Assembly (NCBI RefSeq): GCF_023734775.1
Contig: NZ_AP025732.1
Span: 3,292,501 to 3,356,500 of the forward strand
From: Nostoc cf. commune SO-36
GTDB lineage: Bacteria > Cyanobacteriota > Cyanobacteriia > Cyanobacteriales > Nostocaceae
Direction of reading: 5' to 3'
DNA length: 64,000 bases
Positions 1 through 64,000 of this stretch are shown here, in pieces; within the stretch, counting starts at the first letter, position 1, and every line of letters begins with the position of its first letter. The notes under the pieces are model-generated. The model was not told the origin of the DNA and ran no database searches. It saw only the letters and a program-made list of their open reading frames with translations. The position numbers and the translations under genes are program-made.

Positions 1-292
1 AGGGGTTGAGCTTGCACATCGGTGGGATGTGAAACAAAGTCTTGCCAAATAATTTGACATCGCGCTCAAAGGGGCACTGAGATGGAATCAGTTTGCACAA
101 ACGATGAGCTAGTTGGCGATCGCGGACTTGAATGTTTTCTACCCGTTGCCGTAGGGGTTGGAGAATATCCCAATAAGGCTTGGAAATAGAACGGTTTAGC
201 TGGGTTGCTTTATGGTCACTTGTCTCTGCTTGATTGATTAATACCCAGCTTGCCAGAAAAATCTTTTTTGTGGTATTGTCGAACACCTTCAT
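1..292 (-). CDS. Mo-dependent nitrogenase C-terminal domain protein, partial (3' end outside window)
   Basis: Reading the minus strand from an ATG at 292 gives about 97 codons open to the window edge. The peptide contains RQLAHRLCKLIPSQCPFERD followed by LFGKTLFHIPPMCKLNP. This Cys-containing CPFERD / HIPPxCKLNP pattern is what I know from cyanobacterial proteins annotated as Mo-dependent nitrogenase C-terminus family; their function is not established. An in-frame stop lies six codons upstream of the ATG, so the start is well supported. Length and C-terminus cannot be judged. It stands alone, with about 560 bp of non-coding DNA before the divergent permease gene. Confidence 0.7.
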   Translation of the reverse strand, partial: MKVFDNTTKKIFLASWVLINQAETSDHKATQLNRSISKPYWDILQPLRQRVENIQVRDRQLAHRLCKLIPSQCPFERDVKLFGKTLFHIPPMCKLNP

Positions 293-858
293 GCTTAACC
301 CTCTGTGTTATTGAGGCTATTCATCTTTTTGATGAATATATACAACGTGGCAACGAAGTTTCCCGGAAGAATAGCGTTCTGACTGCGATATAATGTAATA
401 CCTTATTAGCCACTTAAGTCAGAACCTACTTTATTACTACGTCAAGTTAATCGCAAATTTCTGGGGATCGGTAGTGTAATATTACGATCTTGTTCATAAC
501 TTGACACAGTTTAAATTTTAATAAAGACATCCTTCATTGGATAGGTTTTAGTGTAACATTTACAGAACTTAATATAAGGTTTTTCTAGAACTATTTTTTC
601 TAAGTATAAATATCAGTAATATCCTAGAAGACATTTTTCCTCTCCGTGTTCCCACTTTCTCACATAAAAGTGTGTTGTTCGTTGTTGGCTGAATGCTGTT
701 AAAACAAAGAGAATTAACAATTCAAAATTGTACCCTTACAGCGAAGCAAGCTACGTGCAGCGTCTTGTAGAGAAGCGAGTTTCAGACCTTGATTGAAACT
801 GAAGTGTGAGGCTACCCTAACAAAGCGTAACTCTGTAGGCTAATCAGGCTAAATATTA
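293..858. other. Intergenic region, no gene seen
   Basis: This 566 bp gap lies between two divergent genes, so it should hold both promoters. It is AT-rich. A 9-bp inverted repeat (GTTCTGACT at 376-384 and its complement at 417-425) is the only local structure noted. Near 738-783 there is a fragment of the common Nostoc interspersed motif type (GCGTCTTGTAGAGAAGCGAG). No open reading frame with recognisable similarity was found. Confidence 0.5.
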
Positions 859-2055
859 GTGATTTTTCTCCAATTTGGAATTTATAGCATCTTAGGGCTA
901 ACTTATCTAGGGTTAGCATTGGGCTACATTCCTGGTTTACGGATGAACCGCGCCACCATTGCTTTGGTCGGTTCTGCCTTTTTAATTGCTTTAGGTGTTC
1001 TGAATTTACAGGAGGCATGGCAGGCCATTGATGCCAATACCATCGTGTTTCTATTGAGCATGATGGTAGTTAATGCCAATCTATCTTATGCAGGGTTTTT
1101 TCGGCGATCGCTTTCAGTGATATTGAGTATCACTCGCAGTCCTTTAGGTTTGTTGATTGCTTTAACTTTTGGCAGTGGTATTCTTTCGGCCTTTTTTCTC
1201 AATGACACTCTGGCGCTAGTTTTTACACCATTAACCTTGAGTTTGACTCAAGCTTTGGGTTTAAATCCGATACCTTATTTACTAGCGATCGCAGGTGCAA
1301 CTAATATCGGATCGGTAGCAACTTTGAGCGGTAATCCCCAAAATATCCTAATTGGCTCTTTTTCAGGCATCTCCTATCTAGATTTTTTGCGTGTATTGGC
1401 CCCAGTTACCCTAGTAGGTTTGGTAATTCAAGTAATATTACTGTTGCTACTTTACCCAGATGTCCGCTCAGTCAAACCTTGCCAACAGGTAACAGTTGGC
1501 AACCAACGGATTTTTAAACCCTTATTTAAAAAAACATTAGTCATCACAATTGGGTTACTAATTGCATTTACTGTCGGTTTACCGTTAGGAGAGTCTGCTT
1601 TAGTTGCTGCTAGCTTGCTGCTAATCACTCGGCGGATTAAACCGCAACGGATTTTGCAAAAGATCGATTGGAATCTGCTGGTAATGTTTTCTGGATTGTT
1701 TATCCTGACACGAGTCACGCAAAAGTTGAATTTACTCCAGCCATTTACCCATGCAATCAACTCTGCTGCGAGTTTTTTGGGTGTAACTGTTGTTTTATCT
1801 AACTTAATTTCTAATGTGCCTGCTGTACTTCTGCTGCATCCCCTGGTTCCTCCAGGTGACAGTAAGTATTGGCTATTGTTGGCAGCCGGCTCAACTTTGG
1901 CAGGTAATCTAACTTTGTTTGGTTCAGTTGCAAATTTGATAGTTGTAGAAGCTGCTGCTGATTTAGGCTACAAGCTAACTTTTTGGGAACATCTGCGTTT
2001 TGGAGCGCCTTTAACAGTGTGTACTTTAGTTCTAGTGTACCTCTGGGTTCATTGA
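859..2055 (+). CDS. ArsB/NhaD-type inner-membrane anion or cation permease
   Basis: The 398-residue product is very hydrophobic, with about 10-11 predicted membrane segments along its whole length. Features typical of the ArsB/NhaD (ion transporter) superfamily are the repeated Asn/Gly-rich turns: a 'FFLNDTLALVFTPL' segment near residue 115, 'GATNIGSVATLSGNPQNILIG' near 145-165, and in the second half 'LSNLISNVPAVLLLHPL' near 315 followed by 'AAGSTLAGNLTLFGSVANLIV' near 345-365. The two matching halves are the expected internal duplication. The start chosen is GTG at 859; a later ATG would remove the first helix. The substrate (arsenite, Na+/H+ exchange, or a dicarboxylate-like anion) cannot be decided from sequence. 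No ars genes are nearby. Confidence 0.75.
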   Translation: MIFLQFGIYSILGLTYLGLALGYIPGLRMNRATIALVGSAFLIALGVLNLQEAWQAIDANTIVFLLSMMVVNANLSYAGFFRRSLSVILSITRSPLGLLIALTFGSGILSAFFLNDTLALVFTPLTLSLTQALGLNPIPYLLAIAGATNIGSVATLSGNPQNILIGSFSGISYLDFLRVLAPVTLVGLVIQVILLLLLYPDVRSVKPCQQVTVGNQRIFKPLFKKTLVITIGLLIAFTVGLPLGESALVAASLLLITRRIKPQRILQKIDWNLLVMFSGLFILTRVTQKLNLLQPFTHAINSAASFLGVTVVLSNLISNVPAVLLLHPLVPPGDSKYWLLLAAGSTLAGNLTLFGSVANLIVVEAAADLGYKLTFWEHLRFGAPLTVCTLVLVYLWVH

Positions 2056-2085
2056 GGATGTGTGGCTTACAGTGTTGAAAAATTC

Positions 2086-3253
2086 CTACTTATCCCCTTT
2101 AGGTTTCTTGCACTTGTCTAACATAATAGCTAGTAACTTATCACGTTCAAGATGTGAACCATCGAAGCCAGTAACTTTTCCAAATGTGTTATCTAAAATC
2201 TTCTTTTTCCTTGGTAGATGTGGACATGGATACCCATTTCCCTGGGCTAAATCGCCAGTCCAGAGAACGGCTGGTGTCGATGACCATACCTTGATCTGAC
2301 AGTCTGGATAGTCTCTCAGGTCTAAACTGCCATCGCTCTCAACAAAGTTTGAGTTTTTTGTGAGTTTATGTGCTAATTCATTAAGGGGACTACTAACGAT
2401 AGGTGTCTTTGACCAGTTAGAATCAACGCCGCAGTTGCCGCAAAAATGTTTTTTGTGTGGATTTCTAGCAAAGTCACCAAGGTCTAGATGTGGGTGCTGG
2501 CATCTGTTACAGTAGAGTGTCCCCAGAGGTAGATTGTTAATCAATGCTTCTAGATATGCTAGTGCTGAAGGTGGAGCAATGACAACTCTTTGTATATTTA
2601 TCAGTGCATTACCAAATAATGGTGATGATTCACAGGACTTTATCACTACAGATGGGAAGTTACCATCTATACTTTTTTTGCCCTGTAACTGAGGTCTGAC
2701 ATGTACATGAATTAAAAACGCCATCAATATCAGGTTCATCTGTAGTGTTAATTGCAGTTGGTAGCGCCGCCCAAATACCTATTCCTCCTAAATAATCATC
2801 TGGATTAATCACCAATGGATTTTTTGTGTAATGCATAGGCTGGGTGGAGTTTGAGCATCTTATACCCTCATCACCTTGAACTGCCTGTTGCAAATCAGCT
2901 TTGACACCCCAGTGTACTTGATGGGTGCGACACCACCAACGCTCTGCCCCGTTACGAAACTTGCCACATGGAACTATATCACAGGGGAGAATTACGCCAC
3001 TACCACTATCTGCCTCTGGGAACTGTCCTATAACTCTTTCACTAAATGGCACGGCATTACCTAAAGTCCTGTCTTCCGCCCACACAACTGCAAACTCTTC
3101 AGTCATGTCATTGAGTGGCTTGGCTAGTTCTTGTTCTTCTACCCCCAGTACCTTAATTATTTTATTTTCGCCCTTCTTCTTTTCAGGGCTATAACTCTCC
3201 TCAACTAGATGTAAATAAGTAAGATTGTTTTTAAGTACACGCTTAATACGCAT
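2086..3253 (-). pseudogene. Unrecognised zinc-ribbon protein, disrupted by one frameshift
   Basis: Two overlapping minus-strand frames (2660-3253 and 2086-2739) are halves of one gene of about 385 codons. Reading passes from 'EPDIDGVF' in the first frame to 'IHVHVRPQLQGKK' in the second near 2705-2715, where one extra A in a short A run explains the switch. The N-terminal half has a WWCRTHQVHWG motif; the C-terminal half holds CNRC about 20 residues before CGNC, with HPHLDLGDFA between them, resembling a zinc ribbon. There is no signal peptide or membrane segment. I do not recognise the family and give no function. The gene faces away from rnj and converges with the permease gene. Confidence 0.5.
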
Positions 3254-3462
3254 ATACGACCCTTTGTTTCAACCAGTTTCCGTATGTGAATCATGCCAGA
3301 ATGAAGGATGCCATCATCAAAATTTACATACTCGTCCAGAGTATTAATTTTTATTGGTGTTTTAATCATAGCGATTGCCTCCAATAAGTATAACTATAAG
3401 CAAATAGAAACCACTGCGGCTTCTATACCTATGTTAAAAAACTGTATGTGTATCTACCACAA

Positions 3463-3502
3463 AAGCGCAAAGACGTTGGAAAAACTCTACGTCTCTGCGC
3501 TT
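3463..3502 (-). terminator. Hairpin downstream of rnj
   Basis: An imperfect inverted repeat (AAGCGCA...ACGT, loop, ACGT...TGCGCTT) lies about 30 bp beyond the rnj stop codon. It could end rnj transcription. The same 'GCGCAAAGACG' wording occurs as an interspersed motif in Nostoc genomes, so it may be a repeat copy that happens to form a hairpin. Confidence 0.45.
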
Positions 3503-3529
3503 CTGCATGAGATTTCTATCTTAAATTCT

Positions 3530-5302
3530 CTATGATGCTACCTGAGCAGCAGTCCGAGTCCGCCGTCTTCTGCCATCGGCAACTTTCACAGGTGGCTCAT
3601 CAGGAATTTGCATCAACAAAGTCACAGATGGCTGACATTGCAATTCGCGGCGGATGGAACGTTGCAATTCTCGTTCTAAAGTACCTTGCAATCCACCCCA
3701 ATCTATATCTGCTGCTTCCCCTTCCGCAGGAGCAAATTCTGTCCAGCGCACAGTGAGGATTTCTTCAATGCGTTGTTTTACCCAAGTTTGTAACAGCGAT
3801 CGCTCTACACTGGTAACTACACCCCGGAGGTGAGTTTCTGGTTTCGCCAACAGTTTACCATTCCAATCAATGGCAGCTGCGATCGTAATAATGCCTTCTG
3901 AAGCCATGCGTTGCCGTTCTTGCAGCACTTTGGCACTTACCATACCCGAACTAGTAGTATCTACCAATTCGATACCAGATGGTACTTTACCACCGACGCG
4001 AATCGCATCTTCAGTCAGTTCGACAATATCACCATTCTGAATGATGATCATGTTTTCTGCGGGAATGCCCATACTCTGAGCTGTTTGTGCGTGCTTCACT
4101 AGCATCCGATGTTCGCCGTGAAATGGCACAAAGAATTTGGGTCGAGTTAAGGCAATCATCAGTTTTTGTTCTTCCTGACAGCCGTGACCAGAGACGTGAA
4201 TTCCTTTATCCCGTCCATAGACCACTTTTGCACCTTGAATCATCAATTTATCAATGGTGTTGACTACTGCGATCGTATTTCCGGGAATTGGGTTAGCAGA
4301 GAATACTACTGTATCTCCTTCGCGGATTTTAATATGAGGATGTTCTTTGTTGGCAATGCGGGTCATTGCTGCCATCGATTCACCCTGAGAACCTGTAGTG
4401 AGAATTAAAACTTTTTCGTCAGGGAGGTTGCGGACTGCGTGCAATGGTTGCAGCAGATTATCATCACACTTGATGTAACCTAAATTCCGAGCATGAGCAA
4501 TTAAGTTCAGCATGGAACGCCCCACAATGCTTACTACACGGTTTTGCTTCTTGGCGATATCCAAAATCATGTTGATGCGATGGACGCTAGAAGCAAAGGT
4601 GGTGACGAATAATCGCCCAGTAGCTTGACTAAATACTCTCTCCAGATTGGGATAAACTGAACGTTCCGAAGGTGTAAATCCTGGTGTCTCGGCGTTAGTG
4701 GAATCACTCAGTAAACAAAGAACGCCTTTTTCGCCATGTTCTGCTAGGCGTTGTAAGTCGAACTTTTCACCATCGACTGGGGTGTGGTCAATTTTAAAAT
4801 CGCCTGTGTGAATGACTATACCCAGGGGAGTATGAATGGCAACAGTGAAACTATCAGCGATGGAGTGAGTATTACGGATATATTCAACTAAAAAGTTTTT
4901 GCCAATCCGCACGACATCACGGGGCATAACTTTTCTTAATTCTGTGCGATCGCGCACTCCTGCTTCTTCTAATTTACCCTCTAGCATTGCCATTGCTAGT
5001 CTGGGGCCATAAATCACTGGGATATCAAATTGCTTGAGATGAAAAGCAATCCCGCCAATATGGTCTTCATGGCCATGAGTAACGATCATCCCTTTAATTT
5101 TGTGGCGATTTTCCCGCAGATAGGTCGTATCTGGCAAAACAATATTTACTCCATGCATCGCCCCTGTGGGAAAAGCCAATCCTGCATCTAACAGGATAAT
5201 TTCATCTCCATACTCGAAAATACAGGTATTTTTACCGATTTCATGCAAACCGCCCAAAGGAATAATTTTCAAGGCGGAATTGTTAGCTTCGTTTTTAGCC
5301 AT
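3530..5302 (-). CDS. rnj: Ribonuclease J
   Basis: A 590-residue metallo-beta-lactamase/beta-CASP RNase that acts as a 5'-3' exonuclease and endonuclease in mRNA decay and rRNA maturation in the cytoplasm. The zinc-binding HxHxDH motif is H76, H78, D80, H81 (THGHEDHIGG). Downstream are HTGDFKIDH and the beta-CASP segment with LTTGSQGESMAAM and VSGHGCQEEQK, and a C-terminal domain to about residue 560. A short basic tail (DGRRRRTRTA) ends the protein. Length is close to known RNase J proteins. The ATG at 5302 has a good AAGGAG-like ribosome site a few bases upstream (TCTAAGGAGAAA). It follows dapA on the same strand with a gap of about 260 bp, so co-transcription with asd-dapA is possible but not certain. 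Confidence 0.93.
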   Translation of the reverse strand: MAKNEANNSALKIIPLGGLHEIGKNTCIFEYGDEIILLDAGLAFPTGAMHGVNIVLPDTTYLRENRHKIKGMIVTHGHEDHIGGIAFHLKQFDIPVIYGPRLAMAMLEGKLEEAGVRDRTELRKVMPRDVVRIGKNFLVEYIRNTHSIADSFTVAIHTPLGIVIHTGDFKIDHTPVDGEKFDLQRLAEHGEKGVLCLLSDSTNAETPGFTPSERSVYPNLERVFSQATGRLFVTTFASSVHRINMILDIAKKQNRVVSIVGRSMLNLIAHARNLGYIKCDDNLLQPLHAVRNLPDEKVLILTTGSQGESMAAMTRIANKEHPHIKIREGDTVVFSANPIPGNTIAVVNTIDKLMIQGAKVVYGRDKGIHVSGHGCQEEQKLMIALTRPKFFVPFHGEHRMLVKHAQTAQSMGIPAENMIIIQNGDIVELTEDAIRVGGKVPSGIELVDTTSSGMVSAKVLQERQRMASEGIITIAAAIDWNGKLLAKPETHLRGVVTSVERSLLQTWVKQRIEEILTVRWTEFAPAEGEAADIDWGGLQGTLERELQRSIRRELQCQPSVTLLMQIPDEPPVKVADGRRRRTRTAAQVAS

Positions 5303-5561
5303 TTTCTCCTTAGATTGTTACTTGTGGTTAATTAAGTTGATAGTTAACGAACTTGTATTTAAGACAACATCATCTGTCTCTTAAGTGAGTCTGAAAGCAA
5401 TCAAGTTTTAATTGAAGATTTCAATTTTTTATTCAATAAAATGGACTGTAAACTGAAGGATTCATAGTATATCTATCAGTCCTAACACAGGTTTTTAAAT
5501 TGCAACTTATGAACAATTATGATCATTGTGTATATGTATCTTGCGCTTAACTAGCTGGTGG

Positions 5562-6446
5562 CTAGATTAAACTAAGTTCTTTCAGAACCGCTTCTAACTT
5601 TTGACTTACTTCTAAATCAGCGTCACATAGAGGTGGACGAGTTGAACCAACCTCCCAACCTTGAAGTTTCAGTGCTTTTTTCACTGGAATGGGATTTGAA
5701 GTGAGAAATAAAGCTTTGAACAACGGGAAGAGTTGGAGATGAATGTCGCTGGCTACCTCAATTTTCCCCGCCCTAAAAGCTTGGATCATCTGCTGTAGTT
5801 GGTTTCCTACCAGATGAGAAGCCACACTTACTACACCCTTTGCCCCGATCGCTAACAAGGGCAAAGTCATGTAATCATCACCAGAATAGATGTGGAATTC
5901 TTTTGGTGTCAAGCGACGAATAACGCTAGCCTGATCTATATTACCAGTGGATTCTTTAATCCCGACAATATTGCTAACCTCAGCTAACCGGGCAACTGTT
6001 TCTGGCTGAAGGTTTTGTCCGGTACGACCGGGAACATTATATAACAACAATGGTAAGTCGGGACAGGCTTGTGCTATTGCCTTAAAGTGCGCTTCCAATC
6101 CCGCTTGTGGCGGTTTGTTGTAATAAGGAACAACTTGTAAGGAACCATGTACTCCTATTTTAGACGCTTTTTGGGTGGCTGCGATCGCTTCTTTGGTGGA
6201 ATTTGATCCACAACCTGCGATTACCTTGGCTTTTCCGGCAACAGACTGCAATACCTCGACAAACAACTGGTATTCTTCATCCCAACTGAGTGTTGGAGAT
6301 TCTCCTGTTGTGCCGCACATCACTAATGTGTCTGTACCGTTGTTAGCTAGATGCGCCGCCAGTTCCGCCGCTACATCATAGTTGACACTCCCATCTGCTT
6401 TAAACGGCGTAATCATAGCGGTTAAAACATTGCCAAAATCTCCCAC
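5562..6446 (-). CDS. dapA: 4-hydroxy-tetrahydrodipicolinate synthase
   Basis: This 294-residue class I aldolase condenses pyruvate with aspartate semialdehyde, the first committed step of the diaminopimelate/lysine branch. The Schiff-base lysine is K164 in VGIKESTGN, the catalytic tyrosine is Y136 in [11 protein letters not shown], and the substrate loop is GTTGES at 45-50. Length and architecture match the family. It lies about 170 bp downstream of asd, whose product makes its substrate, and on the same strand, which supports a shared transcript or at least shared control. Confidence 0.95.
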
Positions 6447-6527
6447 CCTTTTTTCACTCCTGATTACCCATGTTTATATATCTTGGTGGTTCTCTATTGT
6501 AATAACCTATCTGCAAATTGCTTTCAA

Positions 6528-6632
6528 GTGTCATTAGTTATTTGTTGTTTGTCCTACCCTGCGGGAAGCCGCTAGCGCGTCTATGTCATTTGTCACTTTA
6601 CTAATGATCAATGACTAATGACTAATAGCTAA
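6528..6632. repeat. Degenerate heptamer repeat (TGTCATT / AATGACTA type)
   Basis: The asd-dapA gap carries runs of the words TCATTAGT and, further on, AATGACTAATGACTAATAG, which are reverse complements of each other. A GCGGGAAGCCGCTAGCGCGT segment lies between the arms. The same family is found at 12316-12412, 17188-17250 and 20898-20987. It overlaps the last codons of asd. Confidence 0.6.
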
Positions 6633-7685
6633 TGGTTTGAGTAGATTTTTCTCTACTAATAACTCGGCGATTTGTACTGCATTCAATGCTGCGCCTTTGC
6701 GAATTTGGTCGCCACATAACCATAATTCCAAGCCACAGGGATGAGAAATATCCTGACGAATTCTTCCCACTAAAACTTCATCTTGCCCTGTTGCTTCAAT
6801 TGGCATCGGAAAATGATTCGTTCCCCAATCTTCTACCAATTTTACTCCAGGGGAGGAATTTAAAATTTCTTTGGCTTCCTTTGCACTAAAGGGAGTCTCA
6901 AATTCTAAATTAATGGCTTCTGAGTGGGCGCGGAGTACGGGAACCCGTATACAGGTTGCAGTGATTCTTATTTGCTGCGTACCAAATATTTTTCGGGTTT
7001 CGTTGACCATTTTCATTTCTTCCTCACAATAACCCAAATCGTTTAATGGGGAGTTATGTGGGAATAAATTAAACGCCAATGGGTAAGGCAATATTTCGGC
7101 AATCGCTGGCTGTCCTTGTAGTATAGCGCTTGTTTGGGTTTTGACTTCTGCCATTGCCCTAGCCCCTGCACCACTAGCAGATTGGTAGGTTGCAGCGACG
7201 ATGCGTTGCACTGGTTTAACTTTATGCAATGGCCAAACTGCCACAGCCATTAAAATTGTTGTGCAGTTGGGATTAGCAATAATGCCTTGGTGATGCGCTG
7301 CGGCTTGGGGATTCACCTCTGGAACTATTAAGGGAACTTCCGGGTTCATCCGAAAGGCACTGGAGTTGTCAATTACCACTGCGCCCCTCTCGACCGCTAT
7401 TGCTGCCCAAGCTTTGGATGTGGAACCACCTGCACTAGCTAGTACTATATCGACATTTTCAAAGGCGTGATCGCTCACTGGCTCTACTGGTATATTTTCA
7501 CCTTTAAAGCGCAGCGATCGCCCAACACTCCGCTCTGATGCCAATAACTTCAAGTCAGCAACCGGGAAATTACGACTTTCTAATAATTCCAGCAACTCTG
7601 TGCCTACTGCACCAGTCGCTCCCAAAATAGCTAAACGATAGGATCTCGACAAATTTGCTTCCTCCTTTAAGATACTTATCTGCAA
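6615..7685 (-). CDS. asd: Aspartate-semialdehyde dehydrogenase
   Basis: The 356-residue product makes aspartate semialdehyde by NADPH-dependent reduction of aspartyl phosphate; this feeds lysine, threonine and methionine synthesis. The Rossmann start is LAILGATGAVGTELLELL near residue 18, the catalytic cysteine is C141 in ANPNCTTILMA, and the C-terminal domain holds TCIRVPVLRAHSEA. The family usually begins a few residues before the Rossmann glycines, so the first 10-12 residues (MQISILKEEANL) may be non-native and a TTG start at 'LSRSYRLAILG' is an alternative. It is followed by dapA. Confidence 0.94.
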   Translation of the reverse strand: MQISILKEEANLSRSYRLAILGATGAVGTELLELLESRNFPVADLKLLASERSVGRSLRFKGENIPVEPVSDHAFENVDIVLASAGGSTSKAWAAIAVERGAVVIDNSSAFRMNPEVPLIVPEVNPQAAAHHQGIIANPNCTTILMAVAVWPLHKVKPVQRIVAATYQSASGAGARAMAEVKTQTSAILQGQPAIAEILPYPLAFNLFPHNSPLNDLGYCEEEMKMVNETRKIFGTQQIRITATCIRVPVLRAHSEAINLEFETPFSAKEAKEILNSSPGVKLVEDWGTNHFPMPIEATGQDEVLVGRIRQDISHPCGLELWLCGDQIRKGAALNAVQIAELLVEKNLLKPLAISH

Positions 7686-8484
7686 TTTCTTGGAACAATT
7701 GACAATTTAGTTATATATAAATGCGATCGCAGTCTTTAAATAGATTTTGAATAGGTTTAGATTTTTCTCTAATTTAGTTTATTTTTATACACTTAATACA
7801 TTTATTTTCTTGATTATTTAATAAGTTAAGTCATGTTGCCTTTTACAACAATAGCAATCTGATTTTTTCATCGAATTTAACTATATATTATTATACAACA
7901 AACCGCCATTTAGTAGAAAATGGACATATCTGCACTTACACGTTTAACAGGCATCCTACCTGTAAGGCAACAAACGTCTTGGTTACAAAGTTGCTTACCA
8001 AGATGATGAATATACTAAAATCTAAAATCGGAATGCATAAAACCACCAGCACACCATAAAACTGAGCTATGTGGTTAAGCCACAGATGCGCTCTCGTACC
8101 ACAACTTAATAATAGCTAGACTCAATACTATAACTTTAACTTGGGGGTACTAACAACTCGTTGAGAACCAGGATATCACAGCGTTAGCCCACTGAATAAT
8201 TAATTCCTAACTTTTACGGGAAGTGGGGAGATGAAGGAAGAAAAAACAAGTATGCCCAATGCCCCATTAAGCAAATTGTTATGAAGGTAAAATGTCAAGT
8301 CCTTGAACATTGGCAGTAAACTGGATCTTTGCCCCAGGACAAACATCCATCCTTGGATGTCATCAGACCTTTTGGCAAACTCTCATTGCCCATAAGAGAC
8401 ATCACAGCCATAAACGCAAACAATTATTTTATTGCGTCTTGTGTGTACTCAGAGTATAAAATACCAGAAACCTAGAGACGAAGC
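7686..8484. other. Long intergenic region between divergent asd and tig
   Basis: About 800 bp of AT-rich DNA without a protein-coding signal separates two divergent operons. A promoter for tig is proposed at its right end. Small direct or inverted words (for example CTACCTGTAAGG, TTGCTTACCAAG) occur around 7950-8000 but form no structure that I could name. A small RNA in this gap cannot be excluded. Confidence 0.4.
8432..8460 (+). promoter_or_regulatory. Candidate sigma-70-type promoter of tig-clpP-clpX
   Basis: TTGCGT at 8432-8437 is followed by exactly 17 bases and then TATAAA at 8455-8460, a good group 1/2 sigma-factor layout. A start site near 8467 would give a leader of about 18 nt before the tig ATG at 8485. 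This is a match by eye; no other evidence. Confidence 0.4.
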
Positions 8485-9927
8485 ATGAAAGTCACCCAGG
8501 AAAAACTTCCCGCCAGCCAAATTGGCCTGGAAATAGAGATTACGCCGGAAATTACCAAACAAACTTACGAACAGGTCATTAAGAACTTAGCGAGTACTGC
8601 CAATATTCCTGGGTTTCGTAAAGGCAAGGTGCCTCGGCCGATATTACTACAACGGCTGGGTACAACTCGAATCAAGGCAGCAGCGCTGGAAGAACTAATT
8701 CAAGATGGCATTGAGCAAGCAGTCAAACAAGAAGCCATCCCAGCAATCGGTCAGCCGCAATTGCGCTCCTCTTTTGAGGATTTGATTAATAATTATGAAC
8801 CGGGAAAACCCCTAACAATTTCGGCTGCTGTCGATGTAGAACCAGAAGTAAATTTAGTTCAGTACACCGATTTGCAAGCTAAAGCTGAAGAAGTTAAGTA
8901 TGATCCAGAACGAGTAGACGCGAGCCTTGACAAGGAACGTCAAGAATTGGCGACATTGATTCCTGTGGAAGGACGTGCAGCTCAAATCGGCGATATTGCG
9001 GTAGTCGATTTTAAAGGTTCATTTGCCAGAACTGAGGGCGAAGACGAAACAGCCGAACTAGAACCGATTCCCGGAGCCGAAGCAACTGATTTTCAAGTTG
9101 AGTTGCAGGAAGATAAGTTTATTCCAGGCTTTATTTCAGGAATAGTGGGGATGAATCCTGAAGAAACGAAAGAAATTGCGGCACAGTTCCCAGATCCTTA
9201 TGCTAATGAAGAATTAGCTGGAAAAGCGGCAACTTTCACCGTGACGCTCAAAGAACTGAAGGAAAAGGAACTACCAGAAGTAAATGACGATTTCGCCCAA
9301 GAAATCAGCGATTTTGAAACATTAGAAGAGTTACGCGCTTCTTTGATAGAGCAATATCAAAAAGAGGCGGACGACAAAACAAAAACAAATAAGCAGGAAG
9401 CGTTGTTAACGGAACTGCTCAACCATGTAGAAGTTGACTTACCAGCAACCTTGATTGAGAAAGAAGTGGATGCAATGCTAACGCAAACAGCAATGCGGCT
9501 GTCTCAGCAGGGATTGGATGTGAGAAAGCTGTTTACTCAAGATATTATTCCTCAATTGCGGGAGCGATCGCGTACTGAGGCTATTGAACGCATCAAACGT
9601 TCCTTGTCCTTGCGGGAAGTCAGTAAACGCGAATCTATCGAGGTAACACCAGAAGAAATCGCAGCCAGAGTCACAGAACTTTTGGAACAGTACCCGGAGG
9701 AACAAGACGTTGATGAAGATAGACTGCGCTCAATTGTGGAAAACGAACTATTAACCGAAAAAACCATTGATTGGCTATTAGAACATTCCTCAGTTGAACT
9801 TGTACCCGAAGGTTCCTTAAGTCCCGCAGAGGAAACGGAAGACGTAGAATCAGATGCTGATACTGATGAACCTCAGACAGAGGAAGAAAACAGCGAAACT
9901 TCTACAATAGAAGTCACAGAAGGATAA
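8485..9927 (+). CDS. tig: Trigger factor (ribosome-associated chaperone)
   Basis: A 480-residue chaperone that binds near the ribosomal exit tunnel and helps new chains fold; it also has peptidyl-prolyl isomerase activity. The N-terminal ribosome-binding domain carries the signature GFRKGKVPRPILLQRLG at about 43-60. The FKBP-like domain starts near residue 165 (GDIAVVDFKGSF), and the long helical C-terminal domain runs from about 260 to 430. The tail (440-480) is strongly acidic (DVESDADTDEPQTEEENSE), as in other cyanobacterial homologues. It is followed by clpP and clpX on the same strand, the conserved tig-clpP-clpX order. Confidence 0.95.
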   Translation: MKVTQEKLPASQIGLEIEITPEITKQTYEQVIKNLASTANIPGFRKGKVPRPILLQRLGTTRIKAAALEELIQDGIEQAVKQEAIPAIGQPQLRSSFEDLINNYEPGKPLTISAAVDVEPEVNLVQYTDLQAKAEEVKYDPERVDASLDKERQELATLIPVEGRAAQIGDIAVVDFKGSFARTEGEDETAELEPIPGAEATDFQVELQEDKFIPGFISGIVGMNPEETKEIAAQFPDPYANEELAGKAATFTVTLKELKEKELPEVNDDFAQEISDFETLEELRASLIEQYQKEADDKTKTNKQEALLTELLNHVEVDLPATLIEKEVDAMLTQTAMRLSQQGLDVRKLFTQDIIPQLRERSRTEAIERIKRSLSLREVSKRESIEVTPEEIAARVTELLEQYPEEQDVDEDRLRSIVENELLTEKTIDWLLEHSSVELVPEGSLSPAEETEDVESDADTDEPQTEEENSETSTIEVTEG

Positions 9928-10266
9928 TAAAAAATCCCACAGTCATGAATTCATCAGCTCTGAGTTAAAGTACTGGTGAAATGGGTAAGGTAAGGGGGAT
10001 GAGGAACCAAGGGGAGAAATAACCAATGCTCAACGCCCAATGCCCAATGCCCAATGACTCAGGGATTAAGTCAGAATAATTAAAGAATTAATGAATTTTC
10101 GGCAAATAGTGACATCTGTTATTGCCTGGGCTTGATACTGTGTTACACGAGAGGAAATTATATGAGGCATAATGGTTAACACGTAGCTTATAAAAATTCC
10201 ATTCGTTGAAAAGGCAGCACCCGTTGCTGAAACATTTGTCCTAAATTATCGTCAAAGAAAGCTTGT
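9928..10266. other. tig-clpP spacer with CCCAATG repeat
   Basis: This 339 bp gap contains a short tandem array of GCCCAATG words at about 10025-10058, a class of low-complexity repeat seen in Nostoc intergenic DNA (a reverse-complement version is at 51990-52035). The gap is long enough for a separate clpP promoter, but I see no clear -35/-10 pair. Confidence 0.4.
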
Positions 10267-10965
10267 ATGCTTGAATCGCAGTCAGGAAATTCCCCAATCA
10301 GCAACTTAAGTCGAATAAACATTAACTCCCAGTTGAGCAGTCCTAGCAACATCGTACCGATGGTGATAGAACAATCTGGTATGGGAGAAAGAGCTTTCGA
10401 CATCTACTCCCGCCTGCTGCGAGAGCGGATTATCTTTTTGGGAACGCCAATAGATGATACCGTAGCCAACTCAATTGTGGCTCAGTTGTTATTCCTAGAT
10501 GCCGAAGACTCAGAAAAAGACATCCAACTGTATGTTAATTCTCCTGGCGGCTCGGTCTACGCAGGGATGGCAATCTATGATACAATACAGCAAATTCGCC
10601 CTGATGTTGTTACCATCTGTTTTGGATTAGCCGCGAGCATGGGGGCATTTTTGTTGACAGCAGGAGCTGCCGGTAAGCGAATGTCTCTGCCCGACTCCCG
10701 GATTATGATTCACCAACCGCTTGGTGGCGCTCAAGGTCAAGCCATTGACATTGAAATTCAAGCCAGAGAAATTCTTTACGTTAAGGCTAAGTTGAATCAG
10801 TTAATGGCTCACCATACTGGTCAACCCTTAGAAAGACTTGAAGCAGATACTGAGCGCGACTTTTTTATGTCGGCAGAAGAGGCAAAAAACTACGGTTTGA
10901 TTGATCAGGTCATTTCCAGGCAAAATCTTCCCGTAGCAGGGGAAAACGTCACCATTCTGAAATAA
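10267..10965 (+). CDS. clpP: ATP-dependent Clp protease proteolytic subunit
   Basis: This 232-residue serine peptidase forms the tetradecameric chamber that degrades proteins unfolded by Clp ATPases. The catalytic triad is intact: S124 (GLAASMGAF), H149 (IMIHQPLGG) and D194 (EADTERDFF). Before the core there is a Ser/Asn-rich N-terminal extension of about 30 residues, which in this family is removed or disordered; the core begins at [10 protein letters not shown]. Only 9 bp separate its stop codon from the clpX start, so the two are almost certainly co-transcribed and their products partner in ClpXP. Confidence 0.95.
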
Positions 10966-10974
10966 GAGGCTGGT

Positions 10975-12315
10975 ATGTCTAAGTACGACTCCCATTTGAA
11001 ATGTTCATTTTGTGGCAAGTCTCAAGAGCAGGTGCGTAAATTAATCGCAGGGCCGGGAGTCTACATCTGCGATGAATGCGTTGACTTGTGTAATGAAATA
11101 CTAGACGAGGAGTTAATCGATACTAATGGTGCGGCAGCACAACCAGCACCGAGAGCAGAGCCACCTCAAAAACGGCGTACCCACTCTTCTAGTATTTCAT
11201 TTAATCAAATACCCAAGCCAAGAGAAATTAAAAAGTATTTAGACGAACACGTCATTGGTCAAGACGAAGCGAAGAAAGTGCTGTCAGTTGCTGTTTACAA
11301 CCACTACAAGCGGCTGGCAGTTATTCAGTCTAAAGCCAGTGGCAAACCTGGGGCAGATGATGCCATAGAACTGCAAAAGTCGAACATCCTGCTCGTCGGC
11401 CCGACCGGCTGCGGCAAGACGCTGCTGGCGCAGACGCTGGCGCGCATCCTCGACGTGCCGTTTACGATGGCCGATGCGACGACGCTGACCGAGGCGGGCT
11501 ATGTCGGCGAGGACGTCGAGAACATCATCCTCAAGCTGCTCCAGGCGTCGGACTACAATGTCGAGCGGGCGCAGCGCGGCATCGTCTATATCGACGAGAT
11601 CGACAAGATCAGCCGCAAGGCCGAGAACCCGTCGATCACGCGCGACGTGTCCGGCGAGGGCGTGCAGCAGGCGCTGCTGAAGCTGATGGAGGGCACCACC
11701 GCCTCCGTGCCGCCGCAGGGCGGGCGCAAGCACCCTTATCAAGACTGCATCCAGATTGATACAAGTAATATTTTGTTCGTCTGTGGTGGTGCCTTTGGGG
11801 GCTTAGAGAAAATTGTAGATCAGAGAGTTGGCAAAAAAGCAATCGGCTTTGTGCAACCAGGAGAAGGGCAATCAAAAGAGAAGCGAGCAGCAGACACTCT
11901 TCGCCATCTAGAACCGGATGATTTGGTAAAATTTGGCCTGATTCCAGAATTTATTGGGCGGATGCCAATGGTAGCAGTCGTAGATCCGCTAGATGAAGAA
12001 GCGCTGATGGCGATTCTCACTCAACCACGCAGCGCCTTAGTGAAGCAGTACCAAAAGCTACTGAAGATGGATAATGTCCAGCTAGATTTTAAAGCAGATG
12101 CTTTACGAGCGATCGCTCAAGAAGCTTATCGGCGTAAAACTGGTGCGAGAGCGTTACGTGGTATTGTCGAAGAATTGATGTTGGATGTAATGTATGAGTT
12201 ACCATCCCGTAAGGATGTGACACGCTGTACAGTTACGAAAGAAATGGTCGAGAAGCGATCGACTGCTGAACTGATAATACATCCGTCTTCACTACCGAAG
12301 CCAGAATCAGCTTAA
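10975..12315 (+). CDS. clpX: ATP-dependent Clp protease ATP-binding subunit ClpX (chimeric sequence)
   Basis: The 446-residue AAA+ unfoldase selects substrates and feeds them into ClpP. The N-terminal zinc-binding domain has C10, C13, C32 and C35; Walker A is GPTGCGKT at 142-149; Walker B is [11 protein letters not shown]; sensor and C-terminal domains follow ([29 protein letters not shown]). The frame is open throughout. However, codons about 136-252 (DNA 11380-11732) are of high GC with codons such as CTG, GGC and CGC throughout, and the peptide there reads like an alphaproteobacterial ClpX ([18 protein letters not shown]), whereas both flanks are cyanobacterial in sequence and composition. 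The protein as written may not exist in the cell. See the findings. Confidence 0.9.
11380..11732. other. Foreign-looking high-GC block inside clpX
   Basis: GC counted over 11401-11460 is 75%, against 47% over 11281-11340 just upstream. The block starts near the codons for SNILL (cyanobacterial AAG then TCGAACATCC) and ends at GGGCGCAAG before CACCCTTATCAAGAC. It covers Walker A to just past the pore-loop region, the most conserved part of ClpX. It contains no HIP1 site. Edges are accurate to about 10 bp. Confidence 0.85.
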
Positions 12316-12412
12316 TAGTCATTAGTCATTGGTCATTAGTCATTGGTCAAAAAATAAGGAATAATAACCATATACCAGCGACTAATGACAACTGACAAAG
12401 GACAAATGACTA
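12316..12412. repeat. Palindromic heptamer repeat between clpX and the next gene
   Basis: The left arm has four TCATT words (TAGTCATTAGTCATTGGTC), the right arm ends with GACAAATGACTAATG, its complement. The arms can pair into a long imperfect hairpin around an AT-rich centre. The last repeat unit runs directly into the ATG at 12413. Confidence 0.7.
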
Positions 12413-13333
12413 ATGCCTTATATTAATGTTCGTGGCGTTGAGCATTACTACGAATGGGTGAAAAAACCATCCGGTTCTTTGGTAAAACCAGTGATGGTTT
12501 TTATGCATGGTTGGGCTGGTTCGGCTAGATATTGGCAAAATACTGCTGATGCTTTATCAGAGCAATTTGATTGTTTACTCTACGATATGCGGGGATTTGG
12601 CCGTTCTAGGGGAAAGCCAACTATCGCCCAAGCAAGTGAAGCTGTTGCCGAATCTGATTCCCCACAGGAAGAATCAGAGGCAATTAAAGAGCTAACCTAT
12701 GAATTAGAGGAATACGCTGATGATTTGGCAGTCTTGTTAGATGGGTTGTATCTTCAGCGTGTTTATATCAATGCTCATTCAATGGGCGCATCTGTTGCTA
12801 CTTTATTTTTTAACCGCTATCCCGAACGAGTAGAACGAGGAATTTTAACTTGTAGCGGCATTTTCGAGTACGATGAAAAATCTTTTAGTGCTTTTCATAA
12901 ATTTGGTGGCTATGTAGTGAAATTCCGTCCCAAATGGTTAAGCAAAATTCCATTTGTTGACCGGATGTTTATGGCCAGATTTCTGTATAGTTCAATACCA
13001 TATTCTGAGCGGCAAGCTTTTTTGGAAGATTTTCTCGAAGCAGATTACGATGCGGCTTTAGGAACAATTTTTACTTCAGTCAGTAAGGCTCAATCTGAAG
13101 TGATGCCGCAAGAGTTTGCTAAGCTGACAGTGCCGACTCTACTCGTGGCGGGGGAGTATGATAAAATTATTCCAGCCGAGATGGGGCGTCAAGCGGCTGC
13201 ATTGAGTGACAAAGTGAAATTTGTGATGATTCGTAACACAGCGCATTTCCCAATGTTGGAAGATGCGCCAACTTATATGCAACAGGTACAAGAGTTTTTG
13301 CAAATTAACACGCCACAGCCACAGTTGAGTTAA
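12413..13333 (+). CDS. Alpha/beta-fold hydrolase
   Basis: A 306-residue soluble hydrolase. The nucleophile is S123 in AHSMGAS, the acid D250 in AGEYDKIIP and the base H278 in RNTAHFPMLE; the oxyanion-hole motif is MHGWAGS at 31-37. An acidic insertion (about residues 75-102, ESDSPQEESEAIKELTYELE) lies between strand 4 and the nucleophile elbow; it is unusual for this fold. The substrate cannot be read from sequence. The start ATG sits at the edge of the heptamer repeat, so translation signals may be weak. Its stop overlaps the convergent stop of the Uma2 gene. Confidence 0.85.
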   Translation: MPYINVRGVEHYYEWVKKPSGSLVKPVMVFMHGWAGSARYWQNTADALSEQFDCLLYDMRGFGRSRGKPTIAQASEAVAESDSPQEESEAIKELTYELEEYADDLAVLLDGLYLQRVYINAHSMGASVATLFFNRYPERVERGILTCSGIFEYDEKSFSAFHKFGGYVVKFRPKWLSKIPFVDRMFMARFLYSSIPYSERQAFLEDFLEADYDAALGTIFTSVSKAQSEVMPQEFAKLTVPTLLVAGEYDKIIPAEMGRQAAALSDKVKFVMIRNTAHFPMLEDAPTYMQQVQEFLQINTPQPQLS

Positions 13334-13923
13334 GTGATTTTTCGGATAGCCTGTACAAATTCGGCAACAGCGTCGTATTGGTCAGGATGTTCGATATATT
13401 GCAGCAACAAAGCTGGGTCTAAATTCGCAAAGAAACCGCTACGGTTTACTTCTTGATATTCGCCACTTGCATTTAAACGGAATATTTTTATCTGGTTAGA
13501 CTTCCAGAACCAAACTTCAGGGACTTTTTTGGGTTTGTATAACTCTTTTCGGTTAATTGTGCCGCTAGTAACAATAATTTCAATAACAATGTCAGGAACT
13601 TCTCCTTTTGTGTTGATGCTGTAAGACTCATCGGGTGTGCCAGAAGCATACCCAGGTTCTTCCAAAGTAAAACCACCACGACCGTAAAACCGGATTCCCA
13701 ACTCTCGCATATAAGCTTCTAGCAAGTAGCCAAGGGTTCTTTTCACTTCCTCGTGTTTTTCACCAATGGGGGACATAATTTCTAATATTCCTGACAAATA
13801 AGAGAGTCGCACATTGCGGTTGTCTTTTAGCTGTACCTCAATAGCTTTGAATTCCTCCCAAGAAACATCTGCGACGGTCACTAATTTCTCTTGTATGGGA
13901 TAGTTCAGAAGTGGGATGCTCAT
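13330..13923 (-). CDS. Uma2 family protein (DUF820, putative restriction-endonuclease fold)
   Basis: About 197 residues. The C-terminal half has the family pattern: GRGGFTLEEPGYASGTPDESY, then VPDIVIEIIVTSGTINRKELYKPKKVPEVWFW, i.e. a PD-(D/E)xK-like core with D-x(n)-E-I-I-x-T-S and a lysine about 17 residues later. Cyanobacteria carry many copies; activity has not been shown for most. The ATG chosen (13923) begins MSIPLLNYPI, the usual type of start; the upstream ATG at 13935 adds four residues. It converges with the hydrolase gene, sharing the stop-codon region. Confidence 0.8.
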   Translation of the reverse strand: MSIPLLNYPIQEKLVTVADVSWEEFKAIEVQLKDNRNVRLSYLSGILEIMSPIGEKHEEVKRTLGYLLEAYMRELGIRFYGRGGFTLEEPGYASGTPDESYSINTKGEVPDIVIEIIVTSGTINRKELYKPKKVPEVWFWKSNQIKIFRLNASGEYQEVNRSGFFANLDPALLLQYIEHPDQYDAVAEFVQAIRKIT

Positions 13924-14055
13924 ATCGCCTCTCAACAGTTTCAGATATACATCTCTTGATTGCTTTCAGCAAACCAATGTAGGGTTGCATTTCCACAATC
14001 ATAATCCTGAGTTATTTGCTAGGTGTGTCCGTCTATGCCATTTTTACCCTTTTGA

Positions 14056-15039
14056 TTAACTCAAACCCAGTTCTCGTTTTAGCAAGTTAATCGAGTTAGC
14101 GCCGATATAATTTTCAACCTTAATCAGCTTTGGTGGACGAATAATATCTTCATCAGATGCTTGCACGGCTGCTTGCACTGCCGCAAAACTGGCTTGATCG
14201 CTGATGATTACCTCAGCCCGCTTAACCATTGCCTGAAGTTTGTAAGCGTCTTTTGGCTGCGAAGTCATTACCAGTAGTTCATCGCCCCGCAAACCGTGGA
14301 GGATGACTTCTGCGGCTCGCGCAATCCCGGAACTAAGGCTAACTATGCCTACACAGTTTTCTTTTGGTAGGGTTTTCAAAAGGCTGAGTTCTTTGCTGTA
14401 GTCGTAGATATCCAGAGGAATTACCCGTGCAGCTTTTGGAGCTGCGATCGCTTCCACATTACTGATAAAATACCGACTTGTGACGACTGTCGCAGAGGTA
14501 GTTTTATCTAGCACAGCCGTTAATTCTTCCATTGCTACCAACTGCACTGGTATTTTTAGCGATCTCTCTAATTCATAGACCATCAACTCACCAGCACCCA
14601 TATCATAAGATGGAACTGCAACCAGTACCCGCGCACTACAACGCAAGCGCCAGTCAATTTCCGCTAAAAATAGCTCCCTGGCTTGATTCAGTGAACATCC
14701 TTGGGTGAGCAACTCGTCAAGTGCTTGCTGGACAACTTGATAGGCATCAGGATTTTGTTTGAGAATTGGTGATTGCAGTCTGCTACCGCCCTCATGACCT
14801 TGGGGACGAACATAAATTCCCGAACCAGCCATACTTTCAACAAATCCGTCTTCTTCTAGTTGACGGTAAACTTTGCTTATGGTATTGCGGTGTAACCCAG
14901 TTTGCATTGCCAGCGCTCTTGTGCTTGGTAATTTGTAAGCAGGGGGATATTGCCGAGAAGCGATCGCAAATCGGATTTGATTAAACAGCTGGGTTGATGC
15001 CGGAATTTCGCTGTCTGGCTGAATACGGAATTGAATCAT
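14056..15039 (-). CDS. GntR-family transcriptional regulator
   Basis: A winged helix-turn-helix of GntR type occupies residues about 10-80 (YKLPSTRALAMQTGLHRNTISKVYRQLEEDGF, then SGIYV). The remaining 240 residues are not the usual UTRA, FadR or aminotransferase domain; they contain alternating Rossmann-like strands (RVLVAVPSYDMGAGE, CVGIVSLSSGIAR, ELLVMTSQ, AEVIISDQASF), which suggest a ligand-binding fold. It is divergent from the dienelactone hydrolase gene at 15348 and may control it. A 12-bp inverted repeat lies just before its start. Confidence 0.8.
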   Translation of the reverse strand: MIQFRIQPDSEIPASTQLFNQIRFAIASRQYPPAYKLPSTRALAMQTGLHRNTISKVYRQLEEDGFVESMAGSGIYVRPQGHEGGSRLQSPILKQNPDAYQVVQQALDELLTQGCSLNQARELFLAEIDWRLRCSARVLVAVPSYDMGAGELMVYELERSLKIPVQLVAMEELTAVLDKTTSATVVTSRYFISNVEAIAAPKAARVIPLDIYDYSKELSLLKTLPKENCVGIVSLSSGIARAAEVILHGLRGDELLVMTSQPKDAYKLQAMVKRAEVIISDQASFAAVQAAVQASDEDIIRPPKLIKVENYIGANSINLLKRELGLS

Positions 15040-15347
15040 CACCAAACCTCCTTAATACTAAGTGCTGCTAGCGGATAGCTAGGGTTTAGCCCGTGCTGAG
15101 TTTTGAGTGCTGGGTTTGAGTCTTAAGTGTTGCTTTCCTACTCAGCACTTAGTATTCAGCATCCTTTGATAACTAGTTTTAGTTTTTACATACAAAATAC
15201 GTTATTTACATATAAAGTTTTTCTGATACAAATTTCTAATGCGCTTACTATTGGTAATTGATAATTTAATTAGAAAAAGCTGGGCATACTGGCATAGTTA
15301 TATCAAATAAACACACGGCTAATCACATAGCACTGGTAAAAATTATT
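15040..15347. promoter_or_regulatory. Divergent promoter region with 12-bp inverted repeat
   Basis: TACTAAGTGCTG at 15056-15067 is matched by its exact complement CAGCACTTAGTA at 15143-15154, about 75 bp apart. Between and around them are further GTGCTG/CAGCAC words. The gap separates the GntR gene and the hydrolase gene and should hold both promoters. The inverted repeat may be an interspersed repeat rather than an operator, since the arms are far apart. Confidence 0.35.
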
Positions 15348-15718
15348 ATGACAGAGCAAGGAACAATTACCACAACGATTAATCTTTTGCAAGATAATAT
15401 TCAAGTGCCTGCTTATCTAGCAGAGCCAAAAGAACCTGGCTCTTACCCAGGAGTTGTGGTATTACAGGAAATTTTTGGTATCAACGCTCACATTCGGGAA
15501 GTTACAGAACGGATTGCCAAACTTGGGTATGTTGCCATAGCACCTGCACTTTTTCAACGGATTGCTCCCGGCTTTGAAACCGGATACACACCCGAAGATA
15601 TTGAAACGGGCAGAGGCTACGCCATGCAGACTCAAGCATCAGAGTTATTGAGCGATATTCAAGTAGCAATTGACTACCTCAAAAATCTGCCCCAAGTGAA
15701 AAAAGATGGCTTTGGCTG

Positions 15719-16811
15719 GTGCGATTCGTTGATTAGTGAATCACGGTAAACAGTCCGTAAATAACTAATCCAGCCCGACAGCAGATTACTGTCATTAAAG
15801 GCTGAACTCTCGGTTTGATGTAGGTGAAAGCCCTACCATTCAGACTCAGAATTGACTCCTTATCTGCCCACACCGAACAAGCTCGGTTCTTGTAGAGTGA
15901 AGCTGGGAACAGGGCGCAATCAGACAACCGTTACGGGTTGACACTGGCGCTAATAGGGAGTTCCTATGATGAAACAGGGTCTAGAAAAGCAACTTAAGCC
16001 AAAGCAGGGCGTAACTCCCAAAAACCCCTGACTTCACTGGAGTTTATTCCCGCCGCATTATTAGCCAGAGAAACGGCAAGAGTCCAGGGAATCCAGTAGT
16101 TGAAATGACCACATCTAACGGAACAATCAATCTTTCCGAGGGAACGAATAAAAACGATGTGTGAGTCTTGGGGCAGTCGAACCCCAGGTAGGCTAGACGA
16201 GAAGCGGAACTCTCACAAGTCGGGTAGGACAGACCGTAATTGGTCTGAGGTGTTCAGAATACACAAACTAAAGAAGAGAAAATGATTAGACACAGTTACA
16301 AAACTAGTGAATCTTGGAGAGCGTTACCGTGGAAGAAATTCCGCCGAAATCTTTTCCGCCTTCAGAAGCGCGTGTACAAAGCTGTTCAAGTTGGAAACAA
16401 GCGGAAAGCTAGGTTACTCCAAAAGCTTATTCTAAAATCAACCTCGGCTCGATTTCTTGCAATAAGGCAAGTATCTCAGTTAAACGCTGGTAAAAAGACG
16501 GCTGGTATTGATGGTAAGAAATCCCTCACATTTGAAGAACGCTTCAACCTTGAAGAACTACTGAAAATGAATAGTGGAAATTGGAAGCATCAAGGACTAC
16601 GGGAAATCCCCATCCCCAAGAAGGACGGGACTACCAGAATACTTAAGATACCTACCATCGCGGATAGAGCTTGGCAATGCCTAGCAAAATATGCACTAGA
16701 ATCAGCACACGAAGCCACTTTCCATGCCAGGAGCTACGGGTTCAGAACTGGGCGCTCTGCCCATGATGCACAACAATACATCTTCAAAAACCTACCACAA
16801 AGGCGGAGAAA
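15719..16811 (+). mobile_element. Group II intron, 3'-truncated
   Basis: The element begins with GTGCGATTCG immediately after a TTTGGCTG exon end; GTGYG is the standard group II 5' splice boundary. The 560 bp before the reverse transcriptase ORF are rich in stem-forming segments, as expected for ribozyme domains I-IV. The ORF starts at 16282 and breaks off near 16790. Domains V and VI and the 3' splice site are absent, so the intron cannot splice as written. The 3' boundary is accurate to about 20 bp. Confidence 0.75.
16282..16800 (+). pseudogene. Group II intron reverse transcriptase/maturase, N-terminal fragment
   Basis: About 170 residues of an intron-encoded protein: a basic N-terminus (KKFRRNLFRLQKRVYKAVQ), RT0/RT1-type segments (AGKKTAGIDGKKSLT, IPIPKKDGTTRILKIPTIADRA), and ARSYGFRTGRSAHDAQQYIF, which is RT block 2-like. 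After FKNL the sequence loses all similarity and reads out of frame into the hydrolase exon. The catalytic YADD block, the maturase domain X and any endonuclease domain are missing. The start has a GAAGAG-type ribosome site. Confidence 0.8.
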
Positions 16812-17187
16812 TTTGGCGGTCATGTTGCATATCTTGCAGCCACCTTGCCAGATATTAAAGCTACTGCTTCCTTCTACGGTGCTGGAATTACCACTCGCAC
16901 ACCGGGAGGAGGCGCTCCTACTGTCACCCGCACCAGAGAAATTCCAGGTACTCTCTATGCCTTCTTTGGTACAGAAGATGCTAGCATCCCAGCCGAACAA
17001 GTAGATGAGATTGCAGCAGAGTTAGAAAAATATAAAATTCTTCATCGCGTGTTTCGCTACGATGGAGCTGATCACGGATTTTTCTGTAACCACCGTGCCA
17101 GTTATAATCCTAAAGCTGCGGCCGATGCTTGGGAGCAAGTAAAACAACTCTTTGGTCAACTAAACTGAAGCATACGCAGCCAAGTTA

Positions 17188-17250
17188 ATCATTGGTCATT
17201 GGTCATTGGTAAATACGAAGGACAAATGACAAATGACAAATGACAATCTA
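17188..17250. repeat. Palindromic heptamer repeat
   Basis: GGTCATTGGTCATTGGT on the left is mirrored by ACAAATGACAAATGACAA on the right, around a short spacer. It is the third copy of the family seen at 12316 and 20898. Confidence 0.65.
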
Positions 17251-17295
17251 AACTTCAGTTGCACCATATCAAATAACAACTAATCTTCAAAAGTC

Positions 17296-18198
17296 ATGAA
17301 TTCCGAATCGAAACTTTCTCAAACAGCCAATTCGTCCTTTACAATGGACGATTTTGCCAAAGCACTAGAAAAACACGACTACCAATTTCAAAAGGGACAG
17401 CTTGTACATGGCAAAGTGTTCCAACTTGACCATGATGGAGCTTATGTGGATATTGGTGGCAAGTCGTCAGCTTTTCTGCCACGCGATGAGGCTTCTTTGA
17501 GAGCAGTTACCGATTTATCGGAAGTGCTGCCATTGCAAGAGGAAATGCAATTTTTGATTATCCGAGATCAGGATGCAGAAGGGCAAGTTACCCTTTCTCG
17601 CAAGCAGTTGGAAATTCAGCACATCTGGGAACGACTGACCGAAATGCAGGAAAATGCTCAGACTGTGCAAGTACGGGTTATGGGTGTGAATAAAGGTGGT
17701 GTCACCGTCGATATTCTTTCTTTGCGGGGATTTATCCCGCGATCGCACCTGGCAGAGCGTGATAATTTAGAAGCACTCAAAGGTCAAAATCTGACTGTCG
17801 GCTTTTTGGAAATTAATCGCAACACCAATAAACTCATTCTTTCTCAACGTTTAGCAACTCGTTCTAGCAACTTCAGCTTATTAGAACTAGGTCAACTAGT
17901 AGAAGGCAAAATTACTGGCATCAAACCTTTTGGTGTATTTGTCGATTTAAATGGGATGAGCGCCTTACTTCATATCAAGCAGGTAAGCCAAAAATTCATT
18001 GATTCTTTAGAAAAAGTATTTCAAGTTGGTCAGCCAATTAAAGCTGTAATTATTGACTTGGATGAAGGTAAAGGGCGGGTTGCTCTTTCTACCAGAGTTT
18101 TGGAAAACTTTCCTGGCGAAGTGCTAGAGAATATGGATGAAGTCATGGCTTCAGCTGAGGTGCGTGCTAATAGAGCTAATAACAAAGTATCTGAATAG
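17296..18198 (+). CDS. S1 RNA-binding domain protein (30S ribosomal protein S1-like, short form)
   Basis: A 300-residue protein with three S1 domains: residues about 35-105 (GQLVHGKVFQLDHDGAYVDI), 120-185 (VQVRVMGVNKGGVTVDI...GFIPRSHL) and 200-270 (GQLVEGKITGIKPFGVFVDL...LLHIKQVS). Cyanobacteria have short S1 proteins of this size in place of the six-domain enterobacterial S1, usually two paralogues. This one, with a Ser-rich leader, fits the second type (rps1b/nbp1). It probably binds mRNA or the 30S subunit. It follows the hydrolase gene with a repeat in between and is followed by a terminator-like hairpin. Confidence 0.85.
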   Translation: MNSESKLSQTANSSFTMDDFAKALEKHDYQFQKGQLVHGKVFQLDHDGAYVDIGGKSSAFLPRDEASLRAVTDLSEVLPLQEEMQFLIIRDQDAEGQVTLSRKQLEIQHIWERLTEMQENAQTVQVRVMGVNKGGVTVDILSLRGFIPRSHLAERDNLEALKGQNLTVGFLEINRNTNKLILSQRLATRSSNFSLLELGQLVEGKITGIKPFGVFVDLNGMSALLHIKQVSQKFIDSLEKVFQVGQPIKAVIIDLDEGKGRVALSTRVLENFPGEVLENMDEVMASAEVRANRANNKVSE

Positions 18199-18317
18199 CT
18201 TTGAAGTGGGCCGCTTGCACAAAGTAGAAATAGTGCAATTGCACTTGTGGTAGGTAGAATGAATCGGTGAATATAGCCCAAAAATTGAGCAATAATCCAA
18301 ATAGTGGGTTATTTTGT

Positions 18318-18345
18318 CCCCCTGCATCTACAAAGATGTAGGGGG
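18318..18345 (+). terminator. Hairpin downstream of the S1 gene
   Basis: CCCCCTGCATCT and its complement GATGTAGGGGG flank a short AAA-type loop, followed by ATTAT. A near copy stands at 19811-19848. The distance of 120 bp from the stop is long for a terminator, so it may instead be a dispersed hairpin repeat. Confidence 0.5.
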
Positions 18346-18618
18346 ATTATAAATTGAGAAAACTTTTCACAGACTCTCTTCTTTGATCTGATTAGAAATG
18401 CGGGTAAAAATAATTTCAGCCAGCTTCAGATTGAGAGTCTCAAAATAAATTCTGTGGCAGAGTTGTGGGCAATGCCAAAATTATCCAATAGGTCTATTGT
18501 AAAAATTATTATGTAGTATTAAACTTTTATCTATTGTGATATTGAATCATCCGATTTCAATACGCTAAGATTTACCGCAAAACTTCACTCAGCTAAATTC
18601 TCTACGCGACAATTATTT

Positions 18619-19707
18619 ATGAATGTTAATCCCGATCAGACACTGATTCATCAGAAAATATATGCGAAAGAATTACGTTCCCTGATGCCACCTGAAGCAT
18701 TTATCCCCGATCCAAGTAAGTTAATTATCTTATTCATTAATCTAGCAATTTTGATTCTAGGCTGGATGATAGCAGCGCGGTTAGATTGTTGGCCGCCATA
18801 CCTTTTATGGCTTTATCTACCTTTAAGCATAATTATGGGCAATAGCGTGGTTGTCTTATTGTTCAGCACCCATGATTTGATGCATGGTAGCGTGATTAAA
18901 AACCCCCGGTTAACTTATATCATTAGCTTTCTAGGGTTAACAATGTTGTGGATGCCACCAACGCTGTGGAAAGCAGTTCATAATCGAGTACATCATAATC
19001 ACACTAATGATTTAGACGACCCCGATCGCAATTACTTATATGAACAGCCTTCAACCTGGGGAAAATGGATTCAGGACTTATTTGTGCCTTCAACTGAAGT
19101 CAATCCTATATGGTTCATAGTGGGAATGACTTCTGCTTGGGGAGTACATACTTTTCGCAATGTGACATCTGTGCTATTTTTCAATCATGAATCCGTCGAT
19201 TATGTTCCTGCTGCATTTACAGTTAGTGCTAAAGATCGTCGAGCGATCGCAGGGGAATTATTGATGATGATTGTGATTCATCTAAGTATCCTAATCTATC
19301 TTCAATTTGAACCCATAAAGCTCATATTTGGTTACTTTTTACCGATTGCAATTGGTTATGCTGGAGTAATTTTTTATATTTATACAAATCATTTACTTTG
19401 TCCGATGACTAACGTTAATGATCCACTAATTAATAGTATGTCTCTCCGGGTTCACAAAATATTTGATCTCTTACATTTAAATTTTTCTCACCATACCGAA
19501 CATCATCTTTTCCCAGGAATGAACTCTGACTATTATGTTCTGGTTAGGGATTTATTAGAAACTCACTATTCTGAAAGTTTCAATTTATTGGATGCTGGGG
19601 AGGCTTGGTATTTGCTGCTGCAAACTCCTCGGCATTATAAAGATGAAATTACTCTTACAGATTGGTCAGGAGAAAAGTCTGTTCCCTGTCCTACAAGCGA
19701 CAATTAG
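18619..19707 (+). CDS. Fatty acid desaturase family membrane protein
   Basis: The 362-residue product has several hydrophobic segments (about 33-52, 62-82, 100-115, 212-228, 236-258) and three histidine boxes that bind the di-iron centre: H85-D-L-M-H89, H121-N-R-V-H125-H126 and H292-T-E-H295-H296. These are typical of membrane desaturases and hydroxylases. Membrane lipid acyl desaturation is the default guess; carotenoid ketolases and hydroxylases share these boxes, so the substrate is open. No other lipid gene is adjacent. Confidence 0.8.
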   Translation: MNVNPDQTLIHQKIYAKELRSLMPPEAFIPDPSKLIILFINLAILILGWMIAARLDCWPPYLLWLYLPLSIIMGNSVVVLLFSTHDLMHGSVIKNPRLTYIISFLGLTMLWMPPTLWKAVHNRVHHNHTNDLDDPDRNYLYEQPSTWGKWIQDLFVPSTEVNPIWFIVGMTSAWGVHTFRNVTSVLFFNHESVDYVPAAFTVSAKDRRAIAGELLMMIVIHLSILIYLQFEPIKLIFGYFLPIAIGYAGVIFYIYTNHLLCPMTNVNDPLINSMSLRVHKIFDLLHLNFSHHTEHHLFPGMNSDYYVLVRDLLETHYSESFNLLDAGEAWYLLLQTPRHYKDEITLTDWSGEKSVPCPTSDN

Positions 19708-19810
19708 GGCGTTTTTGCTCTTCCCCGTTGAAAGTTAGTTTATGGACTCTTCAAGAATCCCCCGGCTTGTAGCCGTGGTATCAACAAGTAAAACAAATTC
19801 CATTATCCTA

Positions 19811-19848
19811 ATCCCCTGCATCTACAAACGATATAGGGGATAATTTTT
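19811..19848 (+). terminator. Hairpin with T-rich tail downstream of the desaturase gene
   Basis: TCCCCTGCATC pairs imperfectly with GATATAGGGGA and is followed by TAATTTTTAG, a usable intrinsic terminator. The stem wording is shared with the hairpin at 18318. Confidence 0.55.
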
Positions 19849-20021
19849 AGAGTATTAAAATGAATAAGGTGTGACTTATTGAGATGAGAATATCTTCAGC
19901 ATGGTAACAAAGTATAAAAATATTCTCATATCTCTGTTTAAGTATTGCTCAATGGGTTTTGAGCATATATTGGGCATTTTGACAAATGTAAACGCTGAAA
20001 GTATTCAATTTAGGTATTTAT

Positions 20022-20897
20022 ATGTTTCTGGTAACTGGAGCAACAGGAGGAATTGGTCGCAGAGTTATCCGACTCCTACGGCAAAGAGAACAGTCTGTGC
20101 GTGCGTTTGTTCGCCTTACCTCGCGTTATAGCGAGTTAGAACACCGGGGTGCAGAAATCTTCATTGGTGACTTGCTAGAGGAAAAAGATATCGAGAAAGC
20201 TAGTCGGGGCGTGCGGTATATTATCAGCGCCCACGGTTCTGATAGCGATGCCCTATCTTTAGATTACCGCGCTAATATTGAACTCATTGATCAGGCAAAA
20301 GCCAATGGTGTAGAACATTTCGTGTTCATTTCCGTACTCGGAGCCGATCGCGGATATGAAGACGCTCCCGTTTTCAAAGCTAAACGAGCAGTAGAGCGAT
20401 ATTTGTCAGCTAGTGGCTTAAATTACACTATTTTACGCCCATCTGGATTAGCATCTAACTTGCTGCCATTAGTAGAACGATTTCGGGAAACGGGATTCTA
20501 TCTGCTCATTGGCGATCGCAAAAACCGTAGCTCAATTGTCAGTACTGATGATTTAGCAAGGATAGTAGTGGATTCTGTGACAGTTGAAGGCGCTCGCAAC
20601 CAGATTTTACCCGTTGGAGGGCCGGAGATTTTATTACGAGAAGATATTCCTCGAATTTTTGGTCGGATCTTCAACAAACAGCCAGTAATAATTAACTCAC
20701 CACTATTTGCAGTTGATGGGTTACAGAGTGTATTAGGTTTAATTAATCCCCAAATTCAAAAAGCTTTGGGAACTTATCGCACATTGCTAGCAAATGAATT
20801 TTTCTGTACAAAAGATGAAATTGCCAATTTAGAAGTGATTTATAACTTTCAGTTGGAGACATTAGAAAACTTTTTGCGGCGCTATTTAGCAGTTTGA
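20022..20897 (+). CDS. NAD(P)-binding Ycf39/NmrA-like reductase family protein
   Basis: A 291-residue atypical short-chain dehydrogenase. The dinucleotide-binding motif is TGATGGIGRRVI at residues 5-16. DYRANIELIDQAKANGVEHFVFIS and FKAKRAVERYLSASGLNYTILRPSG are typical of the Ycf39/NmrA group, which includes photosystem assembly factors and divinyl reductases. The canonical YxxxK catalytic pair is not present in standard form. ATG at 20022 places the glycine motif at the usual distance from the N-terminus. A second short frame overlapping at 19901 is not considered real. Confidence 0.8.
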   Translation: MFLVTGATGGIGRRVIRLLRQREQSVRAFVRLTSRYSELEHRGAEIFIGDLLEEKDIEKASRGVRYIISAHGSDSDALSLDYRANIELIDQAKANGVEHFVFISVLGADRGYEDAPVFKAKRAVERYLSASGLNYTILRPSGLASNLLPLVERFRETGFYLLIGDRKNRSSIVSTDDLARIVVDSVTVEGARNQILPVGGPEILLREDIPRIFGRIFNKQPVIINSPLFAVDGLQSVLGLINPQIQKALGTYRTLLANEFFCTKDEIANLEVIYNFQLETLENFLRRYLAV

Positions 20898-20987
20898 ATA
20901 GTCATTAGTCATTAGTCATTGGTCATTCGTGAATAATCAAGGACAAATGACTAATGACAAATGACAAAGAACAAAGGACAAAAATAT
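20898..20987. repeat. Palindromic heptamer repeat before the hlyD-like gene
   Basis: Three TAGTCATT words on the left are mirrored by ACAAATGACTAATGACAA and further ATGACAAAG words on the right. The ATG at 20988 follows directly; an apparent upstream start at 20961 reads repeat DNA and was rejected. Confidence 0.7.
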
Positions 20988-22469
20988 ATGGTAAATGCTG
21001 CTCAAGCACGTCAGACTAAAGAGCGATTCGCCCAACCAGAGGAACAACTCACCTATGAATTGGGTAAAGCAGTACAGGAATTGCCACCCCTGTACACGAG
21101 ATTATTAGCGGGAACGATGAGCGTCATCGTATTTGGAGCGATCGCTTGGGCGTATTTCTCGCAAATAGATGAAGTAGCAACAGCACCAGGAGAATTAATT
21201 GCTTCCACACAGGTAAGACCAGTGACATCCTTGGGTGGAGGGTCAATTATTGCTGTTAAAGTTAGAGAAGGCGATCGCGTTACTAAAGGTCAAATTCTGA
21301 TTCAAAAAGATCCAGACTTGCAAAAAACCGATGTTTCCCGCCTAGCGAAATCTAGCAGATTGATTCAGGACGATTTGCAACGTTTGAATGCAGAACGTAT
21401 TGGAGGCACAACTACTGGGACAAAATTGCAAGATGAACTTTTAAGCTCACGCCTGCAAGACTTCCAAGCACGTCAAGCAGGAGCGGAAGCAGAAGCAAAT
21501 CGCCAGATAGCACTCATAGATCAAGCCAAAGTCCGCTTGAGTCGCTTACAAGACAACTTAGTTAATGCCAAAAGCAGTGTTGCAAATGCTAAAAGCAACC
21601 TAGTCAATGCAGATAGCATCCGAATTAAAATTGAAAGTAATTTGGCACTTGCACAAGAAAGGGAAAAAAGCTTACGCACCCTAATTACTCCTGGCGCTGT
21701 TCCCCGTGTCGATTACTTGGATGCCCAAGAAAGGCTAACTCGTGCAAAAACAGAAATCACCAGAGCGCAGGATGAAGTTATCAACGCCCAAAACCGAATA
21801 ACAGAGGCTCAAGATAAAGTCACATCATTAGAAAAAGATATTGCTGCCCAAGTCCAGGAAATTCACCAAGCAGAACAAGCCTACAACGCTGCACGCAGTC
21901 AGGCCAAGCGTGTATCATCAGAACGCCAAAGTGAAATTTTGACGCAGTTTAACAAGCGTAAAGAAGAACTGACAACTGTTCAAGGTCAATTAGAGCAGGC
22001 GATAAAGCAGCAATCTTTGGAAACCATTGAAGCTCCTGTTGCTGGTACGATTTACAGAGTCAAAGCCACTAGGGGTCCAGTTCAATCGGGTGAAGAATTG
22101 GTGTCAATTTTGCCAGAAGGAGAAGAAATGCTCCTAGAGGTAAAAGTTCTGAACCGCGACATTGGGTTTATCCGTCAAGGAATGAAGGCAAAAGTGAAAA
22201 TGGCGACTTTCCCATTCCAAGAATTTGGTGTTGTGGATGGGGAAGTCATGCAAGTCAGTCCCAATGCAATTATTGATAAAGAATTAGGCTTAGTTTTTCC
22301 TACAAGAATTAAGCTAAATAAACACTCAGTCAACGTGCGGGGGCAAGAAGTAGAATTTACACCAGGGATGACTGCTACAGGTGAAATTGTTACTCGTAAA
22401 AAGTCAATTTTGACATTCATCACTGAGCCTGTGACACGGCGATTCAACGAGGCATTTTCTGTTAGGTAG
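20988..22469 (+). CDS. HlyD-family secretion adaptor (membrane fusion protein)
   Basis: About 493 residues. After a cytoplasmic N-terminus there is one membrane segment (LAGTMSVIVFGAIAWAYF, about 37-55), then a lipoyl-like half domain (TSLGGGSIIAVKVREGDRV), a long coiled coil from about residue 110 to 340 (many KAK, NAKS, AQDEV heptads), the second lipoyl half (IEAPVAGTIYRVKATRGPVQSGEEL) and a beta-barrel domain. This is the adaptor of a type I or similar ABC export system that bridges to an outer-membrane channel such as TolC/HgdD. No ABC transporter gene is adjacent. The convergent neighbour is a secreted-type protease; a link is only suggested. Confidence 0.88.
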   Translation: MVNAAQARQTKERFAQPEEQLTYELGKAVQELPPLYTRLLAGTMSVIVFGAIAWAYFSQIDEVATAPGELIASTQVRPVTSLGGGSIIAVKVREGDRVTKGQILIQKDPDLQKTDVSRLAKSSRLIQDDLQRLNAERIGGTTTGTKLQDELLSSRLQDFQARQAGAEAEANRQIALIDQAKVRLSRLQDNLVNAKSSVANAKSNLVNADSIRIKIESNLALAQEREKSLRTLITPGAVPRVDYLDAQERLTRAKTEITRAQDEVINAQNRITEAQDKVTSLEKDIAAQVQEIHQAEQAYNAARSQAKRVSSERQSEILTQFNKRKEELTTVQGQLEQAIKQQSLETIEAPVAGTIYRVKATRGPVQSGEELVSILPEGEEMLLEVKVLNRDIGFIRQGMKAKVKMATFPFQEFGVVDGEVMQVSPNAIIDKELGLVFPTRIKLNKHSVNVRGQEVEFTPGMTATGEIVTRKKSILTFITEPVTRRFNEAFSVR

Positions 22470-22665
22470 GTTTCTAGTACAACACGGCGTAAGTAAACCA
22501 ACCATTCTAAATTGACGAAATGCTTATGCTGTATTCATTTTGACTTTTGACTTTTGATTTTTGACTTCCGCGTAGCGGTACTAGCCTCTTCTATTTTCAT
22601 AACCACCTCAAAAGCGATGTCTGAGTTGGGCTACGCTTATGTACCCCATAATGCACAGCTAAAAG

Positions 22666-22694
22666 TTAAGGGTTTAGAATTGCTAAACCCTTAA
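22666..22694. terminator. Perfect 12-bp hairpin between convergent genes
   Basis: TTAAGGGTTTAG at 22666-22677 is repeated as its exact complement CTAAACCCTTAA at 22683-22694 with a 5-nt loop. It lies between the convergent hlyD-like and protease genes and could terminate both transcripts, although it lacks a long T tract. Confidence 0.65.
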
Positions 22695-22795
22695 ATTCAT
22701 TCGCAATGTATAAGCGGGTTGGTTGATTTTATTAATCGACCAGTATGGAACTAAACTGCAAATTACTATAATTTTCCATACCGATCTATTGGTTT

Positions 22796-24628
22796 TTAGA
22801 TTTCCTGTAGTAGTTTACCAAAACTCAGATTATTCTCATTATTATTGCTACTCAAATTGATGCTGCCCAGAATATCCTCATAGTTTGGGAATTGCGACCA
22901 TAATTCTGGATTAGCTAATATATTATTACCTTCGGCTGGCGTGAGATACTTTGCGGTTTCTGCGATAATTTGACCGATTAGAAAACTAAAACCAGAATTA
23001 TTCAAATTCGCTATAGTTTCTGGTGTCAAATATGTTACAGTTTGTGCAATTGTTTGACCAATTAGAGAATTAAAACCAGAATTATTCAAATTCGCCATAG
23101 TCTGTGGTGTCAAATATTTTACGTTTTGTGCGATTGTTTGACCAATTAGAGAACTAAAACCAGAATTATTCAAATTCGCCATAGTCTCTGGTGTCAAATA
23201 TGTTGCTGTTTGTGTGATTGTTTGTGCGATCGCTTGACCAATTAGCGAACCAAAATTGGAAGTATTAAAACTAGAAATCGTCTGTGACGAGAGATAATTT
23301 TCGGTCTGTGTATAGACGTTTAGCAGATTATCGTCAGATATTGCCTGACTTGTCAGAGAACTGGTATTAAAACTATAACTTGTAGTTTGTGTGTTATTTT
23401 TTGCTGTTTCTGCAATTACCCGACTCGCTAGAGAATTGACATTAGAAACATTAAAACTAGAGCTTGTTGTTGTAGTTTGTGTACTATTTCCTGCTGTTTC
23501 TGTAACAATCTGACGTACTTGGGCATCAGTTAGGTTGGGGTTAGCACTAAGCATCAAAGCAACTACACCAGCAACGTGGGGAGTAGCCATAGAAGTGCCG
23601 CTATAAGTGGCATATTGATTATTTGGAACTGATGAATAGACTTTAACTCCTGGGGCTGTTACATAAGAGATTTCATCCGTTCCAGAGCGATTAGAGAAAT
23701 CGGGCATATTATTATCTCTATCTACTGCCCCAACTGCAATTCCCGACTTGTATGCATAGCGGGCGGGATAGTCTGGTGATGAGTCACCATCATTACCTGC
23801 TGCCATGACAACAATCACTCCTTTGCTGCTGGCATAGTTAATGGCTGACTCTAGAGTACGATTGGCAGATCCGCCACCTAGACTGAGGTTAATCACATTA
23901 GCTCCATTATCCACAGCGTAGCGAATACCTTTAGAGATGGAACTATAGGAACCAGAGCCAGACTCATTCAAAACTTTGACGGGCATAATCTTGGCATTGT
24001 ATGCAATACCAGTGACACCGTAGTTATTATTTTCCCCTGCGATCGTGCCAGAAACATGAGTGCCATGACCGTTGTTATCTAGGGTGTTGTTGTTTTTCTC
24101 AGAGAAGTTCCAGCCGTAATTATCATCAATATAGCCATTGCCATCATCATCTATACCGTTACCTGCAATTTCATTGGCATTCGTCCAGATATTATTTCTT
24201 AAATCCTCATGGTTATAATCAACCCCAGTATCTATGACAGCAACAACAACGCCTTTACCTGTGTATCCCTGTGCCCAAACTTCCGGTGCTTTAACGAGGT
24301 CTGCTCCCCAATTATTGCCACCCAAATCAGGAACATCAGCAAAGGTATTCTGACCAGTAACTTTGGCCACTGCTGCTGCCCCATTAATCAAGCCATAGCC
24401 ATTAATGGAGTTATAACTTTCAGTAGTAAAAGTATTAACGTTACTGCTATTTTCTGAGTCACCGTTATTTAATAACTGCACATCAGCATCTGCTGATTTA
24501 TAGCTACTACCTCCCCTGAGGTTGAGACTATAGTCATTCTTCGTATTAAAGCTATCTAATGAGTAAATTGAAGTGACATTGAGCCGTTTATTTGACAACA
24601 CATTGTTACTAACATCATCATTTAGCAT
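22796..24628 (-). CDS. Subtilisin-like (S8) serine peptidase with C-terminal repeats
   Basis: 610 residues. The catalytic triad is D133 (VIDTGVDYNH), H188 (NNGHGTHVSG) and S346 (YSGTSMATPHVAG). Ca-binding-like loops rich in Asp/Asn occur at about 157-170 (NGIDDDGNGYIDDN). There is no classical signal peptide; the first 100 residues are Ser/Asn/Asp-rich and may act as a propeptide or targeting region. The catalytic domain ends near 385, after which comes an S/T/N-rich linker and four to five copies of a roughly 30-residue unit (YLTPETMANLNNSGF...LIGQTIAQ). Such non-signal-peptide subtilases in cyanobacteria may leave the cell by a type I route, and an HlyD-type adaptor gene is the next gene. 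Confidence 0.88.
   Translation of the reverse strand: MLNDDVSNNVLSNKRLNVTSIYSLDSFNTKNDYSLNLRGGSSYKSADADVQLLNNGDSENSSNVNTFTTESYNSINGYGLINGAAAVAKVTGQNTFADVPDLGGNNWGADLVKAPEVWAQGYTGKGVVVAVIDTGVDYNHEDLRNNIWTNANEIAGNGIDDDGNGYIDDNYGWNFSEKNNNTLDNNGHGTHVSGTIAGENNNYGVTGIAYNAKIMPVKVLNESGSGSYSSISKGIRYAVDNGANVINLSLGGGSANRTLESAINYASSKGVIVVMAAGNDGDSSPDYPARYAYKSGIAVGAVDRDNNMPDFSNRSGTDEISYVTAPGVKVYSSVPNNQYATYSGTSMATPHVAGVVALMLSANPNLTDAQVRQIVTETAGNSTQTTTTSSSFNVSNVNSLASRVIAETAKNNTQTTSYSFNTSSLTSQAISDDNLLNVYTQTENYLSSQTISSFNTSNFGSLIGQAIAQTITQTATYLTPETMANLNNSGFSSLIGQTIAQNVKYLTPQTMANLNNSGFNSLIGQTIAQTVTYLTPETIANLNNSGFSFLIGQIIAETAKYLTPAEGNNILANPELWSQFPNYEDILGSINLSSNNNENNLSFGKLLQEI
22930..23305 (-). repeat. Coding tandem repeat in the protease tail
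   Basis: DNA units of about 84-96 bp repeat in the 3' part of the protease gene. Consecutive units differ by few bases, for example the words AATTCGCCATAGTC and CAGAATTATTCAAATTCGC recur. The encoded consensus is YLTPxTxANLNNSGF-x2-LIGQxIA. The high DNA identity points to recent expansion. Confidence 0.75.
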
Positions 24629-25265
24629 AAGTATTTTTTCTCAAAGATAACAATCGTTTTTTAACAGGTTGAAGCGTTAACACCTTTACAAAAGAAGATT
24701 CTAAGGTTGAAATAATAAACTCCCTTGTCAATAATTACTATGTAATCTAATAAAAAAATGCTAATCCCACTACTAAATCACACAAGCACGCTAATTGTTT
24801 GAAGAAATGCTTAACTAGTTAAGTTAAGGCAGCCTTTGTGATCTAACACTATTTAACTAAATAGCTGATACAAATATATGGATAGGAGCATATAGATGTA
24901 CGCCCCTACCCATATATTTTTTTACATATAATTTTTGAAAATGATTTAAAGCATAGAGAATTGGAAAGCAACTTCTTTGTCAATGCAAAAAACTATTAAT
25001 AGGACTGCTAGCAAATTATCTAGACAGGCACAGCAACAAAATAGAGAGTGATTGTTCTTTGTTTATCGCTTACGTGAGTTATACCCGTAGGGGCACGGTA
25101 TGTTCCCTACACCTTGCGATATAATTTTGTACCGCATCTGAATAGGAACAGCTATATGTTACTTTTTCAGAGTTTTAGGGAACTCTATTAATAGAACCTT
25201 ATAGGTTTAGCACTCTGTTTAGATATCAATAAAAATCGATTCTTTAGGATATTTACTTCTGTGTA
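24629..25265. other. Intergenic region, no gene seen
   Basis: About 640 bp separate the protease start from the kinase fragment. It is AT-rich, with no coding signal and no strong hairpin. It should include the promoter of the protease (minus strand) and that of the kinase remnant (plus strand). Confidence 0.4.
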
Positions 25266-25448
25266 ATGACCTATTGTATAAATCCCTATTGTCCAAAACC
25301 TGTTGACCCAGTGAATGCAAACAACCTTATTTGCCGTAACTGTGGGTCAGAAATACTGTTGCAAGGTCGCTATCGGGTAATCAAACAACTAGGACAAGGT
25401 GGCTTTGGTAACACTTTTCAAGTTGACGAGTGTGGGAAAACTAAAGTA
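25266..25448 (+). pseudogene. Serine/threonine protein kinase, N-terminal fragment cut by an IS element
   Basis: The first 60 codons begin MTYCINPYCPKP and carry a four-cysteine zinc-finger-like leader (C4, C9, C23, C26 approximately), then LLQGRYRVIKQLGQGGFGNTFQV, i.e. the glycine-rich ATP loop of a Hanks-type kinase. This layout is common in cyanobacteria. The frame runs into the inverted repeat of the IS at 25449 and no later kinase sequence appears on the other side of the element, so the catalytic lysine, HRD and DFG regions are lost from this locus. Confidence 0.8.
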
Positions 25449-26678
25449 CCCACATTCCGCACCCTAACTGTCACAAGTTCATTAGTACTTAACTAATTGG
25501 GTCGGTGAACAGTACTTATGAACTATAAGGTGAAGTTGTATTTTAAACCTTAATAAGAATTTATTCTATTAATGTGTGATTAACTTTAAGCCAAAGCCTC
25601 CAGGTGTGTATGTGAAAGTTACAGTGTAAACTCACGCGGTTTGACATTACAAATAAATTTTTATGTTCATCAAATGAGAAGATGACAGTTGTTGTAACTT
25701 TCATTTCATAACCATGTTTAACCACCAAGAGATTGAAATTCAGAACATAGATCATTTGGGTATAATTGCAGGGATTATAGATGCCATAGGCTTAGTAGAT
25801 ATTATTAATGAATTAGTCGGTGAAGATGCACAAGAAAAAATTAGTCCGGGACATGTAGTTAAAGCAATGATATTAAATGGACTGGGTTTTGTAAGCAGTC
25901 CATTATATATGTTCCCAGAGTTTTTTAAAGATAAACCTTGTGAACATCTAATTGGAGAAGGAGTAAAATTTTAGATGAAAAATCTCTTAGTAATGATGAT
26001 ATGCTTTCCGAATACAAGGCACAGCAAAGCTGTGAGCGGGGATTTGGATTTCTCAAAGACCCCTTATTTTTTGCAGATAGTATTTTTCTGAAATCTCCAG
26101 AAAGAATTGAAGCTATGGCTATGATAATGGGATTATGCCTATTAGTTTATACTTTAGCTCAAAGACAAATAAGAAAAGCTTTATCGGCATCTGAATCTAC
26201 TATTAAAAATCAGCTTGGTAAATCTATAAATAATCCGACTATGCGATGGATATTTCAACGCTTTCAATCTATACATTTAGTAAAATTTGATAATGAAATA
26301 TCAATATCTAATTTGAATTTGGAAACAGAATATATTCTGAGTTTTTTGCCAGAGAATTGTCGTTATTATTATAAATGTTAATCAGGCTGTATCTACAATC
26401 TATTTGTCATAGAGACTATTAATTAAAATTCATAGTCACAAATTGTAATCACTTTTAATTTGTATATCATAAACTAGACATAGATATTAGTTTAACATTC
26501 ATAAATTTTTATCTATTAATTAAACGTCAATACTTATTGCTTCTTATTGAGAATAAAATATTATTTAGGATAAGTAAATAATATGAGTATACGAGCCAGG
26601 GAAGTATTTTTTTACTCTCATTGTCGAGAAAATATTCAGTAAAAACCCCTTTGTGACAGTTAGGGTGCGGAATGTGGG
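25449..26678 (+). mobile_element. IS1634-type insertion sequence, internally deleted
   Basis: A 28-bp perfect inverted repeat marks both ends: 25449-25476 (starts CCCACATTCCGCACCC) and its complement at 26651-26678. The element is 1,230 bp. Inside are the beginning and the end of one transposase with the middle missing. I could not find a matching target duplication (left flank AAAGTA, right flank TTGGTA), so the element may have taken part in a deletion that also removed the rest of the kinase gene. Confidence 0.8.
25714..26381 (+). pseudogene. IS1634-type transposase (DUF4277 N-terminus), central part deleted
   Basis: The first 86 codons (IQNIDHLGIIAGIIDAIGLVD, then GHVVKAMILNGLGF) match the N-terminal DUF4277 domain of cyanobacterial IS1634-group transposases. 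The frame shifts by one at about 25968-25975 and then reads ILDEKSLSNDDMLSEYKAQQ, SCERGFGFLKDPLFFADS and KSPERIEAMAMIMGLCLLVY, which is the C-terminal end of the same family. About 300 residues that include the first two catalytic acids are missing between these parts. The product cannot be active; mobilisation would need a full copy elsewhere. Confidence 0.75.
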
Positions 26679-26799
26679 TTGGTAATTAGGTGGTGTTAAA
26701 AACAGTAATGTACTAATATGTTGGGTTACGCAAGAAAACCCAACAGCAACAAACTTAATTTTTACCAACAATACCTGATACCTTTCCTTTAAAGCTGCC

Positions 26800-27580
26800 A
26801 TGTATGACAATATCTGTAAATTCATTGCCGAAAACTTCAAAGATGATTTAGCAACTTGGTTACTAGGTTCACCGATTAAATTAACAGAACTTAGCCCTAC
26901 TGAATTATCAAGCGAACCAATTCGCGCCGATTCATTAATTTTATTGCAATCTGATAATTTAGTTCTACATACCGAATTTCAAACCGACGCTGATGAAGCC
27001 ATCCCGTTTCGGATGTTAGATTATAGGGTTAGGGTTTATCGCCGCTTTCCTAACAAAGAAATGCGTCAAGTAGTAATCTATTTGAGAAAAACAAGTTCAG
27101 AATTAGTCAATGAAAACAGTTTTAAATTAAACAACACTTATCATCAATTTGAGGTAATACGCCTGTGGGAACAACCAACAGAAAGATTTATGAGTGTCCC
27201 AGGCTTATTACCCTTTGCCGTGCTAAGTCAGACAAACGATCCTACAATGGTATTAACCCAAGTAGCCAAAGCAGTTGAAGCAATTAGCGATCGCCCAGCT
27301 ACAAAGAAATATAGCTGCTGCTAGTGGAATTTTAGCAGGACTGGTGTTAGATAAAAATGTAATTAGCAAAATATTAAGGAGTGAGATTATGCGCGAATCA
27401 GTCATTTATCAACAAATCCTAGAAGAAGGCGAAGCCAAAGGTAAAGCAGAAACAACAAGAAAGTTGGCTTTAAATTTGTTGCAAATTGGAATGAGTTTAG
27501 AGCAAATTGCTCAAGTTACTGAATTATCTATTGAACAAATTCAAGTTTTACAAGAGAGATTCAAAAATCTTAAATTTTAA
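26800..27580 (+). pseudogene. Rpn-family recombination-promoting nuclease-like protein, one frameshift
   Basis: The first frame (26800 to about 27295) gives a PD-(D/E)xK-like domain: PIRADSLILLQSDNLVLHTEFQ and RMLDYRVRVYRRFPNKEMRQVVIYL. The second (about 27300-27580) gives RNIAAASGILAGLVLDKNVISKILR and a C-terminal helical tail ending EQIAQVTELSIEQIQVLQ. The switch at CCCAGCTACAAAG is explained by one extra base (family reading DRPAQRNIAAASGI). The Rpn/YhgA group has many copies in cyanobacteria; some promote RecA-independent recombination. As one base separates the frames, the gene could be intact in the organism. Confidence 0.7.
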
Positions 27581-27668
27581 TGAGTCGCTTTATAAAACAC
27601 ATGGCTATACAAGCAAAACCCGTTAATGCGGGTTTCAAAGTTTTTATAAGTCCGTGCAGACGCAATTT

Positions 27669-29085
27669 CTAATGGCCTGATTGAAATTCTCCAACTAAAA
27701 TCTCTGCACTTTGTGGTGTACGCGGGAACGGAATCACATCACGAATATTTCCCATACTGTCATAATTGCACAAGCCGTTCAAAACCTAATCCAAAACCAG
27801 CGTGGGGGACAGTACCATAACGACGCAAATCAAGATACCACCACAAGTCTTCTGGTTTTAACCCTTGCGCTAATACACGGCGTTCTAGAACTTCTAAGCG
27901 TTCTTCGCGCTGGGAACCGCCGACAATTTCGCCAATTTTCGGTGCAAGAATATCCATTGCGCGGACGGTTTTTTCATCGTCGTTCAAGCGCATATAAAAT
28001 GCTTTGATTTGCGCTGGATAATCTGTAACGATCGCAGGCTTTTTAAATAATTGTTCAGCTAGATACCGTTCATGTTCTGATTGTAAATCTAAACCCCAAC
28101 TCACTGGATATTCAAATTTAACATCAGCTTTTTCTAAAAGTTTGATGGCTTCTGTATAAGTTAACCGTTCAAACTGATTATTAATAATATTTTCGGCTGT
28201 TGCCAACACAGACTTATCAATGCGTTCATTGAAAAATTCCATATCTTCTGGGCAAGTTTCCAACACATATTTAAAAATGTGTTTGAGAAACGCCTCAGCT
28301 AAATCCATATCGCCTTCTAAGTCACAAAAAGCCATTTCTGGCTCAACCATCCAAAATTCTGCTAGGTGGCGGGAGGTATTGGAATTTTCTGCACGGAAGG
28401 TAGGGCCAAAGGTGTAGACGTTACTAAACGCCATCGCCATAACTTCCGCTTCCAACTGGCCGCTAACTGTTAAATATGTAGGTTTAGCAAAAAAGTCTTG
28501 GCTGTAATCTACTGCTTGGTTTTCTGTGCGGGGAATATTCTTTAAATCTAAACTGGTAACGCTAAACAGTTCACCAGCGCCTTCGCAATCGCTAGCGGTG
28601 ATGATGGGTGTGTGTACCCACAAAAAGCCTCTTTCTTGGAAGAATTGGTGAATTGCTGTCGAACAAGCATTTCTGACGCGGAAAACTGCACCAAAAGAAT
28701 TAGTCCGCGATCGCAAATGTCCAATGGTTCGCAAAAACTCAAAGGAATGGCGTTTCTTTTGCAGGGGATATGTATCGGGATCAGCTTCACCGTAAACTTT
28801 GACGGACTCGGCTTTCAACTCAATTCGCTGTCCTTTACCCAGAGAAGCCACCAGTACCCCTGTAGCCTCAACAGCAGCACCCGTATTCAGTTTTTTCAAT
28901 ATAGCTTCGTAATCTGGCAAATCCTGATTGATGACGACTTGCAAATTAGCTAGCGATGAGCCGTCATTGACTTCAATAAAAGCAAATCCTTTTGACTCAC
29001 GTTTTGTCCTCACCCAGCCTTGCACTTGGAGGGACTCATCAGGTTGGCCACTTCGCAATATTTCTGCAATCCGTCGATTTACCAT
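27669..29085 (-). pseudogene. asnS: Asparaginyl-tRNA synthetase with C-terminal frameshift
   Basis: Residues 1-441 read as a class IIb synthetase: an OB-fold anticodon-binding domain ([19 protein letters not shown]), motif 2 ([25 protein letters not shown]) and motif 3 ([12 protein letters not shown]). It charges tRNA-Asn. The open frame stops at 27760, but a different frame continues at once with [20 protein letters not shown] and ends GEFQSGH at 27669, the usual C-terminus. The break is explained by loss of one unit of an 8-bp direct repeat (TTGTGCAA twice in the inferred original, once here). Because the enzyme is normally essential, an assembly or sequencing error is likely. It lies 2 bp after the upstream gene, so both are probably one operon. 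Confidence 0.9.
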
Positions 29086-29087
29086 AT

Positions 29088-29452
29088 TTACCCAGCATAA
29101 GACTTTAATATCCAGCCTATGATAACGCCCATTCCACCAAAGCGGACGACTTGCCAGAAAGGTTTTTTGAGGCTACGCCAAGAAAAAATAACTGGCTTTC
29201 TAAGTTCACTTCTAGCCTTTCCAACTGCTGTTGAATTTGCCGTAACTCTGCTTTGATTTCTGGTGTCTGAGATTTATTGTGCTTTAGTTGATCCCGACGC
29301 TGTTGCCATTGTGCCTGTTGTTGGCGATCGCGTTGCACTTGATCGTAACGTTCTTTTAAGGATAAGAGCGATCGCTCTACTTCCTCTAGTTCTTGTTCAA
29401 AATCTGGTTCGGGATTCTCTGCTGACGGCTGTGATTGTTTTGGCGGCTTCAT
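29088..29452 (-). pseudogene. Small coiled-coil protein with C-terminal membrane segment, one frameshift
   Basis: The first 90 residues are charged and helical, with a coiled coil (EQELEEVERSLLSLKERYDQ ... LRQIQQQLERLEVNLESQL). The annotated frame ends at 29117, but one extra base near 29180 hides a better end: [20 protein letters not shown] followed by [10 protein letters not shown], a single membrane segment of about 17 residues, with the stop at 29088. This would place the coiled coil on the cytoplasmic face of a membrane. I do not recognise the family. It overlaps the promoter or leader of asnS, whose start is 2 bp downstream. Confidence 0.6.
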
Positions 29453-29496
29453 TTACAAGTAGTAAAGTAGAAGTAAATGCAAATGTGCCAATAGTT

Positions 29497-29772
29497 ATGT
29501 CCCAATCTACCCAGCTGCCGAAAACCAGTCAACTGAATGAACTTAGTACTCTGGAACTAGCTCAAGCCCTCATGGAAAGACTGAGCATTTCCCCTAACGA
29601 TTGGCATCGCCTCAAGTCTAACCGCAATTCCCGCGCTAATGAACAAGTGGCAGCAGCTATTGTGTATCTTTTAAAGAATCAGCCACAAGAAGCTCAAGCG
29701 AGACTAGAACAAGCAATTGGTTGGTTAGATCGCTCTATTTCAGCACCTCCCTGTCCTACTCACGGAAAGTAG
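29497..29772 (+). CDS. Small conserved cyanobacterial protein, function unknown
   Basis: A 91-residue soluble helical protein. LNELSTLELAQALMERLSIS is followed by PNDWHRLKSNRNSRANEQVAAAIVYLLKN and an acidic-basic helix that ends in AIGWLDRSISAPPCPTHGK. The start used is ATG at 29497; upstream reading (to 29263) overlaps the divergent gene's coding strand and lacks a good start. The regular helix pattern and the distribution of conserved-looking residues suggest a real gene. No function can be given. Confidence 0.65.
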   Translation: MSQSTQLPKTSQLNELSTLELAQALMERLSISPNDWHRLKSNRNSRANEQVAAAIVYLLKNQPQEAQARLEQAIGWLDRSISAPPCPTHGK

Positions 29773-29844
29773 GGAGTAGGGAGTAGGGAATAAAAAAATC
29801 AAAAAAATAATAACTTTCCCCACTCCCCACTCACCATTCCCCTA

Positions 29845-30294
29845 TTATCGCCGCAGAGATAATCCCCGACGAGCTTCCATTTGTTTACAAAGCCTCAATT
29901 CTGTGCCTTTGCGGTTCCACTCTACCTGATCAAAGATTTGGTGCAGAAGACATAAACCACGACCATTTTCTGACTCATCTGGTGGGAGATAGTCTGTTGG
30001 TTCTTCTTCATTAGTAGATGAAGGAGTAAAGCCGTTACCCTGGTCTGAGATTATCCACCAATATTGATTATCTATTAAGGAAAAACGGACTACAACTGTT
30101 TTACTTGGATCAAGATTATTGCCATGTTTAGCTGCATTCACTAGGGCTTCTTGAAGTCCTAGCCGCAATTCTGCTTGTAATTTTGCTGGAATTTCTGCCA
30201 ACCATAAATCTAATATCGGACAAAGGTAGAGGGTTGAGGCAAAACTAATAGTGCCCCAATAACGTCCAACTGGACGGAGTGAAATAGTAATCAC
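29845..30294 (-). CDS. Anti-sigma-factor-type ATP-binding protein (RsbW/SpoIIAB-like)
   Basis: The 149-residue product is a lone HATPase_c domain: LRLGLQEALVNAAKHGNNLD is the N box, IISDQGNGFTPSS the G1 box and ENGRGLCLLHQIFDQV the G2 region. It lacks a histidine phosphoacceptor domain, so it is not a sensor kinase by itself. Proteins of this kind phosphorylate an anti-sigma-factor antagonist or serve as phosphatase-linked switch partners. No STAS or PP2C gene is adjacent, so the partner is unknown. Confidence 0.8.
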   Translation of the reverse strand: MITISLRPVGRYWGTISFASTLYLCPILDLWLAEIPAKLQAELRLGLQEALVNAAKHGNNLDPSKTVVVRFSLIDNQYWWIISDQGNGFTPSSTNEEEPTDYLPPDESENGRGLCLLHQIFDQVEWNRKGTELRLCKQMEARRGLSLRR

Positions 30295-30688
30295 AAGAGA
30301 AACCCCATAGCTTTCAGTTAGCTAGACATCGGTTTGCTATTACAGTCACCCTGATAAAACTTGAGGTGGTCATGCTGCCTTCAAACTTGCGTCTTTAAAA
30401 CTAAATTTTGAAAATGCTAGGGAGCATTGGCTTTATAACTATGAGTTGGGATTGTTTAAACCTCTATCGGCTGGAATAAGTTTGATAATGATGTCAGCAA
30501 ATGAAAAATATGCTGGTGATTATTTTAGAGAGTATTCGCATACTCTAGTTAGTTGCCGATTTATAATTCACACAATCTACTTCATATTTTTAAGAACCTA
30601 TGCAACTTGAATTTATTTAAACAAAAGGAATTTTTATTTTTGGCTTAATTCAATTTTAGCATCTTTAGTATGCACTAGACTAAAAATT
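30295..30688. other. Intergenic region, no gene seen
   Basis: This 394 bp AT-rich segment lies between the rlmD 3' end and the start of the anti-sigma-type gene. It should hold the promoter of the latter. No coding signal, repeat or strong hairpin was found. Confidence 0.35.
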
Positions 30689-32094
30689 TCAAATTTCAGT
30701 TTTTGTAAAGGAATTACTATCCTTGTCCAAATTTGATAGCACAAGAAAGGCAGCAGCTTCAACATGAGCAGTTTGAGGGAAAAAATCAGCAGGTTGTACC
30801 CGTGTAATGGTATATTGCCCATCTTCACAAAGCAATTTCAGGTCACGGGCGAGGGTAGCTACTTTACAGCTGACGTAAACAATCCGAGATGGTTTCAATT
30901 GCCGTAAAGTGTCGATGACTGCGCGATCGCACCCCTTACGTGGCGGATCGAGTATTACTACTTCTGGTATTGTGCCCATTTTTGGAAGCAATTTCTCTAC
31001 TGCCCCAACTTGGAATGTCACATTGTCAATTCCGTTGCGGTGGGCATTCAAAATAGCTTGTTCTACTGCTGCTGCTTGCACTTCTAATCCTGTGGCAATC
31101 CGTACTTTTTTGGCAAGGGGTAAAGTTAAAGTTCCAATACCACAGTAGGCATCAACTAGCAACTCATGCCCTTGAAGATTGAGTTCTGATTGAATTACCT
31201 GCAATAGTGCCTCTGCTGTTTCTGTATACACTTGAAAAAATGTATCTGGGCGCACTTGAAATTCCAATCCAGCAAAATTTTCACGCAGGTGTGGGACTCC
31301 AGCGATGCAACGGGTTTCTGATCCAAAGATAGCATTTGTGCGATCGCCATTGCGGTTGAGCGACACTCCTACTAACTGGGGATAGCGCTTTAACCATTCC
31401 TGCGCTTGGGTTTCAATTCCTGATAAATTCCAGTCTTTCACTACCAAAGTCAGCAACATTTCTCCGGTGTGCCGCCCAATGCGTAAACCGAGATGGCGAA
31501 TTTGTCCTTTGATGACGCTGTTCGTCATAGATTCGCCAACCCCGTTGTTGAATATCTTGCTTAACTTCGGCAAGTAAGGGATTTAATCGTGAATCTTGGA
31601 CTGGACATTGATTTAAATTAATTAATTGGTGACTACCTTTTTGGTAGTAACCAGCTTGTACCTGTCCTGTTGCCGATATACCCAGAGGATATGTAGATTT
31701 ATTACGGTAGCCTAAAGCAGAAGGGGCAGCAAGTACCTGATCTACTGGTGGTTGGATAAAACCGCCAATACGTTTCCAAAGCTTGGATAACTTGATTTTG
31801 CTTGGCTACTAGCTGGTAATCATAATTAATATGCTGCCACTGGCAACCACCGCACTTATCCGCCACAATACAATTAGGTCGGATACGGTGGGGAGATGGC
31901 TCTAATAGCTCCTGGAGCTTCCCGTGGGCGTATTTTGGTTTAACATGAACCAAGCGGACAAGGGCGCGATCGCCTGGGACAGTATCTGGGACAAACACTA
32001 CACGCTCATCAGCGCGTCCCACACCATCGCCTGTATCACTCAGATTAGCGATCGTAACTTCAATTAATTCACCCTGTTGCCAAATTATTTTAGT
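30689..32094 (-). pseudogene. rlmD: 23S rRNA (uracil-C5)-methyltransferase, RlmD/RumA type, two frameshifts
   Basis: Three frame segments add up to one protein of about 465 residues. The N-terminal TRAM domain (IEVTIANLSDTGDGVGRADE) and the iron-sulphur cysteines (CIVADKCGGCQWQH) are in the first. The middle (from about 31775: RIGGFIQPPVDQVLAAPSAL) is in a second frame with no start of its own. The last has the AdoMet motif LLVDAYCGIGTLTLPLA, VVILDPPRKGCDR and the catalytic cysteine in IVYVSCKVATLARD. Each junction (near 31773 and 31521) is explained by one extra A (GGAAAC; CAAAGG). The enzyme methylates a single uridine in 23S rRNA (U1939 or U747 class). Probably intact in the organism. Confidence 0.82.
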
Positions 32095-32157
32095 CATTTG
32101 TCGTTTATCATTTGTCATTTGTTATTGGGCATTGGGAATTGGGAATTAGTTATTTTT

Positions 32158-32222
32158 TCTTGCTTCCTCTGCTTCCCCTGCTTCCCCTGCTTCCCCTGCT
32201 CCCCCTGCTTCCCCTGCTCCTC
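32158..32222. repeat. Short tandem repeat, CTTCCCCTG unit
   Basis: Six or seven 9-bp units (CTTCCCCTG with single-base variants) lie between rlmD and apcD. In the opposite strand this would read as repeated GKQGKQ in a spurious frame. It is typical slippage-prone low-complexity DNA. Confidence 0.7.
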
Positions 32223-32329
32223 ACTCCCCCAAACAGATAAATTCAATACATAACTAGCTCCGATCCCTTCACTTGTGTACCTCCAACTCGCTAAACTAAC
32301 AGATAATATTTCAGGTGATTTCAATCATC

Positions 32330-32817
32330 ATGACTGTAATTAGCCAAGTTATTCTCAAAGCTGACGACGAACTGCGTTATCCCAGCAGTGGCGAACTTAA
32401 AAATATCAAAGACTTTTTGCAAACCGGCGTACAACGGACGCGGATTGCGTCTACCTTAGCCGAAAACGAAAAAAAGATAGTTCAGGAAGCAACCAAACAA
32501 CTTTGGCAGAAGCCGTCCTGACTTTATCTCCCCTGGAGGTAATGCTTACGGAGAACGCCAACGCTCTCTATGTATTCGTGATTTTGGCTGGTACTTACGC
32601 CTAATTACCTATGGTGTTCTTGCTGGTGACAAAGAGCCAATTGAAAAAATCGGTTTGATTGGTGTGCGGGAAATGTACAATTCGTTGGGTGTTTCCCGTG
32701 CCTGGAATGGTAGAAGCGATCAATTCCCTCAAAACAGCTTCCCTTAGCTTATTGAGTACGGAAGACGCTGCTGAAGCGGCACCTTACTTTGATTACATCA
32801 TTCAAGCGATGTCTTAA
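32330..32817 (+). pseudogene. apcD: Allophycocyanin alpha-B subunit, two frameshifts
   Basis: Joined across frames, the product is 161 residues: [40 protein letters not shown] (the bilin-binding cysteine is in SLCIRD), [14 protein letters not shown] and a C-terminus [13 protein letters not shown]. This is the low-energy core subunit ApcD of the phycobilisome, which passes excitation to photosystems. Frame breaks occur at about 32513 (one extra C in AAGCCGTCC) and about 32697 (one extra T in GTTTCCC). Both are single extra bases, so sequencing error is more likely than decay. A strong hairpin follows 230 bp downstream. Confidence 0.85.
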
Positions 32818-33043
32818 TACAAAGTGTGTGCTGGTTTTAGGAGTATACTTCCGGTCTACTAGAGTGAGTGTAATATTTTAGCGCTCCATAGGCATAAGAT
32901 ACCCAATTTGATCATACCTTCCCCACATTTGGTAGTTGCTGTGGCAAAATCTCTGTCAAGTTACTAACCAGTTGTGGGGAAATTTATTTAAGTATAACTC
33001 TGGGGCATGTCTCAAAGGATGAAGGACATACGGACATAAAAAA

Positions 33044-33070
33044 CCGACAGTCCTTGATTAAGGCTGTCGG
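33044..33070 (+). terminator. Hairpin downstream of apcD
   Basis: CCGACAG at 33044-33050 pairs with CTGTCGG at 33064-33070; the loop region TCCTTGATTAAGG adds an inner CCTT/AAGG stem. The upstream side is A-rich (ATAAAAAA), so it would work better as a terminator for minus-strand transcripts; for apcD the T tract is missing. Confidence 0.55.
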
Positions 33071-33376
33071 CAATTAAGTGTGTTCCCTATTAATGACTCG
33101 GCTAGAGTTCAGTTGTCATTAATTATGCCTAGTTAGCGAGATGAGGGAGACGATCCTAATCATAGATATGTGTGATTCTCGTCACTTGATTGTTACATCT
33201 AAACTGCATATACTCGAATAATCTCTGAGTATCAGTATATATCCACAAATTTTGGTGTTAAGAGTTTCAGTGAAGTTACTTAGTTAAATTATCTTGAAAT
33301 ATCGTGTTTAATTTATACAAAAGTAGAAGTGCGTAGCTTTTCAGCGTAGGCATCGCGCTTTGCAACATAAATTAAC

Positions 33377-33565
33377 TTAGCATCCTAAAATATTTTTAAC
33401 GCCATTTACCAACATAGTTACTAATCCAAATGATGCGGTGGTCGCATAAATTGTATTAGGCAATCCTCCTACTGCTGTTGATATCGCCTCCATGCTAGCT
33501 CCTGCTATAAGCATTGTTATTACTGTACTTGCAATAGAAACAATCCCAGTAGCAGCTATACCCAA
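33377..33565 (-). CDS. Small hydrophobic peptide, possible circular-bacteriocin-like precursor
   Basis: Sixty-two residues, nearly all Ala, Gly, Ile, Val, Thr and Ser, with a TTG start (33565). Two or three amphipathic or hydrophobic helices are visible (IAATGIVSIASTVITMLIAG; TTASFGLVTMLVNGVKNIL). An in-frame TAA lies four codons upstream and beyond it the same frame continues with hydrophobic residues (WSTIIAIVGAI), so the original may have been about 80 residues. Composition resembles circular bacteriocins and phage holins, but no processing or immunity genes are near and I recognise no family signature. Confidence 0.3.
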   Translation of the reverse strand: MGIAATGIVSIASTVITMLIAGASMEAISTAVGGLPNTIYATTASFGLVTMLVNGVKNILGC

Positions 33566-33709
33566 ACCAACTTAAATTGCGCCGACTATAGCAATAATAG
33601 TACTCCATTCCAATAGATTAGGACTGTGACAAACCTGAATAAAGATTATAGGAAAATTCGTTTTACTACTTCAATATTGTTGCATTTAGTTAATCTTAAT
33701 TTTACAAGC

Positions 33710-35071
33710 TATCCGGTAAGCGTAAAGCTCAGTCACTTCAGTGCTGAGATACAAGCGACTCGTGCGGTTTTAACCGCATTCAATCTTTCTTAACTATGAC
33801 TTTTACGCCAGCCATGATAGTATAAGATAGGAGGTAAAGCGATGCTAGTTTTTGAGTTCAAAGCCTACGGTAAGTCGGCGCAATTATCGGCAGTAAATGA
33901 TGCAATTCGGACTGCGAAGTTCATTCGCAATAGCTGTATTCGGCTATGGATGGACGTTAAAAGTACTGGCAAAAATGATTTGCAGAAATACTGCGCGGTG
34001 CTTGCAGCTAATTTTTCTTTTGCCAATGAACTCAATTCAATGGCTCGTCAAGCTAGTGCTGAAAGAGCATGGTCATCTATCTCTCGGTTTTATGATAATT
34101 GCAATAAGGGTATTCCAGGTAAAAAAGGTTTTCCCCAGTTCCAGAAAGATTGTCGCTCTGTTGAGTACAAGACATCAGGATGGAAGCTTGCCGATAATCG
34201 TAAATCGATAACCTTCACCGACAAGAAAGGTATTGGTCGTTTAAAACTCAAAGGCACTCGTGATTTGCACTTCTACCAAATTAACCAGATTAAACGGGTG
34301 AGATTGGTGAAACGTGCTGACGGTGTTTATGTTCAATTTTGCATTGATGTAGACCGTTCTGAAAACATAGAACCAACTGGCAACACAGTTGGTTTGGATG
34401 TTGGGTTGAAAGAATACTACACCGACTCTGATAGAACAATGGTTAAAAACCCAAAGTTTCTGCGTATTGGTGAAAAAGTTCTCAAGCGTTCCCAGCGTCG
34501 AGTCTCCAGAAGAGTAAAAGGTTCAAACAATCTTAGCAAGGCAAGACAGATTTTAGGTAATCGCCACCTCAAAATAAGTAGGCAACGTAAAGACCATGCT
34601 GTGAAATTAGCAAGGTGCGTAGTTCAGTCCAACGACTTGATAGCCTATGAAGATTTGAGGATTAAAAATATGGTGAAAAATCATTGTTTAGCCAAGTCTA
34701 TTAATGACGCATCTTGGTATCAGTTCCGTGTCTGGATTGAATACTTTGGTAAAGTGTTCAAACGCGTAACAGTTGCGGTAAATCCGCAATACACAAGCCA
34801 GGAATGCTCTAGCTGTGGTGAAATTGTCAAGAAAAGCCTATCAACGAGAACACACGCTTGTAGTTGTGGATGCGTGATGGATAGGGATGAAAACGCAGCC
34901 AGAATAATCCTTAGTCGAGGATTGGGTACGGTAGGGCATACCGGAACCTTTGCGCTAGACGCAAGCAACGCTTTAGGAGATAAGTCCTCTGTTCAGGTTG
35001 GAGAAATCCTGCCTGAGTAAGTCATGTCTTTGATTAAAGAATCTCAGTGTCTTTAGACCTGAGAGTGTCAA
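33710..35071 (+). mobile_element. IS200/IS605-superfamily element with tnpB only
   Basis: The right end is well marked: a hairpin at 35042-35064 (TCTCAG ... CTGAGA) is followed by GTGTCAA, ending at TCAA 35068-35071, after which antitoxin coding sequence resumes. On the left, hairpins at 33728-33748 (CTCAG..CTGAG) and 33763-33778 (TGCGGTTTTAACCGCA) are of the kind found at left ends of these elements; the exact left edge is uncertain. There is no tnpA, so the element depends on a helper for transposition. Confidence 0.7.
33842..35020 (+). CDS. tnpB: TnpB RNA-guided endonuclease (IS605 OrfB family)
   Basis: The 392-residue protein keeps the full catalytic set of the RuvC-like nuclease: D186 in VGLDVGLKEYY, E270 in IAYEDLRIKNM and D347/D349 in CVMDRDENAAR. 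The zinc finger is C322-x2-C325 and C340-x-C342. The N-terminal OrfB helix-turn-helix region and the YTSQECSSCG segment are standard. TnpB proteins use an RNA from the element's right end (omega-RNA) to cut DNA next to a short target motif and help retain the element. The predicted guide region would be just upstream of 35071 and continue into flanking DNA. A GGAGGT ribosome site precedes the ATG. Confidence 0.9.
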   Translation: MLVFEFKAYGKSAQLSAVNDAIRTAKFIRNSCIRLWMDVKSTGKNDLQKYCAVLAANFSFANELNSMARQASAERAWSSISRFYDNCNKGIPGKKGFPQFQKDCRSVEYKTSGWKLADNRKSITFTDKKGIGRLKLKGTRDLHFYQINQIKRVRLVKRADGVYVQFCIDVDRSENIEPTGNTVGLDVGLKEYYTDSDRTMVKNPKFLRIGEKVLKRSQRRVSRRVKGSNNLSKARQILGNRHLKISRQRKDHAVKLARCVVQSNDLIAYEDLRIKNMVKNHCLAKSINDASWYQFRVWIEYFGKVFKRVTVAVNPQYTSQECSSCGEIVKKSLSTRTHACSCGCVMDRDENAARIILSRGLGTVGHTGTFALDASNALGDKSSVQVGEILPE

Positions 35072-35125
35072 TTAGCAGTTGAAAAAAAATGGGAAGAGGT
35101 TTTCCGCCGCCTTGCAGACTCCTAA
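35072..35125 (+). pseudogene. Antitoxin C-terminal fragment left beside the TnpB element
   Basis: Immediately after the element end one frame reads LAVEKKWEEVFRRLADS and stops at 35125, overlapping the start of the doc-like gene by 14 bp. A short charged C-terminus overlapping the toxin start is what a type II antitoxin upstream of Doc looks like. The rest of the antitoxin is not found on the other side of the element within the window's neighbouring sequence. Confidence 0.5.
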
Positions 35126-35505
35126 ATTTTTGACTATTTCTCAAGTCTTAGATATTCACCAACGCCAAATTCAAAGATTTGGTGGAACATCAGGTGTTAG
35201 AGACGAAAGTTTGCTAGATTCAGCACTGGCACAACCTAAGCTACTTTTGGCGGCGAACTTCTCCATCCTACAATTCACGAGCAAGCAGCAGCGTACCTGT
35301 ACCATTTAGCGATGAACCATCCGTTTATCGATGGCAACAAGCGCACCGCTTTCGCTGTTATGCTTACTTTTTTTGAACTTAAATGACTAGACTTTCAACC
35401 TATCTCAAGAGCAAGCTTACAACTTGGTGATTCAAGTAGTCCAGAAAGAAATATCCAAAAGAAGAATTATCTGCATTTCTGGAACTGCATCTACAAGGCA
35501 AGTAA
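35112..35505 (+). pseudogene. Death-on-curing (Doc/Fic-fold) toxin, several frameshifts
   Basis: Joined frames give the Doc family in order: PKFLTISQVLDIHQRQIQRF with GGTSGVRDESLLDSALAQP, then after a break near 35240 GGELLHPTIHEQAAAYLYHL, then the Fic motif HPFIDGNKRTAFAV (catalytic His and GNKR), and after more breaks QAYNLVIQVVQKEIS to the stop at 35505. At least four single-base changes, of both signs, disrupt it (about 35243, 35383, 35392, 35460). The mixture of gains and losses makes real decay more plausible here than elsewhere in the window. Loss of the antitoxin by the TnpB insertion would only be tolerated if the toxin is dead. Confidence 0.75.
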
Positions 35506-35547
35506 ATCGATAGAATAATGCTCTGTCCCCCAGAGTGCATTATTTCC

Positions 35548-37920
35548 ATGACTGCAACCTCAAAACCAGCCTTTTCCCCCCAAGAAATTGCTGCTGAAGG
35601 TCTTAAACCAGAAGAATACGCAGAAATTGTCCGTCGGCTAGGCCGCCATCCCAACAAAGCTGAACTGGGAATGTTTGGCGTGATGTGGTCAGAGCATTGC
35701 TGTTACAAAAATTCTCGACCTCTACTCAAACAATTTCCCACCGATGGTCCCCGTATCCTCGTGGGGCCTGGTGAAAATGCTGGTGTTGTAGATTTGGGTG
35801 ATGGATTCCAACTAGCTTTTAAGATTGAATCCCACAATCACCCATCAGCTGTAGAACCATTTCAAGGTGCAGCAACGGGAGTCGGCGGTATTCTCAGAGA
35901 TATTTTTACAATGGGTGCGCGTCCCATTGCTTTATTAAATTCCCTGCGCTTCGGTTCCTTAGAAGATGCCAAAACTCAAAGGCTCTTCCAAGGCGTAGTG
36001 GCGGGAATTTCACATTATGGTAATTGCGTGGGAGTACCCACCGTTGGCGGCGAAGTTTACTTTGACTCTGCTTATTCTGGTAATCCTCTGGTGAACGTTA
36101 TGGCACTAGGGTTGATGGAAACACCAGAAATCGTTAAATCTGGGGCATCTGGCTTAGGCAACCCCGTGCTGTATGTTGGTTCCACCACTGGGCGCGATGG
36201 CATGGGAGGCGCGAGTTTTGCCAGTGCAGAATTGAGCGATCAGTCAATAGATGATCGCCCTGCTGTGCAAGTGGGCGATCCCTTTTTGGAAAAGTCGTTA
36301 ATTGAAGCTTGTCTGGAGGCGTTTAAGACAGGTGCAGTTGTCGCCGCCCAAGATATGGGAGCAGCCGGGATCACCTGTTCTACCTCAGAGATGGCGGCAA
36401 AAGGTGGTGTGGGAATTGAACTAGATTTAGATAAAATTCCCGTCAGAGAAACGGGGATGGTTCCCTATGAATATCTGCTTTCGGAATCTCAAGAACGAAT
36501 GCTATTCGTTGCACACAAGGGGCGTGAGCAGGAATTAATCGACATTTTCCACCGTTGGGGGCTTCAAGCCGTTGTTGCTGGTACAGTCATCGCTGAACCT
36601 CTTGTGCGGATTCTCTTTCAGGGTGAAGTAGCAGCAGAAATTCCTGCTGAGGCTTTGGCGGAGAATACGCCATTATATAATCGGGAGCTATTGACAGAAG
36701 CACCAGAATATGCGCGCAAAGCTTGGGAATGGACTGCTGATTCCTTGCCTCCTTCCACAGCTGCTGGAATAGAACTTCAAGGAGAACTGCAAAGTTGGAA
36801 TGATATTCTCTTAACTTTGCTCGATACACCCACGATCGCTTCTAAAAATTGGGTATATCGTCAGTATGACCATCAGGTACAAAATAATACAGTAATACTA
36901 CCAGGTGGTGCAGATGCGGCTGTGATCCGTTTGCGTCCCCTTGAAGAAATTCCCAATCTCAAATCCCAAATTCCAAATCTCAAATCAGGAGTGGCGGCGA
37001 CGGTAGATTGCAATCCTCGTTATGTTTATCTTGACCCTTACGAAGGAGCTAAGGCAGTGGTGGCAGAAGCTGCACGCAATCTTAGCTGTGTGGGCGCTGA
37101 ACCTCTGGCGGTAACAGATAACCTGAATTTTGGCTCTCCAGAAAAACCCATTGGTTACTGGCAATTGGCAGAAGCTTGTCGTGGTTTGGCAGAAGGTTGT
37201 CGAGAATTGGCGACACCAGTCACGGGCGGAAACGTTTCTTTATACAATGAAACCCTTGATTCTCAGGGCATCCCACAACCTATTTATCCCACCCCAGTAG
37301 TGGGCATGGTGGGCTTGATTCCCGATATAAGCAAAATTTGTGGTCAAGGTTGGCAAGCATCCAGCGATGTGATTTATCTTCTCGGATTGCCTCTGGCATC
37401 CCAAATCAGTTTGGGAGCATCTGAATATTTAGCCACCATCCACGGGACTGTTGCTGGAAAACCACCACGGGTAAATTTTGACTTAGAACGCCGCGTCCAG
37501 AAAGTTTGTCGTGAAGGCATTTGTAATGGTTGGGTACGTTCAGCCCACGATTCTGCTGAGGGAGGAGTGGCGATCGCACTAGCCGAATGTTGTCTTGCTG
37601 GTAATCTTGGTGCCGAAATCAATTTAGAAATAGCATCAACACAGTTAAAACGCTTAGACGAGGTGTTGTTTGCCGAAGGTGGAGCCAGGATTTTAGTCTC
37701 TGTAGCATCAGCACAACAAGAAATTTGGGAATCATATTTACAGGAACATCTAGGCCAAGAGTGGCAAAAACTGGGTACGGTTGGAAATTTTGAGACAGGT
37801 CTGGGGGTTTTCACCACTGATAACCAAACCTTAATCAAAGTTAGTATCAAAGATATGAGCGATCGCTATTCCCATGCGATCGCCAGACGTCTCGCCATGC
37901 ATACCAATACCCCCACTTAA
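35548..37920 (+). CDS. purL: Phosphoribosylformylglycinamidine synthase subunit PurL
   Basis: 790 residues from the ATG at 35548; an upstream in-frame ATG at 35518 adds ten unlikely residues. PurL makes FGAM from FGAR with ammonia from PurQ. Motifs in order: [20 protein letters not shown] (N-terminus of the small form), [39 protein letters not shown], and in the second half [24 protein letters not shown] and [16 protein letters not shown]. This is the small PurL used with PurQ and PurS, as expected in cyanobacteria. It is followed after 190 bp by purF, the preceding committed step of the pathway. Confidence 0.95.
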
Positions 37921-38111
37921 AGAAGTTAGAAGTTGAAACCAAGGAGTTAGAGATAAAAAGCATAACTCCTAACTCCTCACTCTTTTATTAGCGTCTCTGA
38001 GCAAAATTACGGTACTGTCTTAATAGATGGTTAAAGATTTATTAAGAAACCTACAACTATCTATAGACATAATCCCAGTGACTTGACCCCCCCACCAGGA
38101 GCAAAGCTAGC

Positions 38112-39608
38112 ATGATTTTTATTCATTCTGTCACCTCGGATGAATACCCCGATACCAACAACCCAATAAATAGTCATGAAAATCGGCCTGACAAGCCAGA
38201 AGAAGCTTGTGGTGTTTTTGGCATCTACGCCCCAGGAGAAAACGTTGCTAAACTGACCTACTTTGGATTGTATGCCCTCCAGCATCGGGGTCAAGAATCA
38301 GCTGGTATTGCCACCTTTGAGGGTACACAAGTACATCTCCACAAAGATATGGGCTTAGTGTCTCAAGTTTTCAATGAATCCGTCTTGGATCAATTGCCCG
38401 GTAGCCTTGCTGTTGGTCACACTCGTTATTCCACCACAGGTTCTAGTCGCAAAGTTAATGCTCAACCCGCAGTACTAGAAACTCGCTTAGGTTCATTAGC
38501 TCTTGCACATAATGGTAATTTAGTCAATACTGTGCAACTACGTCAAGAGTTGCTTGAGAATAAATGTAACTTAGTCACAACAACAGACTCAGAAATGATC
38601 GCTTTTGCGATCGCAGAAGCCATAGATACGGGCGCTGATTGGCTAGAAGGCGGAATTAAGGCATTTCACCGTTGCCAAGGAGCCTTTAGTTTAGTTATTG
38701 GCACTCCCGTCGGCGTTATGGGTGTCCGTGACCCTAATGGCATTCGCCCCTTAGTAATCGGCACTTTGGCTGGTAATCCAGTCCGTTACGTTTTGGCTTC
38801 CGAGACTTGTGGTTTAGACATCATTGGAGCCGAATACCTGCGAGACGTAGAACCAGGTGAATTAGTTTGGATTACTGAAGAAGGTTTGGCTTCTTATCAT
38901 TGGAGTCAAAAGTCTGAGCGGAAATTGTGTATCTTTGAAATGATTTACTTTGCCCGCCCTGATAGCGTCATGCACAACGAGAGTTTGTACAGCTATCGAA
39001 TGCGATTAGGACACCAGTTAGCTAAAGAATCATTTGTAGATGCCGATATTGTCTTTGGTGTGCCTGATTCTGGTATACCTGCTGCTATTGGATTTTCCCA
39101 AGCGTCTGGTGTCGCTTACGGCGAAGGACTGATTAAAAATCGCTATGTTGGGCGAACCTTCATTCAACCAACCCAAACTATGCGAGAATCGGGTCTGCGG
39201 ATGAAACTCAACCCCCTCAAAGATGTGCTGGTAGGTAAACGAGTAATTATTGTAGACGACTCGATTGTACGGGGTACTACCAGCCGTAAACTAGTCAAAA
39301 CCTTACGTGATGCAGGTGCAGTAGAGGTACACATGCGAATTTCTTCTCCGCCTGTAACTCATCCCTGCTTCTATGGCATCGATACCGATTCTCAGGATCA
39401 GCTAATTGCTGCTACCAAGTCAGTAGCAGAAATTGCCAAGCAACTGGAAGTAGACAGCCTTGCCTATCTGAGTTGGGAAGGAATGCTAGAAGCGACACGA
39501 GAAGACACCAATAGTTTCTGTTCAGCCTGCTTTACTGGAGATTATCCCGTGACGATTCCTGAGCAAGTGAAGCGTTCTAAGTTGATTTTAGAAAAAGTAG
39601 TCGTATAA
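38112..39608 (+). CDS. purF: Amidophosphoribosyltransferase
   Basis: 498 residues; the first committed step of purine synthesis, PRPP plus glutamine to phosphoribosylamine. The N-terminal nucleophile is C33 in EEACGVFGIYAPG after a 32-residue propeptide, the glutaminase core contains LQHRGQESAGIATF, and the PRPP loop is RVIIVDDSIVRGTTSRK. The cysteines of the Bacillus-type Fe-S cluster are visible (LCIFEMIYFARPDS, THPCFYGID, FCSACFTGDYP). The start ATG at 38112 lies 190 bp after purL. Confidence 0.95.
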   Translation: MIFIHSVTSDEYPDTNNPINSHENRPDKPEEACGVFGIYAPGENVAKLTYFGLYALQHRGQESAGIATFEGTQVHLHKDMGLVSQVFNESVLDQLPGSLAVGHTRYSTTGSSRKVNAQPAVLETRLGSLALAHNGNLVNTVQLRQELLENKCNLVTTTDSEMIAFAIAEAIDTGADWLEGGIKAFHRCQGAFSLVIGTPVGVMGVRDPNGIRPLVIGTLAGNPVRYVLASETCGLDIIGAEYLRDVEPGELVWITEEGLASYHWSQKSERKLCIFEMIYFARPDSVMHNESLYSYRMRLGHQLAKESFVDADIVFGVPDSGIPAAIGFSQASGVAYGEGLIKNRYVGRTFIQPTQTMRESGLRMKLNPLKDVLVGKRVIIVDDSIVRGTTSRKLVKTLRDAGAVEVHMRISSPPVTHPCFYGIDTDSQDQLIAATKSVAEIAKQLEVDSLAYLSWEGMLEATREDTNSFCSACFTGDYPVTIPEQVKRSKLILEKVVV

Positions 39609-39677
39609 GGGCTGGGGGGATTAGGGAGATGAGGAGGAAGGGTTAAAATCTTCCCCCGTACCCAATCCCCAGTTCAA

Positions 39678-41216
39678 TTACGAATTATTACTGCTGGCTT
39701 CATCTGGGGATGATTCTGATTTTTCTGGCTTGAGTAAGGGGAAGGCGATCGCATCCCGAATACTGGCACAATCAGTTAATAACATCACTAACCGATCAAT
39801 CCCAATCCCTAAACCACCTGTAGGCGGCATCCCGTATTCCAAAGCTGTGAGAAAATCTTCATCTACACCTTGGGCTTCCAAGTCGCCAGCAGCTTTCCGC
39901 GCCGCTTGTGCTTCTAAGCGTTCTCTTTGATCGATAGGATCGGTAAGTTCTGAGAAGCTGTTCCCAGTTTCTCGCCCGACTATAAATAACTCAAATCTTT
40001 CCACCAAACCAGGTTGAGAACGGTGAGGTTTTGCTAGGGGCGAAATTTCTACAGGGTAATCAATTACAAAGGTAGGTTGAATTAAATTAGCTTCTACTTT
40101 CTCTTCAAAGGCTAAATTTAATAACTTACCAATTGATTGGGCTTCATCTATACCAGGAATACCAGCATTTTTACTTGCTGTTTTTGCTTCTTCTAAACTT
40201 TGGAACGAATTAAAATCCAAGCCCGTAAATTCTTTAACTAAATCATGCATTGTTACCCGCCGCCAAGGTGGTGTTAAATTTATAGGTTCCCCTTGGTAGG
40301 TAATTTCCAATGTGCCGAGTACCTCTTGGGCGACAGTGGTAATAATCCCTTCAGTCAACGCCATCATATCGTTGTAATCGGCGTAGGCTTGGTAAACTTC
40401 AATCGTCGTAAATTCGGGATTATGTCGAGTCGAAATTCCCTCATTGCGGAAAACCCGCCCCAATTCAAACACCTTTTCAAAACCACCCACAATCAACCGC
40501 TTGAGATGGAGTTCTGTGGCAATTCGCAGATACAACTCCATTTCTAAAGTGTTGTGGTAGGTGATAAATGGACGCGCATCTGCACCCCCAGTTTCACTTT
40601 GCAAAACTGGCGTTTCAATTTCCAGAAAGTCTCGCTGTTCTAAATAACGGCGAATACCGGCAGTAATTTGGGCGCGACGGCGGAAAGTTTGCCGCACTTC
40701 CGGGTTGACAATCAAGTCAACGTAGCGCTGACGATAGCGCTTGGCAACATCCGTTAATCCATGCCACTTGTCGGGTAGGGGCAACAGGGATTTCGTGAGG
40801 ATAGTATATTGTTTAACGTAAACAGATAACTCGCCCTTTTCAGTCCGTTTAATAGTACCTTTGGCTCCCAGAATGTCGCCTGCATCTGTAAGCTGTTTCA
40901 AGTGATTGAAGGCATCAGCATCAATATCTGCCATACCTTCTTGGATGCGATTTTTATCCAAATAAAGCTGAATTGTACCGCTTTCATCTTGCAAGGTGAA
41001 GAAAGCCAATTTACCGAAAACGCGACGCGCCATAATACGCCCGGCTATGGCAACTTCTAAATCAACTTCTTCACCACTGGATAAATCGGCAAATTGTTCT
41101 TGCAACTGCGCCGCTTGATGGGTGGATTCCCAACGATAGGCATAAGGGTTAGTCCCTAGCTGCTTTAGCTGTTCTACTTTCTCCAGCCTCGCGGCTCGGA
41201 TATCTTCTTCCGACAT
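39678..41216 (-). CDS. lysS: Lysyl-tRNA synthetase, class II
   Basis: The 512-residue enzyme has an OB-fold anticodon-binding domain ([21 protein letters not shown], about 50-150) and a class II core with motif 2 ([21 protein letters not shown]) and motif 3 ([16 protein letters not shown]). It ends with an acidic Ser-rich tail ([14 protein letters not shown]). All standard motifs are intact. It converges with purF, with a 70-bp gap. Confidence 0.95.
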
Positions 41217-41328
41217 GGTAACGAACTAAATAGGGCAAGATTAATTATAGATGCTGCCAAAGTTGAGAGTAAGCAATAATCGCCTAAAAGTGATGTGCAT
41301 AGGCGTAGCCCGCCACAGGAAATATACA

Positions 41329-41458
41329 ATGACACAAACTAGAGTGCGCTTGTGGACTGTAAACGAATATCACCGGATGTTTAAGATCCCATTTAATTAA
41401 GCCAATATTCGGAACCTGAGCCAGATATCGCTATTGTCCAGATTGATACGCGAAAGTG
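41329..41458 (+). pseudogene. Remnant of a Uma2-family (DUF820) gene
   Basis: ATG at 41329 starts MTQTRVRLWTVNEYHRMFK, the usual N-terminus of Uma2 proteins, but the frame stops 22 codons later. About 40 bp on, another frame reads EPEPDIAIVQIDTRK, which is the conserved central segment (PDIAIV) of the same family. Over half of the gene is missing between and after these pieces. Confidence 0.55.
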
Positions 41459-41565
41459 TATCGATCTTCATCCCGCATCCAATAAAATCTTTTTATTAAC
41501 TGTCCTTGCGTATTTGTCAAGATTTTGAGATATTTAAATTGAAAAATCAATTCAGATAGAAACTT

Positions 41566-41769
41566 ATGACAACCGAGCAAGAGATTGAAGCCCGTAAGGA
41601 TGAAATAATTAGCCATAGCCATAATGCTAAGTTCGGCATGGAGAACAAGAAAGACCCCAGTAACCCTGCTAGCTATGCCAACAAAGGGAAAGACGCAGAT
41701 AATCAAATTCTGTTGCTGATAAATGAAGAATTTCTAAGTGGTGAAGGCTTTAAGGCAGAGAGAAATTAA
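41566..41769 (+). CDS. Small hydrophilic protein, function unknown
   Basis: 67 residues, strongly charged: MTTEQEIEARKDEIISHSHN is followed by AKFGMENKKDPSNPASYANK and a C-terminal helix (DADNQILLLINEEFLSGEGF). The regular codon use and the ATG suggest a gene, but there is no domain I can name and no signal peptide. It is 100 bp upstream of the secreted protein gene on the same strand. Confidence 0.45.
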   Translation: MTTEQEIEARKDEIISHSHNAKFGMENKKDPSNPASYANKGKDADNQILLLINEEFLSGEGFKAERN

Positions 41770-41869
41770 ACGTGTTTTGTGGCTGAATAACCAAATGGTG
41801 CAATGATTAATTTTAGTAGCGTTATCTAAAATTACTACGAATGTATTTATTACTAAAGGAGAAAAACGT

Positions 41870-42520
41870 ATGAAACTTGGCTCCCTCACTTTATCGTTCA
41901 TACAAATAGCATTACTGAGTTTGGGGTTAAATGTGGCAAAAGCGGATGCTGAAGTTACTTTTCCTTTTGAGGCTACTTACAATACAGAAAGTGTTTTTGA
42001 ACCGATTCAGGATAATGTATTTAAATCAACTGTAAAGGGTAAAAGTACTGATGCGCCTTATGGTTTGACTAATTTTCTAAGAATGAATTATATCGAAAGG
42101 AATGACAATACAGGAGTGGAATCAATAGTTAAAGATGCCACAGAGTTTGGTATAGAAGGATTACCAATTCTTACTGAGACATTTTTTGGTAGCGTTGACG
42201 ATAAATTATTTGCAAGCACTACTGGTACTGCTATACGTAACGTTGAAGATTTTACGGCATCGATTTCCGGCACTACAACTATTGTAGGTGGAGAAGGTAA
42301 TTTTCAAGGTGCAACAGGAATTTTAACGCTTTCGGAGAACATAATTTTCAATCTGAATGCAACAACGGAACCTAGAACTACAGGTACAGTTGTCTTAAGT
42401 GGTTCCTTTGCGGTTCCTCAAAAAGTTTCAGAAGCGGGAAATACTACAACATTGGTTGGTATAGGAATAATTAGTGCTAGTTTATTGTTGCGTCAACGCC
42501 GGAGAATAATTTCTAAATAA
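41870..42520 (+). CDS. Secreted protein with C-terminal anchor (PEP-CTERM-like tail)
   Basis: 216 residues with a signal peptide (hydrophobic residues 4-23, cleavage near KADA-EV). The body is beta-strand rich with repeated Thr/Gly (AFTASISGTTTIVGGEGNFQ, TGTVVLSGSFAV). The C-terminus has a hydrophobic stretch (TLVGIGIISASLLL) followed by RQRRRIISK, the layout of a PEP-CTERM tail, although the motif itself has become VPQKVSEAGN rather than VPEP. Export and sorting to the surface are inferred; function unknown. The start has an AAAGGAG site. Confidence 0.65.
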   Translation: MKLGSLTLSFIQIALLSLGLNVAKADAEVTFPFEATYNTESVFEPIQDNVFKSTVKGKSTDAPYGLTNFLRMNYIERNDNTGVESIVKDATEFGIEGLPILTETFFGSVDDKLFASTTGTAIRNVEDFTASISGTTTIVGGEGNFQGATGILTLSENIIFNLNATTEPRTTGTVVLSGSFAVPQKVSEAGNTTTLVGIGIISASLLLRQRRRIISK

Positions 42521-43001
42521 TAAGCTGCACCTGTTCCTTCCAGGCGTTGTTGAAATCTTTTCTTGAGATTAACGCATTGGTTAATGATAGAAGATTAGTG
42601 ATCGACAATCCAGACTTGAAAGCTGCCATAAACCAGTATGATCCAGAAAATAAAAAAAAAGGGACATAGAGTAAAAGCCATAATGTTAGGGATTGGAGAA
42701 GAACCTAAAATTAATCATCTGTTTAGAGACTGCCAACCCTAGAACCCTTCCCAACCTCCCCAACCCTCTAACCCTCTAACCTTCCAACCCGCTACACCGC
42801 CCTAAATGCTCTACAAAGCCCACTTGTACGTTTAAGGTATTTTTAATGCTCTAGAGCCTACACAGCATCAAAACAGTATCAACACAGTGCCAAAGCATTG
42901 TCTAGGTTATGTAGCGTGTCGTAGTGTATGTAGTATATCTCCGATCCGGTAGGCTGCGATCGCTTACAAACTCTAAGTAACATTGAGTTATGGAACAGAA
43001 T
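42521..43001. other. Intergenic region, low-complexity CCCTCTAACC runs
   Basis: About 480 bp. Between 42730 and 42800 there are short runs of AACCCTTCC and ACCCTCTAACC words. A short open stretch (about 42550-42669, LEINALVNDRRLVIDNPDLK) could be the last piece of a decayed gene, but I cannot identify it. Confidence 0.35.
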
Positions 43002-43298
43002 TCAGGAGTCAGGAGTCAGAATGAATTGTGTATGACTGGCGGATAGCGTAGCGTTAGCGAGTCTTGCCTACGGCACGTTGCGCGAACGAGTGCCTCAATA
43101 ATCGGGTTTAAGACCCCCACCCACCAAATTGAAAATTTGATGGTCTTCAATCAGTCGCGGGTTTGAATCCCCGACTGATAGCGTTCGCTTTTAGCGTCTC
43201 GTAGAGAAGCGTTAGCGAGTCCGCGATAGCGGAGCGTTAGCGAGTATTCGAGCGTCGCGTCTTGATTCTGACTCCTGAATTCTGACTTCTGAATTCTT
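43002..43298. repeat. Composite repeat cluster bounded by an inverted repeat
   Basis: AATTCAGGAGTCAGGAGTCA at about 43002-43021 is mirrored by TGACTCCTGAATTCTGA further right at about 43266-43298. Between them are repeated GCGTTAGCGAGT words (43050-43080, 43209-43250) and a segment with a tRNA T-arm-like look (GCGGGTTTGAATCCCCGACT). The whole reads as a nested stack of Nostoc-type dispersed repeats rather than a gene. Confidence 0.6.
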
Positions 43299-43722
43299 AC
43301 CATTTATTGTTGTCTAGTGAATGCCTAGATGAAATAGCTTTCATTTTCAAGTTAGTAAGTTGCACGATCGCCTTGACAAAATCTTGCTGTTCTGGTTGCA
43401 AATGCACTTTTTCTAGGGCTTGATTGATATTATTACCAGCGCGGACATTGTGATTAAGTTGGGCACGTTGCGATGTATTTAAAATTGCCTCAATTTCTCT
43501 ATTTCTTCTCTGACGCACAGCCTGAAGTTCTTGCCGTTGTAGAGGAGTCAGATTAATCTCCGACGAAGTGGAGTAGTTTGCAGTTTTAGTAATTTGGGCA
43601 AAAATAACACCAGAAGTAGTATTCATTTGAACGGGTGCAGCTAAGGTAATTCCCGGCATGAATAGGACGAGAGCAAGAATATTAGCGAATACAGATAGCC
43701 GTTTGGTCAAGTAAATTGCCAT
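43297..43722 (-). CDS. Periplasmic Spy/CpxP-like (LTXXQ) protein
   Basis: 141 residues with a signal peptide (hydrophobic residues 12-28, cleavage after TLA-A). The mature part is helical and contains the LTPLQRQELQAVRQRRNREI pattern of LTxxQ proteins, then LNTSQRAQLNHNVRAGNN. Proteins of this group are small periplasmic chaperone-like or metal-responsive factors; the cyanobacterial ones are uncharacterised. The gene is on the same strand as the geranylgeranyl reductase homologue just behind it. Confidence 0.6.
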   Translation of the reverse strand: MAIYLTKRLSVFANILALVLFMPGITLAAPVQMNTTSGVIFAQITKTANYSTSSEINLTPLQRQELQAVRQRRNREIEAILNTSQRAQLNHNVRAGNNINQALEKVHLQPEQQDFVKAIVQLTNLKMKAISSRHSLDNNKW

Positions 43723-43776
43723 ATTGAAAAATATCTAGTGTACTGCGGCGGAAATTTGCTGACTTTAACAAGTTGC

Positions 43777-44902
43777 TCAAGCTCCAAAACCAGGAATTAA
43801 ACGCTTGAGGGCACGGCCGGCAACATCGCCATAGCGCAGTTCTCCACACAGGATCTTACCCATTATTTTCGCACCAGAGGGGCGTTTAACACCAATTTTG
43901 TAGCCAATGCCTGGAAAGCGATAAAATGCTCCACCTAATTTTTGCGCCCAAGCCATTTCAGTACCCCATTCTTCAGTAATGGCTTCGCTATATTTTTCTA
44001 AAGCGTTGGTATCACCAGAAAGTGCCTCATTAATGGCTCCTGCTGCCATCAAACCGCTAAAAATTGACGGACGAATGCCTTCTGCTGTCATTGGATCAAC
44101 TACACAAGCAGCTTCCCCAGCTAAAACTGCATTTTGAGTATGCAACTTTTGGTTGCCATCCCACAACAAAGGGGATAACCATATTGCTTACCAGTTTTGA
44201 TATCTACATTACACGATCCGCGCGTACTCATCTAAAATTTTCTTAAAATCCTGGCGTTTGCCGCCGACAAATGTACCAACACCAATGGAATAACCATCTG
44301 CCTTTTGGGAAGTTCCAAATGTAGCCGTTTTTTCACCAAGCCAAACTCGAAGTGAATTGTAGATTTATCCTTGGACCTCTGCGGCAACTTCTGCTTCCAA
44401 AGCTCCTGCTAAACGATGTTTACGGTCTCTTGAAGCCTAGCCATTTTGCCATTGGCCCTTTGACACCATCAGCCGCGATTAAGTAGCGACCTTTAACTGA
44501 GCCATTAGTTGTGTTAACTTGCCAATAGTCGCTTTGAAACTCAATACCCGTTACTTCCGTATTATCTCGTAGTTCAGCCCCTTGCTTTTGCCCTTGCTGC
44601 ACTATAAAATGGTCAAAAATATCTCGTCGCACCATCCAGACTGGTTCAATTGTGGCGATTTTTGCTTCTACAGGGTCGCCTAAATTCCAGGTAAAGCGAA
44701 GGGAGTCGGCTTTTACAGAAATCACTGGGCTAAAATCAAAGTCAAACCATTGAGCGATCGCTGGAGATACACCACCGCCACAAGGTTTATATCTTGGCAG
44801 GGATTCTTTTTCTAAAATTAATACTGAGCGACCTTGTTTGGCTAAATGATATGCAGCTGTTCCACCAGATGGCCCAGCGCCGACGATGATGCAGTCGTAC
44901 AT
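43777..44902 (-). pseudogene. Geranylgeranyl reductase family FAD protein, several frameshifts
   Basis: The first frame (44420-44902) gives the FAD motif IIVGAGPSGGTAAYHLAKQG and LPRYKPCGGGVSP, the second end (43777-44169) gives VLAGEAACVVDPMTAEGIRP and the C-terminus GYKIGVKRPSGAK. The stretch between (44170-44419) encodes the missing part in shifting frames (LAGALEAEVAAEV, ADGYSIGVGTFVGGKRQDF). About 370 residues in all, the normal length. The inferred breaks (for example AAGAGACC and CAAGGATAA) are single extra bases. The family reduces geranylgeranyl chains of chlorophyll, tocopherol or archaeal-type lipids. This copy seems a second paralogue rather than the main chlP. Confidence 0.75.
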
Positions 44903-44981
44903 AAGGTTGAATTTTTGCTCCTTAATTAGTTTATTTTCTATTGAGATAGTCGATCAATTTTTGTTAAAAACCAAAGAAATA

Positions 44982-45022
44982 ATAAAGGCTGAAGAATTTT
45001 TCCATCATCCTTCAGCCTTTAT
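44982..45022 (-). terminator. Hairpin after frr
   Basis: AAAGGCTGAAG and its complement CTTCAGCCTTT are separated by a T-rich loop of about 15 nt. It begins 18 bp beyond the frr stop codon at 45040 and is a good candidate for the end of the pyrH-frr transcript. Confidence 0.65.
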
Positions 45023-45039
45023 GCTTCAGACTTGAGACT

Positions 45040-45590
45040 TTAAACAGTCGTAATGTCTTTTTCTTTTTCCGCCAACAGTGAGTCTATTTTGGCAGTGTAC
45101 TCGTTTGTTAGTTTTTGCAAGTTGTCTTGTTGGTCTTTTGATTCATCTTTGGAGATTTCAGAGGCTTTCTCCTTGTTTTGCGAATGGCGTCTATGGCATC
45201 GCGGCGAATGTTACGAATAGCAACACGACCCTCTTCAGCATATTTAGATGCCATTTTGACGAATTCTTTACGGCGTTCGCTCGTTAAGGGCGGAATATTC
45301 AACCGGATTACAGAACCGTCGTTACTGGGTGTTAAACCCACATCTGAGAGGGAAATAGCCTTCTCAATGATGTTTAGGGTGTTGCGCTCGTAGGGTTGAA
45401 TTAAGATCGTCGTAGCATCCGGCGTGCTAATATTTGCCAGTGATTTCAACGAAGTAGGCGAACCGTAGTAATCCACCAATACCTTATCTAATAGACTCGC
45501 ATTGGCGCGACCAGTGCGAATTGAGTTAAAAGCTCGTTGAGTTGCCTCAACGGTTTTTTGCATCGTACTTTCAGCTTCAGCTAATTTCAC
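45040..45590 (-). pseudogene. frr: Ribosome recycling factor with one C-terminal frameshift
   Basis: The GTG start (45590) begins [43 protein letters not shown] and the N-terminal core up to [10 protein letters not shown] are intact. Near 45170 the frame changes; the other frame continues [20 protein letters not shown] and ends KEKDITTV at 45040, the normal C-terminus and length (about 183 residues). The break is explained by an extra A and an extra G in CGCAAAACAAGGAG. RRF splits post-termination ribosomes and is essential, so the gene is almost certainly intact in the cell. It overlaps pyrH by 14 bp. Confidence 0.9.
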
Positions 45591-46305
45591 AAGAACCTCC
45601 CACAAGGGTGCCGATGGATTCTCCCAAGACTGCTCGGTGGATGTTACCTCGCACCGTTAGGTCAAATACCAGAATTGGGATATTATTTTCTTTACACAAG
45701 GCGATCGCAGTACTATCCATCACCCGCAAATCTTTGGCTAAAACGTGCGCGTAGGTAAGGCTATTGTAACGCTTGGCCTCTGGATAAATATGAGGATCGG
45801 CATCATATACTCCATCTACTTTGGTGGCTTTAAAAATCACCTCAGCATCAATTTCTGCTGCTCTTAATGCCGCAGTCGTATCTGTAGTAAAGAAGGGATT
45901 TCCAGAACCAGCACCAAAAATTACCACCCGCCCTTTTTCAAGATGACGGATGGCACGACGACGAATATATGGTTCTGCTAATTCTTGCATAGCGATCGCG
46001 GTTTGCACCCGCGTCTGAACTCCTATGCGTTCTAACGAATCTTGCAGCGTCATGGCATTCATTACCGTGGCAATCATCCCGATATAGTCAGCGGTTGCCC
46101 TGTCCATCCCTGCCGACGCTGCTTTGACGCCACGAAAAATATTGCCGCCGCCAACAACTATGGCGATTTGAGTGCCAGTGGCTATCACCTCTGCTAATTC
46201 TTCTGCTATTCCTTTGACCACTTCGGGATCAATGCCATAGCCCATGTTGCCCATTAAGGCTTCACCGCTCAGTTTGAGTAAAACCCGTCGGTAATTCGTT
46301 CCCAT
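45577..46305 (-). CDS. pyrH: UMP kinase
   Basis: About 242 residues from ATG 46305 ([20 protein letters not shown]); an upstream ATG at 46344 adds 13 unlikely residues. It phosphorylates UMP to UDP. Motifs: GGGNIFRG near the N-terminus, [17 protein letters not shown] in the middle, and [20 protein letters not shown] near residue 125. The hexameric bacterial UMP kinase family. It overlaps the frr start by 14 bp, the standard pyrH-frr coupling. Confidence 0.95.
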
Positions 46306-46380
46306 GAAGTTCTGCTTTATCAAAAAAGTTGCAATTGCCTCCAATTTAAGATAGCAGTTACAGGGACTATCTATGTCTAG

Positions 46381-46932
46381 TTACGCCAAATCAATGTTAG
46401 TACCTATCGCTTCTGTTTGTGGTATCTCTATTTCTTTACCAAGAAACAGAGAAGCGATCGCAGTTCTCAAATAATCCTCTCCTATTGATGATGCGTCTTG
46501 GGGATGATTATCAATTTTACCTTTGTAACGGACTATACCATTGCTATCTATTAAAAAAGCTGTTGGTGTTTTGGTTGCCCCGAAACTACCGGTCACATCT
46601 TGGGTTGAGTCCCACAGGTAGGGGAAATTCAGCTGGTGACGCAGGGCAAAAGCTTTCATATTTTCAAAGCTTGACTTAGTTTCGCGATCAACATTACTAC
46701 CATTGAGTCCAATTAGTGTAAAACCTTTTGGAGCAAATTCGGCTTGAATGTTTTTTAGCCTGCCTAAATACCACTCTACATAAGGACAGTGGTTACATAG
46801 AGAAATAACGCCCACTGCTCGGAACTTCTCAAGATAACGCCTGAGATGGTGTACTTGACCATCAATTCCTGGCAGTTCAAAATCTGGTGCATAGCTCCCA
46901 ACGGGAGTATCAATTGTTTCTAGTAGATTCAT
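46381..46932 (-). CDS. Thioredoxin-fold redoxin family protein
   Basis: 183 residues. APDFELPGIDGQVHHLRRYL and VGVISLCNHCPYVEWYLGRL are typical of AhpC/TSA-redoxin proteins, with a C-x2-C pair (C46 and C49 approximately, in CNHC) unlike the single cysteine of most peroxiredoxins. TKTPTAFLIDSNGIVRYKG follows. No signal peptide, so cytoplasmic. It might be a thiol-disulphide reductase or peroxidase. It is upstream of pyrH on the same strand with a gap of 75 bp. Confidence 0.85.
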   Translation of the reverse strand: MNLLETIDTPVGSYAPDFELPGIDGQVHHLRRYLEKFRAVGVISLCNHCPYVEWYLGRLKNIQAEFAPKGFTLIGLNGSNVDRETKSSFENMKAFALRHQLNFPYLWDSTQDVTGSFGATKTPTAFLIDSNGIVRYKGKIDNHPQDASSIGEDYLRTAIASLFLGKEIEIPQTEAIGTNIDLA

Positions 46933-47400
46933 GATTTCTGACCCGCAGAACTACGAACAAGAAAAATATTATTAAATTCAGCGTCAGTTTCCAGTTGCAA
47001 ACCACCCCTTAGCCGATGCCTCATATTCGCCAATCTTATAGACCAAATTTGCGATCGTAAATTGTGAAACTACTGAATCTCGCACTGATGCTAATTCGCT
47101 TACATCTAAAAAATAGCCAAAATATTACTCACATTACAAAACTTATGATTCATAATACTGACATAATCTCAGTTGTGAATGAATTAGCTCTATCAACCAA
47201 ATTAAAACTCTCTACAGTGGATAAAACTATCAGCTTGATGCTAGTGTTATCAGCCGAGAAGCTTCCGTGGTGTATGTATAGGCTATCACCATAGCAAAAG
47301 CTTTACTTTAAAAATCTGATAAATTTTATTCCAATTAAAAACAATTTTACTTGTGCCTTGCTACTAAAAGTCTTCTAGTCTTGTTTTAATCAAATTTACC
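46933..47400. other. Intergenic region, no gene seen
   Basis: 468 bp between divergent genes. An ATG frame at 47064-47294 exists but lacks coding character. Nothing else was recognised. Confidence 0.4.
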
Positions 47401-48308
47401 ATGACAACCTCAAGTTCAAAAACAGCACTTAACTCTACAAAAACCTGGATTTGGCAAGATTTTCCGATCTGCTATCAAACCCAAGGAACCACTGGGCCAG
47501 CTGTTGTCCTGGTACATGGATTTGGTGCTTCTTGGTGGCACTGGCGGAAGAATATTCCCGTATTAGCACAAAGTTGCCGTGTTTATGCAATCGATTTGAT
47601 TGGTTTTGGCGCTTCTGCAAAACCTCAACCTGCGAGAAGAAATTGCCTACACACTGGAAACTTGGGGACAAACAAGTAGCAGATTTTTGCCGTGAAGTTG
47701 TCGGTGAGCCAGCTTTTTTAGTCGGTAATTCTATTGGCTGTATTGTAGCTATGCAAGCAGCAGTAAGTAATCCAGATATTGCCTTGGGAGTTGCTTTGCT
47801 CAACTGTTCTTTACCCGGCTGTTGCACGATCGCAAACGGGGTAACTTTACCTTTATCTCGTCGTTACGGAGCGCCTGGTACTACAACGCTTGTTATCTAT
47901 CAAACCAGTTGGTGATTTCTTTTTTCAATCAACTCGCCAAACCGAAAACAGTGCGGAAGATTTTGCTGCAAGCATACTCAAATCCTGAGATGGTGACAGA
48001 TGAGTTGGTAGATATTTCTCATGTCACCAGCAAGCGATCCGGGGGCTGGGGCTGTGTTTCTGGCTTTTACTTCTTATTCTACAGGGCCATTACCAGAAGA
48101 CATTTTACCACTGTTACAGTGTCCGGCGATTATCTTGTGGGGAACAGCTGATCCGTGGGAACCAATTAAATTAGGGAGAGAATTAGCTAACTTTCCCCAA
48201 GTAGAAAAGTTTATTCCTTTAGAAGGGGTGGGGCATTGTCCGCAGGATGAAGCGCCGGAGTTAGTCAATCCGATTTTACTCGATTGGATTTTGGAGCGAT
48301 CGCGGTAA
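47401..48308 (+). pseudogene. Alpha/beta hydrolase family protein, several frameshifts
   Basis: Segments in alternating frames form one protein of about 300 residues: DFPICYQTQGTTGPAVVLVH with GFGASWWHWRKNIPVL, then VADFCREVVGEPAFLVGNSI with the nucleophile region GNSIGC, then QLAKPKTVRKILLQAYSNPE, and finally ILWGTADPWEPIKLG (acid), GVGHCPQDEAPELVN (histidine). At least four breaks (near 47630, 47673, 47818, 48020) are all explained by one or two extra bases. It resembles the cyanobacterial hydrolases related to haloalkane dehalogenase or chlorophyll-pheophytin hydrolases. Probably intact in the organism. Confidence 0.75.
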
Positions 48309-48341
48309 TAGATTTGGCTCAATTTTCACATAATGGAAAGA

Positions 48342-49046
48342 TTAGTAACTCAAAACTAACTGACTTAAAAAGAAGGCAAGTGCTGCACTGCCCAAAGGAA
48401 CTGTCAAATTGTCAATACCCAAAAATGAAACAGCTTCTAAAGCAGTAGCTATAACTGCTACTAACAGTGATACTGCCCAAGTTTGCCAATTGCTTCCTTG
48501 AGTTCCAATTAAAATCAAACTACTGACAAGATAGCTAACGAGCATCATAGCTAGGGAGCCTTCCCAACTTTTTTCTGTCCCAAAAACTTTATACTTATGT
48601 TTACCAAAACGTTGCCCAATTAAGGCTGCTAATCCATCTCCCCAAGTCATTACTAAAATTCCGAGTGCTGCGTACTGGGGTTGTTGCAAGTACCAGAACC
48701 AGGCAACTAAAATACCGAAACTGACAGAGTAAAAAAACGTCCCTAAACTTTGGCGTCCAACGCTATTAATACCAGGAAGAATTGGTAATCGGTAGGATAA
48801 TAAGGTGATTGCACTCGCTAGAATAGAAGCTGTAATCCCTACACTGGCGGGAATATCGAGCCACCAAGCGATTAAAATCACATTACCAGTGCCAATATGA
48901 ACTATCTTCCGCACGATTTCTGGCTTTTCGGTAAAGCGGTTTACCACCCCTGCAATCAAGAGGATGAGTAACACCCAAATTGCAGCTATCGCAATTTGCA
49001 GCCAGAAAACCGGAATTGAGGTGAAGTCAGAAAATGTAATTAGCAA
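48342..49046 (-). CDS. Phytol/dolichol kinase-like membrane protein
   Basis: 234 residues with six to seven membrane segments. The signature region has EIVRKIVHIGTGNVILIAWW, then GDGLAALIGQRFGKHKYKVF and GTEKSWEGSLAMMLVSYLVS. This matches CTP-dependent polyprenol/phytol kinases such as plant VTE5 and its cyanobacterial homologue, which recycle phytol released from chlorophyll for tocopherol synthesis. It converges with the damaged alpha/beta hydrolase gene, whose product could plausibly act on chlorophyll-related esters; this link is only inference. Confidence 0.85.
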   Translation of the reverse strand: MLITFSDFTSIPVFWLQIAIAAIWVLLILLIAGVVNRFTEKPEIVRKIVHIGTGNVILIAWWLDIPASVGITASILASAITLLSYRLPILPGINSVGRQSLGTFFYSVSFGILVAWFWYLQQPQYAALGILVMTWGDGLAALIGQRFGKHKYKVFGTEKSWEGSLAMMLVSYLVSSLILIGTQGSNWQTWAVSLLVAVIATALEAVSFLGIDNLTVPLGSAALAFFLSQLVLSY

Positions 49047-49107
49047 AGATGCGACAAAATGAAAAGTTTTACCCCTGTTACTAATTTATAAGATTTGGGT
49101 AGCTGCA

Positions 49108-49344
49108 ATGAAATTATTATTTATTTGGCTGATTCGGGGCTACCGAATGTTTATCTCGCCGTTGTTTCTGCCGACTTGTCGCTTTCAACCAACTTGTTCG
49201 ATGTATGCTATTGAAGCTATTGAACGATTTGGAGTGTTGCGTGGTGGGTGGATGGCAACTCGGCGGATTTTGCGCTGTCATCCGTTTCATCCAGGTGGTT
49301 ACGATCCAGTGCCAGAGGTGGTGGAAAAGGTTAAGGAGGAGTAG
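49108..49344 (+). CDS. yidD: YidD membrane protein insertion efficiency factor
   Basis: A 78-residue membrane-associated protein with the family pattern [40 protein letters not shown] and [19 protein letters not shown]. It is a small peripheral factor thought to help YidC-dependent protein insertion. Length and order of motifs are standard. Confidence 0.92.
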
Positions 49345-49523
49345 TTTGAGGATTGGAGTTTAAACGCAAAGGAGCGCGGAGGGAAGCGCGGAGGGACGCA
49401 GAGGATGAGAAGAGGGGGAAATTATTAAAGGATGTGTTCGTGGGTATAGCTATTTGGGGAGATGTCAACAGATGAGGTTGTCATCTAGCGTGGGGAGGTT
49501 GAATAATTTAATTTAGATTTACG

Positions 49524-49724
49524 ATGATTAATCCTACTGCGATTTCTATACCTGAACCACAAATTCCTACTCCTGGACCGAGTCCGCTACCTAGCCCCAA
49601 TCCTGAGCCGAATCCGTTACCTAGTCCTGAACCTGTACCGGGGCCTGTACCAGAACCAGTACCTGCTCCCATTCCTCAAACAGTTCCAGCACCAATTCCC
49701 CAAACCATACCGGAACCTGTTTAG
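49524..49724 (+). CDS. Proline-rich small protein
   Basis: 66 residues, of which nearly half are proline: blocks of PEP, PIP, PNP and PSP alternate with Glu, Val and Ala (PSPLPSPNPEPNPLPSPEP). No signal peptide, no other domain. It lies between yidD and ychF on the same strand with 45 bp to ychF. It could be a surface or spacer peptide or an accidental frame in repetitive DNA; a short ORF with an intact ATG and stop is all that supports it. Confidence 0.4.
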   Translation: MINPTAISIPEPQIPTPGPSPLPSPNPEPNPLPSPEPVPGPVPEPVPAPIPQTVPAPIPQTIPEPV

Positions 49725-49769
49725 ATTAACTTGGTAATGTAATCCAAAATCTCAAATCTAAAATCCAAA

Positions 49770-50861
49770 ATGCTAAGAGCCGGAATTGTCGGACTTCCCA
49801 ACGTCGGAAAATCTACTTTATTTAATGCTGTAGTTGCTAATGCCAAGGCAGAAGCAGCTAACTTCCCTTTTTGCACGATTGAACCGAATGTCGGCGTTGT
49901 CGCAGTACCGGATGAACGGTTAAATGTTCTTGCTAAGATTGCTAGTTCGGTACAAACTATCCCGGCACGGGTTGAATTTGTCGATATTGCCGGTTTAGTT
50001 AAAGGTGCAAGTCAGGGTGAGGGATTAGGGAATCAATTCCTATCCCACATCCGGGAAGTTGATGCGATCATCCATGTGGTACGTTGTTTTGAGAATGACG
50101 ATATTATCCACGTTGCTGGTTCTGTTGACCCTGCGCGAGATATTGAAATCATTAATATAGAGTTGGGTTTATCAGATTTAGCACAAATTGAGCGGCGAAT
50201 TGACCGCACTCGCAAACAAGCTCGTACCAGCAAAGATGCACAGTTTGAAATCACAGTTTTAGAAAAATTAGCTGCGGCTTTGAATGAAGGTAAATCGGTG
50301 CGTCAGGTAAGTTTGAATGAAGAAGAAGCAGAAATTATTAAAGGATTAGAACTGCTCACTTATAAACCGATTATCTACGCCGCCAATGTATCTGAGGATG
50401 AGTTGGCAACTGGTAATCATTTTGTGGAAACAGTGCGACAAATTGCAGCCACAGAAAATGCCCAAGTTGTGATAGTTTCGGCTCAAGTTGAAGCTGAATT
50501 AGTGGAATTACCAGAGGAAGATAAAGCTGATTTTCTCGCGTCTTTAGGTGTGGAAGAAGGTGGTTTGAAATCGTTGATTCGGGCAACTTACACGCTTTTA
50601 GGTTTGCGGACATATTTCACCTGTGGCCCCAAAGAAACTCGCGCTTGGACAATTAATGCGGGAATGTCTGCACCTCAAGCTGCTGGTGTAATCCACAGTG
50701 ATTTTGAGCGGGGATTTATTCGCGCCGAAACTGTTGCTTATAAAGATTTGGTAACAACTGGTTCGATGAATGCTGCGAAGGAAAAAGGGTTGGTTCGCAG
50801 TGAAGGTAAAGAGTATGTTGTGCAGGAAGGGGATGTAATGTTGTTCCGATTTAATGTGTAG
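49770..50861 (+). CDS. ychF: Redox-regulated ATPase YchF (Obg-like)
   Basis: The 363-residue P-loop protein has GLPNVGKST at 8-16 (G1), VDIAGLVKGASQGEGLGNQF (G3) and a C-terminal TGS domain (YFTCGPKETRAWTINAGMSA, FERGFIRAETVAYKDLV, the end EGDVMLFRFNV). It binds ATP rather than GTP and interacts with ribosomes; it is widely conserved and linked to oxidative stress. Length is normal and the start ATG gives the family N-terminus MLRAGIVGLPNVGKS. Confidence 0.95.
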   Translation: MLRAGIVGLPNVGKSTLFNAVVANAKAEAANFPFCTIEPNVGVVAVPDERLNVLAKIASSVQTIPARVEFVDIAGLVKGASQGEGLGNQFLSHIREVDAIIHVVRCFENDDIIHVAGSVDPARDIEIINIELGLSDLAQIERRIDRTRKQARTSKDAQFEITVLEKLAAALNEGKSVRQVSLNEEEAEIIKGLELLTYKPIIYAANVSEDELATGNHFVETVRQIAATENAQVVIVSAQVEAELVELPEEDKADFLASLGVEEGGLKSLIRATYTLLGLRTYFTCGPKETRAWTINAGMSAPQAAGVIHSDFERGFIRAETVAYKDLVTTGSMNAAKEKGLVRSEGKEYVVQEGDVMLFRFNV

Positions 50862-51077
50862 GGGTAATTAATGAGTGACCGTTATCGATAAGATAATGGT
50901 CAACTTACACCAAGTTGCGTAGGCATCGCACTAAATAACTTAACAATAATTTCAATATGTGCATCTTATGTTAGGGCTAATGCTTCTAATCGTTCCAAGC
51001 TTAAAGTAGAAATATGTAGGCGTAGAGCGCCGTAGGCATCGCGTATCATACGCTCCCGAAATATTCGACAATACCGT

Positions 51078-51989
51078 TTAGCTACTTCCACCCACAATAT
51101 ATAGATAAGAACCCAAATTTTCGTCGTCTGTACCAACCACTACACCGCCTTTTGCACCGGGAACAAGTTCCATACCTTCAATTTTGTGGTAATCAGAGCG
51201 GTAAAGAGGAACAAGTTGAGAATTTTGCCGCCATACAATTTTGTTGCCACGCAATCCCAAGTAACCAGCGACATACACAGCTGACTGAAATGGGCCATCA
51301 TCTCCAGCATCACTTGCTGAGGTGATGTATACAATTCCTACGGGGTCTACCTTAATATCTGAAATATGACGAACATTCCTAGATGGAAATGGTACTTTCA
51401 GATTGGCAGAACCTGTGAGAGTAATTTCATATTTAGCTAAGTCAAACATTCCCCAAAAAATAGTTGCTGGTTGTTCTCCTTCACCGCGATGTCCCCAAAT
51501 CGCAACTAATTTACCATCTATATTTTGCAATCCAAATGCTTCAAAATTATTTCCTTGAATAATTCCTGGTAAGTTGAATTCTTTGATAATAGAAATAGTC
51601 TTATTGGCAGGCTCTAAACGGATGTAATAAGCTTTTCCAGAACTACTTAAGGCTATAAAAGAGGATTTTGTTTTTTCTGGGACAGATGTTAAAGCTTCTA
51701 AATCGATGGGCAATTCTATGTTATTTGGCCAGTTTAGTGGGAAATATTCAGGTTGGTTTTTACCCTTAATGCTGATGATTGCTAAACGACCTTGATTTTT
51801 TTGTTTGTTGTCATGGGCAATCAGAAAATCTAGCGTATTGCTTTGTTGCTCTATCAAAGCCATACCACTGATACCAAAAGGAATACCACCGCGAACCGGA
51901 CGCCAATCTTGCGCCCAAACTTGCTGTGATACAAGTAACAATGTACTTAAGACTACTATATTGATGATTAACCTAAGAAACCGAGGCAT
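51078..51989 (-). CDS. Secreted beta-propeller-like protein, function unknown
   Basis: 303 residues from the ATG at 51989, with a signal peptide (IINIVVLSTLLLVSQ, cleavage after VWA-QD). The upstream ATG at 52052 reads through a CCCAATG-type repeat and was rejected. The mature part has repeated beta-strand blocks, e.g. LDFLIAHDNKQKNQGRLAII, GLQNIDGKLVAIWGHRGEGE, VDPVGIVYITSASDAGDDGP and KGGVVVGTDDENLGSYLYIV, which suggests a beta-propeller. Related to esterase-like or phytase-like cyanobacterial proteins in pattern only; no catalytic residues identified. Confidence 0.6.
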   Translation of the reverse strand: MPRFLRLIINIVVLSTLLLVSQQVWAQDWRPVRGGIPFGISGMALIEQQSNTLDFLIAHDNKQKNQGRLAIISIKGKNQPEYFPLNWPNNIELPIDLEALTSVPEKTKSSFIALSSSGKAYYIRLEPANKTISIIKEFNLPGIIQGNNFEAFGLQNIDGKLVAIWGHRGEGEQPATIFWGMFDLAKYEITLTGSANLKVPFPSRNVRHISDIKVDPVGIVYITSASDAGDDGPFQSAVYVAGYLGLRGNKIVWRQNSQLVPLYRSDYHKIEGMELVPGAKGGVVVGTDDENLGSYLYIVGGSS

Positions 51990-52193
51990 AGTATAAGGAA
52001 TTGAGCATTGGGCATTGATAATTGGGCATTGGGTTAGGAAAACTCTTCCCAATACCTAGTTTCCAGTATCAGTAAAAGAAGTGCCTTAACCGATGCGATG
52101 CTCAATCATATCAAATCCAGGCAATTTGCACCCACGTTAATGAAGCAGCCTTTCGTACTCGCACTTGACAGCATATTTACGTAATTGGTTGAC

Positions 52194-54494
52194 TTACGAT
52201 AGGACTTTCTGTAAAGAAAGCAATAATTCGTTGACAGTATAGGGCTTCGACAAAAACGTATTTACACCAATAGCAGCTACTGCACTGAGCTTATTGTCAG
52301 ACATCAGTCCACTACTAGCAATAATTCTGACTTGGGGATTGATTTTTCGCAGGGTACGAATGGCAGTTAAACCATCTAGCGAGGGCAGCATAATATCCAT
52401 TAGTACAGCACTAATTTTGTCTCTATTTTGAGCGTATAATGCGATCGCTTCAATGCCATCACTGGCAACTAATATTTTGTAATTGTGATCTTCGAGCGAT
52501 GTTTTCGTAATTTCTTGAATGGCAACTTCATCATCCACAAGCAAAATCAATTCTCCATGTCCTGTCTGTGGTGGCAAATCTTCAGGGCTGAGTGTTTCCA
52601 TTCCCTCCACGGCTGGTAAGTAAACCTTAAAGCTAGTGCCATTTCCCGGTTCACTATACACGTTTACAAAACCTCTATGACTTTTAATTATCCCTAGTAC
52701 TGTGGAAAGTCCTAAGCCTGTACCTTGTCCTACATCTTTTGTAGTAAAGAATGGCTCGAAAATTCTATCTAGCATTTCTTTCGGAATGCCAACGCCAGTA
52801 TCGGAGACAGTAATCACTATGTAAGGCCCCTCTTTGGCTTCCAGGTTGATGCGGACATAATTTTCGTCAATCAACAGATTTTCGGCATAGATACTCAAAG
52901 TACCGCCATTAGGCATAGCATCGCGGGCGTTAACGCAGAGGTTCATTAGTACTTGATGCAGTTGGGTACTATCTCCACAAACCATCCACAAATCTTGCGG
53001 TACATCAGTGCTGATTTCTATGGATCTGGGAAATGTCTCTTTCAGAATCTTGGCAACTTCCACAATTATATGTCTGAGCTGCAAAGTGATGCGCTTACCT
53101 TCCACGCCCCGCGCAAAGGACAGCACTTGTCTAACTAAATCAGCGCCGCGTCTAGCGTTGATTTCCAGAATTTCTAGTAGATGGCGAGTTCGCTCATCTG
53201 CATCGGGAAATTTGAGCGGTAGCAGTTGCGCTCCTGCTAAAATCGGTGTCAAAATGTTGTTGAGGTCGTGAGCAATGCCACTAGCTAAAGTACCAATACT
53301 TTCCAAACGTTGAGCGCGAAATAATTGGGCTTCTAGGTGTTTTTTATCAGTAATATCTGTGTCAACGGAGAGAATTGATTTAGGTTTCCCCTGTTCATCG
53401 CACACCAAACTCCAGCGACTAGCAACGAGGATTTCTTTCCCCTTTTTAGTAAGTTTAGTTAACTCGCCCTGCCACTTACCTTTACTAATAGCTTGCAACA
53501 GAGCCGCTTCAATTTCTGGTGAAGGTTCGTCATACAAAAGCTCACTAGCATTTTTGCCCCTAGCTTCTGTAGCTTGCCAGCCGTAAAGTGTTTCTGCGCC
53601 TTTGTTCCAGAAGATAATTTGATTGTTTAAATCTCGTAGACAAATAGCATCTGTGGTGACGTCTAGTAACGCTGCTTGTTCGCGGATTTTTTCTTCAGCT
53701 AGCTTGCGATCGCGTAGCGCGGCTTGCTGTTCGCGTAATGCAGCCTGTCGTTCGCTAATATCTATACTAGCGCATGTCACCCCAACAATTTCTTGGGTTT
53801 CATTCCGCAATGGCTCGACAGTTAAATCGTAATATCGGGTTGTATCTTTGATGGTAATTGATACTTCCTCTCGCGTTCCTATACCTGTCGTCAACACCCC
53901 ACGTTTAATTGTCATCAGACGTTGAGCATCTTCTATTGGGATGATATCTAAGTCTTGTTTACCTAATATTTTCTCAACTGTTAATCCAGATGGGGGATTG
54001 TAAACCCAGCTGTATCGCAAATCTCTATCCTGGTTGTAGACAAAAATTGGAGAGTTTTTCAGAGCAACCCGAAATCGCTCCTCACTCTGCCGCAGTGCGT
54101 TGTCTGCCTGTTGGCGTTCGATGGCATAACGCATAGATCGCACCAGCAAGTCGCCAGTTACTTGCCCCTTTACTAAATAATCTTGCGCTCCTTGTTGCAT
54201 TGCCCTAGTTGCCAAAGTTTCATCATTCATACCCGTCAACACAATGATTGGAGTTGCTTTTACCTGATTATGAGCAATGATAAAAGTTTGTAATCCCTGG
54301 CTATCTGGCAGCGAAAGGTCTAACAAAATCACATCAAAAATTTCATTTTTTAGGTAGTTTAGTGCTTCAGAAAGCCGCTCAACAGGCATCAGATCAACTA
54401 CAACTGTGGTAACTTCCTTGAATAACTCCTGTAACAGCAAGACATCACCAGGGTTGTCTTCTACTAATAAGACTTTTATATTTTCACCTGCCAT
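52194..54494 (-). CDS. Hybrid sensor histidine kinase/response regulator (REC-PAS-PAS-HK-REC)
   Basis: 766 residues from the ATG at 54494; the longer frame from 54533 overlaps the preceding gene. Domains in order: REC (IKVLLVEDNPGDVLLLQ, phosphoacceptor D about 59 in ILLDLSLPD), two PAS/PAC (about 120-400), HisKA with the histidine in SGIAHDLNNILTPIL, HATPase (VLMNLCVNARDAM, DTGVGIP, GTGLGLSTVLG), and a C-terminal REC (ILLVDDEVAIQE, AVLMDIMLPS, LSKPY). It probably receives phosphate from the upstream response regulator's partner kinase. It begins 5 bp after the upstream response regulator gene. Confidence 0.9.
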   Translation of the reverse strand: MAGENIKVLLVEDNPGDVLLLQELFKEVTTVVVDLMPVERLSEALNYLKNEIFDVILLDLSLPDSQGLQTFIIAHNQVKATPIIVLTGMNDETLATRAMQQGAQDYLVKGQVTGDLLVRSMRYAIERQQADNALRQSEERFRVALKNSPIFVYNQDRDLRYSWVYNPPSGLTVEKILGKQDLDIIPIEDAQRLMTIKRGVLTTGIGTREEVSITIKDTTRYYDLTVEPLRNETQEIVGVTCASIDISERQAALREQQAALRDRKLAEEKIREQAALLDVTTDAICLRDLNNQIIFWNKGAETLYGWQATEARGKNASELLYDEPSPEIEAALLQAISKGKWQGELTKLTKKGKEILVASRWSLVCDEQGKPKSILSVDTDITDKKHLEAQLFRAQRLESIGTLASGIAHDLNNILTPILAGAQLLPLKFPDADERTRHLLEILEINARRGADLVRQVLSFARGVEGKRITLQLRHIIVEVAKILKETFPRSIEISTDVPQDLWMVCGDSTQLHQVLMNLCVNARDAMPNGGTLSIYAENLLIDENYVRINLEAKEGPYIVITVSDTGVGIPKEMLDRIFEPFFTTKDVGQGTGLGLSTVLGIIKSHRGFVNVYSEPGNGTSFKVYLPAVEGMETLSPEDLPPQTGHGELILLVDDEVAIQEITKTSLEDHNYKILVASDGIEAIALYAQNRDKISAVLMDIMLPSLDGLTAIRTLRKINPQVRIIASSGLMSDNKLSAVAAIGVNTFLSKPYTVNELLLSLQKVLS

Positions 54495-54499
54495 TTCCA

Positions 54500-54946
54500 C
54501 TACTCCGGTGGCAGTTTTACAATTGCAAACCAAAAATTTTCTATTGATTGGACAATTTTAACGAATTGATCGAAATCTACTGGCTTAGTTATATAACAGT
54601 TGGCAGAAAGGTTATAGGCTTTGAGGATGTCTTCTTCAGCTTGGGAAGTCGTTAAAACCACTACAGGAATTCGTTTGAGGTTTTCATCTCCTTTAATTTC
54701 TGCTAATACCTCTCGCCCGTCTTTTCTAGGAAGGTTAAAATCGAGCAGTACAATATCTGGATGAAGTACTTTAGCATATTTTCCCTGTTTTCGCAAGAAA
54801 GCCATTGCCTCTACACCATCTTCGACTACGTTCAAGTGAATCGAGATTTTGCTATCTTCCAGGGCGATGCGTGTAAGTTGGGCATCACCAGGATTATCCT
54901 CTACTAACAAAACCTCAATAGGCATAATCGCTGTTATGGTGCTCAC
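54500..54946 (-). CDS. Stand-alone response regulator (Rcp1-like)
   Basis: 148 residues: one REC domain with IEVLLVEDNPGDAQLTRIAL at the start, phosphoacceptor D69 (IVLLDFNLPRKDGREV), and the conserved T/K (VVVLTTS, CYITKPVDF). There is no output domain. Small regulators of the Rcp1 type sit next to phytochrome-like kinases in cyanobacteria. The GTG start at 54946 overlaps the kinase stop by 1 bp; an ATG at 54925 is an alternative. It lies between two kinases, so it is probably their shared phosphate acceptor. Confidence 0.9.
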   Translation of the reverse strand: MSTITAIMPIEVLLVEDNPGDAQLTRIALEDSKISIHLNVVEDGVEAMAFLRKQGKYAKVLHPDIVLLDFNLPRKDGREVLAEIKGDENLKRIPVVVLTTSQAEEDILKAYNLSANCYITKPVDFDQFVKIVQSIENFWFAIVKLPPE

Positions 54947-57078
54947 TATTGCTTAACTGCTCTCTCTGGAATTGTGAAGTAGAAAGTTGACCCTTGACCT
55001 AGTTTTGATTCAACCCAGATATGGCCGCCGTGGCGTTCGATAATTTTCTTACAAATTGCCAGACCAATTCCAGTACCTGGATACTTTTCTCTACCGTGCA
55101 AACGCTGAAAAATTATAAAAATACGTTCAGTATATTGGGATTCCAAACCAATCCCATTATCACGTACTGAGAACAGCCATTCATCCTCCGACGGGAGAAA
55201 ATTTAAATTTTTTCTATTTATATCTACATCTCCCTTGCTTACCCCAATGTGAATTAGTGGCTGTTGATGATGGCAAAATTTGATTGCGTTGGCGATCAAG
55301 TTCTGAAATACTTGTGTCAATTGGGTAGCATCAGCCATCACTTGAGGTAGAGTATCATAGGTGACAACTGCTTTACTATCTGCGATCGCAATTTGCAGAT
55401 TAGCAAGCACCTGCGCTAAAACAGCATTACAATCAACAAGCACAAAAGACTGTCCCCGGCTGGTGACGCGGGAATAGTTCAACAAATCGTTGATTAGGGT
55501 CTGCATCCGCCGTGCCCCATCTACTGCGTAGGTGATAAATTGATCTGCATTGGCATCCAGTTGATTTTTGTATCTCCGCTCTAATAGCTGTAAATAACTA
55601 GTTACCATCCGTAACGGTTCTTGCAAGTCATGGGAGGCCACATAGGCAAACTGTTCTAATTCAGCATTAGAACGAATAAGTTCCTGACTTTGCTTGGTTT
55701 CTTTTTCTAATAGTTGCGCTTGAGATAAAGCAATCCCAATTTGGTTAGCTAATTGCTGTAACAACTCAGTCTCAGAGTGATTCCACCGTCGAGGCGCAGC
55801 ACACTGATTAGCCACTAACAAGCCCCAAATCTGGTTCCTGACAATAATTGGCACTACGAGGTTAGCTCTGATAGCAAACTGCTGAAGAAATTCTCGATGG
55901 CATGGATGAATGTGAGCAGTTTCAATGTCTTCCATCACGCTCACTCTGCCCTGCTGATATCTTTCTATGTATTCTTCTTTAAAGCAGGGGTCAAAAAGAT
56001 TTTTTCCCAGAATTACGGGCCAACCAGGTAGCACCGACTCTTGCACTACTGTCCCTGAACCATCAACCTCTAGTTGAAAAATTAAAACTCGGTCAGCTTC
56101 TAGTAATTTTTGTACCTCTGTCACCGTGGTTTTAAGAATTTCATCTATTTGTAAAGATTCTCGAATTTTCAGGGTGATTTCTGCAAATAATTGCGATCGC
56201 AGATTTTGCTGTTTTAATTCTTTATCTGCCCGCTTGCGATCTGTGATATCAGTATAAGAACCCACCATCCGCACTATATCACCCAATGCGTCCCAAAGTG
56301 CCTGTCCTCGATCTAGAATCCATTTATAGCTGCCGTCTTGGCACTGGACTCGATATTCACAGACGTAAAATGGTGTTTTCTTGGCAAAGTGGTCTTGAAA
56401 GGCTTGAAGTACCCCCTCTCGCTCATCGGCATGGATTCGTTTTGTCCATTCATCCCAACGGTTGGAAACCTCGTGGTCTTTATAGCCGAGCATTTCCTTC
56501 CATCGAGTTGAGAAGAACACTTCATTAGTCTTGAAGTTCCAATCCCAAATACCATCATTATTACCATGTAATGCTAGTTGCCAACGTTCTTCACTTTCTC
56601 GTAGTGCAACTGATGTCTTCCGTCGTTCAGTAATGTCTTGAAAATAAACAGACAAGCCGTCTTTTGCTGGATAAGCGTGGACTTGAAGCCAGCAATTTAG
56701 TAGTGGATAAAACTCCTCAAATTCGACACTTACCTGCTCTAATATTGCCCTCTGATACTCACGATAGAATGTTGTGCCGATAATTTCTGGAAACACCTCC
56801 CAGATGTTTTTACCCAAAAGCTGATTTTGGGTTGTTTGCAACAGCCTTTCTGCTTGACCATTAACATAAGTAAATCGCCACTTTTTATCTAAAGCAAAAA
56901 AACCATCACTAATGCTTTCAAGCAAATTAGCAATGCGGGTTCTGGCCGCTTTAGATTGAGCGTGGGCTGCTTGCTCATGGGCCACTAATTCCTCGGTAAT
57001 TTGAGCTACCTCAGTTACACGAAGTCTGAGTTCTAGTTGGTCGATTACCAAACGACTCAGAGCCACAAGCGCCCCCAC
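54946..57078 (-). CDS. Sensor histidine kinase (PAS-PAS-GAF-HK), second part of a split gene
   Basis: 710 residues from the first possible start after the stop codon at 57085. Domains in order: short coiled coil (about 15-45), PAS (about 50-160, GFFALDKKWRFTYVNGQAER), PAS/PAC (about 165-285), GAF (about 305-460, EADRVLIFQLEVDGSGTVVQ), HisKA with the histidine in AYVASHDLQEPLRMVTSYLQ, and HATPase (FQNLIANAIKFCHHQQ, DNGIGLE, GTGIGLAICKKIIERHGG). In this family the GAF region, HisKA and HATPase together make a light- or redox-sensing kinase; no bilin-binding cysteine was noticed. The reading frame continues without a shift from the GAF protein just upstream, separated only by a TAA. Confidence 0.85.
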   Translation of the reverse strand: MGALVALSRLVIDQLELRLRVTEVAQITEELVAHEQAAHAQSKAARTRIANLLESISDGFFALDKKWRFTYVNGQAERLLQTTQNQLLGKNIWEVFPEIIGTTFYREYQRAILEQVSVEFEEFYPLLNCWLQVHAYPAKDGLSVYFQDITERRKTSVALRESEERWQLALHGNNDGIWDWNFKTNEVFFSTRWKEMLGYKDHEVSNRWDEWTKRIHADEREGVLQAFQDHFAKKTPFYVCEYRVQCQDGSYKWILDRGQALWDALGDIVRMVGSYTDITDRKRADKELKQQNLRSQLFAEITLKIRESLQIDEILKTTVTEVQKLLEADRVLIFQLEVDGSGTVVQESVLPGWPVILGKNLFDPCFKEEYIERYQQGRVSVMEDIETAHIHPCHREFLQQFAIRANLVVPIIVRNQIWGLLVANQCAAPRRWNHSETELLQQLANQIGIALSQAQLLEKETKQSQELIRSNAELEQFAYVASHDLQEPLRMVTSYLQLLERRYKNQLDANADQFITYAVDGARRMQTLINDLLNYSRVTSRGQSFVLVDCNAVLAQVLANLQIAIADSKAVVTYDTLPQVMADATQLTQVFQNLIANAIKFCHHQQPLIHIGVSKGDVDINRKNLNFLPSEDEWLFSVRDNGIGLESQYTERIFIIFQRLHGREKYPGTGIGLAICKKIIERHGGHIWVESKLGQGSTFYFTIPERAVKQ

Positions 57079-57084
57079 TTGTTT

Positions 57085-57504
57085 TTAGCTCAATTCTTTG
57101 GGAAATTGGTCAATTACACATAAAGTTCCCAGTATATCTCCCTTCGGAGTAATTAAGGGAACACCCGCATAAAACCGTATATATGGATAGCCAGTCACAG
57201 CTGGATTATTTGCCAACTGTTCATCAGCTAGGGTATCAGGAACCACCACAACACCACGCTGCTCTTGGCAAAGATAAGATAACCCAACACACCGGGGCAT
57301 TTCTGATACATCTAAACCTACTTTTGCCTTAAACCATTGACGGTTTTCATCAATGAAATTTACCAAGGATATGGAAGTACCACAAATAAAGGCTGCTAAT
57401 TGAGCAAGATTGTTGTATGCTTCTTCGGGTTCTGTGTCAAGAATTTGATACTGGCGGAGCGCTTCTAACCTCGCCACTTCTGTATCAATATGTCTAGCTT
57501 TCAT
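57085..57504 (-). CDS. GAF-domain protein, first part of the split sensor kinase
   Basis: 139 residues, a single GAF domain: RLEALRQYQILDTEPEEAYN, SLVNFIDENRQWFKAKVGLD, RCVGLSYLCQEQRGVVVVPD and the end GTLCVIDQFPKELS. In related cyanobacterial kinases this region runs straight on into a short coiled coil and PAS domain, as in the next frame (after the stop: KQVGALVALSRLVIDQLELR). The TAA at 57085-57087 is thus in frame within one original gene. Confidence 0.85.
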   Translation of the reverse strand: MKARHIDTEVARLEALRQYQILDTEPEEAYNNLAQLAAFICGTSISLVNFIDENRQWFKAKVGLDVSEMPRCVGLSYLCQEQRGVVVVPDTLADEQLANNPAVTGYPYIRFYAGVPLITPKGDILGTLCVIDQFPKELS

Positions 57505-58373
57505 TAACTTTTTTTAATAAATTTAAGTGTGATATCCATTCAGCAGCGTGGCTATCTCAAAAAGAGCTTAATCTTTTTTAATAATTTTAGTGGTTTCTTT
57601 ACCTTTGGCTGTTCAGGAAAGTCTGTTAAATACGCCACAAGGTTATTGCATAGGCGTAGCTCGTCCTAGACATCGCACTAATCCTAGTGTAGACAAGTTT
57701 AGGACTGATATTATTTACTATGCATGATTAGGTTTATTTATTAGACATAAAAGATTTAGCAGTCGGACTAAACCATTCTAGATAGATGTGATCATCATCT
57801 ACTTTGTCGGTATTCTCAGGAAAACTGGCTTCTACATTAATGTGAAATTTATCTGCATCAACATAGATGCATAGAGGCTAGTTGTGAGACATCGCTTTAC
57901 TATTTCCCCTACATGGTTAAGGTATCATTCGCTCAATCAGTGTACTGGGACGTATAAATTAACGCCACTGGCAAACAGTAGTAGTAATAGGGCAGTGTAC
58001 CAAATTGCCAGACGGCGGCGAGTAGTCTGAAATATGTTTTTTTAGTCTATTTTTTTAAGTCAATATTCTTATATTACGTATTTATACGGCTAAACAATAG
58101 CTCTATTTTTGAGTTGTGGTGATTTTGCTGAGGTTTAATTTTTGCTCAAGAATTACACTCTTGTTGCAGTAAATCTGCTTAATCCTATTTTATTCTTTAC
58201 AGCCAGGATAAGAAATCAAACTTTTTTCGACTATCTATATTCACTCAAACACTGTTGAATCCATCGAATCAAGGAAATTAACAATAAATCCGAATTTTAA
58301 GTATTAAAGAACGATTTAGTTTCATCTTAGCCAATGCTAAATTTGTTTAGCTTTAACTGCCAAAACTCTTATT
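57505..58373. other. Intergenic region with a gene remnant
   Basis: About 870 bp of AT-rich DNA between divergent genes. It contains short CGTAGC/GCATCGC words of the dispersed repeat type near 57650 and a gene remnant (57734-57880, separate entry). No promoter is clear by eye. Confidence 0.4.
57734..57880 (-). pseudogene. C-terminal fragment of an unidentified gene
   Basis: An open frame of 48 codons without its own start reads CIYVDADKFHINVEASFPEN followed by TDKVDDDHIYLEWFSPTAKS and ends FMSNK. The regular codon pattern and lack of stops suggest it was the end of a protein; an in-frame TAG closes it upstream. The family is unknown to me. Confidence 0.35.
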
Positions 58374-61304
58374 GTGAAACCCTTGAAGATATCAAGTCAA
58401 AAAAACCTCATTAATTTCCTAAAAAAATCCCAAGAAAACGCAATAGTTCTGGGAATGTGTTTGTTGTCTTCAACAATTTTATACAAAATTATATTTATTG
58501 AATTATCTGCGATCGCTTTAAATATTAAAAGTCAAAACAAGGTTGATTTAATCGCTATTGAAAAGCACAATAAAATAGATAAATCCCGAAACACAGTACT
58601 ATTAAAGCAAGCTTTAAAAAATGCTAGCTTTAACTTAGAGAAGCTAAAAAAGTTACGCAGATTCATCATAGCTGACGTTATCCCAATCGAAGAATATAAA
58701 GCCAAACCTCCTAAGCCACCTGAAGAAGAGGAAGAAAAGCCTCAACCAAATACAATTCAACCATCAAATTCAAATCCATCAAAACCATACACACTCCAGC
58801 AACAAATACTAATACAAAAATTACGTCGAACAAAAACACAACAACAAGCAATTCAAAAAAAAATAATTATTGACGCTCTGACTACTAGTGCCGATAAGTA
58901 TCCTTGGATTGTTAATCCAACAGATAACCTGACTTTTCCTATAGAATTATTTAAGCCAAATAAAAATGAAAACTATATAGATACGGATATAAGCGTCAAA
59001 TTTTCTGGAGAAAATCAGATTATTGATAAGTTTACTTATGCCAAATTTCCCAAGGCTGACCAGTTTTACTGGGTTCTTGATCAAAATAGAATAGTAGTTG
59101 AAACTAAAGGCTATCAAGCCGGTATCCTTTCTCAAGGAAGACAAACTAATACTTATATTACCCGGAATGTTACTTCAGAACAGGCATTTTGGGGATTGCA
59201 AACTCTGTTCGCTATACCGACAGATTTTCGGGAGTTAGCTGGAGAAGTTGATACTACTAACTTTTCTGTAATCTCAATAGCTGGACAAGTGGTAAATCCT
59301 GAAGGGATACCTGCTGGCAGAGTTATTATTAATAGTGGAATTGACCCAAACGATCCTAATGTCACAGTTCTAAAAAATCCTATTCCAGCTATTGGTAGTG
59401 CCTCTACTTTGAGTGTTGATGGTGGACAAGCTTTATTTCAAGCTTTAGATGCTACCAATGCTCCTAAAATTCTACAAGGCTTTCCAACGACGAACCTACA
59501 ACCTTTACTAGATGATAGAAACGTCAAACTCCAAGAAGGCGAAATCATTCCTAATAGTGCCCTAGAAGCTGCTGGCATTTTTTGGGGAGATATCTTGACA
59601 GGAGAAGGTTTTGGTTTTACTGCACCTGTTTCTTCCTTTCCAGGTATTAAAGTTGCTCAACTTGGAGAATTTGATAACTTTGATTTGTTAAATGTAGCAA
59701 TCAATCCTTTTCTCTCTCAATCCGATAAAGATTTTCATTATCTTAACTCTTTACAGTGGCTATCTTTAGGAAAAAGAGAGCCTATATTTAAGACACTATC
59801 TCAAACTCAAGAAACTTCTGATTGGCATAGACTGTATGTTAGCCATCCTCATAATCGCAGCTTAATTCAATATGATCCAGTTGCCATTAAAGTTACTTAC
59901 TCTAATATTTTTTCTGCTCCAGGATTATCCCTAACAGCTAATTTTAGCGATACTAGTATTGATGCTATTCAATCAATAAATTCTACATTAGGTTTGCTAT
60001 TAGGTGGAGTCTTTGAAGCCATAAAAATTGATAATATTCAACAAGGGCTAGAAGAAGCTAAACAAAAATTAAAAAATGGGGAAGATTTTGTTCCTTTAAA
60101 TACACCTGCTACACCTGAACAAAGAAGACAAATCAATAACAGGTTGAATCGCACTTTCTCTTTTGCCAATGCATCTAGTGGGTTAGAGCAGGTATCTGGG
60201 ACTTACACATTTCCTAGTCAAGTCACTCCGAATAAATCTAGCATCTTGCAAATAAGAACCGGAAACCACAAACGAGCAGTTCAGTTTCTTGAAAGAAACA
60301 TTTCTGTTTTAGATGAAGGTGATACATTTTTTTCTGATCTCAGGCTCTCTAACGAAAAATTTGGCCCTTTAACCTACATTGGTATTCCAGTTCCTTTAAA
60401 TGATACTTCTATTGATCCTATTAACGAAGCCTCTGCTGTCGAAGTCATTTTGACAAACCCCCAAGGGCAAAGATTTATACGAAAATTTAATTCAGCAGAT
60501 TCGACACTAGTACCGCTCCAGGTAAGAGCAGCAGATTTAGCGTTCGATTATATGGAACTCACTAGAGTTGATAAAATAGGTATTAGTTTTAATAACTTTA
60601 GCGGTTCTCTATCTTTACCAACAGTTGAATTGCTAGCAGCAGGTTCTTCTGGAAATTTTAACTATAGTGCTAATTTAGGAACATGGTTTAATATAGATGC
60701 TAATTCAGCACCAGGCGTTTCTAATAATAATTTAGGGGAGGAAGAACCAACATTAGGTTTTTATACTAACATACTTTTCAACTATATTAAAACTGATATA
60801 CGGTTAAATGCAGCTAAAAAACCTGTAGCTATCAATACTCACGTACCATACTTGAGGGTTGATTGGAATAGTGCTTCTAATAAAAATAATCCTTTTTCTA
60901 GCTATTTAAGTTATTTATATCAGCATCAAGAAAGGAATTTTGGTTTTTCTTTAGCTCCTGGCATCGCTTTTATTGAGAATAATAGCAATGGTGAATTTTT
61001 AGGTCTTTTCAATGGGGAATTTAGTACCAGTCATGGTTTAAATTTCAAGACAAATTTAGAAATTGGCAAAGAGTTTTTCTTTGAATTTCAGGGTTTACAG
61101 AGAGTCAGTAAAAATATTTCTGCTGGTATTTATCTAAAAAACTATAGTATTAATAATTTGGGTTTGAACAGCCGAGTTCCCGGCTATAATTATGGAGTCA
61201 TTATGAGGCATAATTTCCCAGAAAATAGTGTGTTTATAGAAACTAAAATTGGTACAGGTGAGAATGGATTTGACCTAAAGCTTCAAGGTGGTTATCGATT
61301 TTAA
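58374..61304 (+). CDS. Large outer-membrane or surface beta-barrel-like protein, function unknown
   Basis: 976 residues from a GTG start. A hydrophobic segment (about 25-48, IVLGMCLLSSTILYKIIF) serves as signal or anchor. Next comes a basic coiled region and a proline/glutamate spacer (AKPPKPPEEEEEKPQPN, about 110-126), then about 650 residues of beta-rich sequence with the Asn-rich segments VNPTDNLTFPIELFKPNKNE and FNYSANLGTWFNIDANSAPG. The last 200 residues alternate strands and turns (LFNYIKTDIRLNAAKKPVAI, FSSYLSYLYQHQERNFGF, FETKIGTGENGFDLKLQGG) and end in YRF, an aromatic C-terminus typical of outer-membrane barrels. I do not recognise the family. The two small secreted genes lie next to it, convergent. 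Confidence 0.75.
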   Translation: MKPLKISSQKNLINFLKKSQENAIVLGMCLLSSTILYKIIFIELSAIALNIKSQNKVDLIAIEKHNKIDKSRNTVLLKQALKNASFNLEKLKKLRRFIIADVIPIEEYKAKPPKPPEEEEEKPQPNTIQPSNSNPSKPYTLQQQILIQKLRRTKTQQQAIQKKIIIDALTTSADKYPWIVNPTDNLTFPIELFKPNKNENYIDTDISVKFSGENQIIDKFTYAKFPKADQFYWVLDQNRIVVETKGYQAGILSQGRQTNTYITRNVTSEQAFWGLQTLFAIPTDFRELAGEVDTTNFSVISIAGQVVNPEGIPAGRVIINSGIDPNDPNVTVLKNPIPAIGSASTLSVDGGQALFQALDATNAPKILQGFPTTNLQPLLDDRNVKLQEGEIIPNSALEAAGIFWGDILTGEGFGFTAPVSSFPGIKVAQLGEFDNFDLLNVAINPFLSQSDKDFHYLNSLQWLSLGKREPIFKTLSQTQETSDWHRLYVSHPHNRSLIQYDPVAIKVTYSNIFSAPGLSLTANFSDTSIDAIQSINSTLGLLLGGVFEAIKIDNIQQGLEEAKQKLKNGEDFVPLNTPATPEQRRQINNRLNRTFSFANASSGLEQVSGTYTFPSQVTPNKSSILQIRTGNHKRAVQFLERNISVLDEGDTFFSDLRLSNEKFGPLTYIGIPVPLNDTSIDPINEASAVEVILTNPQGQRFIRKFNSADSTLVPLQVRAADLAFDYMELTRVDKIGISFNNFSGSLSLPTVELLAAGSSGNFNYSANLGTWFNIDANSAPGVSNNNLGEEEPTLGFYTNILFNYIKTDIRLNAAKKPVAINTHVPYLRVDWNSASNKNNPFSSYLSYLYQHQERNFGFSLAPGIAFIENNSNGEFLGLFNGEFSTSHGLNFKTNLEIGKEFFFEFQGLQRVSKNISAGIYLKNYSINNLGLNSRVPGYNYGVIMRHNFPENSVFIETKIGTGENGFDLKLQGGYRF

Positions 61305-61374
61305 TAGCGTTGTTAAATATCCCTGGCTTCTCAAACAAGTCAGAGATATAAGATTTTTAATTTGCCAATTATGT

Positions 61375-61806
61375 CTAATCTAAAGCACCTAAGCCATTAT
61401 TACCAGCGCCCGCTCGGATTATAGTTGTTAAATCTTCAACAGAAGTACTATTATTTAATAAATTCGCTACTGTATTAATAAATGGGTTTGGGTTAGAGAG
61501 GATAGTAGTTTTAGTTACTCCTGGGCTTATAGTCAGACTAGTTATGGTCTCATCATTTCCACCTGCTATACCTCCATAGGTAGGAGAAATTGTTAAACTT
61601 CCGCCATAGTAAGAGCCAGAAGGTAAAGTCACCTCGCCACTGACGCTGAGAAAAGTACCAGAAGGTCTAATTAAAGTAACAGCACCACGAGCAGTAGCTT
61701 GTTGTGCAATTGCCGATGGCGCTAAAAAATTTCCTCCATTTATTAAACCTAATAAACAAAAACTTCCCCGAATAATTATAAATAAGTTATTGGATAAGCT
61801 ATTCAT
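61375..61806 (-). CDS. Small secreted protein with RAGAG-NGLG C-terminal tail
   Basis: 143 residues with a signal peptide (FIIIRGSFCLLGLINGG, cleavage about AIA-QQ). The mature protein is rich in Gly, Ser and Thr with beta-strand patterns: ARGAVTLIRPSGTFLSVSGE, then LTISPTYGGIAGGNDETITS. It ends with TTIIRAGAGNNGLGALD. A paralogue with the same order and tail is at 62412. The name and role are unknown; a surface or pilin-like role is only a guess. Confidence 0.7.
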   Translation of the reverse strand: MNSLSNNLFIIIRGSFCLLGLINGGNFLAPSAIAQQATARGAVTLIRPSGTFLSVSGEVTLPSGSYYGGSLTISPTYGGIAGGNDETITSLTISPGVTKTTILSNPNPFINTVANLLNNSTSVEDLTTIIRAGAGNNGLGALD

Positions 61807-62110
61807 GTTTTATAAGCTCCTAGTGTTGTTCGCTTTAGGTTGTTTCTAGATTTTGCTTAGGGATGCAAAATCAACCTCGACTAGCAAAAGTAAAGGCGGA
61901 ATATTTTTTATTACTTTCTTAAGATAAAAATATAGAATCCCTGATATGAGCATTTTGTTAACAATGAACATTTTGAGAATTCGTATTGTTACGCAAGCGC
62001 TCTATTCATTATTTTCTGGGAGTTTCAGAGTTTATATTGATATCACTAAAGCTATGTAAAGCGATTATGAGGAAGGGACGAACTATGCGCCCTAAAGACC
62101 TATATAACAA

Positions 62111-62141
62111 GATTCCCGACTTTTTTAAAAAATCGGGAATC
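62111..62141. terminator. Strong AT-loop hairpin
   Basis: GATTCCCGACTTTTTT is followed directly by its complement AAAAAATCGGGAATC, giving a 15-bp stem with a T/A-rich top. It lies in the gap between the two small secreted genes and could stop transcription on either strand. Confidence 0.6.
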
Positions 62142-62299
62142 TGAGCCACAAAGAAGCGCAATATCATATATAGGAATCGTATTTGATTTTGAGATTATCT
62201 GCGTAGGCGGGGAGTGGGGAGTAGGGAGTAGGGAATTAGGCTTTTCAATCTCAGTATGTTTTCAGAAATAAAATCGGAGTCATATATACAAATATAAAT

Positions 62300-62338
62300 A
62301 TAGGGAAGAGATATAGCGTTGCTATTTCTTTTCCCTAT
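62300..62338 (-). terminator. Hairpin after the second small secreted gene
   Basis: ATAGGGAAGAGATATAGC pairs with GCTATTTCTTTTCCCTAT (one or two mismatches) around a GTT loop. It lies 75-110 bp beyond the stop of the gene at 62412 and is the natural terminator for it. Confidence 0.6.
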
Positions 62339-62411
62339 TATGTATTGATTTATTCAACTGTTCTGTCAGTTGCTAAAAACTTTGTAAGTATTTACGAAAC
62401 AAAAATTTAAT

Positions 62412-62874
62412 TTACTCTAAACCACCTAAGCCATTAGTGCCAGCACCAGCACGAATGATGGCTGCTTGTCCGCCAATGTCTCCATTAGTAACAGCTGTGT
62501 CTAAAGCTGCTGCTGCTGCCTGAACAAATGCATTGCCACTACCTGCAACAAAGCCATCATCATCAACACCAGCAACTGCACCTGTGGTAAGAGATAGACC
62601 AGTTATGGTTTCATTGTCTATTAGTGATGTGCCATCCCCATAATCAACACCAACAATTAAAGCCTCAGCAGATCCATCCGTGTCGTAGGTAAGCGTTATT
62701 AGGCAAAGTTAATTCCGCACTGACACTGCTTAGAAGCACCTGAAGCTCTAACAAAAGTTGCAGCACCACGGGCTGATGCTTGCCCTGCACTTGCTGGTGC
62801 ACGCCAAGATACTAGCAACGCCAACCAAACCTAACAAGCAAATGCTGCGCTTTAACGATCGCAGAAATTTTCAT
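62412..62874 (-). pseudogene. Second small secreted protein with RAGAG-NGLG tail, several frameshifts
   Basis: From the ATG at 62874 reading changes frame about four times (near 62855, 62810, 62745, 62697), each explained by a single extra base. Rebuilt, it has a signal peptide (SICLLGLVGVASILA), then ARGAATFVRASGA, SAELTLPNNAY, DNETITGLSLTTGAVAGVDD, VAGSGNAFVQAAAAALDTAV and the tail IIRAGAGTNGLGGLE. Its order matches the protein encoded at 61375 block by block. Probably intact in the organism. Confidence 0.65.
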
Positions 62875-63921
62875 GATTAACAAACTCCTCGTATGTTTCT
62901 CTTTACGTTTTCAATATAACCATTAGATTCCATAAAATTATCAGTAATAGCACTGAAATTTATATAAACTCCATCAGTCATAAATTAAAAAAACTAATAG
63001 ATGTAACTGTTAGCGTGGATCTGAGCAAAGGCTTGAAAAACAAAATAAAAATAGAGTTACAGCAAGGTTTTTATCTACTGAATGCCTGTATTAAAGTTGT
63101 CGCAATACTTACCAAAATTCGTATTTTGGAAAACAAAATTTAGAAAGGACTAGAGGTAAAGCTTTAGACTGTTTTCAATGCCATAATCCTCTGTAAACAA
63201 TGCTTAATAATTCGTCACAAGTTGTCAGAAGTGCCTATGTCATATCTTTGCTAAATCTTAAGTGCATCTTTATGGATAATATGCTGTTGGCAATAATTTC
63301 AATCCCCACGCTGTTTGCAGTTATTGTATGGATGCGATAAATGGCAACTATAATGCCCACACCATATTCCACAAAATAGAAAACGGCTATAAGATTTAGT
63401 TATAGGTTGGATGGATAGGGTGATTATCTGGAAGAAACTCAAGGCGAGGTCTATGACGGGCTACGCCTAGGGTGTTGACTCTATGCCTTTTTAGAAGTTA
63501 ACAAATCATGCAAAATATGTGTAGTCATTGCGAGCTTTGCGAAGCAATCCCAGAGATTTTGCGATTGCTTCGCAAAGCTCGCAATGACACAAGAGAGATT
63601 TTGCCCTGACACAAAAATAGTATGAGTCAAAAACGCCCAAATTTTATCAAAGTCAACAGCCTAGGCTACGCCTATGCAAAACCCCAAAATTATTTGCTAA
63701 TGTTGGCTTTCGTGCCGACACAAGCTTTTTGAGTTTAAAACTGAAGTTATCTAATAGAAATAGATTTTTGATTTAAAGATTATGTCTGTCTCTTACCAGT
63801 GGCCAGGTAGAGAATCAGCACAATCAAAAATAGCCTCAGCGTTATGCTCAAGCCCCATTTAACTTACTATATTTATTGTCCCCCAGTTTAATGGGCCACA
63901 TCTGCCTGTCCTTAGGTCATT
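62875..63921. other. Long intergenic region with an interspersed hairpin repeat
   Basis: About 1,050 bp without a coding signal. It holds the promoter of the small secreted gene on the left, the hairpin at 63524-63588, and on the right the promoter and leader of ppk. Short ATGACGGGCTACGCCTAGGG-type repeat words occur near 63450. Confidence 0.4.
63524..63588. repeat. 26-bp inverted repeat (interspersed hairpin)
   Basis: The left arm 63524-63549 (begins GTCATTGCGAGCTTTGCG) and right arm 63563-63588 (ends GCAAAGCTCGCAATGAC) are exact complements around a 13-nt loop. This GTCATTGCGAGC...GCAATC class is a known kind of dispersed bacterial hairpin repeat. It lacks a transposase. Confidence 0.8.
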
Positions 63922-64000
63922 ATGGCAAAATCTAAGAAAAGCTCTACCCCCATCAATCTCAGCGATCCACAATATTTTCTTAACCGAGAGTTAAGCTGGT
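63922..64000 (+). CDS. ppk: Polyphosphate kinase, N-terminal start only
   Basis: The last 79 bp encode MAKSKKSSTPINLSDPQYFL followed by NRELSW at the window edge. YFLNRELSW is the start of the N-terminal domain of polyphosphate kinase 1, which makes polyphosphate from ATP. Only the first 26 codons are visible. Confidence 0.85.
   Translation, partial: MAKSKKSSTPINLSDPQYFLNRELSW

What the first reader, a model, noticed from the sequence alone, without database searches (positions are those of the whole stretch)
11380..11732. Alphaproteobacteria-like 350-bp patch inside cyanobacterial clpX
GC jumps from 47% (counted over 11281-11340) to 75% (11401-11460), and codon use switches to CTG, GGC, CGC and GAC, then reverts abruptly at CACCCTTATC. 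The encoded peptide in the patch ([29 protein letters not shown]) is of proteobacterial type, but both flanks match cyanobacterial ClpX and the frame is kept. Either the most conserved part of clpX was converted by foreign DNA, which would be remarkable for an essential unfoldase, or reads from an associated alphaproteobacterium (usual in non-axenic cultures or symbioses) were assembled or polished into the gene. The block's size, close to a short-read fragment, favours the artefact, but it should be decided by experiment.
Basis: partly seen in the sequence, partly recalled or inferred. Interest (0 to 1): 0.85.

Follow-up and report, generated by a model that had tools for sequence, protein, structure and literature searches.

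The report
Contaminant DNA pasted into cyanobacterial clpX
About 350 bases of a cyanobacterium's clpX gene read as DNA of another kind of bacterium, but similar blocks sit in at least four other core genes of the same genome and one of them breaks its gene, so this is most likely an assembly error caused by companion bacteria and not gene exchange in nature.

Summary
Inside an intact 446-aa clpX (10975-12315), donor letters run from 11382 to 11721 for certain and probably to 11733. Flanks are 92-97.5% and 90-96% identical to 29 genus relatives, the block 68-71%. The block is 96% identical to the best of 397 sphingomonad-family genomes, has one base private against 20 close sphingomonads, and was seen in no relative.

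The deciding evidence lies outside the window. In about 34% of the genome, fusA, tufA, ftsH and clpB also carry alphaproteobacterial blocks of roughly 250-340 bp (gene names). There are at least two donor types: sphingomonad (clpX, fusA, ftsH) and Agrobacterium-like (clpB, 94.9%); tufA is undecided. The ftsH block breaks the reading frame. A conserved part of typA has five one-base indels. The same genes in the relatives compared are clean.

Contaminant reads in the consensus explain all of this; gene conversion between phyla is very unlikely. Raw reads were not available and would settle it.

The parts
10975..12315 (+). clpX, 446 aa, open throughout; mosaic of native flanks and a foreign core
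   Evidence: ORF; NCBIfam TIGR00382 clpX 688 bits, cut-off 371
11382..11733 (+). Sphingomonad-like block (certain 11382-11721, probable to 11733); covers Walker A, GYVG and Walker B stretches and the beginning of the RKH stretch (motif names recalled); 20 amino acids differ from the genus consensus
   Evidence: donor identity
11377..11381 (+). Left switch: AAGTC, shared by most relatives and most sphingomonads
11734..11735 (+). Right switch: CC, shared by 29 of 29 relatives and 20 of 20 sphingomonads (if 11733 is native or a private change, the switch lies in 11722-11735)

Best explanation
The block is a consensus error. DNA of alphaproteobacteria present in the sequenced sample entered the assembled sequence where it resembles the cyanobacterial gene most: a sphingomonad's letters replaced the native ones over the conserved AAA+ core of clpX, and native letters resume where similarity drops. 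Shown: the mosaic and its edges, at least two donor types, five affected core genes, one broken frame, a sixth conserved block with clustered indels, and no such block in the relatives compared. Inferred: that it arose in read correction, polishing or gap filling and not in the cell, and that the living strain has an ordinary cyanobacterial clpX.
For: (1) Similar blocks in fusA, tufA, ftsH and clpB of the same genome (names). (2) Donors differ: fusA and ftsH blocks are nearest to G511 among four sphingomonads (93.5%, 91.1%), as clpX is to G511 among 397 (96%); the clpB block is 94.9% identical to an Agrobacterium record and at most 82.9% to the sphingomonads seen. (3) The ftsH block has one base more than two relatives and two sphingomonads, and the gene is split inside it at model position 297/298 of FtsH. 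(4) typA has five one-base indels in about 250 bp of a conserved GTPase part against each of two relatives. (5) No amelioration in clpX: one private base against 20 sphingomonads, which have 0-7 themselves. (6) Highest donor-codon score in relatives: 13.1 in 29 clpX loci, 13.5 in 4 fusA/tufA loci, 11.3 in 8 ftsH-family loci, 24.9 in 8 clpB-family loci, against 137.8, 92.3 and 79.2, 79.8, 42.8 in this genome. (7) Cyanobacterial assemblies are known to suffer from foreign DNA (PMC6059444, abstract).
Against: Reads were not seen. Four of five blocks keep the frame and the exact register. At the clpX edges only AAGTC and 2-14 bases are shared, too short for an ordinary k-mer assembly to jump, so a mapping-based step must be assumed. 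The assembly scores 99.98% complete and 0.55% contaminated. Three full SSU rRNA copies have equal scores, although their letters were not compared. No donor above 96% was found for clpX. In the first 2.06 Mb scanned clpX stood alone, so the blocks are rare. The clpB codon score is only modestly above its highest control.
Confidence: 0.92

Rival explanations
1. Real gene conversion between phyla: DNA taken up from companion alphaproteobacteria replaced the conserved cores of clpX, fusA, tufA, ftsH and clpB by recombination at the most similar stretches.
For: Exact register at every block and frame kept in four of five. Recombination also prefers conserved stretches. A hybrid proteobacterial/cyanobacterial SSU rRNA gene has been published (Miller et al. 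2005; only the title seen, in a reference list).
Against: At least two donor types, apparently all recent, and none in relatives. One block breaks its gene. Native and donor share only 68-71% in the clpX block and 5 and 2-14 bases at its edges, which is poor substrate for homologous recombination (general knowledge).
Confidence: 0.05
2. A true transfer in clpX alone, while the blocks in the other genes are artefacts.
For: clpX has the longest block and the highest score, 137.8.
Against: fusA and ftsH blocks have the same anatomy and the same sphingomonad donor type, so one cause is simpler.
Confidence: 0.02
3. An older sphingomonad block shared by a lineage of this genus.
For: None found.
Against: Absent from 29 of 29 relatives compared letter by letter; best match outside this genome in an order-wide search 78% (199 of 388 genomes matched); no amelioration. 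A genome of the same species was not available.
Confidence: 0.01

Closest known systems
Foreign DNA in public cyanobacterial assemblies (Cornet et al. 2018, PMC6059444; abstract and section list seen)
   Same: Cyanobacteria are hard to keep axenic, and foreign bacterial DNA enters their assemblies; the abstract puts more than 5% of 440 assemblies as highly contaminated.
   Different: That survey ranks assemblies by foreign content; here the foreign DNA sits as short blocks inside native core genes of an assembly with low measured contamination.
Hybrid proteobacterial/cyanobacterial SSU rRNA gene (Miller et al. 2005, PNAS; title seen in a reference list; content recalled)
   Same: A proteobacterial fragment replaces the homologous part of a conserved cyanobacterial gene.
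   Different: As recalled, that was a single rRNA locus in a cultured strain; here are five protein genes, at least two donor types and a broken gene.
Short-patch illegitimate recombination during DNA uptake (recalled; the search listed no paper on it)
   Same: Short foreign patch joined at microhomologies.
   Different: Recalled patches are mostly shorter and single. Not tested here.

Membership tests
Assembly or polishing chimaera from contaminant reads | Foreign block with letters of a plausible companion bacterium and no amelioration | tested here: met
   96% to a sphingomonad; one private base against 20
Assembly or polishing chimaera from contaminant reads | Several conserved loci of the same assembly affected, absent from relatives | tested here: met
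   Five genes in about 34% of the genome; controls clean
Assembly or polishing chimaera from contaminant reads | Local consensus damage such as broken frames | tested here: met
   ftsH frame break, typA indels; clpX, fusA, tufA and clpB blocks are in frame
Assembly or polishing chimaera from contaminant reads | Raw reads do not support the joined edges | not testable with these tools
   No reads held
Gene conversion / horizontal transfer between phyla | Foreign block in exact register with native flanks | tested here: met
Gene conversion / horizontal transfer between phyla | Block inherited in the lineage, found in independent assemblies | tested here: inconclusive
   Absent from the relatives compared, but no genome of the same species was held; protein search uninformative
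Gene conversion / horizontal transfer between phyla | All converted genes still functional | tested here: not met
   ftsH is split inside its block; it is one of several ftsH-family genes
ClpX family | Full-length match to the ClpX model above its cut-off | tested here: met
   TIGR00382, 688.2 bits, cut-off 370.75, residues 1-434

The most novel reading that the evidence does not exclude
The strain has taken up DNA of several alphaproteobacterial partners very recently and converted the conserved cores of clpX, fusA, tufA, ftsH and clpB, so that essential unfolding and translation machines are hybrids between phyla; the broken ftsH would be a failed conversion in one of several ftsH-family genes.
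Probability: 0.05. Interest if true: 0.95.

Novelty: not a real feature. Interest (0 to 1): 0.12.

Why it matters
As biology it most likely does not exist. It matters as a warning: a five-contig assembly that passes completeness and contamination checks carries foreign blocks inside at least five core genes that are used in phylogenies and transfer scans. Automatic methods would read these as gene conversion between phyla. If it were real, it would be the first case known to me (recall, not searched) of several essential genes converted across phyla at once.

Tried and rejected
Considered and rejected: a chance GC fluctuation; a second, native clpX elsewhere (one match in the genome); an older transfer shared by relatives; a lone event in clpX.

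Led nowhere: the protein search listed 120 of 7996 proteins, none above 89% identity; genus relatives at 93-95% were not listed either, so it says nothing about other copies of the hybrid. The strain was not identified: contigs of 6.80 Mb, 271, 229, 70 and 36 kb fit none of the strains described in the parts read of PMC6645180 (part 1 of 3), PMC12060705 (whole) and PMC10652992 (whole). Paper searches for Nostoc with sphingomonads and for short-patch recombination listed nothing that I used. Chimaerism of SSU rRNA was not tested, because the letters could not be cut out.

Flaws of my own: 14 of 29 genus loci were compared in the wrong orientation and its 11 donors are not all sphingomonads by title (one is Actirhodobacter); one search repeats the identities and the diagnostic sites in the right orientation. 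The GC3 figure printed is in the wrong phase and is not used. One search failed part-way on a file name; one search repeats it. The codon scan sees only foreign DNA with high-GC codon use, and about 66% of the genome was not read, so five genes is a lower bound.

Full report
What is there. The window lies in a 7.41-Mb cyanobacterial assembly of five contigs, 99.98% complete with 0.55% contamination. clpX is one open frame at 10975-12315, just behind clpP at 10267-10965. From 11382 to 11721, and probably to 11733, its letters are those of a sphingomonad. Against 29 genus relatives (those fetched of 51 others with a match) the left flank is 92.3-97.5% identical, the right flank 89.5-96.4%, the block 67.6-70.7%. 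Three bases before the left switch are native in 29 of 29 relatives; the G at 11382 is in none of them and in 17 of 20 sphingomonads. C at 11721 and C at 11733 are in none of the 29 and in 16 and 4 of 20 sphingomonads; by 11737 the letters are native again. The switch is clean at both ends.

The donor. The 115 translated residues are 100% identical to a Sphingomonadaceae MAG and 97-98% to several Sphingosinicella, Sphingomonas and Sphingopyxis records. In DNA the best of 397 genomes in the family of G428 (the genome of a record titled Sphingomonas) is G511 with 96%, 14 of 349 bases differing; G511 itself is unnamed. Only one base of the block is private against the 20 closest, which have 0-7 private bases themselves, and its GC of 67% lies within their 65-68%. 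So the block shows no trace of time spent in a 41%-GC genome. Twenty amino acids differ from the genus consensus. In the genus search the best other genome reached 90% over the whole gene; in the order-wide search 199 of 388 genomes matched the block and the best besides this genome was 78%. This genome has a single clpX match.

Is it alone? I read about 34% of the genome: 2.4 Mb in tiled stretches, the window, and loci of AAA and GTP_EFTU family genes. Codon use was scored as sphingomonad against own genome. In the first 2.06 Mb clpX stood alone. The next 400 kb and the family loci showed more. Over 1482 ORFs of at least 200 aa (loci overlap, so some genes count twice), donor-like blocks in otherwise native genes are in clpX (137.8), fusA (92.3), ftsH (79.8, plus 24.4 in the next frame), tufA (79.2) and clpB (42.8). 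Gene names come from NCBIfam models. Letter-by-letter comparison with relatives and sphingomonads shows in each a dense, bounded cluster: fusA C1:2730789-2731036, tufA C1:2732995-2733255, ftsH about C1:3083471-3083813, clpB C1:3899524-3899818. Two ORFs in L235 (C1:5520001-5540000) score 50.9 and 33.3 but were not compared with relatives; they are left open. A stretch in L275 (22.7) is within the range of the highest control.

Donors differ. Among four sphingomonads, fusA and ftsH blocks are nearest to G511 (93.5% and 91.1%), against 70-71% and 75-77% for the orthologues of four relatives. The clpB block is 94.9% identical to an Agrobacterium salinitolerans record, and at most 81.8% to four sphingomonad genomes and 82.9% to Sphingomonas parapaucimobilis. 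The tufA block is 90.2% to Methylobacterium bullatum, 88.6-89.0% to Sinorhizobium and up to 88.8% to a sphingomonad, so its source is undecided. The plasmid collection samples chromosomal genes poorly; these are nearest hits in a limited set.

Damage. The ftsH block has one base more than two relatives and two sphingomonads; the frame changes inside it and the two pieces match FtsH up to model position 297 and from 298. typA (C1 about 27.7-28.4 kb, minus strand) is native in letters but has five one-base indels within about 250 bp of the conserved GTPase part against each of two relatives, and none in the roughly 170 bp on either side, apart from one longer length difference against each relative. 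Both look like a locally failed consensus.

Controls. The same score reaches at most 13.1 in 29 clpX loci of relatives, 13.5 in 4 fusA/tufA loci, 11.3 in 8 ftsH-family loci and 24.9 in 8 clpB-family loci. By codons clpB (42.8) is thus the weakest of the five; it is backed by 74 positions that differ from all four orthologues, most of them in 295 bp.

Interpretation. DNA uptake and contaminated consensus both favour conserved stretches and both keep register, so the in-frame fit does not decide. The set does: five core genes, at least two donor types, none in the relatives compared, no amelioration where it was measured (clpX), one broken gene, and another conserved part with clustered indels. 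A sample with several alphaproteobacteria and an alignment-based correction, polishing or gap-filling step explains all of it at once. Which step is inference; one possibility is that short reads of the most conserved stretches were sorted to the wrong species, leaving some places uncorrected (typA) and others corrected with the wrong letters. Contamination of cyanobacterial assemblies is documented (PMC6059444, abstract).

Verdict. The feature is most likely not biological, and its interest is practical.

Noticed in passing
own genome C1:2730789-2731036 (fusA) and C1:2732995-2733255 (tufA), outside the window: Alphaproteobacterial blocks inside native elongation factor genes, about 2 kb apart.
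   Followed up: yes
own genome about C1:3083471-3083813 (ftsH), outside the window: Sphingomonad-like block with a one-base length difference that splits the gene.
   Followed up: yes
own genome C1:3899524-3899818 (clpB), outside the window: Agrobacterium-like block (94.9% to a plasmid record) inside a native clpB.
   Followed up: yes
own genome about C1:27671-28371 (typA), outside the window: Five one-base indels in a conserved GTPase part, no foreign letters; the gene is split.
   Followed up: partly
L235:10374-10988 and 16730-18536 (C1:5520001-5540000): GC-rich, hydrolase-like ORFs with donor-like codon use (scores 50.9 and 33.3); could be acquired genes or more foreign DNA.
   Followed up: no
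own genome C1:4238801-4239974: A partial SSU rRNA gene in two pieces besides three full copies; relative G050 has a similar two-piece partial gene.
   Followed up: no
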